Shown here piece after piece: positions 1-64,000 of a stretch of 64,000 nucleotides of DNA. The stretch's first letter is position 1. Every line of letters begins with the position of its first letter. A program made the translations under genes and the position numbers. Source of the stretch: Aurantiacibacter xanthus (GTDB lineage: Bacteria; Pseudomonadota; Alphaproteobacteria; Sphingomonadales; Sphingomonadaceae); assembly GCF_003584015.1 (NCBI RefSeq), contig NZ_QXFM01000066.1, forward strand, positions 1 to 64,000, in the 5' to 3' direction. Under the pieces are notes generated by a model. It was not told the origin of the DNA and made no database searches. It saw nothing but the letters and a program-made list of their open reading frames with translations.

Positions 1-2
1 AG

Positions 3-1202
3 GGCGGGCCCCGGTTCGACGGCGATACCGAGTTCGAGATCGGCTCAATCACCAAGGTCTTCACCGCGCTGCTGCTCGCCGACATGGCGCTGAAGGGCGA
101 AGTCGCGCTCGACGATCCGGTGGAACGCTATCTCCCCGCAGGCGCGCCTATGCCGCGCGACGGCGAGGGCCAGCAGATCACGCTGCGCCACCTGTCGCTG
201 CAAACCTCGGGCCTGCCGCGCTTGCCCGACAACATGCCCTTCGGCGATCCCGCCGATCCCTATGCCGACTACACCGAACAGATGCTGCTGGACTTCCTCG
301 GCAAGTACCAGCTGCCCCGCGCGGTCGGCGCGCATTACGAATACTCGAACCTCGGCGTCGGCCTGCTTGGCTACGTCCTCGCCCGCGCGGCGGGGACCGA
401 CTATGCAAGCCTCGTGAGAGAGCGCATTCTCGATCCGCTCGGCATGAAGGATACCGCCATCGCGCTCGATCCCGCGATGCAGGCCCGCCTTGCCGTGCCG
501 CACGACGAATATCTGCGCGTGACCAGGCCGTGGAACCTGTCGGTGCTGGCCGGTGCCGGAGCGCTGCGCTCGACCGCCAGCGATATGCTCACCTTCGCCG
601 AAGCGGCGATGGACCCGGCCTCGCCGATTGCCGAGGCCATGGCGCTGACACTCTCGGACCGGACCGATCAGGTTGGCACCGACAACCAGACCGCGCTCGG
701 GTGGATGATCCTGCCCGCACCGGGCGGCGAAGTGCTCAACCACAGCGGCGGCACCGGCGGCTATCGCAGCCATCTGGCCGTGCAGCCGGGAACGCGGCGT
801 GCGGTGATCGGCCTCACCAACTCCGCCGCCGAGCCCTCTGCCGCCGACCTTGCTTTCCACGCGCTGATCGGATCGCCGGTCGCTGCCGAAGCCGCCACCC
901 CTGCCGCCCCCGCGCCGGTGCCCGAACGGGAGGAGGTAAGGCTAAGCCCCGAACAGCTCGCGCCGCTGGTGGGAACCTATCGCATGGCCAACAACGCCCG
1001 GCTGGCCATCACACTTGAGGACGGTCAGCTGTTCGCCCAGCTGACTTCGCAACCGGCGTTCCCGATCTTTGCCGAGGGGCCGCGCGCGTTCTTCTGGAAG
1101 GTGGTCGACGCACGGCTGGTGTTCACCGGCGAAGGCGACACCATCACCGGCGTCACGCTCTACCAGAACGGCGCGGAAGTGCCGTTCGAACGGATCGACT
1201 AG
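3..1202 (+). CDS. Serine beta-lactamase-like hydrolase (5' partial)
   Basis: The frame is open from the window edge, so the N-terminus is missing. Motifs of the class C beta-lactamase / DD-peptidase / esterase superfamily are in order: S-I-T-K at bases 45-56 (nucleophile Ser and Lys), Y-S-N at 342-350, and H-S-G-G at 741-752 in place of the KTG box. After an Ala/Pro-rich linker near base 900 comes a C-terminal domain of about 90 residues that looks like the beta-rich extra domain of many such hydrolases. The HxGG variant is usual in EstB-type esterases and peptidases, so a true beta-lactamase is less likely. The substrate cannot be read from sequence. It converges on the next gene with an 8-bp gap. 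Confidence 0.85.
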   Translation, partial: GGPRFDGDTEFEIGSITKVFTALLLADMALKGEVALDDPVERYLPAGAPMPRDGEGQQITLRHLSLQTSGLPRLPDNMPFGDPADPYADYTEQMLLDFLGKYQLPRAVGAHYEYSNLGVGLLGYVLARAAGTDYASLVRERILDPLGMKDTAIALDPAMQARLAVPHDEYLRVTRPWNLSVLAGAGALRSTASDMLTFAEAAMDPASPIAEAMALTLSDRTDQVGTDNQTALGWMILPAPGGEVLNHSGGTGGYRSHLAVQPGTRRAVIGLTNSAAEPSAADLAFHALIGSPVAAEAATPAAPAPVPEREEVRLSPEQLAPLVGTYRMANNARLAITLEDGQLFAQLTSQPAFPIFAEGPRAFFWKVVDARLVFTGEGDTITGVTLYQNGAEVPFERID

Positions 1203-1210
1203 AAGCGCGC

Positions 1211-2353
1211 TTAGGCCGAAACGCGCGGCTTCTTCTTGCGCCGGTTCCACACCAGCGTGGACGACACGCCGAAGTTGAACACCGAGCCCATCAGCGCGCC
1301 AAGCACACCCGCCACGTTCCAGTTGCCGAACTCCTGCTGCGCGAAGTTCGCCACCGAGAGGTTCGCGATCGCGCCGACCGAGCAGACCAGAATGAACACC
1401 ACCAGCCCCACGATCATGCGCATGCCCGTCAGCCGCTTGTCGCGGAAGGTGAACTGGTTGTTGAGCACGAAGTTGAACACCATGGCCACGAAGGTCGCCA
1501 CGGTCTGGGCGATGATGAAGGTCGGCTGGAACGTGCCCATCAGGTTCAGCACCGACAGATGCACCGCCAGTCCCAGAAAGCCGACAATCGCAAACAGCAC
1601 AAAACGCGGCGGAATCAGCCCCTTGGTCAGCTTCTCGATCAGCAGGAACAGGAACTCGGCCAGCACCATGAGGGTGAGCTTGCTTTCGCCCTCGGTGCGT
1701 TCGCGGAAGGTGTAAGGCACTTCCTCGATCCGCGTGGCGGGCGGTGCCGAAGCGATCAGATCGAGCAGGATCTTATACCCCTGCTGCGACAGGTCGTAGA
1801 CATGGTTGTTCACCAGATCGCGCCGGGCCATGAAGAAGCCGCTCATCGGATCGCTGGTGGCATTGCCGATCAGCAGCTGGCTCATTTTCGTGGCCAGTTC
1901 GCTCATCCGCAAGCGGCCCTCGCCCCAGGTGCCGGTGGAGCCGCCAGCGGCATAACGCGTGCCGACCACCAGATCGGCCCCGCCGTCGATCTTCGCCAGC
2001 ATCTGCGGGAGCACCGTTTCGTCGTGCTGCATATCGGCGTCGATCACCGCCACCACCGGCGCGGAGCTAGCCAGAATGCCCTCGACCACTGCCGACGACA
2101 GGCCCTTGCGCCCGACCCGGCGGATACAGCGCACGCGCGGATTGATCGCGCCGATCTTCAGCACCTCCTCATAGGTGCCGTCGGGGCTGTCATCGTCGAC
2201 GACGATCAACTCCCACTCGATGCCCTTGAGCGCGCTTGCCAGCGCATCGGTGAAGGCGCGCATGTTGTCGCGTTCGTTGTAGCTCGGCGAAATGACCGAC
2301 AGGACCGGACGGCCCAACCGTTCGTGTGCAATCGTCTGCTGTGCTGCCGTCAA
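1211..2353 (-). CDS. GT2 glycosyltransferase fused to GtrA membrane domain
   Basis: The N-terminal half is a family 2 (DPM1/GtrB-like) glycosyltransferase: VISPSYNERDNM starts the GT-A fold and VIDADMQHD carries the D-x-D metal/nucleotide-sugar site. The C-terminal ~130 residues form a GtrA-type domain with about four membrane helices. Such proteins move a sugar from a nucleotide donor to polyprenyl phosphate and help flip it, for surface polysaccharide or lipid decoration. I place the start at a TTG at 2353 because GAGG lies 8 nt upstream; a longer frame reaching an ATG at 2425 adds residues unlike the family. About 380 residues. Confidence 0.85.
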   Translation of the reverse strand: MTAAQQTIAHERLGRPVLSVISPSYNERDNMRAFTDALASALKGIEWELIVVDDDSPDGTYEEVLKIGAINPRVRCIRRVGRKGLSSAVVEGILASSAPVVAVIDADMQHDETVLPQMLAKIDGGADLVVGTRYAAGGSTGTWGEGRLRMSELATKMSQLLIGNATSDPMSGFFMARRDLVNNHVYDLSQQGYKILLDLIASAPPATRIEEVPYTFRERTEGESKLTLMVLAEFLFLLIEKLTKGLIPPRFVLFAIVGFLGLAVHLSVLNLMGTFQPTFIIAQTVATFVAMVFNFVLNNQFTFRDKRLTGMRMIVGLVVFILVCSVGAIANLSVANFAQQEFGNWNVAGVLGALMGSVFNFGVSSTLVWNRRKKKPRVSA

Positions 2354-2479
2354 AGCCTGAAACCTCGTTCGTCCACCCCGCTGCGGGTGATGCAGGCCCC
2401 TATGACCGGTGCCGGGCCGAGGCAAGGGTCTTCACCTCGGGCGTGGGGCCTGTCCTGCCAGAGGACAGGCCCGCCCGGC

Positions 2480-2764
2480 TTACACCAGGTAGATCGCCCC
2501 GCCCACCACGGCGAGGGTCGCCAGAGCGATCAGCGCCAGATCGAACTTGCCGAACTTGTCGACATGATCGTTCCGGAATTTCTCGTAGGCGGCGGGGTTC
2601 TTGCTCGCGAGGCTGGCGACTTCGAAAGCGCTGGCCTGCCTCTTGAACCACAGTTTCATATCAGCGAGCTGTTCGTCGCTGACATCGGGATAGAGATTCA
2701 ACAGCTTCTCGATAGCGTCGAAGCGCGCGGAGGGGTCGGCAGAGGCTGCCCGATTATCGTGCAT
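2480..2764 (-). CDS. Small hypothetical membrane-anchored protein
   Basis: A 94-residue protein with a soluble, mostly helical N-terminal region containing LYPDVSDEQLADM, and one hydrophobic segment at the very C-terminus (about residues 76-94, LALIALATLAVVGGAIYLV), which suggests a tail-anchored inner-membrane protein. AGGTGA is 8 nt before the ATG. I do not recognise a family. It lies upstream of the glycosyltransferase on the same strand, 126 bp away, so co-transcription is possible but not shown. Confidence 0.65.
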   Translation of the reverse strand: MHDNRAASADPSARFDAIEKLLNLYPDVSDEQLADMKLWFKRQASAFEVASLASKNPAAYEKFRNDHVDKFGKFDLALIALATLAVVGGAIYLV

Positions 2765-2815
2765 GGTATGTCACCTGATAGAAATGAGAAGGTCCGCCGG
2801 ACGGCGGGCGTCAGA

Positions 2816-3175
2816 TCAGGTGAAGGCAGGAGGGGCTCGCAGCGGCGGGACCACGCGCCAGGGAGCGAGCGGCGGCGGACCCGTCTGCCGGGGGGGCCAA
2901 CCGGAGGGGCGGACCTGCGGCGGGGTGACGGTTTCGGAGACGACGAGCGGCTCCAGCGGCCAGCGCGGCTCGGCGACCAGCGTCTGGCGGGCGGTATCGC
3001 TCTTGTGGGAGAGCACCACCACATCGACCGTCTTCGCATCGAAGGCCGAGCCCCTGCCCGGATGGACCGGGAACGGCGCTGTCGGCGTCGCCTGCCCGAG
3101 GATGGCCGCGAGCAGCGCGATCAATCCAAGGCGGAACAGGTAAGGACGAAGCTTGGTCAGGGTCACAGGCGGCAA
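2816..3175 (-). CDS. Hypothetical proline-rich secreted protein
   Basis: A possible 119-residue product. It begins with a basic stretch followed by a hydrophobic segment (LFRLGLIALLAAILGQA), like a signal peptide or anchor, then a short domain and a very proline-rich tail. The start would be TTG, and no convincing ribosome-binding site precedes it or the internal GTG. Other long frames overlap this GC-rich stretch, so the call is tentative. It reads toward the 94-residue gene, 51 bp away. Confidence 0.4.
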   Translation of the reverse strand: MPPVTLTKLRPYLFRLGLIALLAAILGQATPTAPFPVHPGRGSAFDAKTVDVVVLSHKSDTARQTLVAEPRWPLEPLVVSETVTPPQVRPSGWPPRQTGPPPLAPWRVVPPLRAPPAFT

Positions 3176-3662
3176 GTAGGTCGTTGCGGCGGAATGGACA
3201 AGTCTCGGCCCGCGCCATTCCTCGCCTGGCCTGAGCGCCTGCCTTGGCAGACAGTCGAAGACGAAAGATGGTCGGCACGCGGCGTATCTATAACGACCGG
3301 CCGCTGATGTTCATGGAACGCAACCGCGCGCGCGAGTGCTTTGCCGAGGGACGCGCGCGGGGCCTCCACCACGCACTCGAGACGGCCACGCGAGCGTGGG
3401 GAAGGCGCGAAAGGCCGCGAAGGACGAAACACGCATGCCCCAATTCCTGTGCTGATCGGGGAGATCGCAAATGGACTGCCATTCAGGCCATCAAAGCAAA
3501 CTCTCTATTGATATCAATATCATAGAATCAAGAAAAGCAGGCCAGGAACAATTGCACCAAACTGGAACACCTTGCCTCAAGCGCTCGGGTTTTTTGGTCA
3601 CGCTGTTGCTTGCCAATCAGAATTTTGGTTTAGACCTGCCCAAATGTTTGAGAGTAAATTGA
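3176..3662. other. Intergenic region with GC-to-AT transition
   Basis: About 490 bp without a supported gene. Up to about 3470 the composition matches the rest of the window. From about 3480 it becomes AT-rich and stays so into the following acyltransferase, marking the left edge of a probable acquired segment. No repeat, tRNA or integrase was found at the junction. A 63-codon frame at 3471-3662 has no recognisable content. Confidence 0.5.
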
Positions 3663-4706
3663 ATGATCTATAACTTTCAGGCATTGCGCGCATTCGCCGT
3701 ATTCCTCGTCCTATTTGTGCATATAGAAGACCTTGTCGCTTCCGTCGGCATCTCGCAGAGTATGCTGGCATTTGGCAACGTTGGCGTGGACCTCTTTTTC
3801 GTTCTAAGCGGCTTTGTGATCGTCCACAGTACGATCAAGACCAATCCGAGCGCGACCGAATTTTTTAAGAGCAGATTGGTCCGAATCGTACCAATTTACT
3901 GGATTCTCACGCTGGGTGTTTTCAGCATTGCGCTCTTCTCTCCCAATCTGTTGGGATCCACACAGGCGAATTTCGCCAACCTCTTGAAGTCACTTTTCTT
4001 TATCCCTTACGAACGACAAGATGGATCCATATTTCCGATACTATTTGTCGGATGGTCATTAAATTATGAAATGTTCTTTTATACAATTTTTGCCGTCTTC
4101 CTCGCCTTATTCAGCAAGGTAAAACAGAGCATTATCGCCTCCTCGACGCTCATCACTACCCTAGTCGTCGTTATTTCCCTTACCAATCCCGTATCCGTTC
4201 CAGTTCACTTCTTAGGTCAACCGATTGTTCTGGAGTTCGTATTTGGAATGTGGATCGGTTACTTGGCAAACCGCCAGCCAAGCTTAACGATAAAAGGGGC
4301 GCAATGGATCCTTGTAGCCGCGATCGCATGGCTGGTAGCATACATGTTCGCCTGGCCGTCGGGGCCGCGGTGGATCCTTGCCGGCGTGCCCAGCGTCATA
4401 ATTCTCGTTAGCGCCCTGTCGCTAGAGCGATCCGGGATCGTCGCCACGAACAGCAAGGTGCAACTTCTGGGGGCATCAAGTTATGCGATCTACTTGTCGC
4501 ACCCGTTCGTCCTGCAAGGAATCAGCAAGCTAGTTCCGCCGCTCACCTCGGTCAGCGCCACAATCGCGATCGTAGCGACCGGATTTGCCGTGGCGTTAGC
4601 GGCTGGAGTCGCGGTCCACCTGCTGATCGAACTGCCCGTCGTTCGCTACCTCAAGAGAACGATTATCCATCGATCGCAGATAAGCGCATCAACGCCTCCC
4701 ACCTGA
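3663..4706 (+). CDS. Acyltransferase 3 family membrane protein
   Basis: A 347-residue polytopic protein with about ten hydrophobic segments. The family signatures near the N-terminus are visible: QALRAFAVFLVLFVH with the conserved R and catalytic-type H, then GVDLFFVLSGFVI, then RLVRIVPIYW. Members (OafA/ExoZ-like) transfer O-acetyl or other acyl groups to exopolysaccharide, LPS or other glycans. Codon use is AT-rich compared with neighbours (18 of 60 bases are G/C in 4021-4080; 43 of 60 in 34801-34860 inside aroA), suggesting transfer. It converges with the GH16 gene 22 bp downstream, and the pair may act on the same polysaccharide. Confidence 0.9.
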   Translation: MIYNFQALRAFAVFLVLFVHIEDLVASVGISQSMLAFGNVGVDLFFVLSGFVIVHSTIKTNPSATEFFKSRLVRIVPIYWILTLGVFSIALFSPNLLGSTQANFANLLKSLFFIPYERQDGSIFPILFVGWSLNYEMFFYTIFAVFLALFSKVKQSIIASSTLITTLVVVISLTNPVSVPVHFLGQPIVLEFVFGMWIGYLANRQPSLTIKGAQWILVAAIAWLVAYMFAWPSGPRWILAGVPSVIILVSALSLERSGIVATNSKVQLLGASSYAIYLSHPFVLQGISKLVPPLTSVSATIAIVATGFAVALAAGVAVHLLIELPVVRYLKRTIIHRSQISASTPPT

Positions 4707-4728
4707 TGGGACACCTGACGTAATCAGG

Positions 4729-5679
4729 TCAGAACGGTGAATAGGCATACCCGTGCACTGTCATGGTCTGGATTCCTCCATCCCATTTACCGAGCCAGCC
4801 TTCAGCCCATCCCAAACCTGATTTGGCGGTCCACATTGACATGAGCGGGATCATCGGCTCGGTCGGAAAGGCCTCAGGGCTGTCGGAACGACGGAAGGTG
4901 TGAACCTTTTCGCCGTTAACATACATCTCGATATAGCCTGCCTGGATATCCGCGCGGATACCGAGCTTGTATCGCTTGCCCGACCAGTCCTGCCCTGCCA
5001 TCACTGTCACGCTGTGCTGCTTGTGCGCGCCGGTGTGTTCCGAATGAAGCGTCAACTGCAAGCCAAGACGCGTGAATTCGAAGTCGATCTCCCCCGCCTT
5101 GCCGTCATTGTTTTTGGTATAAAGCCAGAGTGGCGCTGCCACGAACCCTTCGCGCATGTCCGGCAAAGTGACATCGGCTTCCCAAACGCCTCGGTAATGC
5201 CCCTCTTGACCAACGCCCTTGAGTTCCGGCGCTCCGGTTTGATCCAGCTTGAGAACGATGTCGCTGCCGTTTGCGGTGACATGGTCGAACTTCCAGGGAA
5301 TATCGCTAAACCCATGATCCCAGTTCGATGCATGCCAAGGTTGCGAATAGTCAAATAGCGTCATGGTTGAGATGTCGATCGGCGGAAGATCGCCAGTTTG
5401 CCGAGCGCGATCAGCACCCGAATTTGTCGTGTTCCGATCGCCGCTGTTGCGGCCCTTGGCGCCTGACTCCGAATAGTAGCCACCGTTGTCCGACCCGTTA
5501 AGACTCTGATCTATCGCATTACCAGTGTTGCAATCGAGGCTAGTCATCGCAATGTCCGCATTTATACAGATCGACTTAACCGCAGCCGGCAGTTCTGTAC
5601 CTAACCCCGCGACCATCACCACGGCGAACACAGAGCAGCCTGTAAAAAGAGGCCCAACTTTAGTCACATATTTCAACAT
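4729..5679 (-). CDS. Glycoside hydrolase family 16 protein, secreted
   Basis: A 316-residue protein. A hydrophobic N-terminal segment (about residues 8-32) suggests export or membrane anchoring; a low-complexity Ser/Asn/Gly linker runs to about residue 95; the rest is a beta-jelly-roll GH16 domain. The retaining-glycosidase signature E-I-D-F-E is present at residues 197-201, giving nucleophile E197, D199 and acid/base E201. GH16 enzymes cleave beta-1,3/1,4-glucans, galactans or bacterial exopolysaccharides (ExoK-like). The gene shares the low GC of the acyltransferase it faces, so the two were probably acquired together. The substrate is not deducible. Confidence 0.88.
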   Translation of the reverse strand: MLKYVTKVGPLFTGCSVFAVVMVAGLGTELPAAVKSICINADIAMTSLDCNTGNAIDQSLNGSDNGGYYSESGAKGRNSGDRNTTNSGADRARQTGDLPPIDISTMTLFDYSQPWHASNWDHGFSDIPWKFDHVTANGSDIVLKLDQTGAPELKGVGQEGHYRGVWEADVTLPDMREGFVAAPLWLYTKNNDGKAGEIDFEFTRLGLQLTLHSEHTGAHKQHSVTVMAGQDWSGKRYKLGIRADIQAGYIEMYVNGEKVHTFRRSDSPEAFPTEPMIPLMSMWTAKSGLGWAEGWLGKWDGGIQTMTVHGYAYSPF

Positions 5680-6105
5680 ATCGACATTCCGGAAGCCAAT
5701 TTTCTGAATATATAACTTGAGAACCCCATCTATGGTTCAGAAGCACGGCGAACGCGTTGAAGCCAACTTTGCGGCGGCCCTTGCCGTTTTATGCAAAGCC
5801 ATCCATGGCGAACGTCCTCAAGTCCGTTAACGCTCGGCGTTATGATCACGTTTCCGCGGATGATAGCAAATCGCTATGGGCGAACGAAGTCCGCCCCCGA
5901 AGAAAATCGGACAAACCGCCAAATGGCTGCGGTGGAGCGCAAATGCGCCCCCTTCTGCTCGGTCCACAGACCCGCCATAGCGCAGACCTCGTGTAGGTTG
6001 TGTCCTTCCGCGAAGATGAGGGTCGGCGTCGCGTGACGCTACTCCTCCCCCATCCGCAGCGCCGCAATAACCCTTCGACAAGCTCAGGGTGAGCGGGTTG
6101 AAGAG
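5680..6105. other. Intergenic region upstream of GH16 and downstream of lepA
   Basis: About 425 bp with no supported gene. The right end holds a partial duplicate of the lepA 3' end and one palindromic repeat unit (separate entries). The left part is AT-rich and presumably carries the GH16 promoter. The middle (5760-6030) has several short frames on both strands, none with recognisable content or a ribosome-binding site; it could be a decayed gene. Confidence 0.5.
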
Positions 6106-6135
6106 CTACTCCTCCCCCATCCGCAACGCCGCAAT
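6038..6135. repeat. 31-bp direct repeat of lepA 3' end flanking a palindrome
   Basis: The stretch 6105-6135, which encodes the last residues of LepA (I-A-A-L-R-M-G-E-E-stop), recurs at 6038-6068 with one base difference. Read in the same direction the difference is synonymous (TTG versus CTG for Leu). Between the two copies lies one palindromic unit, cccttcgacaagctcaggg, at 6071-6097. The unit of duplication is 67 bp. This looks like an insertion or slippage event that left a spare lepA end downstream of the gene. Confidence 0.85.
6071..6097 (+). repeat. REP-like unit (CTTCGACAAGCTCAGG family), single
   Basis: A single copy of the palindromic sequence built on CTTCGACAAGCTCAGG followed by GTGAGCGGG. 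The same unit occurs, usually as inverted pairs, at 29465-29557, 30642-30734 and 57359-57455. Here it is a singleton between the duplicated lepA ends. Confidence 0.85.
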
Positions 6136-7923
6136 GAACGCCTCCTGCGGAATGCTCACATTCCCATACTCGCGCATCCGCGCCTTACCCTTCTTCTGCT
6201 TCTCCAGCAGCTTCTTCTTCCGGGTAATGTCGCCGCCATAACACTTGGCGGTCACGTCCTTGCGCAGCGCGGCAATCGTCTCGCGGGCGATGATCTTGCC
6301 GCCAATCGCCGCCTGAATCGGGATCTTGAACAGGTGGCGCGGGATCAGGTCTTTCAAACGCTCGCACATCCCGCGGCCGCGCTCTTCGGCCACCGAGCGG
6401 TGCACGATCAGCGATAGCGCGTCGACAGGCTCGGCATTGACCATAATGTTCATCTTCACCAGATCGCCCTCGCGCAGGCCGATCTGCTCGTAGTCGAAGC
6501 TGGCATAGCCGCGGCTGATCGACTTCAGGCGGTCGTAGAAATCGAACACCACCTCGTTCAGCGGCAACTCGTAGGTCACCTGCGCGCGGCCGCCGACATA
6601 GGTGAGTTCGGTCTGGATGCCGCGCCGGTCCTGGCACAGCTTCAGGATCGCGCCGAGATATTCGTCGGGGGTGTAGATCACCGCCTTGATCCACGGCTCT
6701 TCCACCTGCTCGATCCGGTTCACGTCGGGCCAGTCGGCGGGGTTGTGGATGTCGACCACCGCCGCATCCTCGTTCTTCGTGTGTGCGAGGTGGACGCGAT
6801 AGACCACCGAGGGCGCGGTGGTGATGAGGTCGAGGTCGTATTCGCGGCTCAGGCGCTCCTGAATGATCTCGAGGTGCAGCAGGCCGAGGAAGCCCGCGCG
6901 GAAGCCGAAGCCCAAGGCCGCCGAGCTTTCCATCTCGTAGGAGAAGCTGGCGTCGTTGAGGCGCAGCTTGCCGATGCTCTCGCGCAGCTTCTCGAAGTCG
7001 GCGGCGTCGACCGGGAACAGCCCGCAGAACACCACCGGCTGCACTTCCTTGTAGCCCTTGAGCGGCGCGGTTGCCCCGCCCTTCACCGTGGTGATCGTGT
7101 CACCGACGCGGGCCTGCTCGACCTCCTTGATCTGCGCGGTGATGAAGCCGATCTCGCCCGGCCCGATCTCGGGCAGGTCGGTGCGCTTGGGGGTGAAGCA
7201 GCCGACGCGGTCGACCAGATGCTCGGTCCCGCCTTGCATGAACTTGACCTGCAGGCCCTTCTTCAGGACCCCGTCGATCACGCGCACCAGAATGACCACG
7301 CCGAGATAGGGGTCGTACCAGGAGTCGACCAGCATCGCCTTCAACGGCGCATCGCGGTCGCCGCTGGGGGCCGGAATCTTGGCGACGACCTGTTCGAGAA
7401 TATCCTCGATACCGATGCCCGACTTGGCGCTCGCCAGCACCGCCTCGCTCGCATCGATGCCGATGATGTCCTCGATCTCGGTGCGCACCTTTTCCGGCTC
7501 GGCGGCGGGCAGGTCGATCTTGTTGATGACGGGCACGATCTCGTGGTCGTGCTCGATGGATTGATAGACGTTGGCGAGCGTCTGCGCTTCCACGCCTTGC
7601 GCCGCATCGACCACCAGCAGCGCGCCCTCGCAGGCGGCAAGGCTGCGGCTGACCTCATAGGCGAAGTCGACGTGGCCGGGGGTGTCCATGAGGTTCAGCT
7701 CATAGGTCTCGCCGTCCCTCGCGGTGTAGGCGAGGCGGACGGTCTGCGCCTTGATGGTGATGCCGCGCTCGCGCTCGATGTCCATGTTGTCGAGCACCTG
7801 CTCGGACATTTCGCGCTCGGTCAGGCCGCCGCAATGCTGGATCAGCCGGTCGGCCAGCGTGCTCTTGCCGTGGTCGATGTGGGCGATAATGCTGAAGTTG
7901 CGGATCTTCGATAGTTCGGTCAT
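6106..7923 (-). CDS. lepA: Elongation factor 4 (LepA)
   Basis: A 605-residue translational GTPase of the usual LepA length. G1 is [14 protein letters not shown] near the N-terminus; G2/G3 are [12 protein letters not shown] and DTPGHVDF; G4 is NKIDLP. The C-terminal LepA-specific domain ends with the basic [15 protein letters not shown] and a short tail. EF4 acts on ribosomes stalled in translocation and is associated with the membrane or with ionic stress. The gene stands alone, divergent from nothing upstream, with the GGDEF-EAL gene starting the next unit on the same strand. Its 3' end is partly duplicated downstream. Confidence 0.98.
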
Positions 7924-7989
7924 CGCCCGCCCTTAGCCGCGCGGCGCAAGACTGTCAGCAGGCTATCTTGCCGAGGTCGTGATCCAATA

Positions 7990-10779
7990 TCACGCGGTGG
8001 CACTCGCCCCGACCGGCACAGGCGGTGCACCCTGCGTCGCCACAAGACGGCCCGCACTGTCACGCACCAGCGCGCGCTCGAACTGGACACCCATGCGGTC
8101 CTCCTCGCACCAGCGCGTGGTGCAACTGATCGTATGCTCGCGCGAGAGGCGCAGAACGAAGGTCGTGCCGGTCGGCACGTTCCTCAGTCCCTCGATCATC
8201 GCCCCGCGCGAGGAAATGTTGCGCACCGTGCCGTTATAGACCTGCCCTTCGTGATCGAGCACCACCTTGCGCAGTACCTTCTGCCGCGGCGCACGGGCCG
8301 AGCGGGGCCCGTGCGCATCCGCCTGCAGTCCGCTGGCAAGCCTCTCGGTCGCGTCCTTCGCGCTCATCGGTTTGGCGTAGATGAAGCCCTGCACGTGGCT
8401 GCATCCGTGCAGGCGCACCAGATCCAGCTCGTCCATCGTCTCCACCCCCTCGGCGGTGGTGTCCATACCCAAGGCATGCGCAAGATTGGTGATCGAGGCG
8501 ATGATGGCGCCATTGCGACTGCCCTGCTCGGTCGCGCCGCGCACGAAGCTCTGGTCGATCTTGATCTTGTCGAACGGCGCCTTCTTCAGATAGCCGAGCG
8601 AAGAATAGCCGGTGCCAAAGTCGTCGAGTGCAATGCGCACGCCAATCCGCTTGAGCGAGGCGAACATCGCGTCGGTGCCCTCGTTGTCGGACAGGAACAC
8701 GCTCTCGGTCAGTTCGAGTTCGAGCTGCTCGGGGCTGATCCCCGCCGAAGCAATGGCCTTCATCACCATGGCGGGAAGCTGCGGGTTGGCGAACTGCAAC
8801 GGCGAAACGTTGACCGCCACGCGCACATCTTCCGGCCATGTCGCCACGTCCTTGCAGGCCTGGCGCAGGGCCCATTCGCCCAGCTGGACGATCAAGCCGG
8901 TATCTTCGGCAATGGGGATGAACTTGGTGGGGCTGATCGGGCCCCTGGTCTTGTGGTGCCAGCGCAGCAGCGCCTCGAACCCGGTGATGGTCTCGGAGGC
9001 AACGCTCACCACCGGCTGATAATAAAGCTCCAGCTCGCCATTGCTGATCGCATCGCGCAGATCCTCCTCCAGCTGCGAGCGCTCTTCCGCTTCGGCATGG
9101 AGATCGTCGGCATAGAAGTGATAGCGCCCGCGCCCGCCATCCTTGGCGGCATAGAGCGCCAGATCGGCATTGCGGATCAGCGCCTCGCTGGTGCTGCCGT
9201 CGGCCGGCGAGACGGCCATCCCGATCGATGCGCCAATCACCACGCGCTGCCCCTCGATCGAATAGGGCTGCGAGAGCGAATAGATGATTTCCGCCGCCAG
9301 CGTACCAAGGTGATCGCGCGCCATCGAGCGCGGGATGATCACCTCGAACTCGTCGCCACCGAGCCGGCCGACCTGTCCGTGGCTGCCCACGGCCCGCTCC
9401 AGCCGCTGGGCGACCTGCATCAGCAGCGCATCGCCCGCCGGATGGCCCAGCGTGTCGTTCACATGCTTGAAGCGGTCGAGATCGAGCAGCATCACCGCAC
9501 AGTCGCGATGATGAAGCTGCGGCGAACTGAGGATCTTCTCCAGGCTCTGCGACATCTGGAAGCGGTTGGCGAGCCCGGTGAGCGAATCGTAGTGGGCCAG
9601 ACGGCTGGCATGTTCCTGGCTGCGGCGACGCTCGGTGAGGTCGGTGCCCGACCCCCGGAAGCCGACATAGTTGTTGAACTGGTCATAGATCGGGCGGCCC
9701 GAGACCGACCACCAGCGCACCTCTTCGTCGGTCGCGGCGCGCATGTCGAGTTCGCTGAAGGACGAGCGCGCCGAGAGGTGGAATTGCAGGCTGCGCTCGC
9801 TCTCCTCGCCCGACTGGTCCATATCGAACAGGCGGGTCAGCGGCTGGCCAATCAAGGCGCCAACCTCAAGGCCAAGCACCTCGGCCACAGGGGGCGATAC
9901 GTAGGTCAGCTGCGCGCGGCGGTCGATTTCCCAGAACCAGCCCTGCCCGGTTTCTTCGTAGTCGGCCAGAATGTCGCGGGCGCGGGTTTGCGCGCGCTCG
10001 TTCGCTTCCATCTCCTGCCGGTCGCGCAGCTGCTCGTCCCACTGTTCCTGACTGACCCTTGCCGACACCAGCAGCACCAGCGCCAGCGTACCCCATCCGG
10101 CGATACTGCTGAAGCTGATCGTCACCGCCGTCCAGGTGGCCAGATGCACCGCGAACATCAGCGCTGGCCGCCGGCGCAGATAGGCCCCGGCGACAAGGCT
10201 GGTCCCGGCCACTGCGGCCATCATCGCATCGCCGGGCAGACCGCCGTGAATGGTCCAGTGCGCCATACCGAGAGCAAACAGGAACGGCGGCAGCGCCACG
10301 AACACGACGCAGACAGCAAGCTTGGCCCGGCCGTGGCGGCGGCTGGCCATCTGCCGGGCCGCACGGCGGGGCAAGACCCCCAGCATCGCCGAACCGATCA
10401 ACAGCAGCGCGTGCAAGTCGGGCACGCTGGTCGCCAGGATCTGGCCGCCGCACAAAGCGATCAGCATGATCAGCGCCAGAGCGGGCCAGCGGCGCGGCAA
10501 CCAGCCGTGCATCCGGTGCTGCGGCTCCGGCGGGGTGAAGGCGCGCGTCTTTCGGGCCATCCGGCGATTGCCCTTGCGGCGGTCGCTGGTCGGCTGCGGC
10601 AAGTCGGGAACCGGCGCGAGGTCGGACGTCTCGGCGGGCTCGGCAACAACCGGCGCAGCGCCACGTCTTGCCGCGGCAAAAGCCGCGGGCCGCACAACCT
10701 CTGGCGCCTCGCTTCGGGCAGCAGAATCGGTCCGGGACGAATCAGTCTCGGTATCACCCCTTGTGCGCGCAAAAGTCAT
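7990..10779 (-). CDS. Membrane PAS-GGDEF-EAL-PilZ cyclic-di-GMP protein
   Basis: A 929-residue protein. Residues ~1-95 are soluble and low-complexity; ~97-240 hold several membrane helices; ~275-395 form a PAS sensor ending in a PAC-like GFRGSGTDLTERR; the GGDEF domain has an intact G-G-D-E-F near residue 474; the EAL domain opens with E-A-L-L-R-W near 601 and keeps DDFGTGYSSLGYL; a C-terminal PilZ-like domain starts at ~833 (RKVVLDHEG, then NISSRGAMIEG). Both catalytic signatures look complete, so it may make and degrade c-di-GMP, with PilZ as a built-in receptor. Which activity dominates cannot be told from sequence. Confidence 0.93.
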   Translation of the reverse strand: MTFARTRGDTETDSSRTDSAARSEAPEVVRPAAFAAARRGAAPVVAEPAETSDLAPVPDLPQPTSDRRKGNRRMARKTRAFTPPEPQHRMHGWLPRRWPALALIMLIALCGGQILATSVPDLHALLLIGSAMLGVLPRRAARQMASRRHGRAKLAVCVVFVALPPFLFALGMAHWTIHGGLPGDAMMAAVAGTSLVAGAYLRRRPALMFAVHLATWTAVTISFSSIAGWGTLALVLLVSARVSQEQWDEQLRDRQEMEANERAQTRARDILADYEETGQGWFWEIDRRAQLTYVSPPVAEVLGLEVGALIGQPLTRLFDMDQSGEESERSLQFHLSARSSFSELDMRAATDEEVRWWSVSGRPIYDQFNNYVGFRGSGTDLTERRRSQEHASRLAHYDSLTGLANRFQMSQSLEKILSSPQLHHRDCAVMLLDLDRFKHVNDTLGHPAGDALLMQVAQRLERAVGSHGQVGRLGGDEFEVIIPRSMARDHLGTLAAEIIYSLSQPYSIEGQRVVIGASIGMAVSPADGSTSEALIRNADLALYAAKDGGRGRYHFYADDLHAEAEERSQLEEDLRDAISNGELELYYQPVVSVASETITGFEALLRWHHKTRGPISPTKFIPIAEDTGLIVQLGEWALRQACKDVATWPEDVRVAVNVSPLQFANPQLPAMVMKAIASAGISPEQLELELTESVFLSDNEGTDAMFASLKRIGVRIALDDFGTGYSSLGYLKKAPFDKIKIDQSFVRGATEQGSRNGAIIASITNLAHALGMDTTAEGVETMDELDLVRLHGCSHVQGFIYAKPMSAKDATERLASGLQADAHGPRSARAPRQKVLRKVVLDHEGQVYNGTVRNISSRGAMIEGLRNVPTGTTFVLRLSREHTISCTTRWCEEDRMGVQFERALVRDSAGRLVATQGAPPVPVGASATA

Positions 10780-10945
10780 GCGCCTGCTTTCGCCGACCCA
10801 CTTTGCGAAAGCGTTAATTCTTAGCTACATACGGGAAACTATCTAGAAACACGAAATGTCGGCTTGCTCCTGCCCGCGCCCGATTGGCGACGCCGGGCAA
10901 TTGGGCTAGTATTGCCGGACAAAAGGCCGGGAGAAGGCGAAGCAC

Positions 10946-12277
10946 ATGCGACATCTGGCGATCATCGGCTCCGGCCCATCCGGCTACTATACGGCAGAAG
11001 CCGCGCAAAAGGCGTTCGGGGACGATATCCGGGTTGACGTGTTCGACCGCCTCCCCGTTCCCTACGGCCTTATCCGCAGCGGAGTGGCCCCCGATCATCA
11101 GTCGATCAAGGGCGTTTCGCGGCGCTACGAGAAGGTGGCGTTAAGCGAGAACGTCCGCTTCGTCGGCAATGTCACCATCGGCAGCGACATCAGCGTGGAT
11201 GAACTGGCCGGGCTTTACGATGCGCTGGTCTTCGCCACCGGCGCGCCGCACGACCGCGAGCTGGGCATTCCCGGCGCGGAGCTTGGCAACGTGTTCGGCA
11301 GCGCGCGCTTTGTCGGCTGGTACAATGGCCATCCCGAATTCGCCAGGCTGGCACCCGACCTCACCGGCTCCACCGCCGTGGTCATCGGCATGGGCAATGT
11401 CGCGCTCGATGTGGCGCGGATTCTCTCGAAAACGCGCGAGGAATTCGCCGACAGCGATATCGTCAACCATGCGCTCGACCAACTGGCCAGCGCCGGGATT
11501 GAGCGCATCGTGCTGCTTGGCCGGCGCGGGCCGCACCAGATCATGATGACCCCCAAGGAACTGGGCGAGCTGGGCGAGCTGGCCCGCGCCGCGCCTGTGG
11601 TCGATCCGGCCGACCTGCCGCCAGAGGGCGACGACGCCATGCTCGAACCGGGCCTGCGGAAATCGGTCACGCTGCTGCGCCAGTTTGCCGCCGCCGGAGA
11701 GACAGCGCGCGAGGGCAAGCCCATCGCCATCGAGTTCGCCTTCTTCGCCCAGCCGCACGCGCTGATCGGCACGGACAACGTCGAGGCCATCGAGGTCGAA
11801 CGCACCGTGATCGAGCGCGGTCGCGCGGTCGGCACGGGCGAGATCGAGCGCCTGCCCGCCGATCTGGTGGTCAGCTGCATCGGCTATCGCAGCAGCCCGA
11901 TCCCCGGCCTGCCGTTCGACGAACGGGCGGGCCGTTTCGCCAACGACGAGGGACGGATGCTGCCCGGCATCTATTGCGTGGGCTGGGCGCGGCGCGGGCC
12001 GACGGGCACCATCGGCACCAACCGGCCTGACGGCTATGGCATCGTCGAAAAGATCGGCGAAGACCTCGCCGATGGCACGCTCGGCAACGGCGGCAAGCAG
12101 GGCCGCGCCGGGTTCGACGCGCTGGCACGGAGCAAGGGGCTCGACCTCGTCACTTTCCGCGACTGGAAGAAGATCGAGCAGGCCGAGGAACAGGCCGCCC
12201 GCGCAGGCGCCCCGCGCGAAAAATTCGTCGATCTGGCGGCGATGATGCAGGCGCTGGGCGACGACCGGGAGCCATAG
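10946..12277 (+). CDS. fprA: Ferredoxin/adrenodoxin-type NADP+ reductase (FprA-like)
   Basis: A 443-residue flavoprotein of the adrenodoxin reductase / FprA class. The FAD-binding GSGPSGYYTAE is at the N-terminus, followed by PVPYGLIRSGVAPDH. The NADPH site VVIGMGNVALDVARIL is near residue 150, and the C-terminal family signature RRGPTGTIGTNRPDGYG is intact. It passes electrons between NADPH and a ferredoxin, typically for a cytochrome P450 or Fe-S pathway; no partner ferredoxin is nearby. AGAAGG precedes the ATG. It converges with dnaN, 15 bp away. Confidence 0.93.
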   Translation: MRHLAIIGSGPSGYYTAEAAQKAFGDDIRVDVFDRLPVPYGLIRSGVAPDHQSIKGVSRRYEKVALSENVRFVGNVTIGSDISVDELAGLYDALVFATGAPHDRELGIPGAELGNVFGSARFVGWYNGHPEFARLAPDLTGSTAVVIGMGNVALDVARILSKTREEFADSDIVNHALDQLASAGIERIVLLGRRGPHQIMMTPKELGELGELARAAPVVDPADLPPEGDDAMLEPGLRKSVTLLRQFAAAGETAREGKPIAIEFAFFAQPHALIGTDNVEAIEVERTVIERGRAVGTGEIERLPADLVVSCIGYRSSPIPGLPFDERAGRFANDEGRMLPGIYCVGWARRGPTGTIGTNRPDGYGIVEKIGEDLADGTLGNGGKQGRAGFDALARSKGLDLVTFRDWKKIEQAEEQAARAGAPREKFVDLAAMMQALGDDREP

Positions 12278-12292
12278 GCTCCCGTATCGCGA

Positions 12293-13420
12293 TCAGACCC
12301 GCATCGGCATCAGCACGTAAAGCGCGGGGCTGTTCTCGTCCTTGCGGATCAGCGTCGGCGCGCCCGCATCGGCGAAGTGCAGTTCGACCAGGTCGCTGTC
12401 GATCTGGCCGAGCACGTCCTTGAGATAGGCCGCGTTGAAGCCGATTTCGAGCGGGTCGGAACTGTATTCGGCGCTGACCTCTTCGGCGGCGTTGCCGTTG
12501 TCGGGGCTGGTGACGGTGAGCACGACCTTGTCGGCCTCAAGCCCCATCTTCACCGCACGGGTCTTCTCGGTGGCGATGGTCGCCACGCGGTCGACACCGG
12601 CGAAGAACACCTTGGGATCGACCTTGAGCAGCTTGTCGTTCCCGGTCGGGATCACGCGGTTGTAGTCGGGGAAAGTGCCGTCGATCAGCTTCGAGGTCAG
12701 CACCACGCCGCCCTCACCGCCAAGCGTGAAGCGGATCTTGCTCGGCGACAGGTCGATCTCGACCGCGCCTTCCATCGCCTCTTCCAGCAGCTTGCGCAGC
12801 TCGGCCACGGCTTTGCGCGGCACGATCACGTCGGGCATGCCCTCGGCCCCGGCAGGGCGCTCCATCGTGAAGCGGGCGAGACGGTGGCCGTCGGTCGCCG
12901 CGGCCTTCAGCACGCCGCCATCTTCATCCGCCACGTGCAGGAAGATGCCGTTGAGGTAGTAGCGCGTTTCCTCGGTCGAGATCGCGAAGCGGGTGCGGTC
13001 GATCATCTCGGCCAGCAGCTTGGCGGGCAGCTTGAAGCTGGTCGGCAGGTCGCCCTCGACGATCACCGGGAAATCATCGCGCGGCAGGGTCGGAAGCTGG
13101 AAGCGGCTGCGCCCGGCCTTCACCACCATGCGGTTGTCCGCCGTTTCGAGGCTGACCTCGCTGCCATCGGGCAGCTTGCGGGCAATGTCGAACAGCAAGT
13201 GCGCCGAGACGGTGATCGCGCCGGGCGTTTCCACCGCATTGGCGCGCATCGATTCGACCACCTGCAGATCGAGATCGGTCGCCATGACCTTGACCATCCC
13301 GCCCGCGTCGGCCTCGATCAGCACGTTGGAGAGGATCGGAATCGTGTTGCGCCGTTCCACCACCGATTGCACGTGCGACAGGCAGCGCAGCAGTGTCGCC
13401 CGTTCGATCTTGGCTTTCAT
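12293..13420 (-). CDS. dnaN: DNA polymerase III sliding clamp, beta subunit
   Basis: A 375-residue protein of normal beta-clamp length, with three repeated clamp domains. It starts MKAKIERATLLRCLSHVQSV and ends with VLMPMRV, the usual C-terminal motif that sits beside the client-peptide pocket. It encircles DNA and tethers polymerase III and repair factors. dnaA and recF are not adjacent, and no DnaA-box cluster was seen, so the origin is not here. A 10-bp hairpin lies between it and the upstream fabG. Confidence 0.98.
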   Translation of the reverse strand: MKAKIERATLLRCLSHVQSVVERRNTIPILSNVLIEADAGGMVKVMATDLDLQVVESMRANAVETPGAITVSAHLLFDIARKLPDGSEVSLETADNRMVVKAGRSRFQLPTLPRDDFPVIVEGDLPTSFKLPAKLLAEMIDRTRFAISTEETRYYLNGIFLHVADEDGGVLKAAATDGHRLARFTMERPAGAEGMPDVIVPRKAVAELRKLLEEAMEGAVEIDLSPSKIRFTLGGEGGVVLTSKLIDGTFPDYNRVIPTGNDKLLKVDPKVFFAGVDRVATIATEKTRAVKMGLEADKVVLTVTSPDNGNAAEEVSAEYSSDPLEIGFNAAYLKDVLGQIDSDLVELHFADAGAPTLIRKDENSPALYVLMPMRV

Positions 13421-13517
13421 CGCGTTTCAAACCTCTGCGTTCAAGCAGCCCGTCCCACGGGCAATTCTACAGGCCTATCCTTAGCAAGGGTCGCTTGCGC
13501 GGCAAGGATTCCCTGCC

Positions 13518-13543
13518 GGAATCGCCCGAGAGGGGGCGATTCC
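13518..13543. other. Hairpin between fabG 3' end and dnaN 5' end
   Basis: A perfect 10-bp inverted repeat (ggaatcgccc / gggcgattcc) with a 6-nt loop. It lies 20 bp past the fabG stop and about 100 bp before dnaN. There is no T-run on the minus-strand side, so it is at best a Rho-assisted terminator or an RNA-stability element for the fab transcript. Confidence 0.4.
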
Positions 13544-13563
13544 TTGGGGAAAACTGCGGGAAA

Positions 13564-14316
13564 TCACCCCATCATGGCCATTCCGCCGTTCACGTGCAGC
13601 ACCTGTCCGGTGACATAGCCCGCCTCGTCGCTGGCGAGATAGGCCACCGCACCGCCGATATCGCCGCCCTCGCCCATCCGGCCCATCGGGATGCGGGCGT
13701 TGATCGCGTCCTTCTGCTTGTCGTCGAGCGCGTCGGTCATGGCCGAGCGGATGAAGCCCGGCGCCACGCAGTTGACGGTGATGTTGCGGCTGGCGAGTTC
13801 GGCGGCAAGGCTGCGGCTCATGCCCGCGACGCCTGCCTTGGAGGCGCAATAGTTCATTTGGCCCGGATTACCGGTGGCGCCGACCACGCTGGTGATGTTG
13901 ATGATGCGGCCGTGGCGGGCCTTCATCATCGGCCGGGTGGCGGCGCGCATCAGGCGGAAGGTCGAGCTGAGGTTCACCGCGATCACATCGTCCCACTCCT
14001 CGTCCTTCATCCGCATGGCGAGGTTGTCACGGGTGATCCCGGCGTTGTTGACGAGGATGTCGAGCTTGCCGAGCGTGTCGATGGCGGCGGGGATGAGTTC
14101 CTCGACCTGCTGCGTGTCGGACAGGTTGCAGGTGATCTCGACGTGGTCGTGGCCGAAGTCGGCGTTCAGTTCCTCGCGGAAGGCGCGCAGCTTGGCCGGG
14201 TTCGAGCCCGAGAGTGCGAGGCGGGCACCTTGCTTCGCGAGCGAGCGGGCGATGGCCGAGCCGATCCCGCCGCTGGCGCCGGTGATGAGGGCGGTTTTTC
14301 CTTCGAGTGAGAACAT
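13564..14316 (-). CDS. fabG: 3-oxoacyl-ACP reductase (FabG)
   Basis: A 250-residue classical SDR. The cofactor motif TGASGGIGSAIA is at the N-terminus, NNAG in the middle, and the catalytic S, Y-x-x-x-K are seen in NITSVVG and NYCASKAG. It ends with VNGGMAMMG. It reduces 3-oxoacyl-ACP in fatty acid elongation. I start at the second ATG (14316), where AGGACACAGCTA precedes it; an ATG 18 bp upstream adds MYRTQL. In the usual fab cluster fabG follows fabD directly; here a GxxExxY cassette separates them. Confidence 0.97.
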   Translation of the reverse strand: MFSLEGKTALITGASGGIGSAIARSLAKQGARLALSGSNPAKLRAFREELNADFGHDHVEITCNLSDTQQVEELIPAAIDTLGKLDILVNNAGITRDNLAMRMKDEEWDDVIAVNLSSTFRLMRAATRPMMKARHGRIINITSVVGATGNPGQMNYCASKAGVAGMSRSLAAELASRNITVNCVAPGFIRSAMTDALDDKQKDAINARIPMGRMGEGGDIGGAVAYLASDEAGYVTGQVLHVNGGMAMMG

Positions 14317-14338
14317 TAGCTGTGTCCTGTACATTGTT

Positions 14339-14358
14339 CGCTCGCAGAGGCGCAGAGG
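14339..14358 (+). repeat. Left 20-bp inverted repeat of GxxExxY cassette
   Basis: Perfect partner of 14765-14784. It contains the internal doublet gcagag-gcgcagag, a motif repeated twice within the arm. Confidence 0.85.
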
Positions 14359-14359
14359 G

Positions 14360-14752
14360 TCACATTGGCGAGCGATGGTTGTTGACGACCCGGCGGATTC
14401 CTTCCTTCATGGTCTCGCCGGAAAAATTGAGAAGCAGCCCTACGGGCTGTTGAGTAAGGCGTAGGTATGTCAGCAATTGCTTGGCGTGCAAATTCGAGAG
14501 GCGCTCAACGGACTTGATCTCCAGCACGAGACGATCATCCACAAGCAGATCGATCCTGAAAGCATTCACGAAAGTCTGGCCTTCAAAGCAGATGTCGATC
14601 GCCTTCTGGCGGTCGACCTTCACTCCTGCGCGAACGAGCGATCCGGTAAGAACCAGCTCATAAACCGATTCGAGCAGCCCCGGTCCCAACTCACGATGAA
14701 TGCGAATACAGTGGTCAACCACCATTCCGCTCAACTCATCAATCTCGCGCAT
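14360..14752 (-). CDS. GxxExxY protein, PD-(D/E)xK nuclease fold
   Basis: A 130-residue protein of the GxxExxY family: G-L-L-E-S-V-Y in ELGPGLLESVYE near residue 25. A PD-(D/E)xK-like active site appears complete: D in FRIDLLVDD, E-I-K in LVLEIKSVE, and a following K-Q in AKQLLTYLR. The family is of unknown function, often found singly between core genes. The chosen ATG follows GGAGGGGGT closely; a longer frame to 14848 would run into fabD and is rejected. Its placement inside inverted repeats suggests that the nuclease serves the cassette, as in homing systems, but this is inference. Confidence 0.88.
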   Translation of the reverse strand: MREIDELSGMVVDHCIRIHRELGPGLLESVYELVLTGSLVRAGVKVDRQKAIDICFEGQTFVNAFRIDLLVDDRLVLEIKSVERLSNLHAKQLLTYLRLTQQPVGLLLNFSGETMKEGIRRVVNNHRSPM

Positions 14753-14764
14753 ACCCCCTCCGCG

Positions 14765-14784
14765 CCTCTGCGCCTCTGCGAGCG
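14765..14784 (-). repeat. Right 20-bp inverted repeat of GxxExxY cassette
   Basis: Perfect reverse complement of 14339-14358. It begins 3 bp beyond the fabD coding end on the plus-strand map and lies upstream of the GxxExxY ribosome-binding site. Confidence 0.85.
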
Positions 14785-14786
14785 CC

Positions 14787-15719
14787 TCAAATCTCCTTCG
14801 CGAGCGCCTCGATATCGTCCATCCCCACCACACTGGTGACACGCGCATCGGGGGCGATCTTCTTGATCATCGGCCCCAGCACCTTGCCGCCCAGCTCGAC
14901 GAAATGGGTGATCCCCGCATCGGCCATCGCCCCGACGCTCTCGCGCCAACGCACGCGGCCGGTGATCTGCTGCACCAGCAGATCCAGCTCCTCGCCCGCA
15001 TCGGTCACGGGAGCAGCAGTCACGTTGGCGTAAAGCGGCAAGCGGAACGCCTGCGGCGGGGTCGCCGCCAGGGCCTCGGCCATCTTCTCCGCCGCCGGGC
15101 CCATCAGCGAGCAGTGGAACGGCGCCGACACCGGCAGCTTGATCGCGCGCTTGCAGCCATATTCCTTCGCCAGTTCGACCGCCCGGTCAATCGCCGCAAG
15201 GTGGCCCGAGAGCACGACCTGCCCCGGATCGTTGTCGTTCGCCACTTCGCACACGTCACCCTGCGCGGCAGCTTCGGCGAGCGCCGTCGCCTTCTCGATG
15301 TCCGCCCCGAGCAGCGCGCACATACCGCCCAAGCCGACCGGCACGGCGGCCTGCATCGCATCGCCGCGAATACGCAGCAGACGGGCCGTATCGGCAAGGC
15401 TGAACGCGCCCACGGCGGCCAGCGCCGAATATTCGCCCAGCGAGTGCCCCGCCACGGCCTCACCCTTGGCCGACAGGCTCACCCCGCCCGCCTCAAGCAC
15501 GCGCGCAATGGCCAGCGCATTGGCCATGATCGCAGGCTGCGCATTGGCGGTCATCGTCAGCTCGTCCTCAGGCCCTGCCGCCATCAGCGCCGACAGCTTC
15601 TGCGACAGCGCCTCGTCGACCTCTTCGAAGGTCTCGCGCGCGATGGAACTGGCGGCAGCGAGATCGACACCCATGCCGACCTTCTGGCTGCCCTGCCCCG
15701 GAAATACGAATGCGATCAT
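14787..15719 (-). CDS. fabD: Malonyl-CoA:ACP transacylase (FabD)
   Basis: A 310-residue acyltransferase. It begins MIAFVFPGQGSQKVGMG, holds the nucleophile in GHSLGEYSA, and has the later conserved APFHCSLM with the catalytic His. It loads malonyl groups on ACP for fatty acid synthesis. I start at the ATG at 15719, with AGGAG 8 nt upstream; the frame stays open further upstream but that part is unlike the family. It is first in a minus-strand unit fabD - GxxExxY - fabG. Confidence 0.97.
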   Translation of the reverse strand: MIAFVFPGQGSQKVGMGVDLAAASSIARETFEEVDEALSQKLSALMAAGPEDELTMTANAQPAIMANALAIARVLEAGGVSLSAKGEAVAGHSLGEYSALAAVGAFSLADTARLLRIRGDAMQAAVPVGLGGMCALLGADIEKATALAEAAAQGDVCEVANDNDPGQVVLSGHLAAIDRAVELAKEYGCKRAIKLPVSAPFHCSLMGPAAEKMAEALAATPPQAFRLPLYANVTAAPVTDAGEELDLLVQQITGRVRWRESVGAMADAGITHFVELGGKVLGPMIKKIAPDARVTSVVGMDDIEALAKEI

Positions 15720-15748
15720 GGGATAGCTCCTTTGCTGGGGGTGCGCGC

Positions 15749-16576
15749 TTATGCCCGGCGGGCGCGCGCGGCAAGTCCGAAGGGCACGAGCTTGTTGGCA
15801 GCGTCGTGCCCGATGTCGGCACGCCCGAGGTAGGCGATGCCGCTCCTGGCGCACCAGAAGCGAGCGATCTGCTCCTCGTCATAGCCGAACGGACGGTCGT
15901 TCTCGGGCACGGCGGACACCCGCCCGAGCCTGATCCCGGCCACACCCTTGAGGTGCTGCGTGACGTGGAAGAACAGGCGGTCGACCGCATACATATGCTC
16001 CGACACTTCTTCGAGCAGGACCACATGGCCGGTGAGGTCGGGCATGAACTCGGTGCCCACCAGCATCGCCAGCGTCATCAGGTTGAAGGCCACGGCAGGC
16101 CGTTCGTCGAGCCCGCCTTCAAGACCATCAGCCGCGCCGGAAAAATAGCGCAGCACCCGCCGCACCGCCTCGGCCCCGCCCTCGCGGCGAATGTCGCCCG
16201 CCAATGGACCGTGGACCTGCTGCCCGATCCCGTGCCGGTAAAGCGCGCCCATCAAGGTGCCGCAGTCCGAGTAACCGAGATAGACCTTCGCCCGCGCGGC
16301 TTCGCCCAGCCCCGCCAGCGCCTCAGGCGTGATCCGGTTCGAGCCATAGCCGCCCATCGCGAACCATACCGCGTCGACCTCCGGGTCGTTCGCAACGTTG
16401 AGGAAAGCCGCCAGCCGCTGCGCATCGTAGCCCGCGAAGTGGCCGTGCTCGGCAAAGCACTGCGGGTGGAAGCGCAAGGTAAGGCCAGGAAACTCCTCCT
16501 CAGCCAGCGCCACCACCGCTGCCGCACGGTCGGATTGGATGGGCTTGCCGGGGCAAACCAGAGCGATGCGCGTCAT
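15749..16576 (-). CDS. ldcA: LD-carboxypeptidase (peptidase S66) family
   Basis: A 275-residue protein with S66 features: the nucleophile Ser in L-G-Y-S-D-C-G-T, a Glu in VVLLEEVSEHMYAVDR, and the His region in IGHDAANKLVPFG near the C-terminus. S66 enzymes remove the terminal D-Ala from murein tetrapeptides in the cytoplasm, or act in microcin self-immunity (MccF). AGGAAG lies 6 nt before the ATG. It is divergent from a MurC/Mpl-like ligase with 88 bp between them, and that pairing favours a cell-wall recycling role over microcin immunity. Confidence 0.85.
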   Translation of the reverse strand: MTRIALVCPGKPIQSDRAAAVVALAEEEFPGLTLRFHPQCFAEHGHFAGYDAQRLAAFLNVANDPEVDAVWFAMGGYGSNRITPEALAGLGEAARAKVYLGYSDCGTLMGALYRHGIGQQVHGPLAGDIRREGGAEAVRRVLRYFSGAADGLEGGLDERPAVAFNLMTLAMLVGTEFMPDLTGHVVLLEEVSEHMYAVDRLFFHVTQHLKGVAGIRLGRVSAVPENDRPFGYDEEQIARFWCARSGIAYLGRADIGHDAANKLVPFGLAARARRA

Positions 16577-16664
16577 GTGCTCTTCCTAATGCGCCGCGCC
16601 GTGGCCGTCACCCCCTCAAGACAGCATTTGAATTAGCCGCCATTCGCGCATACCGCTGGCCGCC

Positions 16665-18080
16665 ATGACCCAATCGCTTCTCTCCCGTCCGTTCTTCTTC
16701 TGCGGCATCGGTGGCTCGGGCATGTTGCCCTTGGCCGCCATCGTGAAGGGCCTCGGCGCCGAAGTCGCCGGGTCGGACCGCAGCCGCGAACAGGGCCGCA
16801 CGCCCGAGAAATTCGCCTGGCTCGAAAGCCGGGGCTTTGCCCTGTTCCCGCAGGACGGCAGCGGGCTGACCTCGGGCGAGCAGGTGTTCGTCGCCTCGGC
16901 AGCGGTGGAGGACACGGTGCCCGATGCCGCCCGCGCCAAGGCCGTCGGAGCCACGCGGATGACGCGCGCGGAGCTGCTCTCCTCGCTGTTCAACGAGGCC
17001 GAATGCTCGCTGGCGGTGGGCGGCACCTCGGGCAAGTCGACCACCACGGCGATGCTCGGCTGGATTCTCCACGCGACGGGCCGCGCGCCCACGATCATGA
17101 ACGGCGCGGTGATGAAGAACTTCGTCAGCGAAGCAGAGCCCTTCGCCAGCGCCGTGGTGGGCGATGGCAAGGTGTTCGTCTCCGAAGTCGACGAAAGCGA
17201 CGGCTCGATCACGCTTTACCGCCCGAGCGTCGCCGTGCTGCTTAACGTGAGTCTCGATCACAAGAGCATGGACGAACTGCGTGCCTTGTTTGGTGATTTT
17301 CTCGAAGTGTCGGGCCGCGCGGTGGTCAATGCCGACGATGTCGAAGCCTTCCGGCTGGTCGCGCGCGGGCACGATCCGGTCACCTTCGGTATCGACAACA
17401 GCTGCGCCGCATTGGGGATCGCCCAAGGCTCGATCACCGAAAGCGCGACGGGCCAGAGCGCCACGGTGATCGACCGCCGCGATGGCAGCGACCATGCCCT
17501 CACGCTGGCGATGCCGGGCAAGCACAACCTCTCGAACGCGCTCGCCGCGATTGCCGGGGCCAATGCGGCGGGCATTCCCGTGGCCGAGGCGGTGGCCGCG
17601 CTGGCCGACTTCGCCGGGCTCGCGCGCCGGTTCGACATTATCGGCACCACGGCCAGCGGGATCACCGTGATCGACGACTTCGGCCACAACCCCGAGAAGT
17701 GCCGCGCCACGCTGAAGACGCTGAAGAGCCAGCCGGGCCGCGTGCTCGCCTTCTTCCAGCCGCATGGCTACGGCCCCTTGCGCCAGATGGGGGCGGAACT
17801 GGCGCAGACCTTCGCCGAAGAACTCGGCCCCGAGGACCACACGATCCTGTGCGACCCGGTCTATTTCGGCGGCACGGTCGACCGCTCCGAAGGCAGCGAG
17901 CGGATTGTCGCCCTGATGCAGGATGCGGGGGCGAGCGCCGAATATATGCCCGACCGCGAGGATTGCGCCACACGGCTACAGCAATTGTCGCGCCCCGGCG
18001 ACCGCATCGTGATCATGGGCGCACGCGACGATACGCTGACCTTGTTCGCGAGAGACCTGCTGGCGCGGATCGAAGGTTAG
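16665..18080 (+). CDS. MurC/Mpl-like Mur ligase
   Basis: A 471-residue ligase with the three-domain Mur layout. The N-terminal Rossmann domain begins FFFCGIGGSGMLPLA; the ATP site is GGTSGKSTTT with Lys-124; the middle domain has EVDESDGS; the C-terminal domain has DDFGHNPEK and FFQPHGYGPL. MurC and Mpl normally read G-T-H-G-K-T-T-T, so T-S-G-K-S is unusual, although the catalytic Lys is kept. No other mur gene is adjacent, and the divergent neighbour is an LD-carboxypeptidase. I infer a recycling ligase joining a recovered peptide or L-Ala to UDP-MurNAc; a role as the main MurC is less likely. Confidence 0.8.
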   Translation: MTQSLLSRPFFFCGIGGSGMLPLAAIVKGLGAEVAGSDRSREQGRTPEKFAWLESRGFALFPQDGSGLTSGEQVFVASAAVEDTVPDAARAKAVGATRMTRAELLSSLFNEAECSLAVGGTSGKSTTTAMLGWILHATGRAPTIMNGAVMKNFVSEAEPFASAVVGDGKVFVSEVDESDGSITLYRPSVAVLLNVSLDHKSMDELRALFGDFLEVSGRAVVNADDVEAFRLVARGHDPVTFGIDNSCAALGIAQGSITESATGQSATVIDRRDGSDHALTLAMPGKHNLSNALAAIAGANAAGIPVAEAVAALADFAGLARRFDIIGTTASGITVIDDFGHNPEKCRATLKTLKSQPGRVLAFFQPHGYGPLRQMGAELAQTFAEELGPEDHTILCDPVYFGGTVDRSEGSERIVALMQDAGASAEYMPDREDCATRLQQLSRPGDRIVIMGARDDTLTLFARDLLARIEG

Positions 18081-18089
18081 AGCAGGACA

Positions 18090-18200
18090 ACATCGCATTC
18101 ACTCGCAAAGCCCTTCCCCTTGGGGAAGGGTTGGGATGGGGGTTCCGCGCCAGCGCCGAACCCCCACCCCCAGCCCCTCCCCAAGGGGAGGGGAGCAAGG
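18090..18200 (+). repeat. Double-hairpin GC-rich element, copy 1
   Basis: Starts with CATCGCATT...CGCAAAG, then hairpin 1 (cccttccccttggggaaggg), a T/G-rich arm pairing with a C-rich arm (gggatgggggttc / gaacccccaccccc), and hairpin 2 (cccctccccaaggggagggg), ending GAGCAAG. It fills the gap between two convergent genes. The right flank seen in the other copies (TGGATCAGGGTA) is missing or diverged here. Confidence 0.9.
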
Positions 18201-18214
18201 CGGGTCTTCCCGCT

Positions 18215-19144
18215 TTAGTGCCCCAGCCGCAATACCTTGTGCAGCACGAACACCAGCACCGTTCCCAGTACCAGCGCCAGCAGCGCTGACAGCGCCGCGA
18301 AGCTCAGCCAGCCGAGCGCCCCTCCGGCAATGGCCGAAACGCCATGCTCAATGCCCTCGACCCAGTGCTCCGGCCCGGACACGCCGATCCCGGCCAGCCC
18401 GTGCAGGATAATCCCGCCGCCGACCCACAGCATCGCCACCGTGCCGATCACCGACAGCGCCACCAGCAGCCGCGGCATCGCCCGCACCAGCAACCGCCCG
18501 AACTTGCGCCCCGCCGACGTCGCCGCCTCTTTCGCGAAATGCAGGCCGACATCGTCCATCTTCACGATCAGCGCCACCACGCCATAAACACCCAGCGTCA
18601 CCCCGATACCCACCAGCGCCAGCACACCGGCGCGCGTAAGCAGGTCCTCCGAGGCGACCTCGTTCAGCGTGATCGCCATGATCTCGGCCGAGAGGATCAG
18701 GTCGGTGCGGACCGCGCCCGAAACGCGCTGCTTCTCGAAGGCGACCGGGTCCGTGATCTCGTCGTCGAGCGTCTGGCCGTGTTTCTCGCCGCCGAGCTTT
18801 TCGAGCACCTTCTCGGCCCCCTCGTAGGAGAGGTAGGCCCCGCCCAGCATCAGGATGAACAGGATCGCCTGCGGCAGGAACTCGCTCAGCAGCAGCGCGC
18901 CGGGCAGGAGGATGGCCAGCTTGTTGATCAGGCTGCCCTTGGTGATGTTCCAGATGATCGGCAGCTCGCGCGCGGGGCTCAGGCCGGTGACATAGCTCGG
19001 CGCCACTGCGGCATCGTCGATCACCACGCCCGCCGTCTTCGACCCCGCCCGTCCGGCGGCAGCGGCAATATCGTCGACGCTGGCCGAAGCGGTGCGCGCA
19101 ATGATCGAAACGTCGTCAAGCAGGGCGACAAGGCCACCGGGCAT
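18215..19144 (-). CDS. DUF808 family integral membrane protein (YedI-like)
   Basis: A 309-residue membrane protein beginning MPGGLVALLDDVSIIAR, the usual DUF808 opening, followed by LSPARELPIIWNITKGS and several long hydrophobic segments, with the last near the C-terminus. The function of the family is unknown. I start at the ATG at 19144 because AGGAG precedes it by 8 nt; an earlier ATG adds an unrelated 14 residues. It converges with the Mur ligase gene across repeat copy 1. Confidence 0.88.
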   Translation of the reverse strand: MPGGLVALLDDVSIIARTASASVDDIAAAAGRAGSKTAGVVIDDAAVAPSYVTGLSPARELPIIWNITKGSLINKLAILLPGALLLSEFLPQAILFILMLGGAYLSYEGAEKVLEKLGGEKHGQTLDDEITDPVAFEKQRVSGAVRTDLILSAEIMAITLNEVASEDLLTRAGVLALVGIGVTLGVYGVVALIVKMDDVGLHFAKEAATSAGRKFGRLLVRAMPRLLVALSVIGTVAMLWVGGGIILHGLAGIGVSGPEHWVEGIEHGVSAIAGGALGWLSFAALSALLALVLGTVLVFVLHKVLRLGH

Positions 19145-19223
19145 CGAGATACTCCTATTGTCGGGGCAGGTCCGTCCGTCTGCCAATGGTCAGGCCGGAC
19201 CAGTGGTTCCCCTAGCACGCGGC

Positions 19224-19739
19224 CTAGTTGGCGCGATAGACCGTGATCACAACCGCCGGCTCCGCCGCAGCGGGGTCGAAACCTAGCGTCCCAATGTAGC
19301 CGCCCTTGCTCAGCCACGCGTACTTGCCGAGCGGAGCCTCAAACACCGGGCTGGTGCGCACGGGCGGCGGTGTGCCATCCTCGCCCGGCCTGCACAGCGC
19401 GCCCGAATTAACCACGTTGATCACCACGCCATCGTCGGTGCGCAGGAAATAGTCGGCGATGATCTCGGTACAGCCATCGGCGCGGTCAAGCTGCCAGTCC
19501 CAGCCCATCGGCAGGATTTCGCCCCTGATCGCGGGGCCTTCGAAGGTGCCGCCGGTGATCGGGATGATGCGCCGCATGCCCCGCCCCGTCTCGCCCACCT
19601 CGATGGCCGGGCCGAGTGTCACCACCGAGCGATAGAGCAGCTCCAGCCCCGGTTCGGGCGCATCCTGCGCAACCGCCGGAGCTGCCGAGGCCCCCGCTGC
19701 CAGCGCAGCCAGCAACAGCCGCTTTCCTGCAAATACCAT
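19224..19739 (-). CDS. DUF3237 family exported protein
   Basis: A 171-residue protein with a clear signal peptide (LLLAALAAGASAAPAVAQD, cleavage after A-Q-A-like AVAQ). The mature part matches the DUF3237 pattern: GRRxxIPITGGTFEG-like GMRRIIPITGGTFEGP, then GWDWQL and ADYFLRTDDG. The family forms small beta-barrels and some members sit in catabolic clusters; the function is unknown. It is divergent from rpsF. Confidence 0.85.
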   Translation of the reverse strand: MVFAGKRLLLAALAAGASAAPAVAQDAPEPGLELLYRSVVTLGPAIEVGETGRGMRRIIPITGGTFEGPAIRGEILPMGWDWQLDRADGCTEIIADYFLRTDDGVVINVVNSGALCRPGEDGTPPPVRTSPVFEAPLGKYAWLSKGGYIGTLGFDPAAAEPAVVITVYRAN

Positions 19740-19974
19740 ATCGTCTCCCCTTGCCCGCGAGCCGCGCTCGCCCCATGCTGGCAGTCATGCCGCAAGCAGG
19801 CCGATTTGCAATGGCTTGCATTCCCCACCCGTTCCGCTAAGAGCGCCGCTTCCGCGGGGCCGACGGGCCTCGTGGAAACCACTCCTGCGTGGGTGGGATT
19901 TGAAGAAAGCCGGAGGGGCCCCTGCGATTCGCGCGGGATGTCAGCGATCGGCGGAAACATGAAAGGAAGCAAGC
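19740..19974. other. Divergent spacer and rpsF leader
   Basis: A 235-bp region between the DUF3237 gene and rpsF. It must hold the rpsF operon promoter. The last ~130 bp before rpsF contain G/C-rich self-complementary stretches (for example gaggggcccctgc near 19914) that could fold, and S6:S18-responsive leaders are known in front of rpsF in many bacteria. I cannot identify the S6:S18 motif with confidence. AAAGGA lies 8 nt before rpsF. Confidence 0.35.
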
Positions 19975-20340
19975 ATGGCTCTTTACGAGCACGTGTTTCT
20001 TGCGCGTCAGGATCTGAGCCAGGCTCAGGTTGATGCGCTTGCTGCCGGTGCCACGGAAACCGTGGAGAAGATGGGCGGCAAGGTCGTGAAGACCGAGACC
20101 TGGGGCCTCAAGAGCCTCGCTTACAAGATCGACCGTAACCGCAAGGCGCACTTCGTCATGCTCAACATCGAAGGTCCGGGCGACCTCGTGGCTGAGCTGG
20201 AGCGCCAGAACAACATCAACGAAGACGTCATTCGCTGGCTCACCATCGCGGTTGAGAGCCACGAGGACGGCCCTTCGGTCATGATGCGCAAGAACGATCG
20301 CGAGCGGAAGCGCCGCGAAAGCCGGGAGGATCGTGACTGA
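19975..20340 (+). CDS. rpsF: 30S ribosomal protein S6
   Basis: A 121-residue bS6 protein: [19 protein letters not shown] at the start and [24 protein letters not shown] in the middle, with a basic [14 protein letters not shown] tail. It binds 16S rRNA with S18. It is first in rpsF-rpsR-rplI; its stop overlaps the rpsR start by one base (TGATG), implying coupling. AAAGGA is the ribosome-binding site. Confidence 0.98.
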
Positions 20341-20564
20341 TGGCACGCCCGTTTTACCGCCGCCGCAAGTCCTGCCCGTTCGCGGCCAAGGACGCTCCGC
20401 AGATCGACTACAAGGACGTGCGCCTGCTGCAGGGCTTCATGTCCGAGCGTGGCAAGATCGTGCCTTCGCGCATCACCGCCGTTTCCGCCAAGAAGCAGCG
20501 TGAGCTGGCCAAGGCGATCAAGCGCGCCCGTCACCTGGGCCTGCTGCCCTACATCGTGAAGTAA
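20340..20564 (+). CDS. rpsR: 30S ribosomal protein S18
   Basis: A 74-residue bS18 protein with the usual [33 protein letters not shown] and the C-terminal [17 protein letters not shown]. It forms a heterodimer with S6 on the platform of the small subunit. It is translationally coupled to rpsF and 13 bp upstream of rplI. Confidence 0.98.
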
Positions 20565-20577
20565 GGGAGAAAAGATC

Positions 20578-21189
20578 ATGGATATCATTCTCCTCGAACG
20601 CGTCGAAAAGCTCGGCCAGATCGGTGACATCGTCTCCGTGCGTGACGGCTATGCCCGCAACTTCCTCCTTCCGCAGAAGAAGGCGCTGCGCGCCAACGAA
20701 GCGAACAAGAAGGTGTTCGAAGCCAACCGCGAGCGTCTCGAAGCCGAGAACGCCGAGAAGCGCGTTGTGGCCGAGAAGCAGGGCGAGACCGTCAACGGCG
20801 AAGAGATCGTGCTGATCCGCTCGGCCTCGAACTCGGGCCAGCTCTATGGTTCGGTCAACGTTCGCGACGTCGCCATGGCGCTCACCGAGAAGGGCCACAA
20901 GATCGACAAGCGTCAGGTCATCATGGGCGCGCCCATCAAGACCATCGGCATGTTCGACGTGACCGTCACGCTGCACCCCGAGGTTTCGGTCATCGTGAAG
21001 GCGAATGTCGCCCGTTCGGAAGACGAAGCCGAGCTGCAGAGCCAGGGCATCGACATCCTCTCGCAGATGGCTGAGGAAGTGCGTGACGAGAGCGACGGCT
21101 TCACCGAAGCCCTCGATCCCGATCGCGAACTCGGCGAACTGCCGAGCGCCGATGTCGGCGAAGAAGCCGCCGAAGAGGGCGAAGCCTAA
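20578..21189 (+). CDS. rplI: 50S ribosomal protein L9 with acidic extension
   Basis: bL9: MDIILLERVEKLGQIGDIVSVRDGYARNFLLP is the N-terminal rRNA-binding domain. At 203 residues it is about 50 longer than the E. coli protein; the extra part is a C-terminal, strongly acidic tail beginning near SQMAEEVRDE and ending EEAAEEGEA. Such tails occur in alphaproteobacterial L9 proteins. It ends the operon, followed by a strong terminator. Confidence 0.97.
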   Translation: MDIILLERVEKLGQIGDIVSVRDGYARNFLLPQKKALRANEANKKVFEANRERLEAENAEKRVVAEKQGETVNGEEIVLIRSASNSGQLYGSVNVRDVAMALTEKGHKIDKRQVIMGAPIKTIGMFDVTVTLHPEVSVIVKANVARSEDEAELQSQGIDILSQMAEEVRDESDGFTEALDPDRELGELPSADVGEEAAEEGEA

Positions 21190-21211
21190 GGCTTCAGCGC
21201 TTCAAGCGATT

Positions 21212-21254
21212 AAAAAAAAGGGCGTTGCCGGGTTCGGCAACGCCCTTTTTTTTT
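21212..21254 (+). terminator. Bidirectional intrinsic terminator after rplI
   Basis: An 11-bp perfect stem, gggcgttgccg / cggcaacgccc (21220-21230 and 21235-21245), with loop GGTT, followed by nine T residues and preceded by eight A residues. It ends the rpsF-rpsR-rplI transcript and should also work for the small minus-strand gene that converges on it. Confidence 0.95.
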
Positions 21255-21278
21255 GGGCCTGATGTCCGCGAGCCTGTC

Positions 21279-21416
21279 CTATCCGTTCATCTGCGCGGGA
21301 ACCTGATCCTTCTCCGCAACTTCGCGTTCCTCATCCGGGATGAAGATCGCCCTCTGGCGCTTCTTCTGATGCGCGGCGGGCTCGTGCTGAGAACGATCGA
21401 TCAACTCGTATTCCAT
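21279..21416 (-). CDS. Small (45-residue) hypothetical protein
   Basis: A 45-codon gene too short for ordinary length cut-offs. AGGAGAG lies 5-6 nt before the ATG, a strong ribosome-binding site for this window. The product begins MEYELIDRSQHEP, has a basic patch HQKKRQR, then IFIPDEEREVAEKDQ, and ends QMNG. There is no membrane segment or Cys. It reads toward the bidirectional terminator after rplI, which gives it its own transcription end. I do not recognise the family. Confidence 0.7.
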   Translation of the reverse strand: MEYELIDRSQHEPAAHQKKRQRAIFIPDEEREVAEKDQVPAQMNG

Positions 21417-21520
21417 CGCCTCTCTCCTGTTGGGTTATTGCAGGAGAAACGGCGGCGCGAGCATGCAGGTTCCGGCCCCGGCGACGAACCGGGAGGAAAT
21501 TGCGCCAGTCGGCAAACCGC

Positions 21521-22279
21521 TCAGTTTTCGGCCAAAAAATCCCTGATCGCCATGCCGAGGTCGGCCTCGGTCACACTGCTCATGTGGGTACCCGGAATGG
21601 TCACATGATGCGCGTCGGGCAGCGCCTCGGCCAGCTTCTCGCTTGACCCGTTATCGCCATCCTTGTCGCCGCAGATCACAGCAGTGGGCATCGTGATTTT
21701 TGCAAGGTCGCCAGCGGCAATATCGTCGACCGACGTAAGCAGCAGCCGGGCCGCCACACGGTCGACCTTCATCTGCTTCATGAACGCAACCGCCATAAAG
21801 GCCGCGTCACCGCGCTTGACCTCATCGAAGCGGTCGATAGCGTCGAGGAAGAAGGCACTGCGCCGCTGCCAGCCCGAAAGGCCCTCCAGCCCCATCCCGC
21901 ACAGCGCCAGCCGCCTTGGGGCAAGCCCGTCGATTACCGCCGCAGCCGCCGTGCGCGCGCCCAGCGAGAACCCGGCGAGGTCGTAGTCATCGAGGCCAAG
22001 CGCCTTCACCACCGCCGCCAGATCCTGCGTCAGCACCCCTTGCGGATAGGCCTCGGGATCGTGCGGCGCGCCGCTTTCGCCATGGGCGCGAAGGTCGGGC
22101 ATCAGGCATTCGAAGCCCGCCCCGGCGAGCAGCGCAGCGTGCCCGAAGCGCAGCCAGTTCATCTCGGCGCTGGAAAACAGCCCGTGCAGCAGCAGCACCG
22201 GCCTGCCCTCGCCCAGGCGGTGAATGGCCAGCGGGGTGCCGTCGAAACTGGTGATCATCTGGGTCTGGTGCTCGTGCAT
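21521..22279 (-). CDS. Alpha/beta hydrolase
   Basis: A 252-residue alpha/beta-hydrolase. The oxyanion strand VLLLHGLFSSAEMNW, the nucleophile elbow G-F-S-L-G, the acid region CGDKDGDNGS and the His in IPGTHMSS are in the expected order. AGGGGA directly precedes the ATG at 22279. Possible roles include esterase or haloperoxidase-like hydrolase; the substrate cannot be assigned. It is divergent from emrA, 111 bp away. Confidence 0.88.
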   Translation of the reverse strand: MHEHQTQMITSFDGTPLAIHRLGEGRPVLLLHGLFSSAEMNWLRFGHAALLAGAGFECLMPDLRAHGESGAPHDPEAYPQGVLTQDLAAVVKALGLDDYDLAGFSLGARTAAAAVIDGLAPRRLALCGMGLEGLSGWQRRSAFFLDAIDRFDEVKRGDAAFMAVAFMKQMKVDRVAARLLLTSVDDIAAGDLAKITMPTAVICGDKDGDNGSSEKLAEALPDAHHVTIPGTHMSSVTEADLGMAIRDFLAEN

Positions 22280-22390
22280 TCCCCTGAGGTGACAGGCCCT
22301 TTGCGTTTGCGCAAGGGCAGGCGGGTGCAGGTTGCTATGTGCAATGCACCGACCTAGACGGGGCCAACCAGTGCAGGATTTGTTGCCGTA

Positions 22391-23470
22391 ATGTCCGACT
22401 TTCCCGAACCGCCCCCCGTAGCCGAGGCCAACCAGACAGACCCGCAGCCCCCCAGGCGTCGTTTTGGCCGGATCGCGCTGATGGTGTCGCTGCCGATTGC
22501 GCTGATGGTGGGCGGGTTCATTTACTGGCAGGGGCTGCAAGGCAAGATCAGCACCGACAACGCCTATGTGAAGCAGGACATGGTCGCGGTCAGCTCCGAG
22601 GTCGGCGGGCGCATCATCGCAGTGATGGCCAAGGAAGGCGACACCGTCGAAGCCGGGCAACTGCTGTTCCGCATCGATCCCGAACCCTATCAGTTGCAGA
22701 TTCAGCAGGCCAATGCGGCGATTGCCGGGGCGCAGGCCAATGTCACCAGCTTGCAGAACAACACCGACCTCACCGGGGTGGACATCTCCGCCGCCCGCGA
22801 GGACATCGCCTTTGCCGAAAGCCGCTTCGAACGCCAGCGCCAGCTGTGGGAGCGCGGCTTCACCACCAAGGCCGACTATGACGCGGCGCAGCACGCGGTC
22901 ACACAGGCACGCGAATCGCTGCGGCAGGCCGAGGCCCGTCAGCGTGAGGCTCGGGCCAAGCTGGCCAACGGCAGCGCGGTTCCGGGCGTGAACCCGCAGA
23001 TCGCCGCCGGCGAGGCCCAGCGCGCCAGCGCCCAGCTCAACCTGCGTCGCACCGAGGTCCATGCCCCTGCCGCAGGGCGCGTGGCGGAGGCAGACCGCCT
23101 GCAAGTGGGCCAGCAAGTGCTGCCCAACCTGCCGGTGCTCACGCTGGTCGAGGAGCAGACCACCTATGTCGAGGCCAACTTCAAGGAAACCGACCTTGCT
23201 GACATGGCCGTGGGCCAGCGCGCCGAACTACGCTTCGATGCCTTCCCCGGTGTGGTGCTGAAGGGCCACGTGGCCTCGATCGGCGCGGGCACGGGCAGCG
23301 AATTCTCGGTGCTGCCGGCGCAGAACGCCAGCGGCAACTGGGTCAAGGTGACGCAGCGCGTGCCGGTGCGGATCGCGGTCGACGACAAGAGCCCGCGCCC
23401 GCTCATCGCCGGGCTCTCGACCGAGGTCACGGTGTTTACCGCCACGGGCTCCGCCCACGAGGCCCGGTAG
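22391..23470 (+). CDS. emrA: EmrA-type membrane-fusion efflux subunit
   Basis: A 359-residue HlyD/EmrA family protein: a short cytoplasmic N-terminus, one membrane helix (about residues 26-46), then STDNAYVKQDMVAVSSEVGGRI, a biotinyl-lipoyl-like half motif, a coiled-coil hairpin with INxxSLxNN-like repeats, and the second lipoyl half near HAPAAGRVAEADRL. It bridges an inner-membrane MFS pump to an outer-membrane channel. emrB follows after 1 bp, so the two are one operon. No TolC-like gene or regulator is adjacent. Confidence 0.92.
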   Translation: MSDFPEPPPVAEANQTDPQPPRRRFGRIALMVSLPIALMVGGFIYWQGLQGKISTDNAYVKQDMVAVSSEVGGRIIAVMAKEGDTVEAGQLLFRIDPEPYQLQIQQANAAIAGAQANVTSLQNNTDLTGVDISAAREDIAFAESRFERQRQLWERGFTTKADYDAAQHAVTQARESLRQAEARQREARAKLANGSAVPGVNPQIAAGEAQRASAQLNLRRTEVHAPAAGRVAEADRLQVGQQVLPNLPVLTLVEEQTTYVEANFKETDLADMAVGQRAELRFDAFPGVVLKGHVASIGAGTGSEFSVLPAQNASGNWVKVTQRVPVRIAVDDKSPRPLIAGLSTEVTVFTATGSAHEAR

Positions 23471-23471
23471 G

Positions 23472-25037
23472 ATGGCCAGCGTCGCCGGACGCGGCACTGG
23501 CAAGGCGCCCGCGCCCGCCTCCCCGCCCGCCGACGTTGCCCAGCTACCGGTCGGCAATCACCTGCTGCTGATCGTCGGGGTGATGATCGCCTCGCTGTTG
23601 CAGGTGCTCGACGTGACCATCGCCAATGTCGCGATCCCGCATATGCGCGCCTCGCTCAGCGCGACGCCCGACACCATCAGCTGGGTGCTGACCAGCTACA
23701 TCATCGCCAGCGCCGTGGCCCTGCCGATCACCGGCTGGCTGGCCGACCGGATCGGCTCGCGGCGGCTGTTCCTGATGTCGGTGGTGATCTTCGTGGTCGC
23801 CTCGATGCTGTGCGGAATTGCGCAGAACCTCGAACAGATGGTGCTGTTCCGCGCCATTCAGGGCTGCGGCGGGGCCTTTATCGCCCCGCTCAGCCAGAGC
23901 GCGCTGCTCGACACCACGCGGCCCAGCAAGCAGCCGCAGATCATCGCGCTGTGGGGCATGGGGGTGATCGTGGGGCCGATCATCGGCCCGGTGCTCGGCG
24001 GCTGGCTGACCGAGATCGCCAACTGGCGCTGGGTGTTCTTCGTCAATGTGCCGTTCGGGATCATCTGCATCGTGATCCTGCTCGCCGAGTTGCCGAGCCG
24101 GGCCATCCGCCACCGCCGGTTCGACCTGTTCGGCTTTGCCATGGTGGCGCTGGCGCTGGCCTCGCTCCAGCTGCTGCTCGACCGCGGCAATACGGTGGAC
24201 TGGTTCGCCTCGGTCGAGACCTTCATCTACATCGGCCTGATGCTGACCGGCGCGTGGATCGGGGTGATCCACCTCTCGACCACTCCGCGCCCGCTGTTCG
24301 ACCGGCGCCTGTTCGCCGACATCAACTTCGTGATCGCAGCGGTGTTCCTGTTCATCGTCGGCGTGGCCATGTTTGCTACCATCGCGATCCTGCCGCCGAT
24401 GTTGCAGGGCCTGTTCGGCTATGACGTGATCGACACCGGGCTGGTGCTGATGCCGCGCGGCGTGGGGGTGCTGATCACGATGCAACTGTCGGGCCTGCTG
24501 CTGAAGAAGGGCGTCGATGCGCGCTGGCAGGTGGCCTTCGGGTTCCTCATCACCTTTTGGTCGCTGCACGAGATGGGGGCCTGGACGCTCGACATTGCGC
24601 GGTGGGATTTCATGATCACCGGCTTCATTCAGGGCCTCGGCATCGGCTTCGTGTTCATTCCGCTCAACACCACCGCCTTTGCCACCCTGCCCCCCGAACT
24701 GCGCACCGACGGCTCCAGCCTGCTGAACCTGTCGCGCTCGGTCGGCTCGTCGGTAGGCATTTCGGTGGTGATGACGCTTGCCGCCAACGAGACACAACGC
24801 AACCATGCCGAACTGGCCGCCCACGTGACGGGCGAGGTGACATCGGCAATCGATCTCTCCAGCCTCGACAGATACCAGCAATATGGCCAGACCGCGCTGG
24901 CCGTGGCCGACGCCGAGGTAACACGGCAGGCGGCCATGATCGCCTACCTCAACGACTTCCGCCTGATGAGCTGGCTGTGCCTCGCCGCCGTGCCGCTGGT
25001 GCTGCTGATGCGCAAGTCGCGGCGCTACGGCACCTAG
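23472..25037 (+). CDS. emrB: EmrB-type DHA2 multidrug transporter
   Basis: A 521-residue major facilitator of the 14-helix DHA2 family: LDVTIANVAIPHM (motif D1), GWLADRIGSRRLF (motif A) and GMGVIVGPIIGPVLGGWL (motif C). It pumps hydrophobic drugs or uncouplers out with protons, together with the fusion protein encoded immediately upstream. A double-hairpin repeat follows its stop codon and separates it from a convergent gene. Confidence 0.94.
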   Translation: MASVAGRGTGKAPAPASPPADVAQLPVGNHLLLIVGVMIASLLQVLDVTIANVAIPHMRASLSATPDTISWVLTSYIIASAVALPITGWLADRIGSRRLFLMSVVIFVVASMLCGIAQNLEQMVLFRAIQGCGGAFIAPLSQSALLDTTRPSKQPQIIALWGMGVIVGPIIGPVLGGWLTEIANWRWVFFVNVPFGIICIVILLAELPSRAIRHRRFDLFGFAMVALALASLQLLLDRGNTVDWFASVETFIYIGLMLTGAWIGVIHLSTTPRPLFDRRLFADINFVIAAVFLFIVGVAMFATIAILPPMLQGLFGYDVIDTGLVLMPRGVGVLITMQLSGLLLKKGVDARWQVAFGFLITFWSLHEMGAWTLDIARWDFMITGFIQGLGIGFVFIPLNTTAFATLPPELRTDGSSLLNLSRSVGSSVGISVVMTLAANETQRNHAELAAHVTGEVTSAIDLSSLDRYQQYGQTALAVADAEVTRQAAMIAYLNDFRLMSWLCLAAVPLVLLMRKSRRYGT

Positions 25038-25045
25038 CGCGGGAG

Positions 25046-25164
25046 ACATAGCATTGCCTCGCAAAGCCCTTCCCCTGTGGGGAAGGGTTGGGATGGGGGG
25101 CCCGCGTCGAACCCCCACCCCCAGCCCCTCCCCAAGGGGAGGGGAGCAAGTTGGATCAGGGTAT
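25046..25164 (+). repeat. Double-hairpin GC-rich element, copy 2
   Basis: Same structure as copy 1: ACATAGCATT flank, hairpin 1 (cccttcccc-tgt-ggggaaggg), a G-rich/C-rich paired arm, hairpin 2 (cccctccccaaggggagggg), then GAGCAAGTTGGATCAGGGTAT. It spans the gap between emrB and a convergent DUF4336 gene and ends exactly at the latter's stop codon. Confidence 0.92.
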
Positions 25165-25908
25165 CTAACTCGCCCAGCGGAATGCGCGTTCGAGCGCAGC
25201 GGGCACGTCCTCGGTGATCGGCTTGCCGTGGGCCATGGTCACGCGCACTACCGGCCAATCGAGCATCTTCGCCACTTGCACGCGCACCTCGTCCATCTTC
25301 GGGCGGAAGGTCATGCGCGCGTCAATCGGCAGGCTCCCGGTCGCCCCGGCCAGCTTGAGCGCCCAGCGCTGGAGCGGGTTGTTCACGCGCTCGGGCTCGA
25401 AGTTCTCGATCAGGTCGACCAGCACCAGCACCTGCGCCGCCTTCACGAAAAACACCGCCTCGCTGAAGCTGGTGCCGGGGACCAGCAGCCAGTCGATCTC
25501 GTCCGACCACGGGAAACGCGTGCCATCCTCGAGCTTGGTGTCGATCCGGAACGGGCGCTTGGCCTTCACGTCGAGATCCGGGACCGCAAGGCTCTGCGCC
25601 TCGGGATAGCGTTCGATCCAGTCGGCCATGAACCAGTAGTGGATCGAGTTGGGCGCCACCAACCAACGCACCTCGCCCAGCTTCTCGATAGCGGCGAACA
25701 GCGCCTCGTCAGGGGCGATGGGAGAGTGCAGCCACAGCCCGCCATCGGCGAGCCGGACCACGGTCATGCGGGTGGGAAAGGGCACCTTGAACGGCCCCAG
25801 GTCCATGCGGATTTCCGGCCCGTCGACGATCCACACGTTCTCGCCAAACGGTTTCGGCTCGTTAAGCGGCGCATATTCGACATAGGCGCCCTTGTGCTCG
25901 GTGCTCAT
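25165..25908 (-). CDS. DUF4336 domain protein
   Basis: A 247-residue soluble protein with the DUF4336 opening: PFGENVWIVDGP, then FPTRMTVVRLADGGLWLHSPIAP, then VAPNSIHYWFMADW. The family resembles the metallo-beta-lactamase fold but lacks its HxHxDH motif here, and its function is unknown. It is convergent with emrB across repeat copy 2. Confidence 0.85.
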   Translation of the reverse strand: MSTEHKGAYVEYAPLNEPKPFGENVWIVDGPEIRMDLGPFKVPFPTRMTVVRLADGGLWLHSPIAPDEALFAAIEKLGEVRWLVAPNSIHYWFMADWIERYPEAQSLAVPDLDVKAKRPFRIDTKLEDGTRFPWSDEIDWLLVPGTSFSEAVFFVKAAQVLVLVDLIENFEPERVNNPLQRWALKLAGATGSLPIDARMTFRPKMDEVRVQVAKMLDWPVVRVTMAHGKPITEDVPAALERAFRWAS

Positions 25909-26025
25909 CCGGTTCTCCTTCGCGACATATTGTTGCCGGTGCCTGTTGCACAGAAGGATTGCCAGACCAAGTCACCCGCCGCGCCGATGCTGGAAAGCCA
26001 GCGGCGCGGCGGGCGGTAAGCTGGA

Positions 26026-27051
26026 TCAGCCCTTCTTGAGCTGGGTGCGGCCGAGCAGCTCGGCGATCTGCACCGCGTTGAGCGCGGCGCCCTTGCGCAG
26101 GTTGTCCGACACGCACCAGATCTGCAGGCCGTTGTCGACGGTCGGGTCTTCGCGCACGCGGCTGACGAAGGTCGCATAGTCGCCCGCGCATTCGATCGGG
26201 GTCACGTATCCGCCATCCTCGCGCTTGTCGACGAGCATCACGCCCGGCGCCTCGCGCAGGATGTTCTGGGCCTGCTTGGCGCTGATCTCGTTCTCGAACT
26301 CGATATTGATCGATTCCGAATGGCCGACGAACACCGGCACGCGCACGCAGGTCGCCGCCATCTTGACCTTGGGATCGAGAATCTTCTTGGTCTCGACCAC
26401 CATCTTCCACTCTTCCTTGGTCGAGCCGTCATCCATGAACACGTCGATGTGCGGGATGACGTTGAAGGCGATCTGCTTGGTGAACTTGCGCGGCTCGACC
26501 GGATCGTTGACGAAGATTGCGCGGCTCTGTTCGAACAGTTCGTCCATGCCGTCCTTGCCCGCGCCGGAAACCGACTGGTAGGTGCTCACCACCACGCGCT
26601 TGATCTTGGCGGCATCGTGCAGCGGCTTGAGCGCCACCACCAGCTGCGCGGTCGAGCAGTTGGGATTGGCGATGATGTTCTTGTTCTTGTAGCCCTCGAT
26701 CGCATCCGGGTTCACCTCGGGCACGATCAGCGGCACGTCGGGGTCCATGCGGAACAGCGACGAATTGTCGATTACCACGCAGCCGGCTGCGGCGGCCTTG
26801 GGGGCATATTCCTTGGTCGGGCCCGAGCCTGCCGCGAACAGCGCGATATCCCAGCCGGTGAAGTCGAAGTGTTCGAGGTTCTTGCACTTGAGCATCTTGC
26901 CGGTGTCGCCGAACTCGATCTCGGTGCCCTGGCTGCGCGAAGAGGCAACTGCGGCAATCTCGTCGATCGGAAACTCGCGCTCTGCAAGAATGGCGAGCAT
27001 CTCACGCCCGACATTGCCCGTCGCTCCGACCACAACCACACGATAACCCAT
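26026..27051 (-). CDS. asd: Aspartate-semialdehyde dehydrogenase
   Basis: A 341-residue enzyme: NADP-binding VVVGATGNVGREML at the N-terminus, catalytic Cys in ANPNCSTAQ, and the conserved VSGAGKDGMDEL region. It makes L-aspartate 4-semialdehyde for Lys/DAP, Thr and Met synthesis. The start is the ATG at 27051 (GGAAG a few bases upstream). The frame stays open upstream through repeat copy 3, but that extension is the translated repeat and not protein. It stands alone. Confidence 0.97.
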   Translation of the reverse strand: MGYRVVVVGATGNVGREMLAILAEREFPIDEIAAVASSRSQGTEIEFGDTGKMLKCKNLEHFDFTGWDIALFAAGSGPTKEYAPKAAAAGCVVIDNSSLFRMDPDVPLIVPEVNPDAIEGYKNKNIIANPNCSTAQLVVALKPLHDAAKIKRVVVSTYQSVSGAGKDGMDELFEQSRAIFVNDPVEPRKFTKQIAFNVIPHIDVFMDDGSTKEEWKMVVETKKILDPKVKMAATCVRVPVFVGHSESINIEFENEISAKQAQNILREAPGVMLVDKREDGGYVTPIECAGDYATFVSRVREDPTVDNGLQIWCVSDNLRKGAALNAVQIAELLGRTQLKKG

Positions 27052-27131
27052 TCTTCCATTCCCTTCATTGTCGGCCGATCCTTGCCGGATGCGGCCTGTA
27101 AAATTCGTTGCCTGGGGCCAGAGTCTGACGA

Positions 27132-27263
27132 CATTACCCTGATCCAGCTTGCTCCCCTCCCCTTGGGGAGGGGCTGGGGGTGGGGGCTGGACGCTGCTTG
27201 GCGCAGAACCCCCATCCCAACCCTTCCCCAAGGGGAAGGGCTTTGCGGATCGATGCTATGTCA
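27132..27263 (-). repeat. Double-hairpin GC-rich element, copy 3 (inverted)
   Basis: Reverse orientation copy: read on the minus strand it runs GACATAGCAT, CGCAAAG, hairpin 1, paired arms, hairpin 2, GAGCAAGCTGGATCAGGGTAATG. Unlike the other copies it lies between two genes on the same strand: after the permease stop and 80 bp before asd. It should be in the asd upstream region and could affect read-through. Confidence 0.92.
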
Positions 27264-27270
27264 TACCGCT

Positions 27271-28491
27271 CTAAACCACCCCCGTGAGATAGCCGACCAG
27301 CATAACCGCGCCTGCCAGCGCACCGATCAGCCCAACGCTCGCCACGACGCGGCTACCCGCCTGCCGGTGGATCGCGATCCAGTTGACCAGCGCGAAGATC
27401 AGCAGAAAAACGAAGCTCGCCCCTTCGACCAGTTGCTCGATCCCGCCGACCAGCACGAAGACGCCCGCCACCGCCGAAATCAGCACCGTGCCCGCCCACG
27501 GGACGTTGTGCCCGTCGCGCTGGCCAAACAGCGCTGGCATCTCCCCATCCTCGGCGGCCTGCGCCGCCAGCCGCGCGGTGGCGAAAACCGTGGCGTTGAT
27601 GGCCGAGCCCGCCGAGAAGGTCGCCGCCACCGACACTGCGATAAAACCCGCCAGCCCCAGCGCCTCGCGCCCGGCAATGGCCAGCGCCACTTCCTCGTGC
27701 GCGACGATCTGGTCGGCCCCGGCCAGCATCCCCGCCCCCAGCGCCACCACGATATAGGTCACCGTGGTCATCGCGATGGCGAGCGGCATGGCAATGCGGA
27801 TCGTGCGCGCAGGGTTCCGCATTTCGTCGTAGTCGTAGCTCAGGAGCTGGAAGCCTTCGTAGGCCATGAACACCACACCCATGCCCACCACCGCATGGCC
27901 CAGCCCCACCGGCTGCCCCGCTTCCAGCATCAGCTTTTCGGGGGCCCAGTGCCACAGCCCGAGAAAGGCCAGCCCGAGCAGAATCACGAGCTTCCCGCTC
28001 ACCGCGATCAGTTCGAACATCGTCGATTCGCTCGCGCCCCACAGGTTCAGCCCCGCCAGCAGCGCTATCGCTCCCAGCGCGCAGGCCAGGGCCACCCAGT
28101 GCGGCGCACCGAAGGCATTGGCGGCATAGGACCCGAAGGTCACCGCATAGACCGCCACGGTAAGCGTATAGCCCGCCACCAGCACCCAGGCGACCGCCGT
28201 CGCCGAGCGCCGCCAGCCCAGCGCGCGCAGATAGGCATAGGAACCGCCGGGCTCGCCGATCTGGCGGGTCAGCGCCGAATAGGAATGGCCCGAGGCGAGC
28301 GCGACGATCCCGCCGAGCAGGAAGCTCACCCAGGCCCAGTGCCCCGCGACCGAGATCACCACCCCGAGAGTGGAGAAAATCCCGCCGCCTATCATCCCGC
28401 CGACCGCCATGGCCCATGCCCCGCCCACGCCCAGCGCACGGCGCTGGACGGGCGCAGGTGAGCCCGCAGACTGAGGGGAAGTCGACGACAT
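27271..28491 (-). CDS. APC superfamily amino-acid permease
   Basis: A 406-residue transporter with about twelve hydrophobic segments. The first helix has GGMIGGGIFSTLGVV, the APC substrate-binding break, and the second region has IGEPGGSYAYLRA. It probably imports or exchanges an amino acid by proton or antiport coupling; the substrate is unknown. I start at the ATG at 28491; the frame runs upstream through the rplS terminator and is not credible there. Located just after that terminator, it needs its own promoter or read-through. Confidence 0.9.
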   Translation of the reverse strand: MSSTSPQSAGSPAPVQRRALGVGGAWAMAVGGMIGGGIFSTLGVVISVAGHWAWVSFLLGGIVALASGHSYSALTRQIGEPGGSYAYLRALGWRRSATAVAWVLVAGYTLTVAVYAVTFGSYAANAFGAPHWVALACALGAIALLAGLNLWGASESTMFELIAVSGKLVILLGLAFLGLWHWAPEKLMLEAGQPVGLGHAVVGMGVVFMAYEGFQLLSYDYDEMRNPARTIRIAMPLAIAMTTVTYIVVALGAGMLAGADQIVAHEEVALAIAGREALGLAGFIAVSVAATFSAGSAINATVFATARLAAQAAEDGEMPALFGQRDGHNVPWAGTVLISAVAGVFVLVGGIEQLVEGASFVFLLIFALVNWIAIHRQAGSRVVASVGLIGALAGAVMLVGYLTGVV

Positions 28492-28510
28492 TACAAACCT
28501 TGAAAGACGC

Positions 28511-28556
28511 AAAACGAAAAGGGGCGCCCTGACCGATCCTGCCAGGGCGCCCCTTC
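28511..28556 (-). terminator. Intrinsic terminator after rplS
   Basis: A perfect 11-bp stem, ggggcgccctg / cagggcgcccc (28521-28531 and 28543-28553), with an 11-nt loop. On the minus strand it is followed by TTTTCGTTTT. It lies 32 bp past the rplS stop and closes the ffh/rpsP operon. Confidence 0.92.
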
Positions 28557-28588
28557 GTCGAACTTGGGTGATTTTCGGAAGGACGGCC

Positions 28589-28960
28589 TTACTGGCCGAC
28601 ATTCTCCCGACGCTCGGCGATGCGGGCGCGCTTGCCGGTACGGCCGCGCAGATAGTAGAGTTTGGCCCGCCGCACGATACCGCGACGGACCACGGTAATC
28701 GAATCGATGTTGGGGCTGTAGAGCGGGAACACACGCTCCACGCCTTCGCCGAAGCTGAGCTTGCGGACGGTGAAATTCGAGTTGATCGAACGGTTCGAAC
28801 GGGCGATCACGACGCCTTCGAAGTTCTGCACGCGGCTGCGCGTGCCTTCGACAACCTTCACGCCGACACGCACAGTGTCACCAGCGCGGAATGCGGGGAT
28901 TTCTTTCCCCTCGGTGAGAGCGGCAATCTGTTCCGCTTCCAGTTGCTGAATAAGACCCAT
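28589..28960 (-). CDS. rplS: 50S ribosomal protein L19
   Basis: A 123-residue bL19: [26 protein letters not shown], then [17 protein letters not shown], and a basic end [10 protein letters not shown]. It lies at the subunit interface. AAGGA precedes the ATG at 28960. It is the last gene of rpsP-rimM-(membrane protein)-trmD-rplS, 4 bp after trmD, and is followed by an intrinsic terminator. Confidence 0.98.
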
Positions 28961-28964
28961 GGTC

Positions 28965-29798
28965 TCAATCCTTCTGTTCACGCCGCGCACCAGAGGCAGA
29001 CAGACCCGGATCGCCCCCATGGCGTTCCCAAAGGTCCGGCCTGCGTAGCCGTGTGGTCTCTTCGGCCATGTGCTTTCGCCATGCCTCGATCTTCGCATGA
29101 TCCCCCGATCGCAGCACTTCAGGGATCGTGCGCCCTTCCCATTCATAAGGTCGGGTATACTGCGGATATTCGAGAAGGCCGCTTTCGAAGCTCTCGTCAT
29201 CCCCGCTAGAAGGCGCGCCCATTACGCCGGGAAGCAGGCGAATGCAAGCATCGAGTATGGCGATGGCGGCAGTTTCTCCGCCCGACAGCACGATGTCGGC
29301 AAGGCTCACCTCCTCGATGGCGGGACGGGCCTCGAACAGGCGCTCGTCAAAACCCTCGAACCGGCCGCACAGGATGGTGACACCGGGGCCCTGCGCGATG
29401 GCGCGGATGCGCTCCTGCGTGATCGGTTTGCCGCGCGGCGTCATGGCGAGGATGGGGATGGCCCCCGTTTGTCCTGAGCTTGTCGAAGGGCTGTCTTTCT
29501 CTCCTGGCGCTGAACCAGAAAGTAAGGGCGATGCTTCGACAAGCTCAGCATGAGCGGATCTGGGTGGATGAATTGAGTCCAACGCCCGCGCCAATACATC
29601 GGCCTTCAGCACCATGCCCGCCCCGCCGCCCGCGGGCGTGTCATCGACGGTGCGGTGCTTGTCCTCGGCAAAATCGCGGATCTGCACCGTGCGGCAGGTC
29701 CAGTCGCCGCGCTCCAGCGCGCGCCCGGCCAGCGACAGCCCGAGCGGGCCGGGAAACATGTCCGGGTACAGCGTGAGGACGGTGGCGGCGAAGGTCAT
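28965..29798 (-). CDS. trmD: tRNA (guanine-37-N1)-methyltransferase, with repeat-derived insert
   Basis: The SPOUT methyltransferase of m1G37. Recognised by [31 protein letters not shown] (active-site Asp region), [19 protein letters not shown] and DIVLSGGE. At 277 residues it is longer than usual because residues ~81-111 are encoded by an inserted 93-bp paired palindrome (93 = 31 codons, so frame is kept). The insert reads AHAELVEAS ... SPSTSSGQ, the translation of the palindrome, between the helix ALDSI and the [11 protein letters not shown] strand. All motifs either side are intact, so the enzyme is probably active with an extra loop. Confidence 0.96.
29465..29557. repeat. 93-bp paired palindrome (BIME-like) inside trmD
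   Basis: Inverted pair of CTTCGACAAGCTCAGG units: ccgtttgtcctgagcttg... at 29465-29490 and cttcgacaagctcagcatga... at 29534-29557, with a 43-bp spacer. It has the same length and a recognisably similar spacer to the element between rimM and rpsP (30642-30734). It inserts 31 codons in trmD without a stop. Confidence 0.92.
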
Positions 29799-29803
29799 GC
29801 GGC

Positions 29804-30109
29804 TTACTCGAAGATATCGGGCCGGGGCCGCGCCGGAGCTTCGAACTTGCGCGAAACCAGAAAGGCCACGGGCAGAGCCACGAAGATGTAGAGCACGAAA
29901 TAGGCCACCAGCAGCACGGTGAGCATGCCAAAGCCAAACGCGGCGCCTCCCAGCAGCGGCACCAGCATCGGCAGGATCGCCCCGCCCATGGCCGCCAGAG
30001 CCGCCCGGCGCAGCGCGCTCGTCTCGCGCATGTGCCGCGAGAGCGCAAAGGCAAAGGCCGCGCTCAGCGCCGCCACGAAGACGGTCAGGGCCAGAATTCC
30101 GGTTAGCAT
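29804..30109 (-). CDS. Small integral membrane protein in the rimM-trmD gap
   Basis: A 101-residue protein with three hydrophobic segments (about residues 5-22, 43-63 and 65-85) and a short polar C-terminus ending PDIFE. GGAGG lies 6 nt before the ATG at 30109 and is inside the end of rimM; rimM's stop overlaps this leader, suggesting coupled translation. An upstream TTG at 30124 is rejected because it lacks that spacing. I do not recognise the family. Its place inside a ribosome-maturation operon is unusual and suggests a hitch-hiker or an unknown linked role. Confidence 0.75.
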
Positions 30110-30110
30110 A

Positions 30111-30641
30111 TCAATCCTCCGCAAAGTCGGCGGAGATTACCATGCCTGTCGCATCCCACGAAAGCACCGCTTCGGGCAGCATCGGCACCATAAAGCGCTG
30201 CGGCTTTTTGCCCTCTTCGGCGGGGCGCTCGATCTCGATGATGTCGCTGGCGCCAAAATTCTCGACCGCGATCACGCGGCCCAGTGCTTCGCCGGTGTCA
30301 GAGACGGCGGGCAGGCCGATCAGGTCGGCGTGATAGTATTCGCCCTCGGCCAGCGGCGGCAGGGCCTCGCGCGGCACGGCCAGCACGGTGCCGCGCAGTT
30401 TCTCGGCATCGGTGCGGCTGGTCACTTCGGCAAAGCGGGCGATCGCCCCGCCCTTGCCGTCGTCGCGCAGTTTGGCGAGCGTGAGTGCGCCTTCGTTGAA
30501 GGACTTGTGTTGTTTGAGCGAGGGCAGCCCCTCGCCGAACAGTTTCAGGCGGACCTCGCCCGTTACGCCGTGCGCGCCGGCAATGGCGGCAAGGGTGATG
30601 GTCTGGGCCTGGTTTTCGGGCACTTGTCTAGGTTCCAACAT
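30111..30641 (-). CDS. rimM: Ribosome maturation factor RimM
   Basis: A 176-residue protein. The N-terminal RimM domain has LAAIAGAHGVTGEVRLKLF; the C-terminal PRC-barrel has LPPLAEGEYYHADLIGLP, then IPMLPEAV-like VPMLPEAVLSWD. It binds S19 and helps assemble the 30S head. It stands second in rpsP-rimM-trmD, after a 103-bp gap filled by a paired palindrome. Its end overlaps the leader of the next gene. Confidence 0.97.
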   Translation of the reverse strand: MLEPRQVPENQAQTITLAAIAGAHGVTGEVRLKLFGEGLPSLKQHKSFNEGALTLAKLRDDGKGGAIARFAEVTSRTDAEKLRGTVLAVPREALPPLAEGEYYHADLIGLPAVSDTGEALGRVIAVENFGASDIIEIERPAEEGKKPQRFMVPMLPEAVLSWDATGMVISADFAED

Positions 30642-30734
30642 CCGCTCGCCCTGAGCCTGTCGAAGGGCCGTTCCTCACTTTCCGCGTAGTGCGAGAAGGG
30701 AAAGGCAATCCTTCGACAAGCTCAGGATGATCGG
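30642..30734. repeat. 93-bp paired palindrome between rpsP and rimM
   Basis: Inverted pair: ccgctcgccctgagcctg... (30642-30667) and ccttcgacaagctcaggatg... (30710-30734). It fills the rpsP-rimM gap almost completely (10 bp from the rpsP end, immediately before the rimM ATG on the sense strand). A hairpin here could tune rimM translation or protect the rpsP message. Confidence 0.92.
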
Positions 30735-30744
30735 TTTTCGGAAA

Positions 30745-31212
30745 TCAGCCTTCCGAAGCTTCTTCGGCAGCCGGAGCTTCCTCAGCAGCAGCTTCCTCGG
30801 CCGGAGCCTCTTCAGCCGGAGCGGCAGCAGCGGCCTTGGCCTCTTCCTCGGCAGCCTTGGCGGCTTCCTCGGCGGCAGCGATCTTCGCGGCCTTCTCTTC
30901 AGCGCGTTCCTTGGCGTTTTCGCCCGGCTCACCCTTCTTCGGGTTGTTCCTGGCTTCGCGCTCAAGGATGCCCGCCTTGTCGAGGAAGCGGTGCACGCGG
31001 TCGGTCGGCTGGGCGCCAACGCCGAGCCAGTAACGGATGCGGTCCTCGATCAGACGCACGCGGTTCTCGTCTTCCTTGCCGAGCAGCGGGTTGTAGGTGC
31101 CGACCTGCTCGAGGAACTTGCCGTCACGGGCACGGCGGCTGTCGGCCACCACGATGCGATAGTACGGACGCTTCTTGGCGCCACCACGGGCGAGCCGGAT
31201 TGCAATTGCCAT
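30745..31212 (-). CDS. rpsP: 30S ribosomal protein S16 with long Ala/Glu tail
   Basis: The first ~85 residues are ordinary bS16 ([27 protein letters not shown], then [21 protein letters not shown]). The protein is 155 residues; the last ~65 form a charged, low-complexity tail of Ala, Glu and Lys ([20 protein letters not shown] and [16 protein letters not shown]). Such tails are known in alphaproteobacterial S16. The tail should be helical or disordered and is not expected to fold in the ribosome. Confidence 0.97.
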
Positions 31213-31245
31213 TGTAGATTACCTTTCTGAATTAAATTTCTGAAA

Positions 31246-32706
31246 TCACTTCTTGTTCATCAAATTCGCAATGTCGGGCGGGAGGCCGCCAGCGCCGCCT
31301 CCTCCGCCGCCGAGCAATCCGCCCAGCCCGCCGCCGCCTGCTCCACCGCCACCGGCGCCGAACATGGCCGCAAGGCCCTTGAGCCCGCCCATCTTCCGGA
31401 TCTGCTTCATCGCGCGGCCCATTTCCTGGTGCATCTTGAGGATCTTGTTGACCTCCTGCACCGAGGTGCCCGAGCCCGCCGCCACGCGCTTCTTGCGCTT
31501 GGCGTTAAGCAGTTCGGGGCGCTCACGCTCCTTCGGCGTCATCGAGCCGATGATCGCGTCCATATGGACCAGCACCTTGTCGTCGACGCCCGAGGCCTGC
31601 ATCGCGGCCTTGGCCTTCTTCATGCCCGGCATCATGCCCGCGAGCATGCCGAGGCCGCCCATGTTCTGCATCTGCTTCAGCTGCATGCGAAGGTCGTTCA
31701 GGTCGAACTTGCCCTTCATCATGCGGTTGGCGAGTTCCTCGGCCTCTTCGGCCTTGATCGTCTCGGCGGCCTTTTCGACCAGCGACACCACATCGCCCAT
31801 GCCGAGGATGCGGTCGGCCATGCGCGCGGGGTGGAACAGCTCGATCTGGTCGAGCTTCTCGCCGGTACCGGCAAACTTGATCGGCTTGCCGGTGACAGCG
31901 CGCATCGACAGCGCCGCACCGCCGCGCGCATCGCCGTCCATGCGGGTGAGCACCACGCCGGTGAGCGGCACTTCGCTGGAGAACGACTGCGCGACGTTGA
32001 CCGCGTCCTGACCGGTGAGCGAATCGACCACCAGCAGCACTTCGGCAGGCGTCGCCACCGAGGCGACGGCCTTCATCTCGGCCATCAGCGCTTCGTCGAC
32101 ATGGAGGCGGCCCGCAGTATCGAGCAGCAGCACGTCGACGTTCTGCAATTTCGCCGATTCGAGCGCGCGGCGGGCGATGTCGACCGGCTGCTGGCCGGCG
32201 ATGATCGGCAGCGTCGCCACCTCGACCTGCTCGCCGAGCACCTTGAGCTGTTCCTGCGCCGCCGGACGGTTGACGTCGAGCGAGGCCATCAGGGCCTTCT
32301 TGCCCATCTTCGTCTTGATCAGGCGGGCGATCTTGGCGGTGCTGGTGGTCTTGCCCGAGCCCTGCAGGCCGACCATCATGATGACGGCGGGCGGGCGCAC
32401 ATCGAGGTTGAGCGGAACGGCCTCGCCGCGCTCGGTGTCGCCGCCACCGAGCATCGCCACCAGCTCGTCGTTGACGATCTTGATGACCTGCTGGCCGGGG
32501 GTGACCGACTTGAGGACTTCCTGACCGACCGCGCGCTGGGTGACCTTGTCGATAAAGTCGCGCGCGACGGGCAGCGCCACGTCGGCTTCGAGCAGGGCCA
32601 CACGGACCTCGCGCATGGCATCGCGCACGTCCTGTTCGGACAGCGCCCCGCGCCCGCGCAGGCGATCAAAGACACCGTTCAACCGATCGGACAGCGTATC
32701 GAACAT
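31246..32706 (-). CDS. ffh: Signal recognition particle protein Ffh
   Basis: A 486-residue SRP54 GTPase: N domain at the start (MFDTLSDRLNGVFDRLRGRG), G domain with P-loop GLQGSGKTTSTAKIA, LLDTAGRLHVD and TRMDGDARGG, and a Met-rich M domain (MQNMGGLGMLAGMMPGMKK) for signal sequences, followed by a Gly-rich tail. ATG at 32706 is chosen; a GTG three codons upstream is possible and has AAGG at a better distance. It heads the rpsP operon, 33 bp upstream of rpsP. Confidence 0.97.
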   Translation of the reverse strand: MFDTLSDRLNGVFDRLRGRGALSEQDVRDAMREVRVALLEADVALPVARDFIDKVTQRAVGQEVLKSVTPGQQVIKIVNDELVAMLGGGDTERGEAVPLNLDVRPPAVIMMVGLQGSGKTTSTAKIARLIKTKMGKKALMASLDVNRPAAQEQLKVLGEQVEVATLPIIAGQQPVDIARRALESAKLQNVDVLLLDTAGRLHVDEALMAEMKAVASVATPAEVLLVVDSLTGQDAVNVAQSFSSEVPLTGVVLTRMDGDARGGAALSMRAVTGKPIKFAGTGEKLDQIELFHPARMADRILGMGDVVSLVEKAAETIKAEEAEELANRMMKGKFDLNDLRMQLKQMQNMGGLGMLAGMMPGMKKAKAAMQASGVDDKVLVHMDAIIGSMTPKERERPELLNAKRKKRVAAGSGTSVQEVNKILKMHQEMGRAMKQIRKMGGLKGLAAMFGAGGGGAGGGGLGGLLGGGGGGAGGLPPDIANLMNKK

Positions 32707-32816
32707 GCGCGTCACAACTCCACCTTGTGCGCCTGACAGGTGCCAAACGCGAAAAACGCCGGCGGACGAAACCTCGTCGGCCAGCGTGGGGCGAACCCCT
32801 ATGAACCCAAACTAGT

Positions 32817-32880
32817 CCGGGTATGTCGATACAGGGCCGCGCAGAGATTTAATCGGGCCACCCGGTATCGACATAGCCGG
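32817..32880. other. 16-bp inverted repeat downstream of tRNA-Ala
   Basis: Two arms, ccgggtatgtcgatac (32817-32832) and gtatcgacatagccgg (32865-32880), complementary but for one base, separated by 32 bp. It lies between the tRNA-Ala 3' end and the ffh promoter region. It could form a stem after the tRNA (termination or 3' processing) or be a pair of operator half-sites sharing the core TATGTCGATA. There is no T-run. Confidence 0.5.
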
Positions 32881-32894
32881 GGAAGGAAGGTGAA

Positions 32895-32970
32895 TGGTGG
32901 AGCCTAGCGGGATCGAACCGCTGACCTCAACACTGCCAGTGTTGCGCTCTCCCAGCTGAGCTAAGGCCCC
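32895..32970 (-). tRNA. tRNA-Ala (anticodon GGC)
   Basis: A 76-nt cloverleaf on the minus strand: acceptor GGGGCCT pairing with AGGCTCC, including the G3-T70 wobble that is the alanine identity element; D arm TAGCTCAGCTGGGAGAGC; anticodon loop CTGGCAG giving GGC; T arm GTTCGATCC; CCA encoded at the 3' end. It sits alone upstream of ffh and next to the FYDLN protein gene. Confidence 0.97.
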
Positions 32971-33280
32971 GTTCCATTCAAAGTCCCGGTCACTGGGTGC
33001 GTCCGGGAGGCAGCCCTCTAGAAGGGTGCCGAAGATTGCGCAAGAGGGTTTTTTGCGTTTTGTTTCGTCCCGGAGAAAAAGTTTGCCTCACTCCCCCGGG
33101 AAGAAGCCCGACCCCGGACCAAGTCCGGGGTGACGAGCATATTGGAGCAGCCGAACCCAACACTCCGAGCGAAGCGAAGGCGAGGCCGACTGGCCGCCCG
33201 CAGCTGCCCCGCACCCCGGACTTGATCCGGGGGGAGGGAACAGCAGCGAGGACGCAGCCCCGGATGGGGCTGCGCAAAAC
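32971..33280. other. Intergenic region with two CCCCGGAC palindromes
   Basis: About 310 bp between tRNA-Ala and the FYDLN protein gene. It contains two inexact palindromes of another family: accccggaccaagtccgggg (33111-33131) and accccggacttgatccgggg (33213-33232), about 100 bp apart. No supported gene. One of them may end the FYDLN gene transcript; neither has a T-run. Confidence 0.7.
33111..33232. repeat. Pair of CCCCGGAC-type palindromes
   Basis: CCCCGGAC...GTCCGGGG at 33111-33131 and CCCCGGACTTGATCCGGGG at 33213-33232. Elements of this kind are common between genes in alphaproteobacteria. They differ from the CTTCGACAAGCTCAGG and the double-hairpin families elsewhere in the window. Confidence 0.75.
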
Positions 33281-33607
33281 TCAGCTATCATCTTCCTTGT
33301 CGTCGTCGCCGGTGTCGACGCCGAGATCGTCGTCACCGCCGAGGTCGACGTCGTTGTCGGGCGAATCGTCGTCATCGTCGATATCGTCGAGATCGTCATC
33401 GTCGCCGCCCAGATCCGAGTCGGCATCCTTGCCTTCGACCTTCTTCTCTTCCTCGAACGGAATCGGCTGCTTGGACTTGAGCACCGGCTCGGGCGTCCAT
33501 TCGTTGCCGCATTCGATGCAGGTGACCGGGTCTTCCTTGCCCAGATCGTAGAAGCGTTCACCGCACTTGGGGCAGGTGCGCTTGGAGCCCCATTCTGGCT
33601 TGACCAT
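33281..33607 (-). CDS. FYDLN acid domain zinc-ribbon protein (TIGR02300)
   Basis: A 108-residue protein: MVKPEWGSKRTCPKCGERF, F-Y-D-L-G at the family's FYDLN position (here with Gly), and a second CIECG, so four Cys form a likely zinc ribbon. The last ~45 residues are almost all Asp, Glu and Gly. The family occurs in alphaproteobacteria beside aroA and tRNA-Ala, as here; its function is unknown. AAGGA lies 8 nt before the ATG at 33607. It is divergent from aroA. Confidence 0.92.
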   Translation of the reverse strand: MVKPEWGSKRTCPKCGERFYDLGKEDPVTCIECGNEWTPEPVLKSKQPIPFEEEKKVEGKDADSDLGGDDDDLDDIDDDDDSPDNDVDLGGDDDLGVDTGDDDKEDDS

Positions 33608-33820
33608 CAAAGTGTCCTTGTCTCGCCCGGATATAGAGTAACGCCGGGTCGGGGGTAATCGGGTGACATGTTCCTGGCTGGCAATACCAGCTCGGGAATC
33701 ATTGGCGCAGCGCCTTGCCATAGGGCCATGCCACTGTCAAAGCGGCGCGCAATTCGCCGTAATTTGTGCAGGATCATTACCATTTCAAGCTCAGCCGCTC
33801 CCAGCCCGCACCGCTTCACC

Positions 33821-35119
33821 ATGTCAGGCCCGCTTACCGGCGCGATCCGCGTTCCGGGCGACAAGTCGATCAGCCACCGCTCGCTGATGCTCGGCGCGCT
33901 GGCCGTGGGCGAAACCCGCGTCACCGGCCTGCTCGAAGGCGAGGACGTGCTCGCCACCGCCGTCGCCATGCGGTCGATGGGTGCCGAGATCACCCGTGAG
34001 GACAGCGGGACCTGGTCTATCCACGGCGTCGGCGTCGGCTCGCTGCTGCAACCGGATGTGGCCATCGAGATGGGCAACTCGGGCACCTCGACCCGGCTGC
34101 TAATGGGCGTGATCGCCAGCCACGCCATCTCCGCCGTGTTCACCGGCGATGCCAGCCTGTCGAGGCGACCGATGGGCCGCGTGATCGAGCCGCTCTCGAT
34201 GATGGGCGCGCAGTTCGAGACCTCGCCGGGAGGCACCCTCCCCCTGCGGCTTCAGGGAGCCTGCCCTGCCGTGCCGATCGAATACCGCGTGCCCGTCGCC
34301 AGCGCGCAGGTGAAGAGCGCGGTGCTGCTGGCCGGGCTCAACACCGCCGGGATCACCCGCGTGATCGAACCGGTGATGACCCGCGACCATTCCGAGCGCA
34401 TGCTGCGCGGCTTCGGCGCCGAGCTGACCGTCGAGGAAGTGAACGGCGAACGCGTGATCGAGATTCGCGGCGAGGCGACGCTCCAGCCGCAGACCATCGA
34501 GGTGCCGGGTGATCCCTCGTCCGCCGCCTTCTTCGTGGTCGCCGCGCTGCTCACCGAGGGCAGCGACCTCGTTATCGAGAATGTCGGCCTCAACCCCACC
34601 CGCGCCGCTTTGCTCGGCGTGCTGCGGCAGATGGGCGGCTCCATCGAGGAGCTGAACCGGCGCAATGTCGGCGGCGAACCGGTGGCCGACCTGCGCGTGC
34701 GCCACTCGGCGCTCACCGGCATCGAGGTCGATCCGGCAGTCGCCCCGAGCATGATCGACGAGTTCCCCGTACTGTTCGTCGCCGCGGCGCTGGCCAAGGG
34801 CACCACCCGCACCAGCGGCCTCGACGAGCTGCGCGTGAAGGAAAGCGACCGCCTCTCGGCCATGGCCACAGCGCTGACGCTGGCCGGTGCGCAGGTGGAG
34901 GAGGCGGAAGACGGCCTCACCATCCACGGCAGCGGCGGTGAGCCGCTCCCCGGCACGGCTGAGGATGCGGCGGTGACGACCCACCTCGACCACCGCATCG
35001 CCATGAGCATGGCGGTGGCAGGGCTGGCCTCGCGCAAGGGCGTGCTGGTCGACGACACCGCCCCCATTGCCACCAGCTTCCCGACCTTCCGGGCGCTGCT
35101 GGAAGAGGCCGCCGCGTGA
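33821..35119 (+). CDS. aroA: EPSP synthase, class II-like (AroA)
   Basis: 432 residues from the first credible ATG. It matches the class II (CP4-type) enzyme closely: [72 protein letters not shown] and [13 protein letters not shown]. It joins shikimate-3-phosphate and PEP. The loop reads G-N-S-G-T-S-T-R, with Gly where the CP4 enzyme has Ala-100, so I do not expect CP4-like glyphosate tolerance. The start is unclear: the ATG at 33821 has no ribosome-binding site, while an in-frame ATT at 33782 has AGGA 8 nt upstream and gives a family-like N-terminus. Operon with the next two genes. Confidence 0.96.
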
Positions 35120-35370
35120 GTGCACTCGACGCCTATGCCTATGTCGGCTTTGGCGGCACTGCCTGCATCATCGCCGCCTATTTCTATTTGACGGCGAGCA
35201 ATGCGCCCAACCCGTTTCTGGTCCACGGCACCAATCTGGCCGGGGCGGCGTTGCTGACGGTATCGCTGGTCAAGCACACCAACTGGCCCAGCCTCGTGCT
35301 CGAAGGGTTCTGGGCGGCCATCGCGATCTGGGGCCTCACCAAGGCCGTCAGGAAGGGAAAACGCGCATGA
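35116..35370 (+). CDS. Small CBU_0592-like membrane protein
   Basis: An 84-residue protein with three hydrophobic segments (about residues 7-26, 37-53 and 60-76) and a basic end KAVRKGKRA. Its GTG start overlaps the aroA stop (GTGA) and its stop overlaps the cmk ATG (ATGA), so it is translated as part of aroA-cmk. It resembles the small CBU_0592 membrane protein family, whose function is unknown. Confidence 0.8.
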
Positions 35371-36002
35371 TCATCGCCGTCGATGGCCCGACCGCCTCGG
35401 GCAAGGGCACCGTGTCCAAGGCGCTCGCCGCGCACTTTGGCCTGCCGCATCTCGATACCGGGCTGCTCTACCGCGCGGTTGGCTATCAGGTCTCGCTCAA
35501 TGGCGGCGAGGCCGACAACCCCGAGGACGCGCTGGCCGCCACCACCTTCCCCGATGACCTGCTCGACGAACCCGAGCTGCGCAGCGAGGAAGTCGGCGGG
35601 CTGGCAAGCCGCGTCTCGGTCCACCCGGCCGTGCGCGCGGCGCTGTTCGAGCGCCAGCGCGCCTTTGCCACCCAGCCCGGCGGCGCGGTGCTCGACGGGC
35701 GCGATATCGGCACGGTGATTGCGCCCGAGGCCGAGGTAAAGCTGTTCATCACCGCCAGCGTAACCGCGCGGGCCAAGCGCCGCTGGCTCGAAATGACGGG
35801 CCGCGAGATCGACATTTCGCTCGACGAGATCGAAGCGCAGATCGCCCGGCGCGACATGCGCGATCGCAGCCGCGAGGATGCCCCCTTGCGCGCGGCGGAA
35901 GGGGCGGTGGTGATCGACACCAGCGCCATGAACAAGGACGAGTCGATTGCCGCCGCGATTGCCGCCGTCAATGAGGCGACCGGGCAGACCCCCTGCGCGT
36001 GA
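35367..36002 (+). CDS. cmk: Cytidylate kinase
   Basis: A 211-residue NMP kinase: P-loop [20 protein letters not shown] at the N-terminus, HLDTGLLYRAV, the CMP-binding VLDGRDIGTVIAPEA, and the LID region RDMRDRSREDAPLRAA. It phosphorylates CMP/dCMP. In many alphaproteobacteria rpsA follows directly; here three other genes and a repeat come first. ATGA overlap with the upstream gene. Confidence 0.97.
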   Translation: MIIAVDGPTASGKGTVSKALAAHFGLPHLDTGLLYRAVGYQVSLNGGEADNPEDALAATTFPDDLLDEPELRSEEVGGLASRVSVHPAVRAALFERQRAFATQPGGAVLDGRDIGTVIAPEAEVKLFITASVTARAKRRWLEMTGREIDISLDEIEAQIARRDMRDRSREDAPLRAAEGAVVIDTSAMNKDESIAAAIAAVNEATGQTPCA

Positions 36003-36092
36003 TCTTCCGGCCCCGTCTGCGGGCTGCACAAAGAGCCGATGACCGCGCCGCGCGTGCTTGTCTCCCGGCTCGCCAGACCATAGGTGGGCGCG

Positions 36093-36521
36093 ATGACAGA
36101 AACCAACCTGAGCGCGCGTCGGCGCGAGATCGTCCGCCAGTATTTCCGCTATGTCGATGCAGGCGACGGCCGCATCATGGACCTCTACACCGACGATGTA
36201 GAGCTGCTGTTCCCCAAGTTCGGCCGGACACGCGGGAAAGAGGCGATGCGCAGGTTCGGCGCGCGAATGGGGGCCATGCTCGGGAAGCTGGAGCATGACA
36301 TCGACGCACTGGCCTTTGTCGAAGCCGGCGATACGATCGTCGTCGAGGGCCGCGAGTGGGGCGAAATGGCCGACGGCACGCCCTTTCCCGACGGCGACAT
36401 TTCCCAGGGCCTGTTTTGCAACGTCTTCGAGTTCGAGGGCGAGCTGATCAAGGCGGTGCGGGTCTATGTGGACCCGGATTTCACCAGCGCGGACCAATCG
36501 ACGATCCGCGCCTTGCGCTGA
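36093..36521 (+). CDS. SnoaL/NTF2-like protein
   Basis: A 142-residue protein with the NTF2-like alpha+beta cone pattern: REIVRQYFRYVDAGDGRIMDLYTDDVELLFPKFG at the start and a later FCNVFEFEGELIKAVRVYVDP. Many such proteins are small enzymes or binding domains of unknown specificity. The ATG at 36093 follows AGGTGGG; a GTG nine bases upstream is the alternative. It is not obviously related to its neighbours. Confidence 0.8.
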   Translation: MTETNLSARRREIVRQYFRYVDAGDGRIMDLYTDDVELLFPKFGRTRGKEAMRRFGARMGAMLGKLEHDIDALAFVEAGDTIVVEGREWGEMADGTPFPDGDISQGLFCNVFEFEGELIKAVRVYVDPDFTSADQSTIRALR

Positions 36522-36611
36522 TCCTTGCCTGTCGCCCGCAATCTGCAATGGTCGCGCGAGCGGCGTCGCAGCTGGCCACACGAAAGCAGAGCGTCGGCAT
36601 AGGGAATTGCC

Positions 36612-37442
36612 ATGAACTACCGCCACTCGTTCCATGCCGGCAACAGCGCCGATGTCGTGAAGCACAGCCTGCTGATCGCGCTGGTGCAGGCCTTGCAGCT
36701 CAAGCAGAGCGCGCTGACCCTGATCGACACCCATGCCGGCTGCGGGCTTTATGACCTGCTCGGCGATCAGGCCCAGCGCACCGGCGAGGCGGCACAAGGC
36801 GTGCTGCGGGCCTGTGCCGATACAAACCCTTTGCTGGACGCCTATCGCGCCGCCGTAAGCGCGGTGAACGGCGGGGACGAGCCGCGCCTTTACCCCGGCT
36901 CTCCGCAGGTTCTGGCGCAGCTGCTGCGCCCGCAGGACGTGCTGGTCCTCAACGAAAAACACCCCGAGGACGCGCAGGCCCTGCGCGCCGCCATGCGCGG
37001 CACCCCCGCCGCCGTGCATCAGCGCGACGCCTATGAGCTGTGGCTGGCGCTGGTGCCGCCGCGCACCCCGCGCGGCGTGGTGGTGGTCGACCCGCCCTAT
37101 GAGCAGACCGACGAGCGCGCGCGGATCACCGCCACCCTCGCCGCGGCGCACCGCAAGTGGGCGCACGGCGTGACGGTGATCTGGTATCCGCTGAAGGAGC
37201 GCGCCGTCCACGCGCGGTGGAAGGAGCAGCTCGGCAAGCTCGGCACTTCGAAATTTCTGTCGGTCGAGCACTGGCTGTACGACGAGGATCAGCCCGGCAT
37301 TTACAACGGCGCGGGCCTGTTCATCGTCAACCCGCCCTATGCCTTCACGCAGGCGTTGCCGCCGATGCTGGAGGCCCTGCGCGCCGCGCTGGCGCCCGAG
37401 GGGCACCGGGGCACGCTTACGGCTGACTGGCTGAACGAATAG
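36612..37442 (+). CDS. rlmJ: 23S rRNA (adenine-2030-N6)-methyltransferase RlmJ
   Basis: A 276-residue Rossmann methyltransferase. Diagnostic MNYRHSFHAGNSADVVKH opens the protein, THAGCGLYDL is in the SAM-binding region, and the D-P-P-Y-E catalytic motif follows VVVV near residue 160. It methylates A2030 of 23S rRNA. The gene lies between cmk and rpsA, and a double-hairpin repeat follows it. Confidence 0.95.
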   Translation: MNYRHSFHAGNSADVVKHSLLIALVQALQLKQSALTLIDTHAGCGLYDLLGDQAQRTGEAAQGVLRACADTNPLLDAYRAAVSAVNGGDEPRLYPGSPQVLAQLLRPQDVLVLNEKHPEDAQALRAAMRGTPAAVHQRDAYELWLALVPPRTPRGVVVVDPPYEQTDERARITATLAAAHRKWAHGVTVIWYPLKERAVHARWKEQLGKLGTSKFLSVEHWLYDEDQPGIYNGAGLFIVNPPYAFTQALPPMLEALRAALAPEGHRGTLTADWLNE

Positions 37443-37471
37443 AATGGGCTGGCACGGCCGCCTGAAGCCGG

Positions 37472-37610
37472 GTGACCTGGCATCGAGGCGCAAGGCCCTT
37501 CCCCTGTGGGGAAGGGTTGGGGTGGGGGTTCCACGCCAGCCAGCGTCGAGCCCCCACCCCCAGCCCCTCCCCAAGGGGAGGGGAGCAAGCTGGATCAGGG
37601 TAATGACATC
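37472..37610 (+). repeat. Double-hairpin GC-rich element, copy 4
   Basis: Full copy: GCATCGAGGCGCAAGG flank, hairpin 1, paired arms, hairpin 2 (cccctccccaaggggagggg), GAGCAAGCTGGATCAGGGTAATGACAT. It lies between convergent rlmJ and the DUF962 gene; its right flank supplies the last codons and stop of the latter. Confidence 0.92.
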
Positions 37611-38113
37611 AGGCTCTGGCTCTCGCGCTCGATCTCGGCCTTAAGCTCCCCGCACAGGCCCAGCGCAAAGGCCGCCTCGGCAGTCACGAACAGCGGCCCG
37701 ATCAATAGCGAGCGCAGGTCATCGAGGAAGGCCGGTTTGCGGCCCTCGAAATGATGGCCGAGGAACTGCAACGCCCATCCCAGCACAAACAGCCCGATCC
37801 CGCTGCCTAGCCACACGGCGGTATCCATTTGCGCGATCTCCAGCCCCAGTCGCGCCATGCCGATCAGCACCAGCGCCAGCGCTCCGCCCAGCAGCTTATC
37901 GAGCTTCAGATAATAGAGTGCCGCCGCTGCCGTGGCGATCACCGAGGGGGTCAGCGTGAAACCGGGCAGCTCCCACACCGGGCGCGACAGCAGGATCTCG
38001 ACTGCCAGCACGATCATGGGAATGCCCAGCGCATGGGTTGCCACATTGCGCCGGGCGCGGTGGTATCGGCGGTAGCGCGCGAGGGCTTCGATCAAAGGAG
38101 CATGGTTCGTCAT
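37595..38113 (-). CDS. DUF962 / Mpo1-like membrane protein
   Basis: A 172-residue protein of the Mpo1/YGL010w family: RYRRYHRARRNVATHALGIP at the start (the conserved H-x3-N-x2-T/H-type region), four hydrophobic segments, and GLFVLGWALQFLGHHFEGRKPA with the conserved His and Glu. The yeast Mpo1 is a 2-hydroxy fatty acid dioxygenase. AGGAA lies 8 nt before the ATG at 38113. The last residues (LMSLP) and the stop codon come from repeat copy 4. Confidence 0.88.
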   Translation of the reverse strand: MTNHAPLIEALARYRRYHRARRNVATHALGIPMIVLAVEILLSRPVWELPGFTLTPSVIATAAAALYYLKLDKLLGGALALVLIGMARLGLEIAQMDTAVWLGSGIGLFVLGWALQFLGHHFEGRKPAFLDDLRSLLIGPLFVTAEAAFALGLCGELKAEIERESQSLMSLP

Positions 38114-38532
38114 CGGCGCTTTCCTACATGGCCGGGCCGGTGGCAGGAAGCGCCCGTCATGCCAATACGCCTGCTCCCCCTTCCCTGCCATCAGCCGAAG
38201 CCCCGGCGCAAACGGACAAGGTTTTTCCGCTCAGGACACTGTCACACCTGTAACACCGTGGCCCCACCTATCCCAATTCACCGCCCTCAATCCAACAGCT
38301 TGAGTTCGCAGCCCCCAGTTCACCCGGCCCAATTCACTTGCCTTTTGCACCCGTTTCGCCTAGGGGCGCGTCCGTTCCGAAAGGCTTTGGCTCGAACGAA
38401 CCCGTGCATGGCAACCGGCCTGTGCGGAAACGGCCCTCTTGCCCCGTTTGGCCCCGTAATCGTGCGGGAGACGGGTAAAGACCCCGGTAAAACCGGTGGC
38501 CGGTAGCAAATGTGAACAGGATAGAGACCACT
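38114..38532. other. rpsA leader region
   Basis: A 419-bp gap between divergent DUF962 and rpsA genes. It should contain the rpsA promoter. Near 38489-38503 a G/C-rich stretch (accccggtaaaaccggtgg) can form a short hairpin about 40 bp before the start codon; S1 is autoregulated in other bacteria, so it may be a leader element. No gene is supported. Confidence 0.35.
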
Positions 38533-40236
38533 ATGGCATCAAGCGCCAATCCTACCCGCGACGATTTCGCCGCAATGCTCGATGAACAGCTCGGCGGCGC
38601 CGAGGGCGGCTTCGAAGGCCGCGTCGTCAAGGGCACCGTTACCAACATCGAAAATGGCATGGCCATCATCGACGTCGGCCTCAAGAGCGAAGGCCGCGTC
38701 GCCCTCAAGGAATTCGAACGTGGCGAAGGCGACCACGGCCTGACGGTCGGCTCGGAAGTCGAGGTCTTCGTTGACCGCGTCGAGAACGCCGACGGCGAAG
38801 CCATGCTCAGCCGCGACCGCGCCCGCCGCGAAGCCGCCTGGGACAAGCTGGAAAGCGAGTTCGGCGAAGGCAAGCGCGTCGATGGCCGCATCTTCGGCCG
38901 TGTGAAGGGCGGCTTCACCGTCGATCTCGACGGCGCCGTGGCCTTCCTGCCCGGTTCGCAGGTCGACATCCGCCCGGTGCGCGATGTCACCCCGCTGATG
39001 GAGATGACCCAGCCCTTCCAGATCCTCAAGATGGACCGTCGCCGCGGCAACATCGTCGTCTCGCGTCGCGCCGTGCTGGAAGAGACCCGCGCCGAACAGC
39101 GCAGCGAGCTGATCGACAAGCTGGCCGAGGGCCAGGTCGTCGACGGTGTGGTCAAGAACATCACCGACTACGGCGCCTTCGTGGACCTGGGCGGCATCGA
39201 CGGCCTGCTCCACGTCACCGACATGAGCTACAAGCGCGTCAACCACCCGAGCGAGGTGATCGAGATCGGCCAGACCGTGACCGTCCAGATCATCCGCATC
39301 AACGCCGACACGCAGCGCATCAGCCTCGGCATGAAGCAGCTTGAAAGCGATCCGTGGGAAGGCGTTGGCGCCAAGTACCCGATCGGTGCCAAGATCACTG
39401 GTCAGGTCACCAACATCACCGAATACGGCGCCTTCGTGGAGCTGGAGCCGGGCATCGAAGGCCTGGTCCACGTTTCGGAAATGAGCTGGACCAAGAAGAA
39501 CGTCCACCCCGGCAAGATCGTCTCGACCTCGCAGGAAGTCGACGTCATGGTGCTGGAAGTCGACAGCGAGAAGCGTCGCATCTCGCTCGGCCTCAAGCAG
39601 GCCCAGCGCAACCCGTGGGAAGAGTTCGCCGAATCGCACCCGGTTGGCTCGACCGTCACCGGCGAAGTCAAGAACGCCACCGAGTTCGGCCTGTTCATCG
39701 GCCTGCCCGGCGACGTGGACGGCATGGTTCACATGTCGGACATCGCCTGGGGCATCTCGGGCGAAGACGCGCTGGCGCTGCACCGCAAGGGTGAAGAGGT
39801 CCAGGCCGTGGTGCTCGATGTCGACGTCGACAAGGAGCGCATCAGCCTCGGCATGAAGCAGCTCGAGAAGGGCGCTCCCTCGGCGGAAGGTGTGGGCGAC
39901 AGCTCGAACCTGCGTCGCGGCGAGACCGTGACCGTGACCGTGCTCGAAGTGCGCGATGGCGGCCTCGAAGTGCAGGTTGGCGAAGACGGCGCGACCGGCT
40001 TCATCAAGCGTTCGGACCTCGGCCGCGACCGCGACGAGCAGCGTCCCGACCGTTTCCAGGCCGGCCAGAAGGTCGATGCCATGGTCACCGGTTTCGACCG
40101 TTCGAAGAAGCCCAACTTCTCGATCAAGGCGCTGCAGATCGCCGAAGAGAAGGAAGCTGTGGCACAGTTCGGTTCGGCCGACTCGGGCGCCTCGCTGGGC
40201 GACATCCTCGGCGCCGCGCTGAAGAAGCAGGACTAA
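38533..40236 (+). CDS. rpsA: 30S ribosomal protein S1
   Basis: A 567-residue protein with six S1 (OB-fold) domains, seen as repeated VDGVVKNITDYGAFVDLGGIDGLLHVTDMSY-type blocks; only the first two are divergent. It binds mRNA and helps initiation. Start at the ATG at 38533 rather than the upstream GTG at 38512, since GAGA and AGGA lie closer to it. It has its own transcription unit here, with a terminator 50 bp past the stop. Confidence 0.97.
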   Translation: MASSANPTRDDFAAMLDEQLGGAEGGFEGRVVKGTVTNIENGMAIIDVGLKSEGRVALKEFERGEGDHGLTVGSEVEVFVDRVENADGEAMLSRDRARREAAWDKLESEFGEGKRVDGRIFGRVKGGFTVDLDGAVAFLPGSQVDIRPVRDVTPLMEMTQPFQILKMDRRRGNIVVSRRAVLEETRAEQRSELIDKLAEGQVVDGVVKNITDYGAFVDLGGIDGLLHVTDMSYKRVNHPSEVIEIGQTVTVQIIRINADTQRISLGMKQLESDPWEGVGAKYPIGAKITGQVTNITEYGAFVELEPGIEGLVHVSEMSWTKKNVHPGKIVSTSQEVDVMVLEVDSEKRRISLGLKQAQRNPWEEFAESHPVGSTVTGEVKNATEFGLFIGLPGDVDGMVHMSDIAWGISGEDALALHRKGEEVQAVVLDVDVDKERISLGMKQLEKGAPSAEGVGDSSNLRRGETVTVTVLEVRDGGLEVQVGEDGATGFIKRSDLGRDRDEQRPDRFQAGQKVDAMVTGFDRSKKPNFSIKALQIAEEKEAVAQFGSADSGASLGDILGAALKKQD

Positions 40237-40284
40237 TTGGGTTGCGCCCGGCCTTGCGGTCGGGCCTCTCATCGCACATTCAGG

Positions 40285-40320
40285 AAGGCCCGCTTGCCGT
40301 ATGGCAGGCGGGCCTTTCCT
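40285..40320 (+). terminator. Terminator after rpsA
   Basis: A 14-bp stem with one G-T pair, aaggcccgcttgcc / ggcaggcgggcctt (40285-40298 and 40303-40316), loop GTAT, followed by TCC rather than a long T-run. A second, weaker hairpin (gcccggccttgcggtcgggc) precedes it at about 40246-40265. Confidence 0.8.
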
Positions 40321-40349
40321 ACATCGGGCAAGGCTCCTAGACTGGGGCC

Positions 40350-40757
40350 ATGCTAGCCCACTGCCAATGCGGCGTTCTTCAGGCCTCGGTCACTGACGAC
40401 GCACAGCCCACCACGGTGCTGTGCCATTGTGACGACTGCCAAAGGCGCAGCGGCTCTCCCTTTGGCGTTATCGCCTACTTCGCCAAAGAGGCCGTCACCG
40501 TGAGCGGCGAGGCGCGCGAATACCGGCGCGGCTCTTACAGCGGCACTGCCCTCACCAACGGCTTCTGCCCGCATTGCGGCAGCACCGTCTATGTGTTGCT
40601 CGAAAAGGCCCCGGCGTTGATCGGTGTGCCCGTGGGCGCCTTTGCCGATCCCGCCTTCCCCGCTCCGGTGCGCGCGGTGTGGGAACAGCATCGCCATCCC
40701 TGGGTCAGCCTGCCCGATGGCATTCCAACCTTCGCACGAGGAACCGACGGCAAATGA
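40350..40757 (+). CDS. GFA family protein (Mss4-like zinc fold)
   Basis: A 135-residue protein with the Cys pattern of glutathione-dependent formaldehyde-activating (GFA) proteins: C-Q-C-G near the start, L-C-H-C-D-D-C-Q-R-R-S-G, and C-P-H-C-G-S. The fold binds zinc; true formaldehyde-activating activity is known for few members, so the name is only a family label. It overlaps gloB by 4 bp (ATGA), which links the two glutathione-related genes in one operon. Confidence 0.88.
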   Translation: MLAHCQCGVLQASVTDDAQPTTVLCHCDDCQRRSGSPFGVIAYFAKEAVTVSGEAREYRRGSYSGTALTNGFCPHCGSTVYVLLEKAPALIGVPVGAFADPAFPAPVRAVWEQHRHPWVSLPDGIPTFARGTDGK

Positions 40758-41512
40758 CACTCGAACTCCACCAGTTCCCCTGCCTGTCCGACAACTACGG
40801 CTATCTGCTGCATGACAGCGCCAGCGGCGAGACCACCTGCATCGATACGCCTGATGCCGAGACCTACCTGCGCGAGGCCGAGGCGAAAGGCTGGCGCATC
40901 ACGCAGATCTGGAACACCCACTGGCACCCCGACCACGCGGGCGGCAACGCCGCGATCAAGGCCGCGACTGGCTGCACGATCTACGGCCCGCAGGAGGTGT
41001 CGGCGAAGTTCCCGCTCGACGTGGTGCTGGCTGGCGGTGACAGCGCGACGCTGGGCGGCAACACTGCGCAGGTCATCGACGTGGGCGGCCATACCAAGGG
41101 CCACATCGCCTACCACCTGCCCGAAGCGGGGCTCGCCTTCGTCGGCGATTCGCTGTTTGCGCTCGGCTGCGGGCGGATGTTCGAGGGTACTCCGGAGCAG
41201 TTCTGGGCCAGCCTCGAACGCCTGCGCGCCCTGCCCGCCGAGACCACCATCTGCTGCGCGCACGAGTACACGCAGGCGAACGCGGCCTTCGCGCTCCACG
41301 CCGACCCCGGCAACGATGCGCTGATGGACTATGCCCGCGAGATCGAAGCGAAGCGCGCAGCAGGCGAGCCGACCGTGCCCTTCCCGCTTGGTCGCGAGCT
41401 GGAGACCAACCCCTTCCTGCGCGCCGACGATCCCGACATGCAGGCCCACTGGGGCGGCGACAGCCCCGACGAGACCTTCGCCGCCATCAGGGCCGCGAAG
41501 GACTCGTTCTGA
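40754..41512 (+). CDS. gloB: Hydroxyacylglutathione hydrolase (glyoxalase II)
   Basis: A 252-residue metallo-beta-lactamase fold protein. The two-metal motif is T-H-W-H-P-D-H-A-G-G, then GHTKGHIAYHLP and FVGDSLFALGCGRMFEG, and CAHEYTQAN; the C-terminal substrate-binding part ends NPFLRADDPDM. It hydrolyses S-D-lactoylglutathione in methylglyoxal detoxification. Co-transcribed with the GFA gene. Confidence 0.95.
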   Translation: MTLELHQFPCLSDNYGYLLHDSASGETTCIDTPDAETYLREAEAKGWRITQIWNTHWHPDHAGGNAAIKAATGCTIYGPQEVSAKFPLDVVLAGGDSATLGGNTAQVIDVGGHTKGHIAYHLPEAGLAFVGDSLFALGCGRMFEGTPEQFWASLERLRALPAETTICCAHEYTQANAAFALHADPGNDALMDYAREIEAKRAAGEPTVPFPLGRELETNPFLRADDPDMQAHWGGDSPDETFAAIRAAKDSF

Positions 41513-41530
41513 GATTGAACAACCGCCCGC

Positions 41531-42145
41531 TCAGTATCCCACGGTGAAGCGCGAGCGGCTGTGATTATGCGCTTCCAGTTCGTCGACCATGGCGATGGCA
41601 TAGTCGGCATAGCTGATCTTGCTCTCGCCATTGGCGTCGACCACCAGTTCCTCGGTGCCGAGCCGGAAGCTGCCGGGACCCTGACGCTCGCCGACGAAGA
41701 TCAGCATGGCGGGCGAGAAGAACGTCCAGTCAACCTCCTGCTCCTCGCGCAGCGCGTCGAGGAAGTGGATGCCGCCGATCACGAACGGCTTGATATTCTC
41801 GGGGAACTCGGGCGAATCGTAAAGCCGCACGCCGTCCGCGTTCTTGAGGCTGGCCGCGCCGCCCATCACCAGCAGGCGCGGAACGCCCGCCGCCTTGACT
41901 GCCGCCAGCAGATGCTCGGCGGTAACGTTGAAATGGAGCGCGCTGATGACCGCGTCGACGCCCTTGATGGCCTCCACGAGGGCATCGGTATTCTCAACGT
42001 CGCATTCCTTGGCGGTGATCCCGTCCGCTGCCGGAATGGCCTCAGGGTGGCGCGAGAGGCCAATTACCTCATGCCCACGCGCGGCCGCTTCCTTGGCAAT
42101 CTCCGAGCCGCCCTTGCCGCTGGCTCCCAGTACCGCAATCTTCAT
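41531..42145 (-). CDS. NAD(P)-binding oxidoreductase (atypical SDR)
   Basis: A 204-residue Rossmann protein with AVLGASGKGGSEIAKEA as cofactor site and no classical Y-x-x-x-K. It resembles the NmrA/YwnB-type atypical SDRs, for example in ALHFNVTAEHLLAAVKAAGV. They act as quinone or flavin reductases or as redox sensors; the role here is not known. It is convergent with gloB (18 bp) and upstream of the atp operon's terminator. Confidence 0.85.
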   Translation of the reverse strand: MKIAVLGASGKGGSEIAKEAAARGHEVIGLSRHPEAIPAADGITAKECDVENTDALVEAIKGVDAVISALHFNVTAEHLLAAVKAAGVPRLLVMGGAASLKNADGVRLYDSPEFPENIKPFVIGGIHFLDALREEQEVDWTFFSPAMLIFVGERQGPGSFRLGTEELVVDANGESKISYADYAIAMVDELEAHNHSRSRFTVGY

Positions 42146-42212
42146 CGTGTTCTCTCCCGAATAAGCGAATTTGCAGCATTGCTAGCCGTGCGGCCCCCAT
42201 GAAGGAAAGCGC

Positions 42213-42241
42213 AAAAGAAAAACCCCCGCCGAAGCGAGGGT
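42213..42241 (-). terminator. Intrinsic terminator of the F0 operon
   Basis: On the minus strand: ACCCTCGC, loop TTCG, GCGGGGGT (one mismatch), followed by TTTTCTTTT. It lies 28 bp past the atpF stop codon. Confidence 0.85.
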
Positions 42242-42269
42242 CTTCTTGGTCCGACAGAGCTTGCGCGGG

Positions 42270-42842
42270 TCAGATCGCGGCGATCGCCTGGTCAGCCAGC
42301 GCCTTGTCGGCAGCCGCATCGTGCCCCTCGGCGATGAGGCTTGCCGCAGCCCTGGTCGAGGCATCGGCGGCGCGTGCCTTCAGTTCGGCAATCGCCTGAC
42401 GTTCGGCAGCGGCGATCTTGTCGGTCGCCATCTGCTCGCGGCGGGCGATGGCAGCTGCCGTGTCGGTCTCAGCCTTGGCGACAATCGCTTCGGCTTCCTG
42501 CCGGGCGCCCTCGAGCATAGCCTCAGCGTCCTTCTCGGCACCGGCGATCTTCGCGCTATACTCCGCACGCAGAGCTTCCGCCTCGGCGCGCAATTGCTTG
42601 GCCTCGTCGAGGTTCGCCTTGATCGCGGCGATCTTGGCATCGAGCCCGCCACCGATCGTCTTGAGCACGCCCTTCCAGATCAGCACGATCAGGAACACCA
42701 GCATCGCAAGGCCGACCCAGCCACCCGGCGCAAGGCCCAGCGCCATCGGTTCGGCATGCTCGACATGAGCGCCGTGACCTTCGGCCTCGAACACGGCGGG
42801 ACTTTCGGTCTCGAAGACCTGGGGAGCTTCGGGATTAGCCAT
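42270..42842 (-). CDS. atpF: ATP synthase F0 subunit b
   Basis: A 190-residue protein with a 33-residue soluble, His/Ala-rich N-terminus, one membrane helix (about residues 43-58) and a long Ala/Glu/Lys coiled coil, the peripheral stalk. Last gene of atpI-B-E-F'-F and overlaps the b' gene by 8 bp. The extended N-terminus before the helix differs from E. coli b. Together with b' it forms a heterodimer, as in phototrophs and many alphaproteobacteria. Confidence 0.9.
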   Translation of the reverse strand: MANPEAPQVFETESPAVFEAEGHGAHVEHAEPMALGLAPGGWVGLAMLVFLIVLIWKGVLKTIGGGLDAKIAAIKANLDEAKQLRAEAEALRAEYSAKIAGAEKDAEAMLEGARQEAEAIVAKAETDTAAAIARREQMATDKIAAAERQAIAELKARAADASTRAAASLIAEGHDAAADKALADQAIAAI

Positions 42843-43329
42843 GGGCCATTGCTTTCTTCACTGCCCCGAGGGCAGCAGTCTGATCCACATTTACACCCGC
42901 CAGACGCGAAACGATGTCCTTGGCCGCATCGGCAGCCACAGCTTCGATTTCACCGGCCGCCGCATCGCGCGAGGCGGCAATGCGGGCTTCGGCTTGCGCC
43001 ATGCGGGCATCGATCCCGACCTGCACTTCGGCCAAACGGGCTTCGGTGCTGGCCTGAGCCTTGGCCTTGGCCTCACCCACCAATGCCTGTGCCGAGGCAC
43101 GGTTGGCATTTTCGCGGGTCCGCCAGGCTTCTTCCTCGGCATCGGCGGCATCGCGCGCAGCCTGTGCTGCAGCGAGGTCGTCGGCGATCTGCTTGTCGCG
43201 CAGGCCCACCGTGTCCATCACCTTGGGCACCATGCCCTTGCCGATCACGAAGAACAGGATGCCAAACACCAGCAGCAGCCAGAACAACTGACTGGCGAAG
43301 GTCTCGGACATCTGGGCTATCTGAGGCAT
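42835..43329 (-). CDS. atpF': ATP synthase F0 subunit b'
   Basis: A 164-residue stalk subunit: MPQIAQMSETFASQLFWLLLVFGILFFVIGKGMVPKV, a single N-terminal membrane helix, then an Ala-rich coiled coil ending in VKKAMAHG. The b' and b pair replaces the b2 dimer of E. coli. Overlaps atpF by 8 bp and lies 83 bp after atpE. Confidence 0.92.
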   Translation of the reverse strand: MPQIAQMSETFASQLFWLLLVFGILFFVIGKGMVPKVMDTVGLRDKQIADDLAAAQAARDAADAEEEAWRTRENANRASAQALVGEAKAKAQASTEARLAEVQVGIDARMAQAEARIAASRDAAAGEIEAVAADAAKDIVSRLAGVNVDQTAALGAVKKAMAHG

Positions 43330-43412
43330 GGACGGATTCCGGGTATGGTCTGGTGAGATGCGCTGGGTCGGTCAGGCCGGAAGCACCTTGCGGCGCGCCC
43401 GGCCCAGCCAAA

Positions 43413-43640
43413 TCAGGCGACGAAGATCAGGATCATCGCAACGACGAACGACAGCAGGCCGAGAAGTTCGGCAGCCGCGAAGCCGATGAACAGGCGGCCC
43501 TGCTGGCCGTCAGCCGCGCCGGGGTTGCGCAGCGCGCTTTCGAGGAACGAGGCAAAGACGTTGCCCACGCCCAGTGCAGCCATACCGGCACCAATCGCCG
43601 CGAGACCGGCACCCAACAGCTTTGCAGCTTCTGCATCCAT
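43413..43640 (-). CDS. atpE: ATP synthase F0 subunit c
   Basis: A 75-residue proteolipid with two membrane helices and the glycine-rich GAGLAAIGAGMAALGVG first helix. The ion-carrying carboxylate is the Glu in F-A-A-A-E-L-L-G-L. The Na+-specific residue set is not evident, so it is a proton type. It forms the c-ring. Expression relative to the stalk genes is expected to be high; AAGG precedes the start. Confidence 0.96.
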   Translation of the reverse strand: MDAEAAKLLGAGLAAIGAGMAALGVGNVFASFLESALRNPGAADGQQGRLFIGFAAAELLGLLSFVVAMILIFVA

Positions 43641-43686
43641 GATAAAACCCTTCCTTTAGAACTTGATAAACGAAAAACGTGCGAAC

Positions 43687-44478
43687 TTAGTGCAGGTGCT
43701 CGGCGTCGTTGATGTAGAGCGACGTGAGCAGTGCGAAAACGTAAGCCTGGATGCCGGCGACGAGCAGTTCGAGCGCGCAGATGGCAATCATCAGGATGAA
43801 GCTGGGGCCGCCGATCAGCACGCCATAGGCGGGGCCGGCATTGGCGGCGTCGATCACGAAGCTGGAGAGCACTTCGAGCAGCACGTGCCCGCTCATCATG
43901 GCCACGAACAGGCGCAGGCCAAGGCTGAAGGGGCGGAACAGGAAGCTGATCAGCTCGATCACGAAGATCAGCGGAATCATCAGCGTGGGCGTGCCGTGCG
44001 GAACGAACAGGCTGAAGAAGTGCAGCCCGTGCTTCCAGAAGCCGACCGTCAGCACGATCGCGAAGGTCATGATCGCGAGCACACCGGTAACGGTGAAGTG
44101 GCTGGTGAAGGTGAAGGCATGGACGCCTGCCATCGCGAGCGGCAGCGGGATCAGGCCCAGCAGGTTCGCGAACAGGATGAACATGAACAGCGTGAAGACA
44201 TAGGGCACATACTTGCGCCCTTCCTTGCCCATGTTCGCCTCAAGCAGGTCGTCGATGAAACCGGTCATCGTTTCGACCGCCATCTGCCAGCGACCGGGCA
44301 CAACTTCGCGCTTCATCCCGCCGATCATGAAGATCCACAGGCAGATGCCGGCGATCAGCATCCACAAGGCGGAATTGGTGAAGGCGATATTGTGACCTGC
44401 AATGGCCCAGTCGGAGCCGAAGATCGGCTCGATAGCGAACTGGTGCATCGGATCGACTTTGGCGGTGTCTGCGGCCAC
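43687..44478 (-). CDS. atpB: ATP synthase F0 subunit a
   Basis: A 263-residue membrane protein. The essential Arg is in FSLGLRLFVAMMSGHVLLEV, and the C-terminus has MIAICALELLVAGIQAYVFALLT. I choose the GTG at 44478, preceded by AGAGAG, giving a family-like start AADTAKVDPMHQFAIEP; TTG at 44511 is an alternative and adds eleven residues. 52 bp after atpI. Confidence 0.95.
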   Translation of the reverse strand: MAADTAKVDPMHQFAIEPIFGSDWAIAGHNIAFTNSALWMLIAGICLWIFMIGGMKREVVPGRWQMAVETMTGFIDDLLEANMGKEGRKYVPYVFTLFMFILFANLLGLIPLPLAMAGVHAFTFTSHFTVTGVLAIMTFAIVLTVGFWKHGLHFFSLFVPHGTPTLMIPLIFVIELISFLFRPFSLGLRLFVAMMSGHVLLEVLSSFVIDAANAGPAYGVLIGGPSFILMIAICALELLVAGIQAYVFALLTSLYINDAEHLH

Positions 44479-44530
44479 GTCTCTCTTCTCGCCTCTAACT
44501 AGCTGCAACAAACGCCCCTAATCGTAAGCT

Positions 44531-44845
44531 TCAGGGGCGCTTGCTGGTTATCCGGATAATGTTTCTGAAGCCGACGACTATTCCGAGGAACAGCATCACC
44601 AACAGGCCCCAGGGCGCAGTTCCGGCCAGCTGGTCAATCGCCCAGCCCACCAGTGCACCACCGAGAATCCCGCCGAGCAAATAGGACAGCACGCGATTGC
44701 CGAGCTTCTCGCCCTCGCCTGCTCCCTGCACGACCGGCTTGTTGCGCTGTTCTTCCCGCTCGCGCGCGGCTGCAAGCCGCTTCTCGAGCGCGTCGATCCG
44801 CGCATCTTCACCGATTGATTCCCGGGCGGATTTCTTGTCGCTCAT
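44531..44845 (-). CDS. atpI: ATP synthase assembly protein AtpI
   Basis: A 104-residue protein: a charged N-terminus predicted helical (ALEKRLAAAREREEQ), then two membrane helices with SYLLGGILGGALVGWAIDQL and LLVMLFLGIVVGFRNIIR. It aids c-ring assembly and Mg2+ uptake in other bacteria. First gene of the F0 operon. No F1 gene (atpHAGDC) is in the window. Confidence 0.9.
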   Translation of the reverse strand: MSDKKSARESIGEDARIDALEKRLAAAREREEQRNKPVVQGAGEGEKLGNRVLSYLLGGILGGALVGWAIDQLAGTAPWGLLVMLFLGIVVGFRNIIRITSKRP

Positions 44846-45004
44846 GATTTTCCCTACATGGGAAAGACACTTGCTTGCAATACTGTCCGCCGAAGGCGTG
44901 TGCCCCTTAGGCGGGGGTTACGAACGAGTCAACCGCAGCTGCGGCAGTGCAGCGTGGATGTTCGCGGCCTTGTCCCCCAATTGCGGCCAGGCTTACGGCC
45001 AAGC

Positions 45005-45409
45005 TTACGGGCAGCGCGGATCGCGATCCGGCGAGGAGCCCGTGCGGGCCGTCCACTGACCGGTCGAATAGGCGACATACATTTCGCCCGGCTCGGTGCG
45101 CGAGATGGCGAGACAGCCCGCGGTGAAGGCATATTCCTCCAGCGTGGCGCCCTTGGCCTGCGCCTGTTCGGCATAGACCGCGCGGCGGCGGATATTGATG
45201 TCGTCCACCATCGCGCGCAGCTGGGCATTGCCCGTGCCGACCACGCCGAGATAGCCATCCATCTTCTCGCCCACCTGCCCGGAGGAACGCGCCGCAGCAT
45301 AGGCCGGGTCGCGCTGAGCCAGCGCCGGGCCTGCCACAAGGCCGAGGCCAAGCAGGGCGGCAGCGCCGCTGGCAAGCCAAATCCGGTTCTTTGCGCTCTT
45401 TGTCATCAT
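45005..45409 (-). CDS. ydbL: YdbL family (DUF1318) periplasmic protein
   Basis: A 134-residue protein with a signal peptide (AALLGLGLVAGPALAQ) and a DUF1318 mature part, with YDGYLGV-like MDGYLGVVGTGNAQLRAMVDDINIRRRAVY. Start at one of two tandem ATGs (45407/45409) after GAGGGAAACG. In E. coli YdbL works with YnbE and YdbH; the same three genes lie together here in the order ydbH-ynbE-ydbL. The C-terminus (WTARTGSSPDRDPRCP) is short. Confidence 0.88.
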   Translation of the reverse strand: MMTKSAKNRIWLASGAAALLGLGLVAGPALAQRDPAYAAARSSGQVGEKMDGYLGVVGTGNAQLRAMVDDINIRRRAVYAEQAQAKGATLEEYAFTAGCLAISRTEPGEMYVAYSTGQWTARTGSSPDRDPRCP

Positions 45410-45428
45410 CGTTTCCCTCGTGCCGGCA

Positions 45429-45626
45429 TCAGAAGATGTCGGCATTTTCATCCAGCGTGTTGCCAGCGTCTTCCGCCAGCCGGTAAATTACTTCCTGGGT
45501 GATATTGATGTTGAGCTCGATCACGATCGGCTCGGTCGGGGCTTCGAGCTTGATGCATCCTGACAGCAGGATCGGCCCAAGCAGCACTGCCCCCATCACT
45601 ATCGCCCGGCCCGACTTCGTACCCAT
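45429..45626 (-). CDS. ynbE: YnbE-like outer-membrane lipoprotein
   Basis: A 65-residue lipoprotein: signal MGAVLLGPILLSGC with lipobox L-S-G-C, then IKLEAPTEPIVIELNINITQEV, the small YnbE domain. It is thought to pair with YdbH as an outer-membrane partner. Start at the ATG at 45626; the upstream open frame overlaps ydbH's end and is not credible. ydbL starts 20 bp after its stop. Confidence 0.88.
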   Translation of the reverse strand: MGTKSGRAIVMGAVLLGPILLSGCIKLEAPTEPIVIELNINITQEVIYRLAEDAGNTLDENADIF

Positions 45627-45688
45627 GTTGCTCCCCGTTCCAGAGGGCTTATGCGCGCGAAGTGCAGGCGTGGTCAAATTGACATTCC

Positions 45689-48600
45689 TCATAGGGCATC
45701 CTCGCTTTCGGATGGCTGAATAGCGGGTTCATCGCCGCGCTGGCGGCTGAGTTCTTCTTCGGCCGCGCGTTCGGCCTCGGCATCGAGTTCGTCGACCGCG
45801 TCCTGATCGATCTGGTCGCGCAGCACCTCGCCGCGCTCGCCGATCAGGCCCAGCCGGCGCGGATCGCGCAGCGAAGACGGGTCGTAAAGCGAGCGGGTGC
45901 TGGCGATCAGCTTGTAAAACGGCGCACGGATATTGAGCCGCAGTTCGAGCGGCAGGCGCGCAATGGTGCGCGAGATGATGTTGTTCTGCGCACCCTCGCC
46001 CTGCCGGATGCCCTCGAACCGCACCCGCGTGACCAGTTCGCCCGCGAGCGGCCCGTCGAGCAGGATCTCGGCGCCGTTGAACCTGAGATCACGCAGCGTT
46101 TGAAAGGCCAGATTGCCGACGAAGGACAGGTCTTCGTAAGTCAACTGGCCGACATAGGCGAGATTGCCCCCCGGCTCGCGCGACGTGAGCACGCCGCCCA
46201 CGAGAAAGCCGTTGCCGTCTTCGTCGAACACGATCGGGATCACGCCATCGAACTTGCCCGTGGCGGCAAGGTTGTTCAGCTCCATCCGCTCGATAAAGCG
46301 GCTCGCCTCCAGCCCCTCAATGACAACAGTGTACGTGCGACTTTCGCTTTCGCCGATGTTCATTGTCAGCGGGCGCAGCGTGAGCGTTCCGCCCAGCAGC
46401 GGCCATTGCCCGCCGCCGATTTCGAGCCGTTCGCCGTTCACCAGCTGATAGGTTACTTCGCCGTCGTAGATTTCGATGCCAGGGTTGATCGCGCCGACCC
46501 TGATGGTCTGATTCGGCGCGGTGGTCAGCGCGAGCAGGTCGGTGAAGACGATCTCGCCGCGCGCATGTTTGACCGGCCCGAAGGCGGCGGCGAGATCGAG
46601 ACTTTCGGAAGCGAACCGGCCCGAGCTGGTGACGCCCCTGGCGTTCCAGTCGATCCGCCCGGTGCCGGTGACCGTGCCCGCAACATTGGCCACCACGCCG
46701 AGCGCGAGGCGCGAAAGATCCTGCGGCTGGAACTTGCTGTCGAAGGTGATGCCGTCGACCGCCAGATCGGCATGACCGGCCCCGCTCGACAGATCGTGCG
46801 CGATGGCGACGCGCGTCACGGCCACCTTGCTGTCGGGTTCGCGCAGCAGCGCGCGGGCGCGAATCACCCCGTCTCTGAGCGACAGCTCGGCGCTCTGGGC
46901 TGTCAGCGGCTCGAACCGGTCGGGCGCGGCGCGGTCCTCGATGCGGAAGGCAACATCGGAGAGATCCAGCACGCCATCGGTGTAGCGCCATGTGCCCGCG
47001 CCCTGCGAGATGTCGAGCGGAACGGCGGGCAGATGCGGCGAAGCCTCGGCAAAGGTGCCGCCGATATAGTCCTGCTCCAGCCGCGCATCGAGCTGGCCGA
47101 GCGCGAGCCGCACCACGTCCTCGCCCTCGCCCAGTTCGACCAGCGCGGCGCTGGTGCTGAGCGTGCCGGGCCAGCTCACGCTGAGCGCTCCGGTCGCGAG
47201 ATGCAGCGGCGCACCGCCCATCCGGGCGCGGAAATCGAGCGGCGCGGTGCGGGCAGCGAAGCTCACCCCTTGCGCGCCATAGCGCAGGAGCGGCTGCTGG
47301 CCTTGCGGACACAGCTCGATCCGCTCGCGCCCGAAGGCGAGGTCGCCCAGCGCCAGCGCCTCGACCGAGAAGGTCTGACAGCCGCGCCACAGGGCAAGAT
47401 TCCCGCCCGCGCTGTAGGTTCCGTCAAGCGGCACCTCGGCTCCGCGCACCGATCCGCCGGGCACCGCGCCAGACGCAAAGGCGCGCCCGGCAAAGCTGAT
47501 CGTACCATCGCGCGCCTGCGTCATCCGCAGTGCGGGGATCGCGAGGCTGGCATCGCCCGCCGCATAGTCCGCCATCGACAGCCGCAGCGAGAGCGGCTCG
47601 CCCGGCTCCTGTTCCATCCGCCCGCTGATTCGCGGCAGCCCCGCCCCGCCGGTGAGGAAGTTGCCGTCGAAGCGCGGCAGGCCCTCGCCCTCCAGCGCGA
47701 ACTGCGCGCGCGACAGGCCAAGCACGATATCGTCCGAGCGCCCGCGCAGTTCGGCCTGCGGGACTACCAGCGCCAGCCGTTCGGCATTCTGGCGGAAGGT
47801 AAAGTCGGCCAGCAGACGCGCGCCGCGCAGTTCCGACGCCAGCGCGCCATTGATCCGCTCGATCAGCGGGGCGAACAGCGTGCCCTCGGCGCTGCGCGCT
47901 GCCTCGGCGAGCAATTTGCCGGGCCGCGCGCCGGGTTGCAGGCCGGTGCCCTCGACGGTGCCCTCGCCCTCCAGCCGCGCAAAGTTGTCGCGGGCGCGCA
48001 CGAAGCCATCGGCTTCGAACCGGGCGAAGCGGCCTTCGCTGGTAACGAGGTCGCGCGCGGCAAGGCGATAGTCGGCGGTAAACAGGCTTTCGCGCCAGGA
48101 AAATGAACTGGTGCCGTTCAGCGCGGCGACGGTGGCGGCAGGTGCCTGCCCCGCCCCGGTGGCGATGGCAGCGCGCCCCGAGACGACGGCAAGATCGCTG
48201 GCGGCGAGCACATCGAGTTCCACACCGCCCTTGGCGAGGTTCACGGTTTCGCCGCAAGCAAGCCTATCGAATCGCAGCGGCCCGGCGAAGTGCGGCTTGC
48301 CGCTGTCGACGTTCACTGTTCCGAACAGGCTCGCGCCCTGCGCCGAACAATCGGCCATCACAAGGTTCGGCGCGACCAGCGCCAGTTCGCCGGTGAAGCC
48401 GCCAGCCAGGTTCCCCGCGCCCTGCAACTTCGCGCCGATCCGGCCAAAGTCGCTCTCGATCAGCGCCCGGCCATCGTCCACGCTCAAGGCCAGATCGGGC
48501 AGCGCGAAGGGCTCGTCACTGCCGGTGTAGATGAGTTTGTCGAGCGATCCGAGGCTGAGTCGCCCATCAGCGATTCGCCCGAACACGCGGGGACGCACCA

Positions 48601-48934
48601 GTCGCACCTCCTGCAAGCCGGGCAGACCGAGGCGCGGCTGGGTGATGATCTCCACCCGCTCTATCGTAACGTCGGGCCGCGCGGGGTCGCCGATCACGAT
48701 ATCGGTCAGCACCTGCCGGTAAGCCGATATTTTCTCGACCTTGTACTGGGCCTCGATCCCGCGGCTTTCCAGCTCGTCGGCGATAATATCGTAGGCGATG
48801 TCCTCGCGCGTTATCCATGCCCAGGCCGCGCCGCCCACACCCAGCAGCACGACCGCGCGGATCGCGTTACCAAGGGTGAGCCACTTGCGGCCCGGTCGCG
48901 CCGGAGCATTGGTGATATCGGCATCCTGCGCCAT
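45689..48934 (-). CDS. ydbH: YdbH family AsmA-like intermembrane lipid transport protein
   Basis: A 1081-residue protein with one N-terminal membrane helix (ALVLL-like AIRAVVLLGVGGAAWAWI) and a very long beta-rich body. The C-terminal part (LLDGPLAGELVTRVRFEGI, RLPLELRLNIRAPFYKL) matches the YdbH/DctA region; the end is acidic (EEELSRQRGDEPAIQPSESEDAL). In E. coli YdbH, YhdP and TamB share glycerophospholipid transport to the outer membrane. I start at the ATG at 48934; the ribosome-binding site there is weak. It heads the operon with ynbE and ydbL. Confidence 0.85.
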   Translation of the reverse strand: MAQDADITNAPARPGRKWLTLGNAIRAVVLLGVGGAAWAWITREDIAYDIIADELESRGIEAQYKVEKISAYRQVLTDIVIGDPARPDVTIERVEIITQPRLGLPGLQEVRLVRPRVFGRIADGRLSLGSLDKLIYTGSDEPFALPDLALSVDDGRALIESDFGRIGAKLQGAGNLAGGFTGELALVAPNLVMADCSAQGASLFGTVNVDSGKPHFAGPLRFDRLACGETVNLAKGGVELDVLAASDLAVVSGRAAIATGAGQAPAATVAALNGTSSFSWRESLFTADYRLAARDLVTSEGRFARFEADGFVRARDNFARLEGEGTVEGTGLQPGARPGKLLAEAARSAEGTLFAPLIERINGALASELRGARLLADFTFRQNAERLALVVPQAELRGRSDDIVLGLSRAQFALEGEGLPRFDGNFLTGGAGLPRISGRMEQEPGEPLSLRLSMADYAAGDASLAIPALRMTQARDGTISFAGRAFASGAVPGGSVRGAEVPLDGTYSAGGNLALWRGCQTFSVEALALGDLAFGRERIELCPQGQQPLLRYGAQGVSFAARTAPLDFRARMGGAPLHLATGALSVSWPGTLSTSAALVELGEGEDVVRLALGQLDARLEQDYIGGTFAEASPHLPAVPLDISQGAGTWRYTDGVLDLSDVAFRIEDRAAPDRFEPLTAQSAELSLRDGVIRARALLREPDSKVAVTRVAIAHDLSSGAGHADLAVDGITFDSKFQPQDLSRLALGVVANVAGTVTGTGRIDWNARGVTSSGRFASESLDLAAAFGPVKHARGEIVFTDLLALTTAPNQTIRVGAINPGIEIYDGEVTYQLVNGERLEIGGGQWPLLGGTLTLRPLTMNIGESESRTYTVVIEGLEASRFIERMELNNLAATGKFDGVIPIVFDEDGNGFLVGGVLTSREPGGNLAYVGQLTYEDLSFVGNLAFQTLRDLRFNGAEILLDGPLAGELVTRVRFEGIRQGEGAQNNIISRTIARLPLELRLNIRAPFYKLIASTRSLYDPSSLRDPRRLGLIGERGEVLRDQIDQDAVDELDAEAERAAEEELSRQRGDEPAIQPSESEDAL

Positions 48935-49003
48935 CGCGGGCACACTTGCGCGAGGATGCGCGCAAAGGCAATGGAAGGGTGCAGGCAAATCAGGGGGAAG
49001 CCT

Positions 49004-49711
49004 TTGCCCGACCGGCCCGACAGCCAGAGCCAACGCGCCGCCCACGCCGGATCGGGCCACCGTGCCCGCCTGCGCGCGCGGCTGCTGAATGGCGGGCCGG
49101 AGGCGCTGGCCGACTATGAGGTGCTCGAATACCTGCTGTTCGGCGCCCTCGCGCGCGGCGATACCAAGCCGCAGGCCAAGGCCCTGCTCGACAAGTTCGG
49201 CTCGCTCGCGGGCGTGATGAATGCCGATCCCGCCGCCCTGTGCGAAGTCAAAGGCGTGAGCGAGGCGAGCGCAGCCATGATCCGCATCGCCAGCGTCGCA
49301 GCGCGGCGGATGGCGCGCTCCGAAGTCTCGCAGAAGCCGGTGCTGGGAAGCTGGCAGGCGCTGATCGACTACCTCGCCATCGATATGGCGCACCTCAATG
49401 TGGAGCGCGTGCGCGTGCTCTATCTCGATACCCGCAACCGGCTGATCCTCGACCAGCACGTCCACGACGGCACGATCAACGAGGCCTCTATTCACCCGCG
49501 CGAGGTGGTCGGCACCGCGATCACGCGCGGGGCGGCGGCGGTGATTCTCGTGCACAACCACCCCTCGGGCAATCCCGAGCCGAGCAAGGCCGATATCGAC
49601 ATCACCCGCCGCATCGCCGAGGCCGGGCGGCTGGTGAACGTGCTGGTCCACGACCACGTGATCGTGGGCCGCGAAGGCTATGTTTCGCTGCGCGCGAAGG
49701 GACTGCTTTAG
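49004..49711 (+). CDS. radC: DNA repair protein RadC (JAB/MPN domain)
   Basis: A 235-residue protein. The helix-hairpin-helix region is around GVMNADPAALCEVKGVS; the JAMM zinc motif is V-H-N-H-P-S-G-N-P-E-P-S-x2-D. I choose TTG at 49004, with AGGGGGA 5 nt upstream; an ATG at 48971 is the alternative and adds 11 residues. The function of RadC is uncertain despite the name. It is divergent from ydbH. Confidence 0.92.
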   Translation: MPDRPDSQSQRAAHAGSGHRARLRARLLNGGPEALADYEVLEYLLFGALARGDTKPQAKALLDKFGSLAGVMNADPAALCEVKGVSEASAAMIRIASVAARRMARSEVSQKPVLGSWQALIDYLAIDMAHLNVERVRVLYLDTRNRLILDQHVHDGTINEASIHPREVVGTAITRGAAAVILVHNHPSGNPEPSKADIDITRRIAEAGRLVNVLVHDHVIVGREGYVSLRAKGLL

Positions 49712-49797
49712 ACAATCAGTATCGCTGGCCTCTTGTCATTGCGCGCCCTACGCCCTAGCCGCGCCGACAGAATTTCCCGCCATACTGGAGCACACCC

Positions 49798-51111
<1,314 letters not shown>

Positions 51112-51172
51112 TCGGCGCTCTTCCCAAGGGGCGGCGGTTTGGCTAGCCTTGCGGGCCGATTGAGGAGGTACG

Positions 51173-51574
51173 ATGCAGATATTGCGCACATTCGCCTGGG
51201 CCTTGCTGCTCGTCGCCCTGGTGGCCTTCTCGGTCGCCAACTGGACCGATGTGACCGTCCGCATCTGGCCCGGCATTCTGGTCGATACCAAGGTGCCGGC
51301 CATCGTCATTATCTCGTTCCTCATAGGCTTCGTGCCGATGTGGCTCTATCTGCGCGCGTCGAAATGGCAGGCCCGCCGCCGCATCCAGAGCCTCGAGAAC
51401 GCCGCACGCGTGGCGCAGGCCACCCCGATGCAGGCCGAACCCGCTGCCGCCAGCGCCGTTGACGCGACACCGATCGCCCCGGCCGAAGAGATCGCACCCG
51501 CAGCGCCCCCGATCGGGGCCGACCCGCTGTCGCCGCTGCCCACCACTCCCTCCACCAAACCGGAAAACCCGTGA
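51173..51574 (+). CDS. LapA/DUF1049 domain membrane protein
   Basis: A 133-residue protein with two hydrophobic segments near the N-terminus (WALLLVALVAFSVANW and IVIISFLIGFVPMWLYL), the LapA layout, and a basic RRRIQSLENAARV helix followed by a long Ala/Pro-rich tail. LapA (LapA/YciS) cooperates with LapB in LPS control in E. coli; LapB is not nearby. Preceded by GAGGAGG. The stop overlaps pyrF's GTG start. Confidence 0.85.
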   Translation: MQILRTFAWALLLVALVAFSVANWTDVTVRIWPGILVDTKVPAIVIISFLIGFVPMWLYLRASKWQARRRIQSLENAARVAQATPMQAEPAAASAVDATPIAPAEEIAPAAPPIGADPLSPLPTTPSTKPENP

Positions 51575-52248
51575 GCAATCCGATCTACCTTGCACTCGAC
51601 GTGCCGCAGCTCGATGCGGCGAAAGACCTCCTCGGCAAAGTCCGCGGCCATATCGGTGGGGTGAAGCTGGGCATGGAGTTCTTCTACGCCCATGGCCACC
51701 ACGGAGTGATGGAGATGGTGCAGGCCAGCGGACTGCCGATCTTCCTCGACCTCAAGCTGCACGACATTCCCAACACCGTCGCCGGAGCGATGCAGTCGAT
51801 CCACGTGCTCGAGCCCGCCATTGTCACCGTCCACGCTTCGGGCGGGCGGGCGATGATGGAGGACGCCAAGGCCGCTGCCGGCGAGAACTGCAAGGTGGTG
51901 GCGGTAACGATGCTCACCAGCCTTGATGAGCGCGACCTTGCGCGCACCGGCGTTGCGGGCACCCCGCACGATCATGTGATGCGCTTGGCCGAACTGGCCG
52001 AATCGGCCGGACTGGATGGGATTGTTTGCTCGGGGCAGGAAGTGGGCGCGGTCCACAAGCAGTGGAAGCACGGCTTCTTCGTGGTCCCCGGCCTGCGCCC
52101 CGCAGGCAGCGCCACGGGCGACCAGAAGCGTACGGTCACCCCGCGCAAGGCCCGCGACGACGGAGCAAGCGTGCTGGTGATCGGACGTCCGATCAGCAAG
52201 GCCGCCGACCCGCTGGCCGCCGCGCGCGAGATTGAAGCGACGCTGTAA
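51571..52248 (+). CDS. pyrF: Orotidine 5'-phosphate decarboxylase
   Basis: A 225-residue TIM barrel: LALDVPQLD, VGGVKLGMEFF-like HIGGVKLGMEFFY, the catalytic Lys/Asp in FLDLKLHDIPNTV, and VVPGLRPAG. Last step of UMP synthesis. GTG start overlaps the previous stop by 4 bp (GTGA). Confidence 0.97.
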   Translation: MSNPIYLALDVPQLDAAKDLLGKVRGHIGGVKLGMEFFYAHGHHGVMEMVQASGLPIFLDLKLHDIPNTVAGAMQSIHVLEPAIVTVHASGGRAMMEDAKAAAGENCKVVAVTMLTSLDERDLARTGVAGTPHDHVMRLAELAESAGLDGIVCSGQEVGAVHKQWKHGFFVVPGLRPAGSATGDQKRTVTPRKARDDGASVLVIGRPISKAADPLAAAREIEATL

Positions 52249-52269
52249 CGCGCCTAAGCAGGGCCGGAT

Positions 52270-52923
52270 ATGGCACCTCCTCTGATCAAGATCTGCGGAC
52301 TCTCCACGCCCGAGGCCATCGACGCCGCCGTGGCGGCGGGGGCTACGCACGTGGGCTTGGTGCATTTCAAGCCGAGCCCGCGCCATGTCTCCATCGGCCG
52401 CGCCGCCGATCTGCGCGAACGGGTGCCCGCGCACGTCAAGACGGTGCTGCTGACCGTGAACATGGAGCCCGCGCAGACCTCGGATATCGTTCAGGTGGTC
52501 CGCCCCGATGTGCTGCAACTGCACGGGCAGGAAACGCCCGAGTGGGTCCAGCTTATGCGCGAGCATTCCGACCTCGAAATCTGGAAAGCTATCGGCGTGA
52601 AGGATCAGGCCAGCCTCGAACAGGCGCAGCGCTACAGGCCTTTTGCCCACCGCCTGCTCTACGATGCGCCCGCTGGCGCGCTGCCCGGCGGCAACGGGCT
52701 CGCGCTCGACTGGCGGCTGCTGGCGCAGTTCCGCCACGAGGCCGAATGGGGCCTTGCGGGCGGGCTCGATGCGGGCAATGTCGCCGAGGCAATCCGCCAG
52801 ACCCGCGCGCCGCTCGTCGACGCCTCCTCGGGCGTGGAAAGCGCGCGCGGTGTGAAAGACACCGACAAAATCGCCGCCTTCTGCGAGGCCGCCCGCGCGG
52901 CCATGGCAGCCTTGCCCGGCTGA
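52270..52923 (+). CDS. trpF: Phosphoribosylanthranilate isomerase
   Basis: A 217-residue barrel: [24 protein letters not shown] at the start with the catalytic Cys, [32 protein letters not shown], and [18 protein letters not shown]. It carries out the third step from chorismate to tryptophan. It precedes trpB, 55 bp away. Confidence 0.96.
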
Positions 52924-52978
52924 CCCTCGCGCCGAGCACCATCTTGCCAAGGGGCGGAGGCTCTGCCAACGCGCTGGC

Positions 52979-54192
<1,214 letters not shown>

Positions 54193-54196
<4 letters not shown>

Positions 54197-54984
54197 GCAC
54201 GCGCTTCCAAACCACCTTCGCCAAGGGCCCCGCGCTCGTCTGCTTCATCACCGCGGGCGACGGCGACACCGCCGCCAATCTCGACGCGCTGGTCGAAGGC
54301 GGCGCGGACGTGATCGAGCTGGGCATGCCCTTCACCGATCCGATGGCCGACGGCCCCGCCATTCAGGCCGCAAACATCCGCGCCCTCAACGCGGGCACCA
54401 GAACAGCAGACGTGCTGAAGCTCGCCGCCGATTTCCGCGCGCGTCACCCTGAGGTGCCGCTGGTGCTGATGGGCTATGCCAACCCGATGGTCCGCCGCGG
54501 GCCGGAATGGTTCGCGCAAGAAGCCGCCAAGGCCGGTGTCGATGGCGTGATCAGCGTCGATCTTGCGCCGGAGGAGGATCAGGATCTCGGCCCCGCGCTG
54601 CGCGACAAGGGCATCAGCCTGATCCGTCTCGCCACGCCCACCACCGACGACAAGCGTATTCCCGCCGTACTCGAAGGCTCCTCCGGGTTCCTTTACTACG
54701 TCTCGGTTGCCGGGATCACCGGCAAGCAGCAGGCTGCCATGGCCTCGATCGAGGACAACGTGCAGCGCATCAAGACGCACACCGACCTGCCCGTCGCGGT
54801 CGGCTTCGGCGTGCGCACGCCCGAGCAGGCCGCCGAAATCGCCAAGGTGGCTGATGGGGTGGTGGTCGGCTCGGCCTTCATCGATCTGGTGGAAAAGCAC
54901 GGGGCCGAGGCTCCCCGGCACCTCAAGGCGCTGGTCGAGGGGCTTGCCAAGGCGGTCCATTCCGCGCGAAAGGCAACAGCATGA
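54193..54984 (+). CDS. trpA: Tryptophan synthase alpha chain
   Basis: A 263-residue TIM barrel: catalytic Glu in [16 protein letters not shown], Asp in [12 protein letters not shown], and the phosphate-binding [11 protein letters not shown]. It releases indole, channelled to TrpB. GTG start, TGTGA overlap with trpB. accD begins in an ATGA overlap with its stop. Confidence 0.97.
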
Positions 54985-55829
54985 GCTGGCTGACCAAAGT
55001 TCGCAATCGCCTTCCCTTCGTGAGCAAGCGCGATACGCCCGACAACCTGTGGATCAAATGTCCACGCTGTCAGGACATGCTGTTCGCCAAAGACTACGAG
55101 GCCAACCTTTCGGTCTGTCCGAAGTGTGAGTATCACGGGCGCATCGGGGCCGATGCGCGACTGGCGCAGCTGCTCGATCCGGGTTTCACGCTGCTGGCCG
55201 ATCCGGTGGTGGCGGAAGACCCGCTCAAGTTCCGCGACACCAAGCGTTATACCGACCGCATCAAGCAGGCGCGCGCAAAGAGCCCGCACCCGGATGCCTT
55301 CTCCGCCGCCACCGGCACGATCGACGGGCGCAAGGCCGTGGTCGGCGTGCAGGACTTCTCGTTCATGGGCGGCTCGATGGGCATGGCGGTGGGCGATGCC
55401 TTCTGCAACGCCGCTGAGGCCGCGCTTAAGGCTAGGTGCGCCTATATCGCCGTTACAGCAGCAGGCGGCGCGCGCATGCAGGAGGGCATTCTCAGCCTGA
55501 TGCAGATGCCGCGCGCCACGGTGATGACGCGCCGGCTGAAAGAGGCGGGCCTGCCCTATATCGTGGTGCTGACCGATCCGACCACCGGCGGCGTCACCGC
55601 CAGCTATGCAATGCTGGGCGACGTCCACATTGCCGAGCCCGATGCGCTGATTGGCTTTGCCGGGCAGCGGGTGATTCAGGAGACGATTCGCGAGCAACTG
55701 CCCGAAGGCTTCCAGCGCGCCGAATATCTGCACAAGCACGGCATGGTCGACATGGTGGTCAATCGGCACGATCTGAAAGAAACGCTGGCGACGCTGCTCG
55801 ACTATCTCGCGCCGAGGAAAGCGGCGTGA
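54981..55829 (+). CDS. accD: Acetyl-CoA carboxylase carboxyltransferase beta
   Basis: A 282-residue protein. The N-terminal zinc ribbon is [11 protein letters not shown]...CPKCEYH. The carboxyltransferase core has [27 protein letters not shown] and [13 protein letters not shown]. It transfers CO2 from biotin to acetyl-CoA with AccA. ATGA overlap with trpA; a hairpin-rich element separates it from folC. Confidence 0.97.
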
Positions 55830-55835
55830 TGCGCA

Positions 55836-55978
55836 TTTCTCCCCTCCCCGCCGGGGAGGGGATCAAGGGGTGGGGGCGAGCCGCGCAGCGGGTCGCAGGG
55901 GCCGCAAGCCCCTCCCTGCTGCGACTGGGCACCGCTGCGCGGCGCCAAGTCTCGCGATCCCTCCCCTGAAGGTGAGGG
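55836..55978. repeat. Hairpin-rich element between accD and folC
   Basis: A perfect hairpin, cccctccccgccggggagggg (55841-55861), followed by other G/C-rich self-complementary stretches up to about 55978. It resembles the double-hairpin family in having C-runs and G-runs but its order and flanks differ, so I treat it as separate. It lies inside an operon and could dampen folC expression. Confidence 0.65.
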
Positions 55979-55987
55979 AGAGAATTT

Positions 55988-57331
55988 GTGAAAGACTTCG
56001 CCGCCAGTTCGGACGCCTTCGTTCAGGCGCAGCTCGATCGGCTTGCCGCGCTCAGCCTGCCGCAGGGGCGCATCGGGCTCGACGTCGTGAAAGAGCTGCT
56101 CGCGCGGCTCGGCAATCCGCAGCTTGACCTGCCGCCGGTGTTCCACGTCGCGGGCACCAACGGCAAAGGCTCGACCTGCGCTTACCTGCGCGCGATTCTC
56201 GAAGCGCAGGGGCTGGTCGTCCACACCGCCACCAAGCCTCACCTTGTGCGCTACAACGAGCGTATCCGCATCGCGGGAAAGTTGATCGAGGACCGGCTGC
56301 TGGGCGAACTGCTGGCCGAAGTGCTCGACATCTCCGAAGACCTCGGCCCGAGCTTCTTCGAGGTGACGACGGTGGCCACCTTCCTCGCCTTCCACCGCAT
56401 TCCGGCCGACGCCTGCGTGATCGAGGTCGGGCTCGGCGGCAGGCTCGATGCGACCAACGTCATGGACAAGCCAGCGGTCTGCGCGGTGAACACATTGGGC
56501 GTCGATCACGAGGCCTTCCTGCTCAACGACGAGCCCGGCGCGCCCGATCCGAAGGCCAACCCGATGGTGCGTATCGCCTTCGAGAAGGCAGGCATCGCGC
56601 GCGAGGGCGTGCCGCTGGTGACGCAGAACTATGCCCCCGATGTCGCCGCGCAGGTGAGCCTGAGCGCCGAGCAAGCGGGCGCTCCACACGCCATGCGCGG
56701 ACGCGACTGGTTCGCCGACATTTCCGATACGGGCATCGCTTATCGCGACTATCTGGGCGAACTCGCCCTGCCCCTGCCGACCATGCCCGGCGCGCATCAG
56801 GCCGACAACGCGGCGCTCGCCGTGGCGATGATTCGCCACCAGAGCGCCGTGGCAGTGAGCGAGGAGGCGCTCGCCGAGGGTATTCGCAGCGCCTATTGGC
56901 CCGCGCGGTTGCAGAAGCTGGGCGCGGGGCCGGTTACAGCCACGCACCCCGAACGGCTGTTTCTGCTAGATGGCGGGCACAATCCCGATGCGGCGGAGGC
57001 CTTGGCGAAATTTTTGTCAGAGAAGGTCGAGCAGCCCGTCGATGCGGTGGTGGCGATGATGGCGGTGAAGGACGCGCGGCGCTTTATCCAGATCGTCGCG
57101 CCGCATCTGGCGAGCCTCACCGCCGTGCCGATCCCCGGCAGCGACCACGCCCCGCTCGATACGCTGGCCGAGCTGGCGCGCGAGGCGGGTGTGGCGAAGG
57201 TCAGCACTGCCGAGAGTTTTATGGGGGCGCTGGAGGCGTTGCCGGGCGGCAAAGCGGGCACGGTGCTGATCTTCGGTTCGCTGTACCTCGCGGGCAAGGT
57301 GCTGGCCGAGAACGGCGACTTGCCGGATTAG
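55988..57331 (+). CDS. folC: Folylpolyglutamate/dihydrofolate synthase
   Basis: A 447-residue Mur-like ligase: VFHVAGTNGKGSTCAYL is the ATP site, then VEVGLGGRLDATNV, DHEAFL and LDGGHNPDAAEAL. It adds glutamate to folates and makes dihydrofolate. GTG start with GGGAGAG upstream. It is the last gene of the trpFBA-accD unit and converges with the AmpG-like gene across two palindromes. Confidence 0.95.
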   Translation: MKDFAASSDAFVQAQLDRLAALSLPQGRIGLDVVKELLARLGNPQLDLPPVFHVAGTNGKGSTCAYLRAILEAQGLVVHTATKPHLVRYNERIRIAGKLIEDRLLGELLAEVLDISEDLGPSFFEVTTVATFLAFHRIPADACVIEVGLGGRLDATNVMDKPAVCAVNTLGVDHEAFLLNDEPGAPDPKANPMVRIAFEKAGIAREGVPLVTQNYAPDVAAQVSLSAEQAGAPHAMRGRDWFADISDTGIAYRDYLGELALPLPTMPGAHQADNAALAVAMIRHQSAVAVSEEALAEGIRSAYWPARLQKLGAGPVTATHPERLFLLDGGHNPDAAEALAKFLSEKVEQPVDAVVAMMAVKDARRFIQIVAPHLASLTAVPIPGSDHAPLDTLAELAREAGVAKVSTAESFMGALEALPGGKAGTVLIFGSLYLAGKVLAENGDLPD

Positions 57332-57358
57332 GCTGCTGACCCGCGGTCCGCACCCCAT

Positions 57359-57455
57359 CCGCTCAGCCTGAGCTTGTCGAAGGCCACCCGTCGAGGTTCG
57401 CCTCATAGTTAGGCAAACCTCGTGATGCCCCTTCGACAAGCTAAGGGTGAGCGGG
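57359..57455. repeat. 97-bp paired palindrome between folC and AmpG-like gene
   Basis: Inverted pair of CTTCGACAAGCTCAGG units at 57359-57383 and 57428-57455. The spacer is itself a hairpin (cgaggttcgcc / ggcaaacctcg). It lies in the 200-bp gap between convergent genes. A third repeat (ccgttcgtcctgaggagcg, 57471-57494) follows. Confidence 0.9.
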
Positions 57456-57470
57456 AGTAGGTACGTATCT

Positions 57471-57529
57471 CCGTTCGTCCTGAGGAGCGCGAAGACGAAG
57501 TCCGAGCCCGTCTCGAAGGACCAAACGGC
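57471..57529. repeat. CGTTCGTCCTGAG-type palindromic element
   Basis: ccgttcgtcctgaggagcgc at the left and gtctcgaaggaccaaacgg at the right can pair imperfectly. It resembles a further repeat family found in sphingomonads and caulobacters. It ends just before the AmpG-like stop codon. Confidence 0.55.
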
Positions 57530-57531
57530 CC

Positions 57532-58857
57532 TCAGTCCTCCGGCGCCCTCTCCGTCCCCGCCGTACCCATAGCGGCATCGACCAGCCCCGTGCGCATCAT
57601 CCACCAGAACAGCACGATCCCCGGAAGCGCGGCAATGGTCGTCATGATGTAGAAGTTCACGTAGCCCATCGATTCAATCAGCGTGCCCGCCGTGGTGCCG
57701 GTGAGGAACCGCCCCACGATGCTCGCCGCCGCCGAGATCAGCGCATATTGCGAGGCGGTGAAGCGCAGGTCGCACAGCGCCGAGAAGTAGGCCACCACCA
57801 CCACGCCGCCATAACCGCTGGCAAAGTTCTCGAACCCGATTGCCGCGGCCATGCCGATGTTCGAATGGCCCGCCGCCGCCAGCGCGGCAAAGCTGAGGTT
57901 GGAAATGGCCATCAGCACCAGCGATATCAGCACCGACTTCTTGAGCCCGAGCCGGGCATAGATCACCCCGCCCACGAACACACCGATAATCAGCGCCCAG
58001 AAGCCGACGCCCACGTCGTAGATCGCGATCTCGTCGTTGGTGTAGCCGAGGTCGTCGAACAGCAGGCGCAGCGTGAGGTTCGCCAGCGTGTCGCCGATCT
58101 TGTGGACGAGGATGAACAACAGCACCACGAAAGCGCCGCTGCGCTGGAAAAACTCGGTGAAGGGGACGACGATGCTCTTCCACTTCTCGGCAATGCCGGT
58201 GCGCACGATCTCGACCTTGTGCCGCGCCGGTTCGCCGAGGATCAGCGCGGTCAGCATCGCGGGAAAGGCGAACAGCGCGCAGGCCATGTAGGCGATCTGC
58301 CAGCCTGAACGCGCCGCCACCACCAGCGCCACCGCCGCCGCCAGCCCGGCGCCGATGCGCCAGCCGTACTGGCTCATGCCCGAGCCCACGCCAAGCTGAT
58401 AGGGCCTCAAAGTCTCGATCCGGTAAGCATCGATCACGATATCGAAGGTGGCGCCCGCCGCGCCGACAAGCACGGCGCTGGTGGCCATCCAGACGATATC
58501 CTGCGCCGGATCGGCCAGCGCGAGGTTTATCACCGCCGCGATCACCAGCACGCCCGTCACCAGCATCCACGAGACGCGGTGGCCCAGCCTGCCGAGCAGC
58601 GGCAGCTTCACCGCGTCGACGATCCAGGCCCACATCCACTTGAAGTTGTAGACCAGGAACGCGAGCGAGAAGGCTGTAATCGTGCTCTTTTCAATGCCGT
58701 CCTGCGCGAGCCGCGTGGTCAGCGTGGCGGCGATCATCGCATAGGGAAAGCCCGAGGAGACGCCGAGGAAGAAGGCCGCCAGCGATTCCTTTTCCAGATA
58801 GGGGCGCAGCGATCCCAACAGGCTGCGCTCGCTCGCTGCGGCTTTGTCTGGTTGCAT
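57532..58857 (-). CDS. ampG: AmpG-like muropeptide permease (MFS)
   Basis: A 441-residue major facilitator with about twelve to fourteen hydrophobic segments. The N-terminus has YLEKESLAAFFLGVSSGFPYAM, then FSLAFLVYNFKWMWAWIVDAVKLP, the AmpG pattern of a Phe/Gly-rich first helix and a following Asp. AmpG imports anhydro-muropeptides from the periplasm. The start is the ATG at 58857 (AGGAG about 11 nt upstream). Sub-family assignment is by resemblance; a general MFS transporter is the alternative. It fits the LdcA and Mur-ligase genes elsewhere in this window. Confidence 0.78.
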   Translation of the reverse strand: MQPDKAAASERSLLGSLRPYLEKESLAAFFLGVSSGFPYAMIAATLTTRLAQDGIEKSTITAFSLAFLVYNFKWMWAWIVDAVKLPLLGRLGHRVSWMLVTGVLVIAAVINLALADPAQDIVWMATSAVLVGAAGATFDIVIDAYRIETLRPYQLGVGSGMSQYGWRIGAGLAAAVALVVAARSGWQIAYMACALFAFPAMLTALILGEPARHKVEIVRTGIAEKWKSIVVPFTEFFQRSGAFVVLLFILVHKIGDTLANLTLRLLFDDLGYTNDEIAIYDVGVGFWALIIGVFVGGVIYARLGLKKSVLISLVLMAISNLSFAALAAAGHSNIGMAAAIGFENFASGYGGVVVVAYFSALCDLRFTASQYALISAAASIVGRFLTGTTAGTLIESMGYVNFYIMTTIAALPGIVLFWWMMRTGLVDAAMGTAGTERAPED

Positions 58858-59017
58858 CGTCTCAGGTCTCCTTGGTGCTGCACCATTGGGGCGACACAGC
58901 ATGTACGCCGCCTGATCGCACGGTTCAGGCGCGCTCGGCAATTGGCGAATGCGCGCGAAGTGGGGATTGCACCGCCTGCCCTTCCCCTGTTGCCCGCACG
59001 CGGCTAAGGCGCGCACG

Positions 59018-59794
59018 ATGAGCGACAACGAAAAATCGGGCGACCGCCCCTCAGGCGAACGCATCGCCAAGCTCCTCGCACGCGCGGGCGTTGCCAGTCG
59101 GCGCGAGGCCGAGCGGATGATCGAGGCAGGCCGCGTCAAGCGCAATGGCGATCTCGTCACCACGCCCGCCACCATCATCGAGAACCTGCGCGGAGTGACC
59201 GTCGACGACCAGCCCGTCGCCAAGCCCGAGCGCACCCGGCTGTTCGCCTTCCACAAGCCGCAGGGCCTGATCACCGCCGAGCGCGATCCTGCCGGTCGCC
59301 CCACGATCTACAACGCCCTGCGCAATGCCCTGCCCAAGGGCGCGCCGCGGCTGATGCCGGTGGGGCGGCTCGACTTCAACACCGAGGGCCTGCTGCTGCT
59401 CACCAACGACGGCGAGTTCAAGCGTCAGCTCGAACTGCCCGCCACCGGCGTGCCGCGCACCTATCGCGCGCGGGCCTTTGGCGAGGTGTCGCAGGAGCAG
59501 CTTGAGGCGCTGAGCGAAGGGGTCGAGATCGACGGGATGCGGTTCGGCTCGATCGAGGCCGATCTTGAACGGCGCACGGGCCGCAACCAGTGGATCATCC
59601 TCACGCTGACCGAGGGCAAGAACCGCGAAGTGCGCCGGGTGCTCGAATATCTGGGGCTCGAAGTGAGCCGCCTGATCCGCACCGCCTATGGCCCGTTCCA
59701 CATCGGCGACCTGCCGCGCGGCGGGGCGCAGGAGGTGCCGCGCGAGCATGTCGAGCGGTTCCGCTCCTCGCTCAGGCAGCAGGGCCGCGCATGA
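59018..59794 (+). CDS. 16S/23S rRNA pseudouridine synthase (RsuA family)
   Basis: A 258-residue protein with an N-terminal S4 domain (RIAKLLARAGVASRREAERMI) and a TruA-unlike catalytic domain: MPVGRLDFNTEGLLLLTNDGE contains the catalytic Asp, and LTLTEGKNREVRRVLEYLGLEVSRLIRTAYGPF follows. RsuA, RluB, RluE and RluF share this layout, so the exact target base is not assigned. ATG at 59018 is chosen over an upstream ATG. It overlaps rsmD by 4 bp. Confidence 0.93.
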   Translation: MSDNEKSGDRPSGERIAKLLARAGVASRREAERMIEAGRVKRNGDLVTTPATIIENLRGVTVDDQPVAKPERTRLFAFHKPQGLITAERDPAGRPTIYNALRNALPKGAPRLMPVGRLDFNTEGLLLLTNDGEFKRQLELPATGVPRTYRARAFGEVSQEQLEALSEGVEIDGMRFGSIEADLERRTGRNQWIILTLTEGKNREVRRVLEYLGLEVSRLIRTAYGPFHIGDLPRGGAQEVPREHVERFRSSLRQQGRA

Positions 59795-60357
59795 GGATTA
59801 TCGCCGGAGATTGGCGACGCCGCCCGCTGGTCGCGCCCAAGGGTGAGGCGACAAGGCCCACGTCCGACCGCACCCGCGAAACGCTGTTCGCCATGCTGAC
59901 CAGCCGTCTGGGCACTTTCGAAGGGCTGCGGGTGGCTGACCTCTTCGCAGGCTCGGGCGCATTGGGGCTGGAGGCGCTCAGCCGGGGCGCGGCGCAGTGT
60001 CTGTTCGTCGAGGAAGACGCGCAGGCGATCCGCGCCCTGCGCCAGAACATCGCCGCCCTGCGCGCCGCGCCGCAATGCGACGTGCGCGCGGCCAGCGTGT
60101 TCTCACTCGGCCCGGTGAAAGAGCCGCTTGACCTGATCCTGCTCGACCCGCCCTATCACAGCGGCGCGGGCGCGGTGGCGCTTGACCGGCTTACACGGCT
60201 CGGCTGGATCGGGCCTGCCACATGGGTCGCGCTCGAAGTGGCGGCGAAGGAAGAGGTCAAGCTCAAGGCGCTCGAGATCGAGAGCGAGCGCAAGGTGGGC
60301 GCGGCGCGGCTGGTCTTGCTGCGGCAACCCATTGCGCAAGAGAGCGACGTTCCCTAA
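59791..60357 (+). CDS. rsmD: 16S rRNA (guanine-966-N2)-methyltransferase RsmD
   Basis: A 188-residue methyltransferase: MRIIAGDWRRRPL, RPTSDRTRETLFAML, VADLFAGSGALGLEALSRGA, and the catalytic LLDPPYHSG. It methylates G966 in 16S rRNA. ATGA overlap with the pseudouridine synthase; uvrD begins 14 bp after its stop, so the three may be one unit. Confidence 0.95.
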   Translation: MRIIAGDWRRRPLVAPKGEATRPTSDRTRETLFAMLTSRLGTFEGLRVADLFAGSGALGLEALSRGAAQCLFVEEDAQAIRALRQNIAALRAAPQCDVRAASVFSLGPVKEPLDLILLDPPYHSGAGAVALDRLTRLGWIGPATWVALEVAAKEEVKLKALEIESERKVGAARLVLLRQPIAQESDVP

Positions 60358-60371
60358 ACGTTCGCTCGACT

Positions 60372-62660
60372 ATGACCTTGCCTGCCCCCACCCAAGCACC
60401 TGAATGGCTTGCCCGCCTGAACGAACCGCAGCGCGAGGCCGTGCTCACTACCGAGGGGCCGGTGCTGATGCTGGCGGGCGCGGGCACCGGCAAGACCGCT
60501 GCACTCACCCACCGGCTCGCCCACCTGATCCGCGAACGGCTGGCGTGGCCGAGTGAGATCCTATGCGTGACCTTCACCAACAAGGCCGCGCGCGAGATGC
60601 GCCACCGGGTTGGCGATCTGATCGGCGATGCGGTCGAGGGGATGCCCTGGCTTGGCACCTTCCACTCGATCTGCGCCAAGATGCTGCGCCGCCATGCCGA
60701 GCTGGTCGGGCTGCAAAGCAACTATACTATCATCGACACCGACGATCAGCTCCGCCTTTTGAAGACGATGATCCGCGAGGCCAATCTTGACGAAAAGCGC
60801 TGGCCGCCGCGTCAGCTGGCGGGTCTGATCGACAGCTGGAAGAACCGCGGCCTGCTGCCGGGCGATCTCACCGCCGTCGACAACGAGGCCTATGCCAACG
60901 GCAAGGGCCAGCAAATGTATGCTGCCTATCAGGAGCGGCTGAAGGCGCTCAACGCCTGCGATTTCGGCGACCTGCTGCTGCACATGCTGACCATCCTCAA
61001 GACCGACCGCGAGGTGCTGCAGCAATATCAGCGCCGGTTCAAATATGTGATGGTGGACGAGTATCAGGACACCAACGCCGTGCAGTACCTGTGGCTGCGG
61101 CTGCTGGCGCAGGAGCGGAAAAACATCTGCGTGGTGGGCGATGACGACCAGTCGATCTACTCCTGGCGCGGGGCGGAAGTGGCCAACATCCTGCGGTTCG
61201 AAAAAGACTTCCCCGGTGCCAAAGTGGTTCGTCTGGAGCAGAACTATCGCTCGACCCCGCAGATCCTCGCTGCCGCTTCGGGGCTGATCGCGGGCAATTC
61301 GCAGCGTCTCGGCAAGACCCTGTGGACCGAGCTTCCCGCCGGACAGAAGCTGCGCGTGCTCGGCGTGTGGGACGCGCCCGAGGAAGCGCGCCGCGTGGGC
61401 GAGGAGATCGAACGGCTCGAACGCGAGGGCGCGCCGCTCGAACAGGTGGCGATTCTGGTGCGCGCGCAGTACCAGACCCGCGAGTTCGAAGACCGCTTCA
61501 TCCAGATCGGGCTCAACTACCGCATCATCGGCGGCTTCCGCTTTTACGAGCGCGCCGAAATCCGCGATGCGCTCGCCTATCTGCGCGTGATCGCCCAGCC
61601 CGCCGACGACCTTGCCTTCGAACGCATCTACAACCAGCCCAAGCGCGGGCTCGGGGCCAAGGCGCTCGAAAACATGTACCGCCATGCCCGTGCGCAAGGC
61701 CTGCCGCTGGCCGCCGCCGCGCTGGAGCTGGCCGACAGCGACGAACTGCCCGCCCGCGCCCGCAACACCATCGCCGCGCTGATGGGCGACTTCCTGCGCT
61801 GGCGTGAGGCGAGCGACAGCCTCAGCCCCGCCGAGCTGATGCGCCTCGTGCTTGAGGAATCGGGCTACGACGCAATGCTCAAGGCCGACCGCTCCGCCGA
61901 AAGCGCAGGGCGCGCCGACAACCTCGTCGAACTGGCGCGCGCGATGGAGGACTACGAAACCCTCGGCGACTTCCTCGAACACGTCAGCCTGGTGATGGAC
62001 AACGACGCCGCCTCCGACGAGGAGAAGGTCACGATCATGACCATGCACGCGGCCAAGGGTCTGGAGTTCGACAACGTGTTCCTGCCCGGCTGGGAGGAAG
62101 GCGTGTTTCCCTCGCAGCGCTCGCTTGACGAGGGCGGGCTCGCCAGCCTCGAGGAGGAGCGCCGCCTCGCCTATGTCGCGATCACCCGCGCGCGGCGGCG
62201 CTGCACGATCCTTCATGCCGCCAACCGGCGCATCTATGGCCAGTGGACCAGCTCGATCCCCAGCCGCTTCATTGAGGAGCTGCCCGAGGAGCATGTCGAG
62301 GCCGAAACCACGCTGAGCGGCGGGAAAAGCCTGTGGCAGGCGAACTGGAGCGAGCAGGAAGACCCCTTCGCCCATGTCGCCAGCACCCGGCCCGAGCGCA
62401 GCGGCACGCGCGGCCCCGGCTGGCAGCGAGCGCTCGCCACCGGCTATGAGACCAAGCCTGCCCGCGTGAAGGAAAATACCCGTTCGGCCGCCAGCTTCGC
62501 CGCCAAACCGCGCAGCGACATCGCCATCGGCGCACGCGTTTTTCACGAGAAATTCGGCTATGGTGAAGTCGTCGCGCAGGAAGGCAACAAGCTGGAAATA
62601 TCCTTTGAAAAGAGCGGCATCAAGAAGGTGATCGACAGCTTCGTTACCGCGGCGGACTGA
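60372..62660 (+). CDS. uvrD: UvrD/PcrA-type DNA helicase
   Basis: A 762-residue SF1 helicase. Motifs: Walker A AGAGTGKTAAL; Ib CVTFTNKAAREM; Walker B VDEYQDTNAVQY; motif III GDDDQSIYSWRGA; IV-V QNYRSTPQIL and TMHAAKGLEFDNVFLPG; VI VAITRARRR. C-terminal ~90 residues have the basic, PcrA-like tail with a Tudor-like KFGYGEVVAQEGNKLEISFEKSGIKKV. It unwinds DNA in repair and replication restart. The start ATG at 60372 has only a weak ribosome-binding site. Confidence 0.95.
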   Translation: MTLPAPTQAPEWLARLNEPQREAVLTTEGPVLMLAGAGTGKTAALTHRLAHLIRERLAWPSEILCVTFTNKAAREMRHRVGDLIGDAVEGMPWLGTFHSICAKMLRRHAELVGLQSNYTIIDTDDQLRLLKTMIREANLDEKRWPPRQLAGLIDSWKNRGLLPGDLTAVDNEAYANGKGQQMYAAYQERLKALNACDFGDLLLHMLTILKTDREVLQQYQRRFKYVMVDEYQDTNAVQYLWLRLLAQERKNICVVGDDDQSIYSWRGAEVANILRFEKDFPGAKVVRLEQNYRSTPQILAAASGLIAGNSQRLGKTLWTELPAGQKLRVLGVWDAPEEARRVGEEIERLEREGAPLEQVAILVRAQYQTREFEDRFIQIGLNYRIIGGFRFYERAEIRDALAYLRVIAQPADDLAFERIYNQPKRGLGAKALENMYRHARAQGLPLAAAALELADSDELPARARNTIAALMGDFLRWREASDSLSPAELMRLVLEESGYDAMLKADRSAESAGRADNLVELARAMEDYETLGDFLEHVSLVMDNDAASDEEKVTIMTMHAAKGLEFDNVFLPGWEEGVFPSQRSLDEGGLASLEEERRLAYVAITRARRRCTILHAANRRIYGQWTSSIPSRFIEELPEEHVEAETTLSGGKSLWQANWSEQEDPFAHVASTRPERSGTRGPGWQRALATGYETKPARVKENTRSAASFAAKPRSDIAIGARVFHEKFGYGEVVAQEGNKLEISFEKSGIKKVIDSFVTAAD

Positions 62661-62759
62661 TCCGGCACCTTTTCTCCGGGCACAAAATGGCGCATTGTCG
62701 ATTGTGATGCTGGAGCCGGACAACCGGCACAGTAACAAGAAGCCGTTGGGGTACGGACC

Positions 62760-63533
62760 ATGAGGACTCTTCTCGACACACAGGTGCCAGCGCCCGCCGG
62801 TGGCGCAATGCCTGACATAAGCAAATTTCTGGCCACGATCCGCCAGCGCTTCTCGCTCAGCGAGCACGAAGGCGATCTGATCGCATCCCACCTGCAGGAA
62901 GTGGTCGAGCTGAAAGCGGGCGACTATCTCGTGCGCGAGGGCCAGAAGGTGGGCTATTCCTCGCTGATCCTTGAGGGCTTTGCCGCCCGGTTCAAGGAAA
63001 CCGCCGCCGGCGAACGCCAGATCATGGAAGTGCAGATACCGGGCGATTTCGTCGATCTGCACAGCTATCCGCTCGAAGTGCTCGACCATTCGATCGCGGC
63101 GCTCACGCCGTGCAAGATCGCCCGCCTGCCCCACCGGGCGCTGACCCAGCTGATCGAAGACCACCCGCGCTTCGCCCGTATCCTGTGGTTTGCGACCATG
63201 GTCGACGCCTCGATGCATCGCGAATGGCTGCTCAACATCGGCACCCGCAACGGCATGGCCCGGATCGCGCACCTGATGTGCGAGGTTTACAGCCGCTCGG
63301 AAGTGGTCGGCCTTACCGACGAGGGAACCTTCCGCTTTCCCTTGAGCCAGACGCAGATCGGCGAATGCCTGGGCTATACCCAGATGCACGTGAACCGCAT
63401 GCTCAAGAAGCTGCGCCAGAGCGGGCTTGTCGCAGGCAGCGGTCAGGTGATCGAGATTCTCGACTGGGACGGGCTGAAGGAACTCGGCGAGTTCGATCCC
63501 GCCTACCTCTATCTGGCCGGGCGCGAAGGCTAG
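62760..63533 (+). CDS. Crp/Fnr family transcriptional regulator
   Basis: A 257-residue protein. The N-terminal cyclic-nucleotide-binding barrel has VVELKAGDYLVREGQKV and EVQIPGDFVDLHSYPL. The C-terminal winged helix has the Crp-type recognition element FRFPLSQTQIGECLGYTQMHVNRMLKKLRQSG. There is no N-terminal Cys cluster, so it is not an FNR oxygen sensor, and the cAMP contact residues are not evident. The ligand is unknown. It stands 99 bp downstream of uvrD on the same strand, in its own unit. Confidence 0.92.
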   Translation: MRTLLDTQVPAPAGGAMPDISKFLATIRQRFSLSEHEGDLIASHLQEVVELKAGDYLVREGQKVGYSSLILEGFAARFKETAAGERQIMEVQIPGDFVDLHSYPLEVLDHSIAALTPCKIARLPHRALTQLIEDHPRFARILWFATMVDASMHREWLLNIGTRNGMARIAHLMCEVYSRSEVVGLTDEGTFRFPLSQTQIGECLGYTQMHVNRMLKKLRQSGLVAGSGQVIEILDWDGLKELGEFDPAYLYLAGREG

Positions 63534-63555
63534 GCGCGCAGGCGATGCCCCGGCC

Positions 63556-63777
63556 TCAGAGCCGGGCGAGAGGTTCGAGCCACCAGGAGTGGTCGTTCGC
63601 GACGTGAATGCGCCAGTTGCGCCCGTTCTCGCACGAGAGCAGAAACTGGCCGGGGCCAAAGGTGCGCACGGCAAGGGCAATCGCGCCGGCGGCATCGCTC
63701 TCGTCGAATTCGAGCGTGCGGGCTTCGCCGCTCACACGGTCTGTTCCACTCGCCTTGTAGCTTCGCAACTGGTCCAT
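63556..63777 (-). CDS. Small hypothetical protein
   Basis: A 73-residue protein with no membrane segment or recognised family. It has an acidic N-terminal half and a Trp-rich end (NWRIHVANDHSWWLEPLARL). The ribosome-binding site is weak. It converges with the regulator gene, 22 bp away. Conservation would be needed to confirm it. Confidence 0.55.
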   Translation of the reverse strand: MDQLRSYKASGTDRVSGEARTLEFDESDAAGAIALAVRTFGPGQFLLSCENGRNWRIHVANDHSWWLEPLARL

Positions 63778-63937
63778 CGGGACTTCGCTTTCGCAGGAGC
63801 TATCGGGCTGTTCTTCCCCCGGTCAGGTACTGCGCAAGGGGCCGCCCCCTTACGCATTTCCCCATCGTGTCCAACCGATGCACCAAAGGCGGCGCGAATG
63901 CGACAAACTAAATCTATCCGGGAACTAGCCGGAATGC
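63778..63937. other. Short gap at the right end
   Basis: 160 bp before the last partial frame. No gene, repeat or terminator was seen; a promoter for the small gene to its left is expected here. Confidence 0.4.
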
Positions 63938-64000
63938 TCAGATCGCGCTGACCCCGAGGAAACTCGGCTGCGGGCCGTTCCACTCGCCTGCGGGCACCGG
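63938..64000 (-). CDS. 3' end of an open frame, cut by the window
   Basis: Twenty codons and a stop (TGA at 63938) remain of a minus-strand frame that enters from the right edge; the end reads EWNGPQPSFLGVSAI. The length does not allow a family to be named. Confidence 0.4.
   Translation of the reverse strand, partial: PVPAGEWNGPQPSFLGVSAI

Follow-up and report, generated by a model that had tools for sequence, protein, structure and literature searches.

The GxxExxY gene that separates fabD from fabG in the Aurantiacibacter xanthus DNA analysed here (contig NZ_QXFM01000066.1, positions 1 to 64,000; this whole stretch of 64,000 nucleotides is called the window) forms, together with the inverted arms that bound it, what is probably an autonomous mobile element with MITE-like derivatives, in which a PD-(D/E)xK nuclease reads its own arms and would cut them, with copying of the unit as a likely consequence. 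The observations behind this reading are the arm-bounded gene itself, arm pairs that lack the gene, an internally deleted derivative, insertion junctions that are polymorphic between relatives, and covariation of arm and nuclease.

The cassette between fabD and fabG

The locus comprises the following features:

13564..14316, minus strand: fabG, the flanking gene downstream
14317..14338, minus strand: short spacer from the arm tip to the fabG start (in the empty sites of the relatives G025 and G062, 2 bp lie between fabD and fabG)
14339..14358, plus strand: arm on the 3' side of the gene, two tandem units (CGCAGAGG) reading inward; matched as an inverted repeat and dispersed in the genome
14360..14752, minus strand: GxxExxY nuclease gene, 130 aa, with PF13366 and TIGR04256 profile matches; D68, E78, K80, G23, E28 and Y31 invariant in 73 of 73 proteins
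14758..14784, minus strand: arm on the 5' side of the gene, three tandem units (CGCAGAGG CGCAGAGG CGCGGAG) reading inward; its tip lies 2 bp from the fabD stop codon
14787..15719, minus strand: fabD, the flanking gene upstream

As the first-pass annotation had claimed, the gene sits between perfect 20-bp inverted repeats (14339-14358 and 14765-14784, 406 bp apart), with 1 bp between its stop codon and one arm and 12 bp between its ATG and the other, and fabD and fabG are the flanking genes. The third unit on the fabD side (14758-14764) moves the end of that arm to 5 bp from the ATG. The make-up of the arm, first described as a gcagag doublet, is tandem indeed, the actual unit being an 8-nt sequence (CGCAGAGG) that reads inward. 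A direct repeat across the right arm and the fabD end, also part of that description, exists as a 16-nt pair (14773-14788 and 14795-14810, 88% alike). Its two members are found towards fabD from the gene instead of bracketing the cassette, which rules the pair out as a target-site duplication.

Over its full length, the encoded protein matches PF13366 (PDDEXK_3; E 3.1e-36, 124.7 bits against a cut-off of 22) and TIGR04256 (GxxExxY; E 5e-36, 123.6 bits against a cut-off of 35). The residue set of PD-(D/E)xK nucleases, catalytic D ... E-x-K, is intact as had been proposed, with D68, E78 and K80 invariant in all 73 aligned proteins. PDDEXK/GxxExxY were the sole matches of the gene among the Pfam and NCBIfam profiles, which revealed no DDE, tyrosine, serine or HUH transposase, and a Y1/HUH domain was matched in none of Pfam, NCBIfam, PADLOC and PHROGs. 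From the latter two collections came weak matches only (RTasPDDEXK, E 2.2e-5; Cas4b, 0.004; a CRISPR-associated PHROG, 0.007), and the PDB profile search with the window protein gave nothing (best E 0.69).

Arms of GxxExxY genes and their relation to the nuclease

In a scan of a public genome collection, at least 589 stretches matched and at least 581 were confirmed, the best 80 of which were kept; by record title, these 80 cover at least 10 phyla. PF13366 is present in 6 of 61 relatives, with nine genes in total, all of them arm-bounded with matched left and right arms on inspection by eye and with a spelling that varies by gene (CGCAGAGG, CGCGGAGA, CACAGAGG, ACACGAAG and GCGCAAAG). The best 80 and the nine genus genes made up a first set of 89, reduced to 88 by leaving out L127, which has no flank. 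Inverted arms at a score of at least 12 were found around 78 of the 88 genes versus 9 of 295 other ORFs from these loci that served as controls, and at a score of at least 18 around 59 versus 1. This single control is an ORF of locus L107, read as hsdS, that itself lies inside perfect arms of the same kind. At L107 (2321-4400), the junctions of a putative type I restriction operon (hsdS, GxxExxY, hsdR) bear arms or a gene-less element, and an hsdR-like gene, as read from its sequence, lies downstream in L099 and L100 as well.

Class and phylum surveys enlarged the set to 203 loci, a few short partial matches being left out; after removal of 12 loci without a match of 90 aa and of 2 duplicate genes, 188 genes with flanks remained. 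The first-pass annotation had proposed to look for arms around GxxExxY genes elsewhere, and most of these do have them: 157 of the 188 possess matched inverted arms at a score of at least 12, versus 11 of 359 control ORFs taken from these loci, and at least 18 was reached by 113 genes versus 2 control ORFs. An earlier arm test (51 of 80) was an undercount, since arms often extend into the 3' end of the gene, and was replaced by the later ones. The arms consist of tandem 7-nt units (CRCNRAG and variants), mostly at a spacing of 8-10 nt. With this motif, which was drawn from the same data, at least two inward units on both sides were present in 138 of 187 genes versus 6 of 561 shuffles, and at least three in 96 of 187 versus 0 of 561; in the outward reading, the corresponding counts were 28 and 6 of 187. 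At least one of the two arm tests was passed by 164 of the 188 genes, and the 24 that failed both include several that keep one arm or decayed units and some that show none. The phage collection yielded no GxxExxY gene, the plasmid collection seven records with a match and the viral contigs five loci; two of the latter (L308, L310) carry distant GxxExxY genes whose long flanking inverted repeats are A+T-rich and differ in sequence.

Arm spelling follows the nuclease. Arm similarity increased with protein identity among the 138 genes that have units to the left and right (Mantel r=0.41, 0 of 2000 permutations), and also within one host family (r=0.55, 46 genes, 0 of 2000 permutations); for pairs below 70% identity, r was 0.38 overall, 0.44 in that family and 0.28 in the other 92 genes. 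Clades differ in the seventh arm base (G, T, A or C) and in unit spacing. Covariation with single residues was analysed for arm base 5, which is G or A in all but 7 of the 138 genes (these 7 were left out), in 19 phylogenetically independent contrasting pairs. The residue aligned with window G9 predicted this base in 15 of the 16 pairs that were informative (P=0.0013 after correction over 117 columns), S8 in 11 of 11 and V104 likewise in 11 of 11; a third-best column as good as that observed occurred 0 times in 20000. G9 differs in 16 of the 19 contrasting pairs, and among the 1236 same-base pairs with 50-80% identity it does so in 727; it is the top column separately in the genes of family f181 and in the remainder. 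Residues 8, 9 and 104 trained on f181 predicted 80 of 85 other genes (best of 200 random triples, 79). Trained outside f181, they were right for only 32 of the 46 genes in f181, a number that random triples could also reach (best 39); S8 and V104 therefore transfer poorly to f181. For arm bases 2 and 4 no residue covaried significantly (P 0.16 and 0.56), and arm base 7, with its G, T, A and C types, offered one independent pair only. Of the two targets offered by the first-pass annotation, the repeat arm and the empty fabD-fabG site, the arm is favoured, both by a spelling that goes with the nuclease and by the covariation between residue and base. That an old family of host repeats merely received the nuclease gene by accident, with no functional link between the two, could be brought into line with the vertically inherited appearance of part of the fabG-linked genes (see below), but the association holds in at least 10 phyla and the arms track the nuclease inside one host family, which leaves this explanation with a very small probability.

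Gene and repeat also keep company at the genome level. Among 289 Alphaproteobacteria the gene occurs in 20, the repeat, scored as three units, in 21 and both in 10, where 1.5 would be expected (Fisher p=4.7e-8); among the 61 relatives, four have both, two the gene only and one the repeat only (Fisher p=1.4e-4). The match is incomplete: 11 of the 21 genomes with the repeat are without a gene match, and in 10 of the 20 with the gene the three-unit pattern is absent. As a control, this pattern was also read backwards, and it then matched 13 of the 289 genomes (24 matches versus 158 forward), for which reason some single three-unit matches may be due to chance. Three genomes (G249, G263 and G010) have 10, 19 and 3 three-unit matches without PF13366, as after loss of the gene, through a draft gap or with a partner acting in trans. 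The 14 matches of G262 are one-strand arrays, not pairs; at G262:C1:154895-154981 and 1824700-1824762, tandem arrays fit the unit pattern without forming inverted pairs, and they are probably an unrelated repeat.

The nearest upstream ORF is co-directional with the gene in 116 of 142 loci, and both neighbours are in 85 (ORFs of at least 100 aa within 400 bp). A co-directional upstream ORF could provide for expression of the gene without a promoter of its own. The same arrangement would suit arms that act in the transcript, and the 11 of 21 repeat-bearing genomes without a gene match would be in line with arms that serve a host nuclease as operators or as sites of RNA processing, the arm pairs having been spread in trans by an unrelated transposase. 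We assign this scenario a slim probability, as it is opposed by the matched arms at both ends, by the co-occurrence of gene and repeat far above chance and by the window arms, which enclose the GxxExxY gene and no other.

Gene-less copies and insertion sites

A search of the window genome (G000; 4.38 Mb, 146 contigs) with the cassette returned one whole cassette and, at 13 further places, the arm alone; 12 of these 13 matches form six inverted pairs whose starts are 38-169 bp apart. The three-unit pattern has 23 matches in this genome, one being the cassette's own arm, and the backwards control none. A chance origin of the arms is thus not tenable, given the 13 further matches, mostly pairs, and the 23 versus 0 of the three-unit pattern; in G016 and G022 the backwards control gave one match each. 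At eight dispersed sites the window genome harbours gene-less arm pairs, several of them nested, in some cases with the older arm type CGCGGAGA outside and CGCAGAGG inside. Judged by three-unit matches in the genus genomes, dispersed copies tend to share the spelling of the resident cassette: CGCGGAG units in 8 of 8 non-cassette matches of G034, CGCAGAGG in 3 of 3 of G016 (one pair) and its own mixed type in 9 of 10 of G022, with two arm types among the dispersed copies of the window genome. In or beside several of the latter elements, e.g. those on contigs C92 and C106 (C106a and C106b), there is a second palindromic repeat (GCGCCGCAGGC / GCCTGCGGCGC); the elements may have inserted next to it, or it may be a separate repeat family.

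Folded as single strands, two of the gene-less elements give nearly perfect hairpins (-43.8 kcal/mol with z -10.5, and -35.4 kcal/mol with z -8.0), and a cruciform or single-strand substrate is for this reason possible. Counted by eye among the matches listed (the first places per genome), opposite-strand neighbour units within 300 bp were oriented inward in 22 cases and outward in 1. Both findings, as well as the lack of a consistent target duplication, would also be in keeping with a single-strand route as in REP/RAYT systems, in which the arm hairpin would be processed by the nuclease as single-stranded DNA at the replication fork, and double-strand breaks would play no part in copying. The gene gave no Y1/HUH match, though, and the individual arms are on inspection non-palindromic tandem units, unlike REPs, the hairpin being formed by the arm pair. 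We regard this route as rather unlikely, albeit the foremost of the alternatives.

Comparison with relatives provided occupied and empty versions of the fabD-fabG site, as the first-pass annotation had suggested looking for. The gap of 470 bp in the window genome corresponds to 2 bp in G025 and G062 (FabD about 96-97% identical), so the locus is not filled in all relatives. Across 30 fabD-fabG loci of the genus, 3 have a cassette before fabG (one with an extra gene), 14 a gap of 0-16 bp, 1 a scar and 2 another insert, and 10 have no adjacent fabG within the stretch. The scar, a 56-bp junction in G020 (L159; FabD 97%) with arm tips only (TTCGCGCAG ... CTGCGCGAA), likely reflects collapse of a cassette. 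At L041 (G021), the GxxExxY gene between fabD and fabG has an internal stop and its arms still match, as in a decaying cassette.

For seven of the eight dispersed elements, the orthologous sites in three near relatives were examined, and none of the seven was present there in full. The sites of C40 and C106b are clean gene junctions; at C106a and C135 a single arm is kept in two relatives; 26-57 bp are kept at C126 and 9-12 bp at C92, and C42 has other sequence. The seven sites revealed no consistent target-site duplication; 8-bp overlaps occur at two of them (C40, C106b), 29-37 bp off the arms. In an unrelated genus, g305, the genomes inspected at a junction that we take to be pheA-hisC include four with an empty site (G414, G540, G366 and G464; 15-24 bp) and one with a full site (G369; 555 bp). 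G458 has a 195-bp internally deleted copy there, in which both arms are retained along with the nuclease gene's 3' end; a gene-less element is present in G363 and a decayed one in G447. Between the genes read as znuC and znuB, the site is likewise full in G369, as opposed to an empty gap of 26 bp in G447.

Directly before fabG lie 25 of 189 genes (some loci are short), with fabD directly upstream in 21 of them; other cassette junctions, named from their sequences, are pheA-hisC, ribF-ileS, znuC-znuB and trpD-trpC. Hence the proposed arm-plus-nuclease unit does recur, with empty and occupied sites, without being a cassette of one site. Left and right arms at the 25 fabG-site loci score 25.1 on average within a locus versus 14.8 between loci, the own right arm ranking first or second in 20 of 25. 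The GxxExxY and FabG trees at this junction are partly congruent (r=0.55, 0 of 2000 permutations), and part of the distribution is accordingly attributed to vertical inheritance with loss. FabG of L098 is near those of L078 and L091, and its nuclease groups with L093, L094 and L096, all with CGCGAAG-type arms. We read the fabG-site pattern as long residence with loss and probably some whole-cassette replacement, the latter suggested by this tree placement, which was read without branch support. An argument for replacement from divergence was discarded, as L078-L098 (fabG 94%, cassette 76%) behaves the same as L078-L091 (93%, 76%).

Homing at the fabD-fabG site, as initially envisaged, is partly right. 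In a purely site-specific version, the nuclease would cut the empty fabD-fabG junction, or other operon junctions in other clades, and repair would copy the cassette, with arms that are incidental or protective. The 25 genes directly before fabG, the occupied and empty alleles in near relatives, with pheA-hisC likewise empty and full, and the L098 nuclease and arm type, which look as if replaced beside a FabG of the L078/L091 kind (again without branch support), would fit. We nevertheless deem this version improbable: cassettes occupy several other junctions, gene-less arm pairs are scattered in a way that a simple homing endonuclease does not explain, and site homing does not predict that arm spelling covaries with a nuclease residue.

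Proposed mode of spread and relation to known systems

In the mobile-element reading that we prefer, the nuclease would bind the tandem units sequence-specifically via its N-terminal region and would cut arm DNA, either as a duplex or as an arm hairpin or cruciform. The arm-bounded segment might then be copied to new places by host replication or repair, these places often being gene junctions and sometimes the interior of older elements. A lone PD-(D/E)xK nuclease is not known to have strand-transfer activity, which counts against this reading, as do the lack of a consistent target duplication, the mismatches between gene and repeat, the partly vertical distribution at the fabG site, the negative outcome for arm bases 2 and 4, the 24 genes that failed both arm tests and the poor transfer of the residue rule to f181. 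We hold the reading slightly less firmly because of the backwards-pattern matches and the weak transfer to f181.

REP/RAYT systems, in which the RAYT gene is flanked by REP copies in set orientation, are the nearest analogue, with an enzyme gene flanked by a short repeat and with dispersed gene-less copies. They differ in that RAYT is a tyrosine transposase, whereas GxxExxY is a PD-(D/E)xK protein without a Y1 (HUH) match, and in that each REP is an imperfect palindrome, whereas GxxExxY arms are non-palindromic tandem 7-nt units. According to PMC3686654, RAYT-linked REP classes are assigned to a cognate RAYT gene on which REP abundance depends, with tens to over a thousand REPs; the GxxExxY repeat has 1 to 39 three-unit matches in each repeat-bearing genome. 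Insertion sequences with MITEs resemble the cassettes in the terminal inverted repeats common to full (G369) and internally deleted (G458) copies, but are moved by transposases of known classes, none of which was matched in the window gene, and no consistent target-site duplication was seen here. Free-standing homing endonucleases are encoded by small genes at a conserved junction that is filled in some genomes and empty in others. The likeness lies in the small nuclease gene and in the empty and occupied alleles of one site, at fabD-fabG and pheA-hisC, and the difference in the arms, the dispersed gene-less copies and the several insertion sites of GxxExxY cassettes.

The TIGR04256 and PF13366 entries assign the family to a nuclease superfamily, with no further function and no mention of arms. 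In the searched portions of the literature, subscription papers and preprints excluded, GxxExxY and PF13366 are named only in passing, and the arm sequence appears in no paper concerning such an element. We file the cassette as a new class because the enzyme characteristic of each known class tested has no counterpart in the gene, and we consider the chances about even that GxxExxY and its arms represent an unrecognised pan-bacterial class of mobile elements, with a lone nuclease, a readable code (residue 9/arm base 5) and no transposase of a known class. If any pair of enzyme and repeat is taken as one kind, the GxxExxY cassette is a variant of that kind.

If correct, this interpretation would assign a function to nucleases whose sole annotation is a motif, account for a dispersed repeat type found in many phyla and add a class of elements whose mobility depends on a nuclease outside the known transposases. 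Since arm spelling varies naturally with nuclease sequence, recognition of DNA by the protein is open to direct experiment. Elements between genes of core operons (fabD-fabG and, as read, ribF-ileS and trpD-trpC) bear on gene expression. An element within a coding sequence was encountered as well: the nested gene-less element on contig C133 (G000:C133:2708-2928, L002) lies in frame inside a gene that we read, from its sequence alone, as an error-prone DNA polymerase, and the frame is open throughout. Such an in-frame element inside a gene resembles the Rickettsia palindromic elements and, with its polymerase-like host gene, bears on protein evolution.
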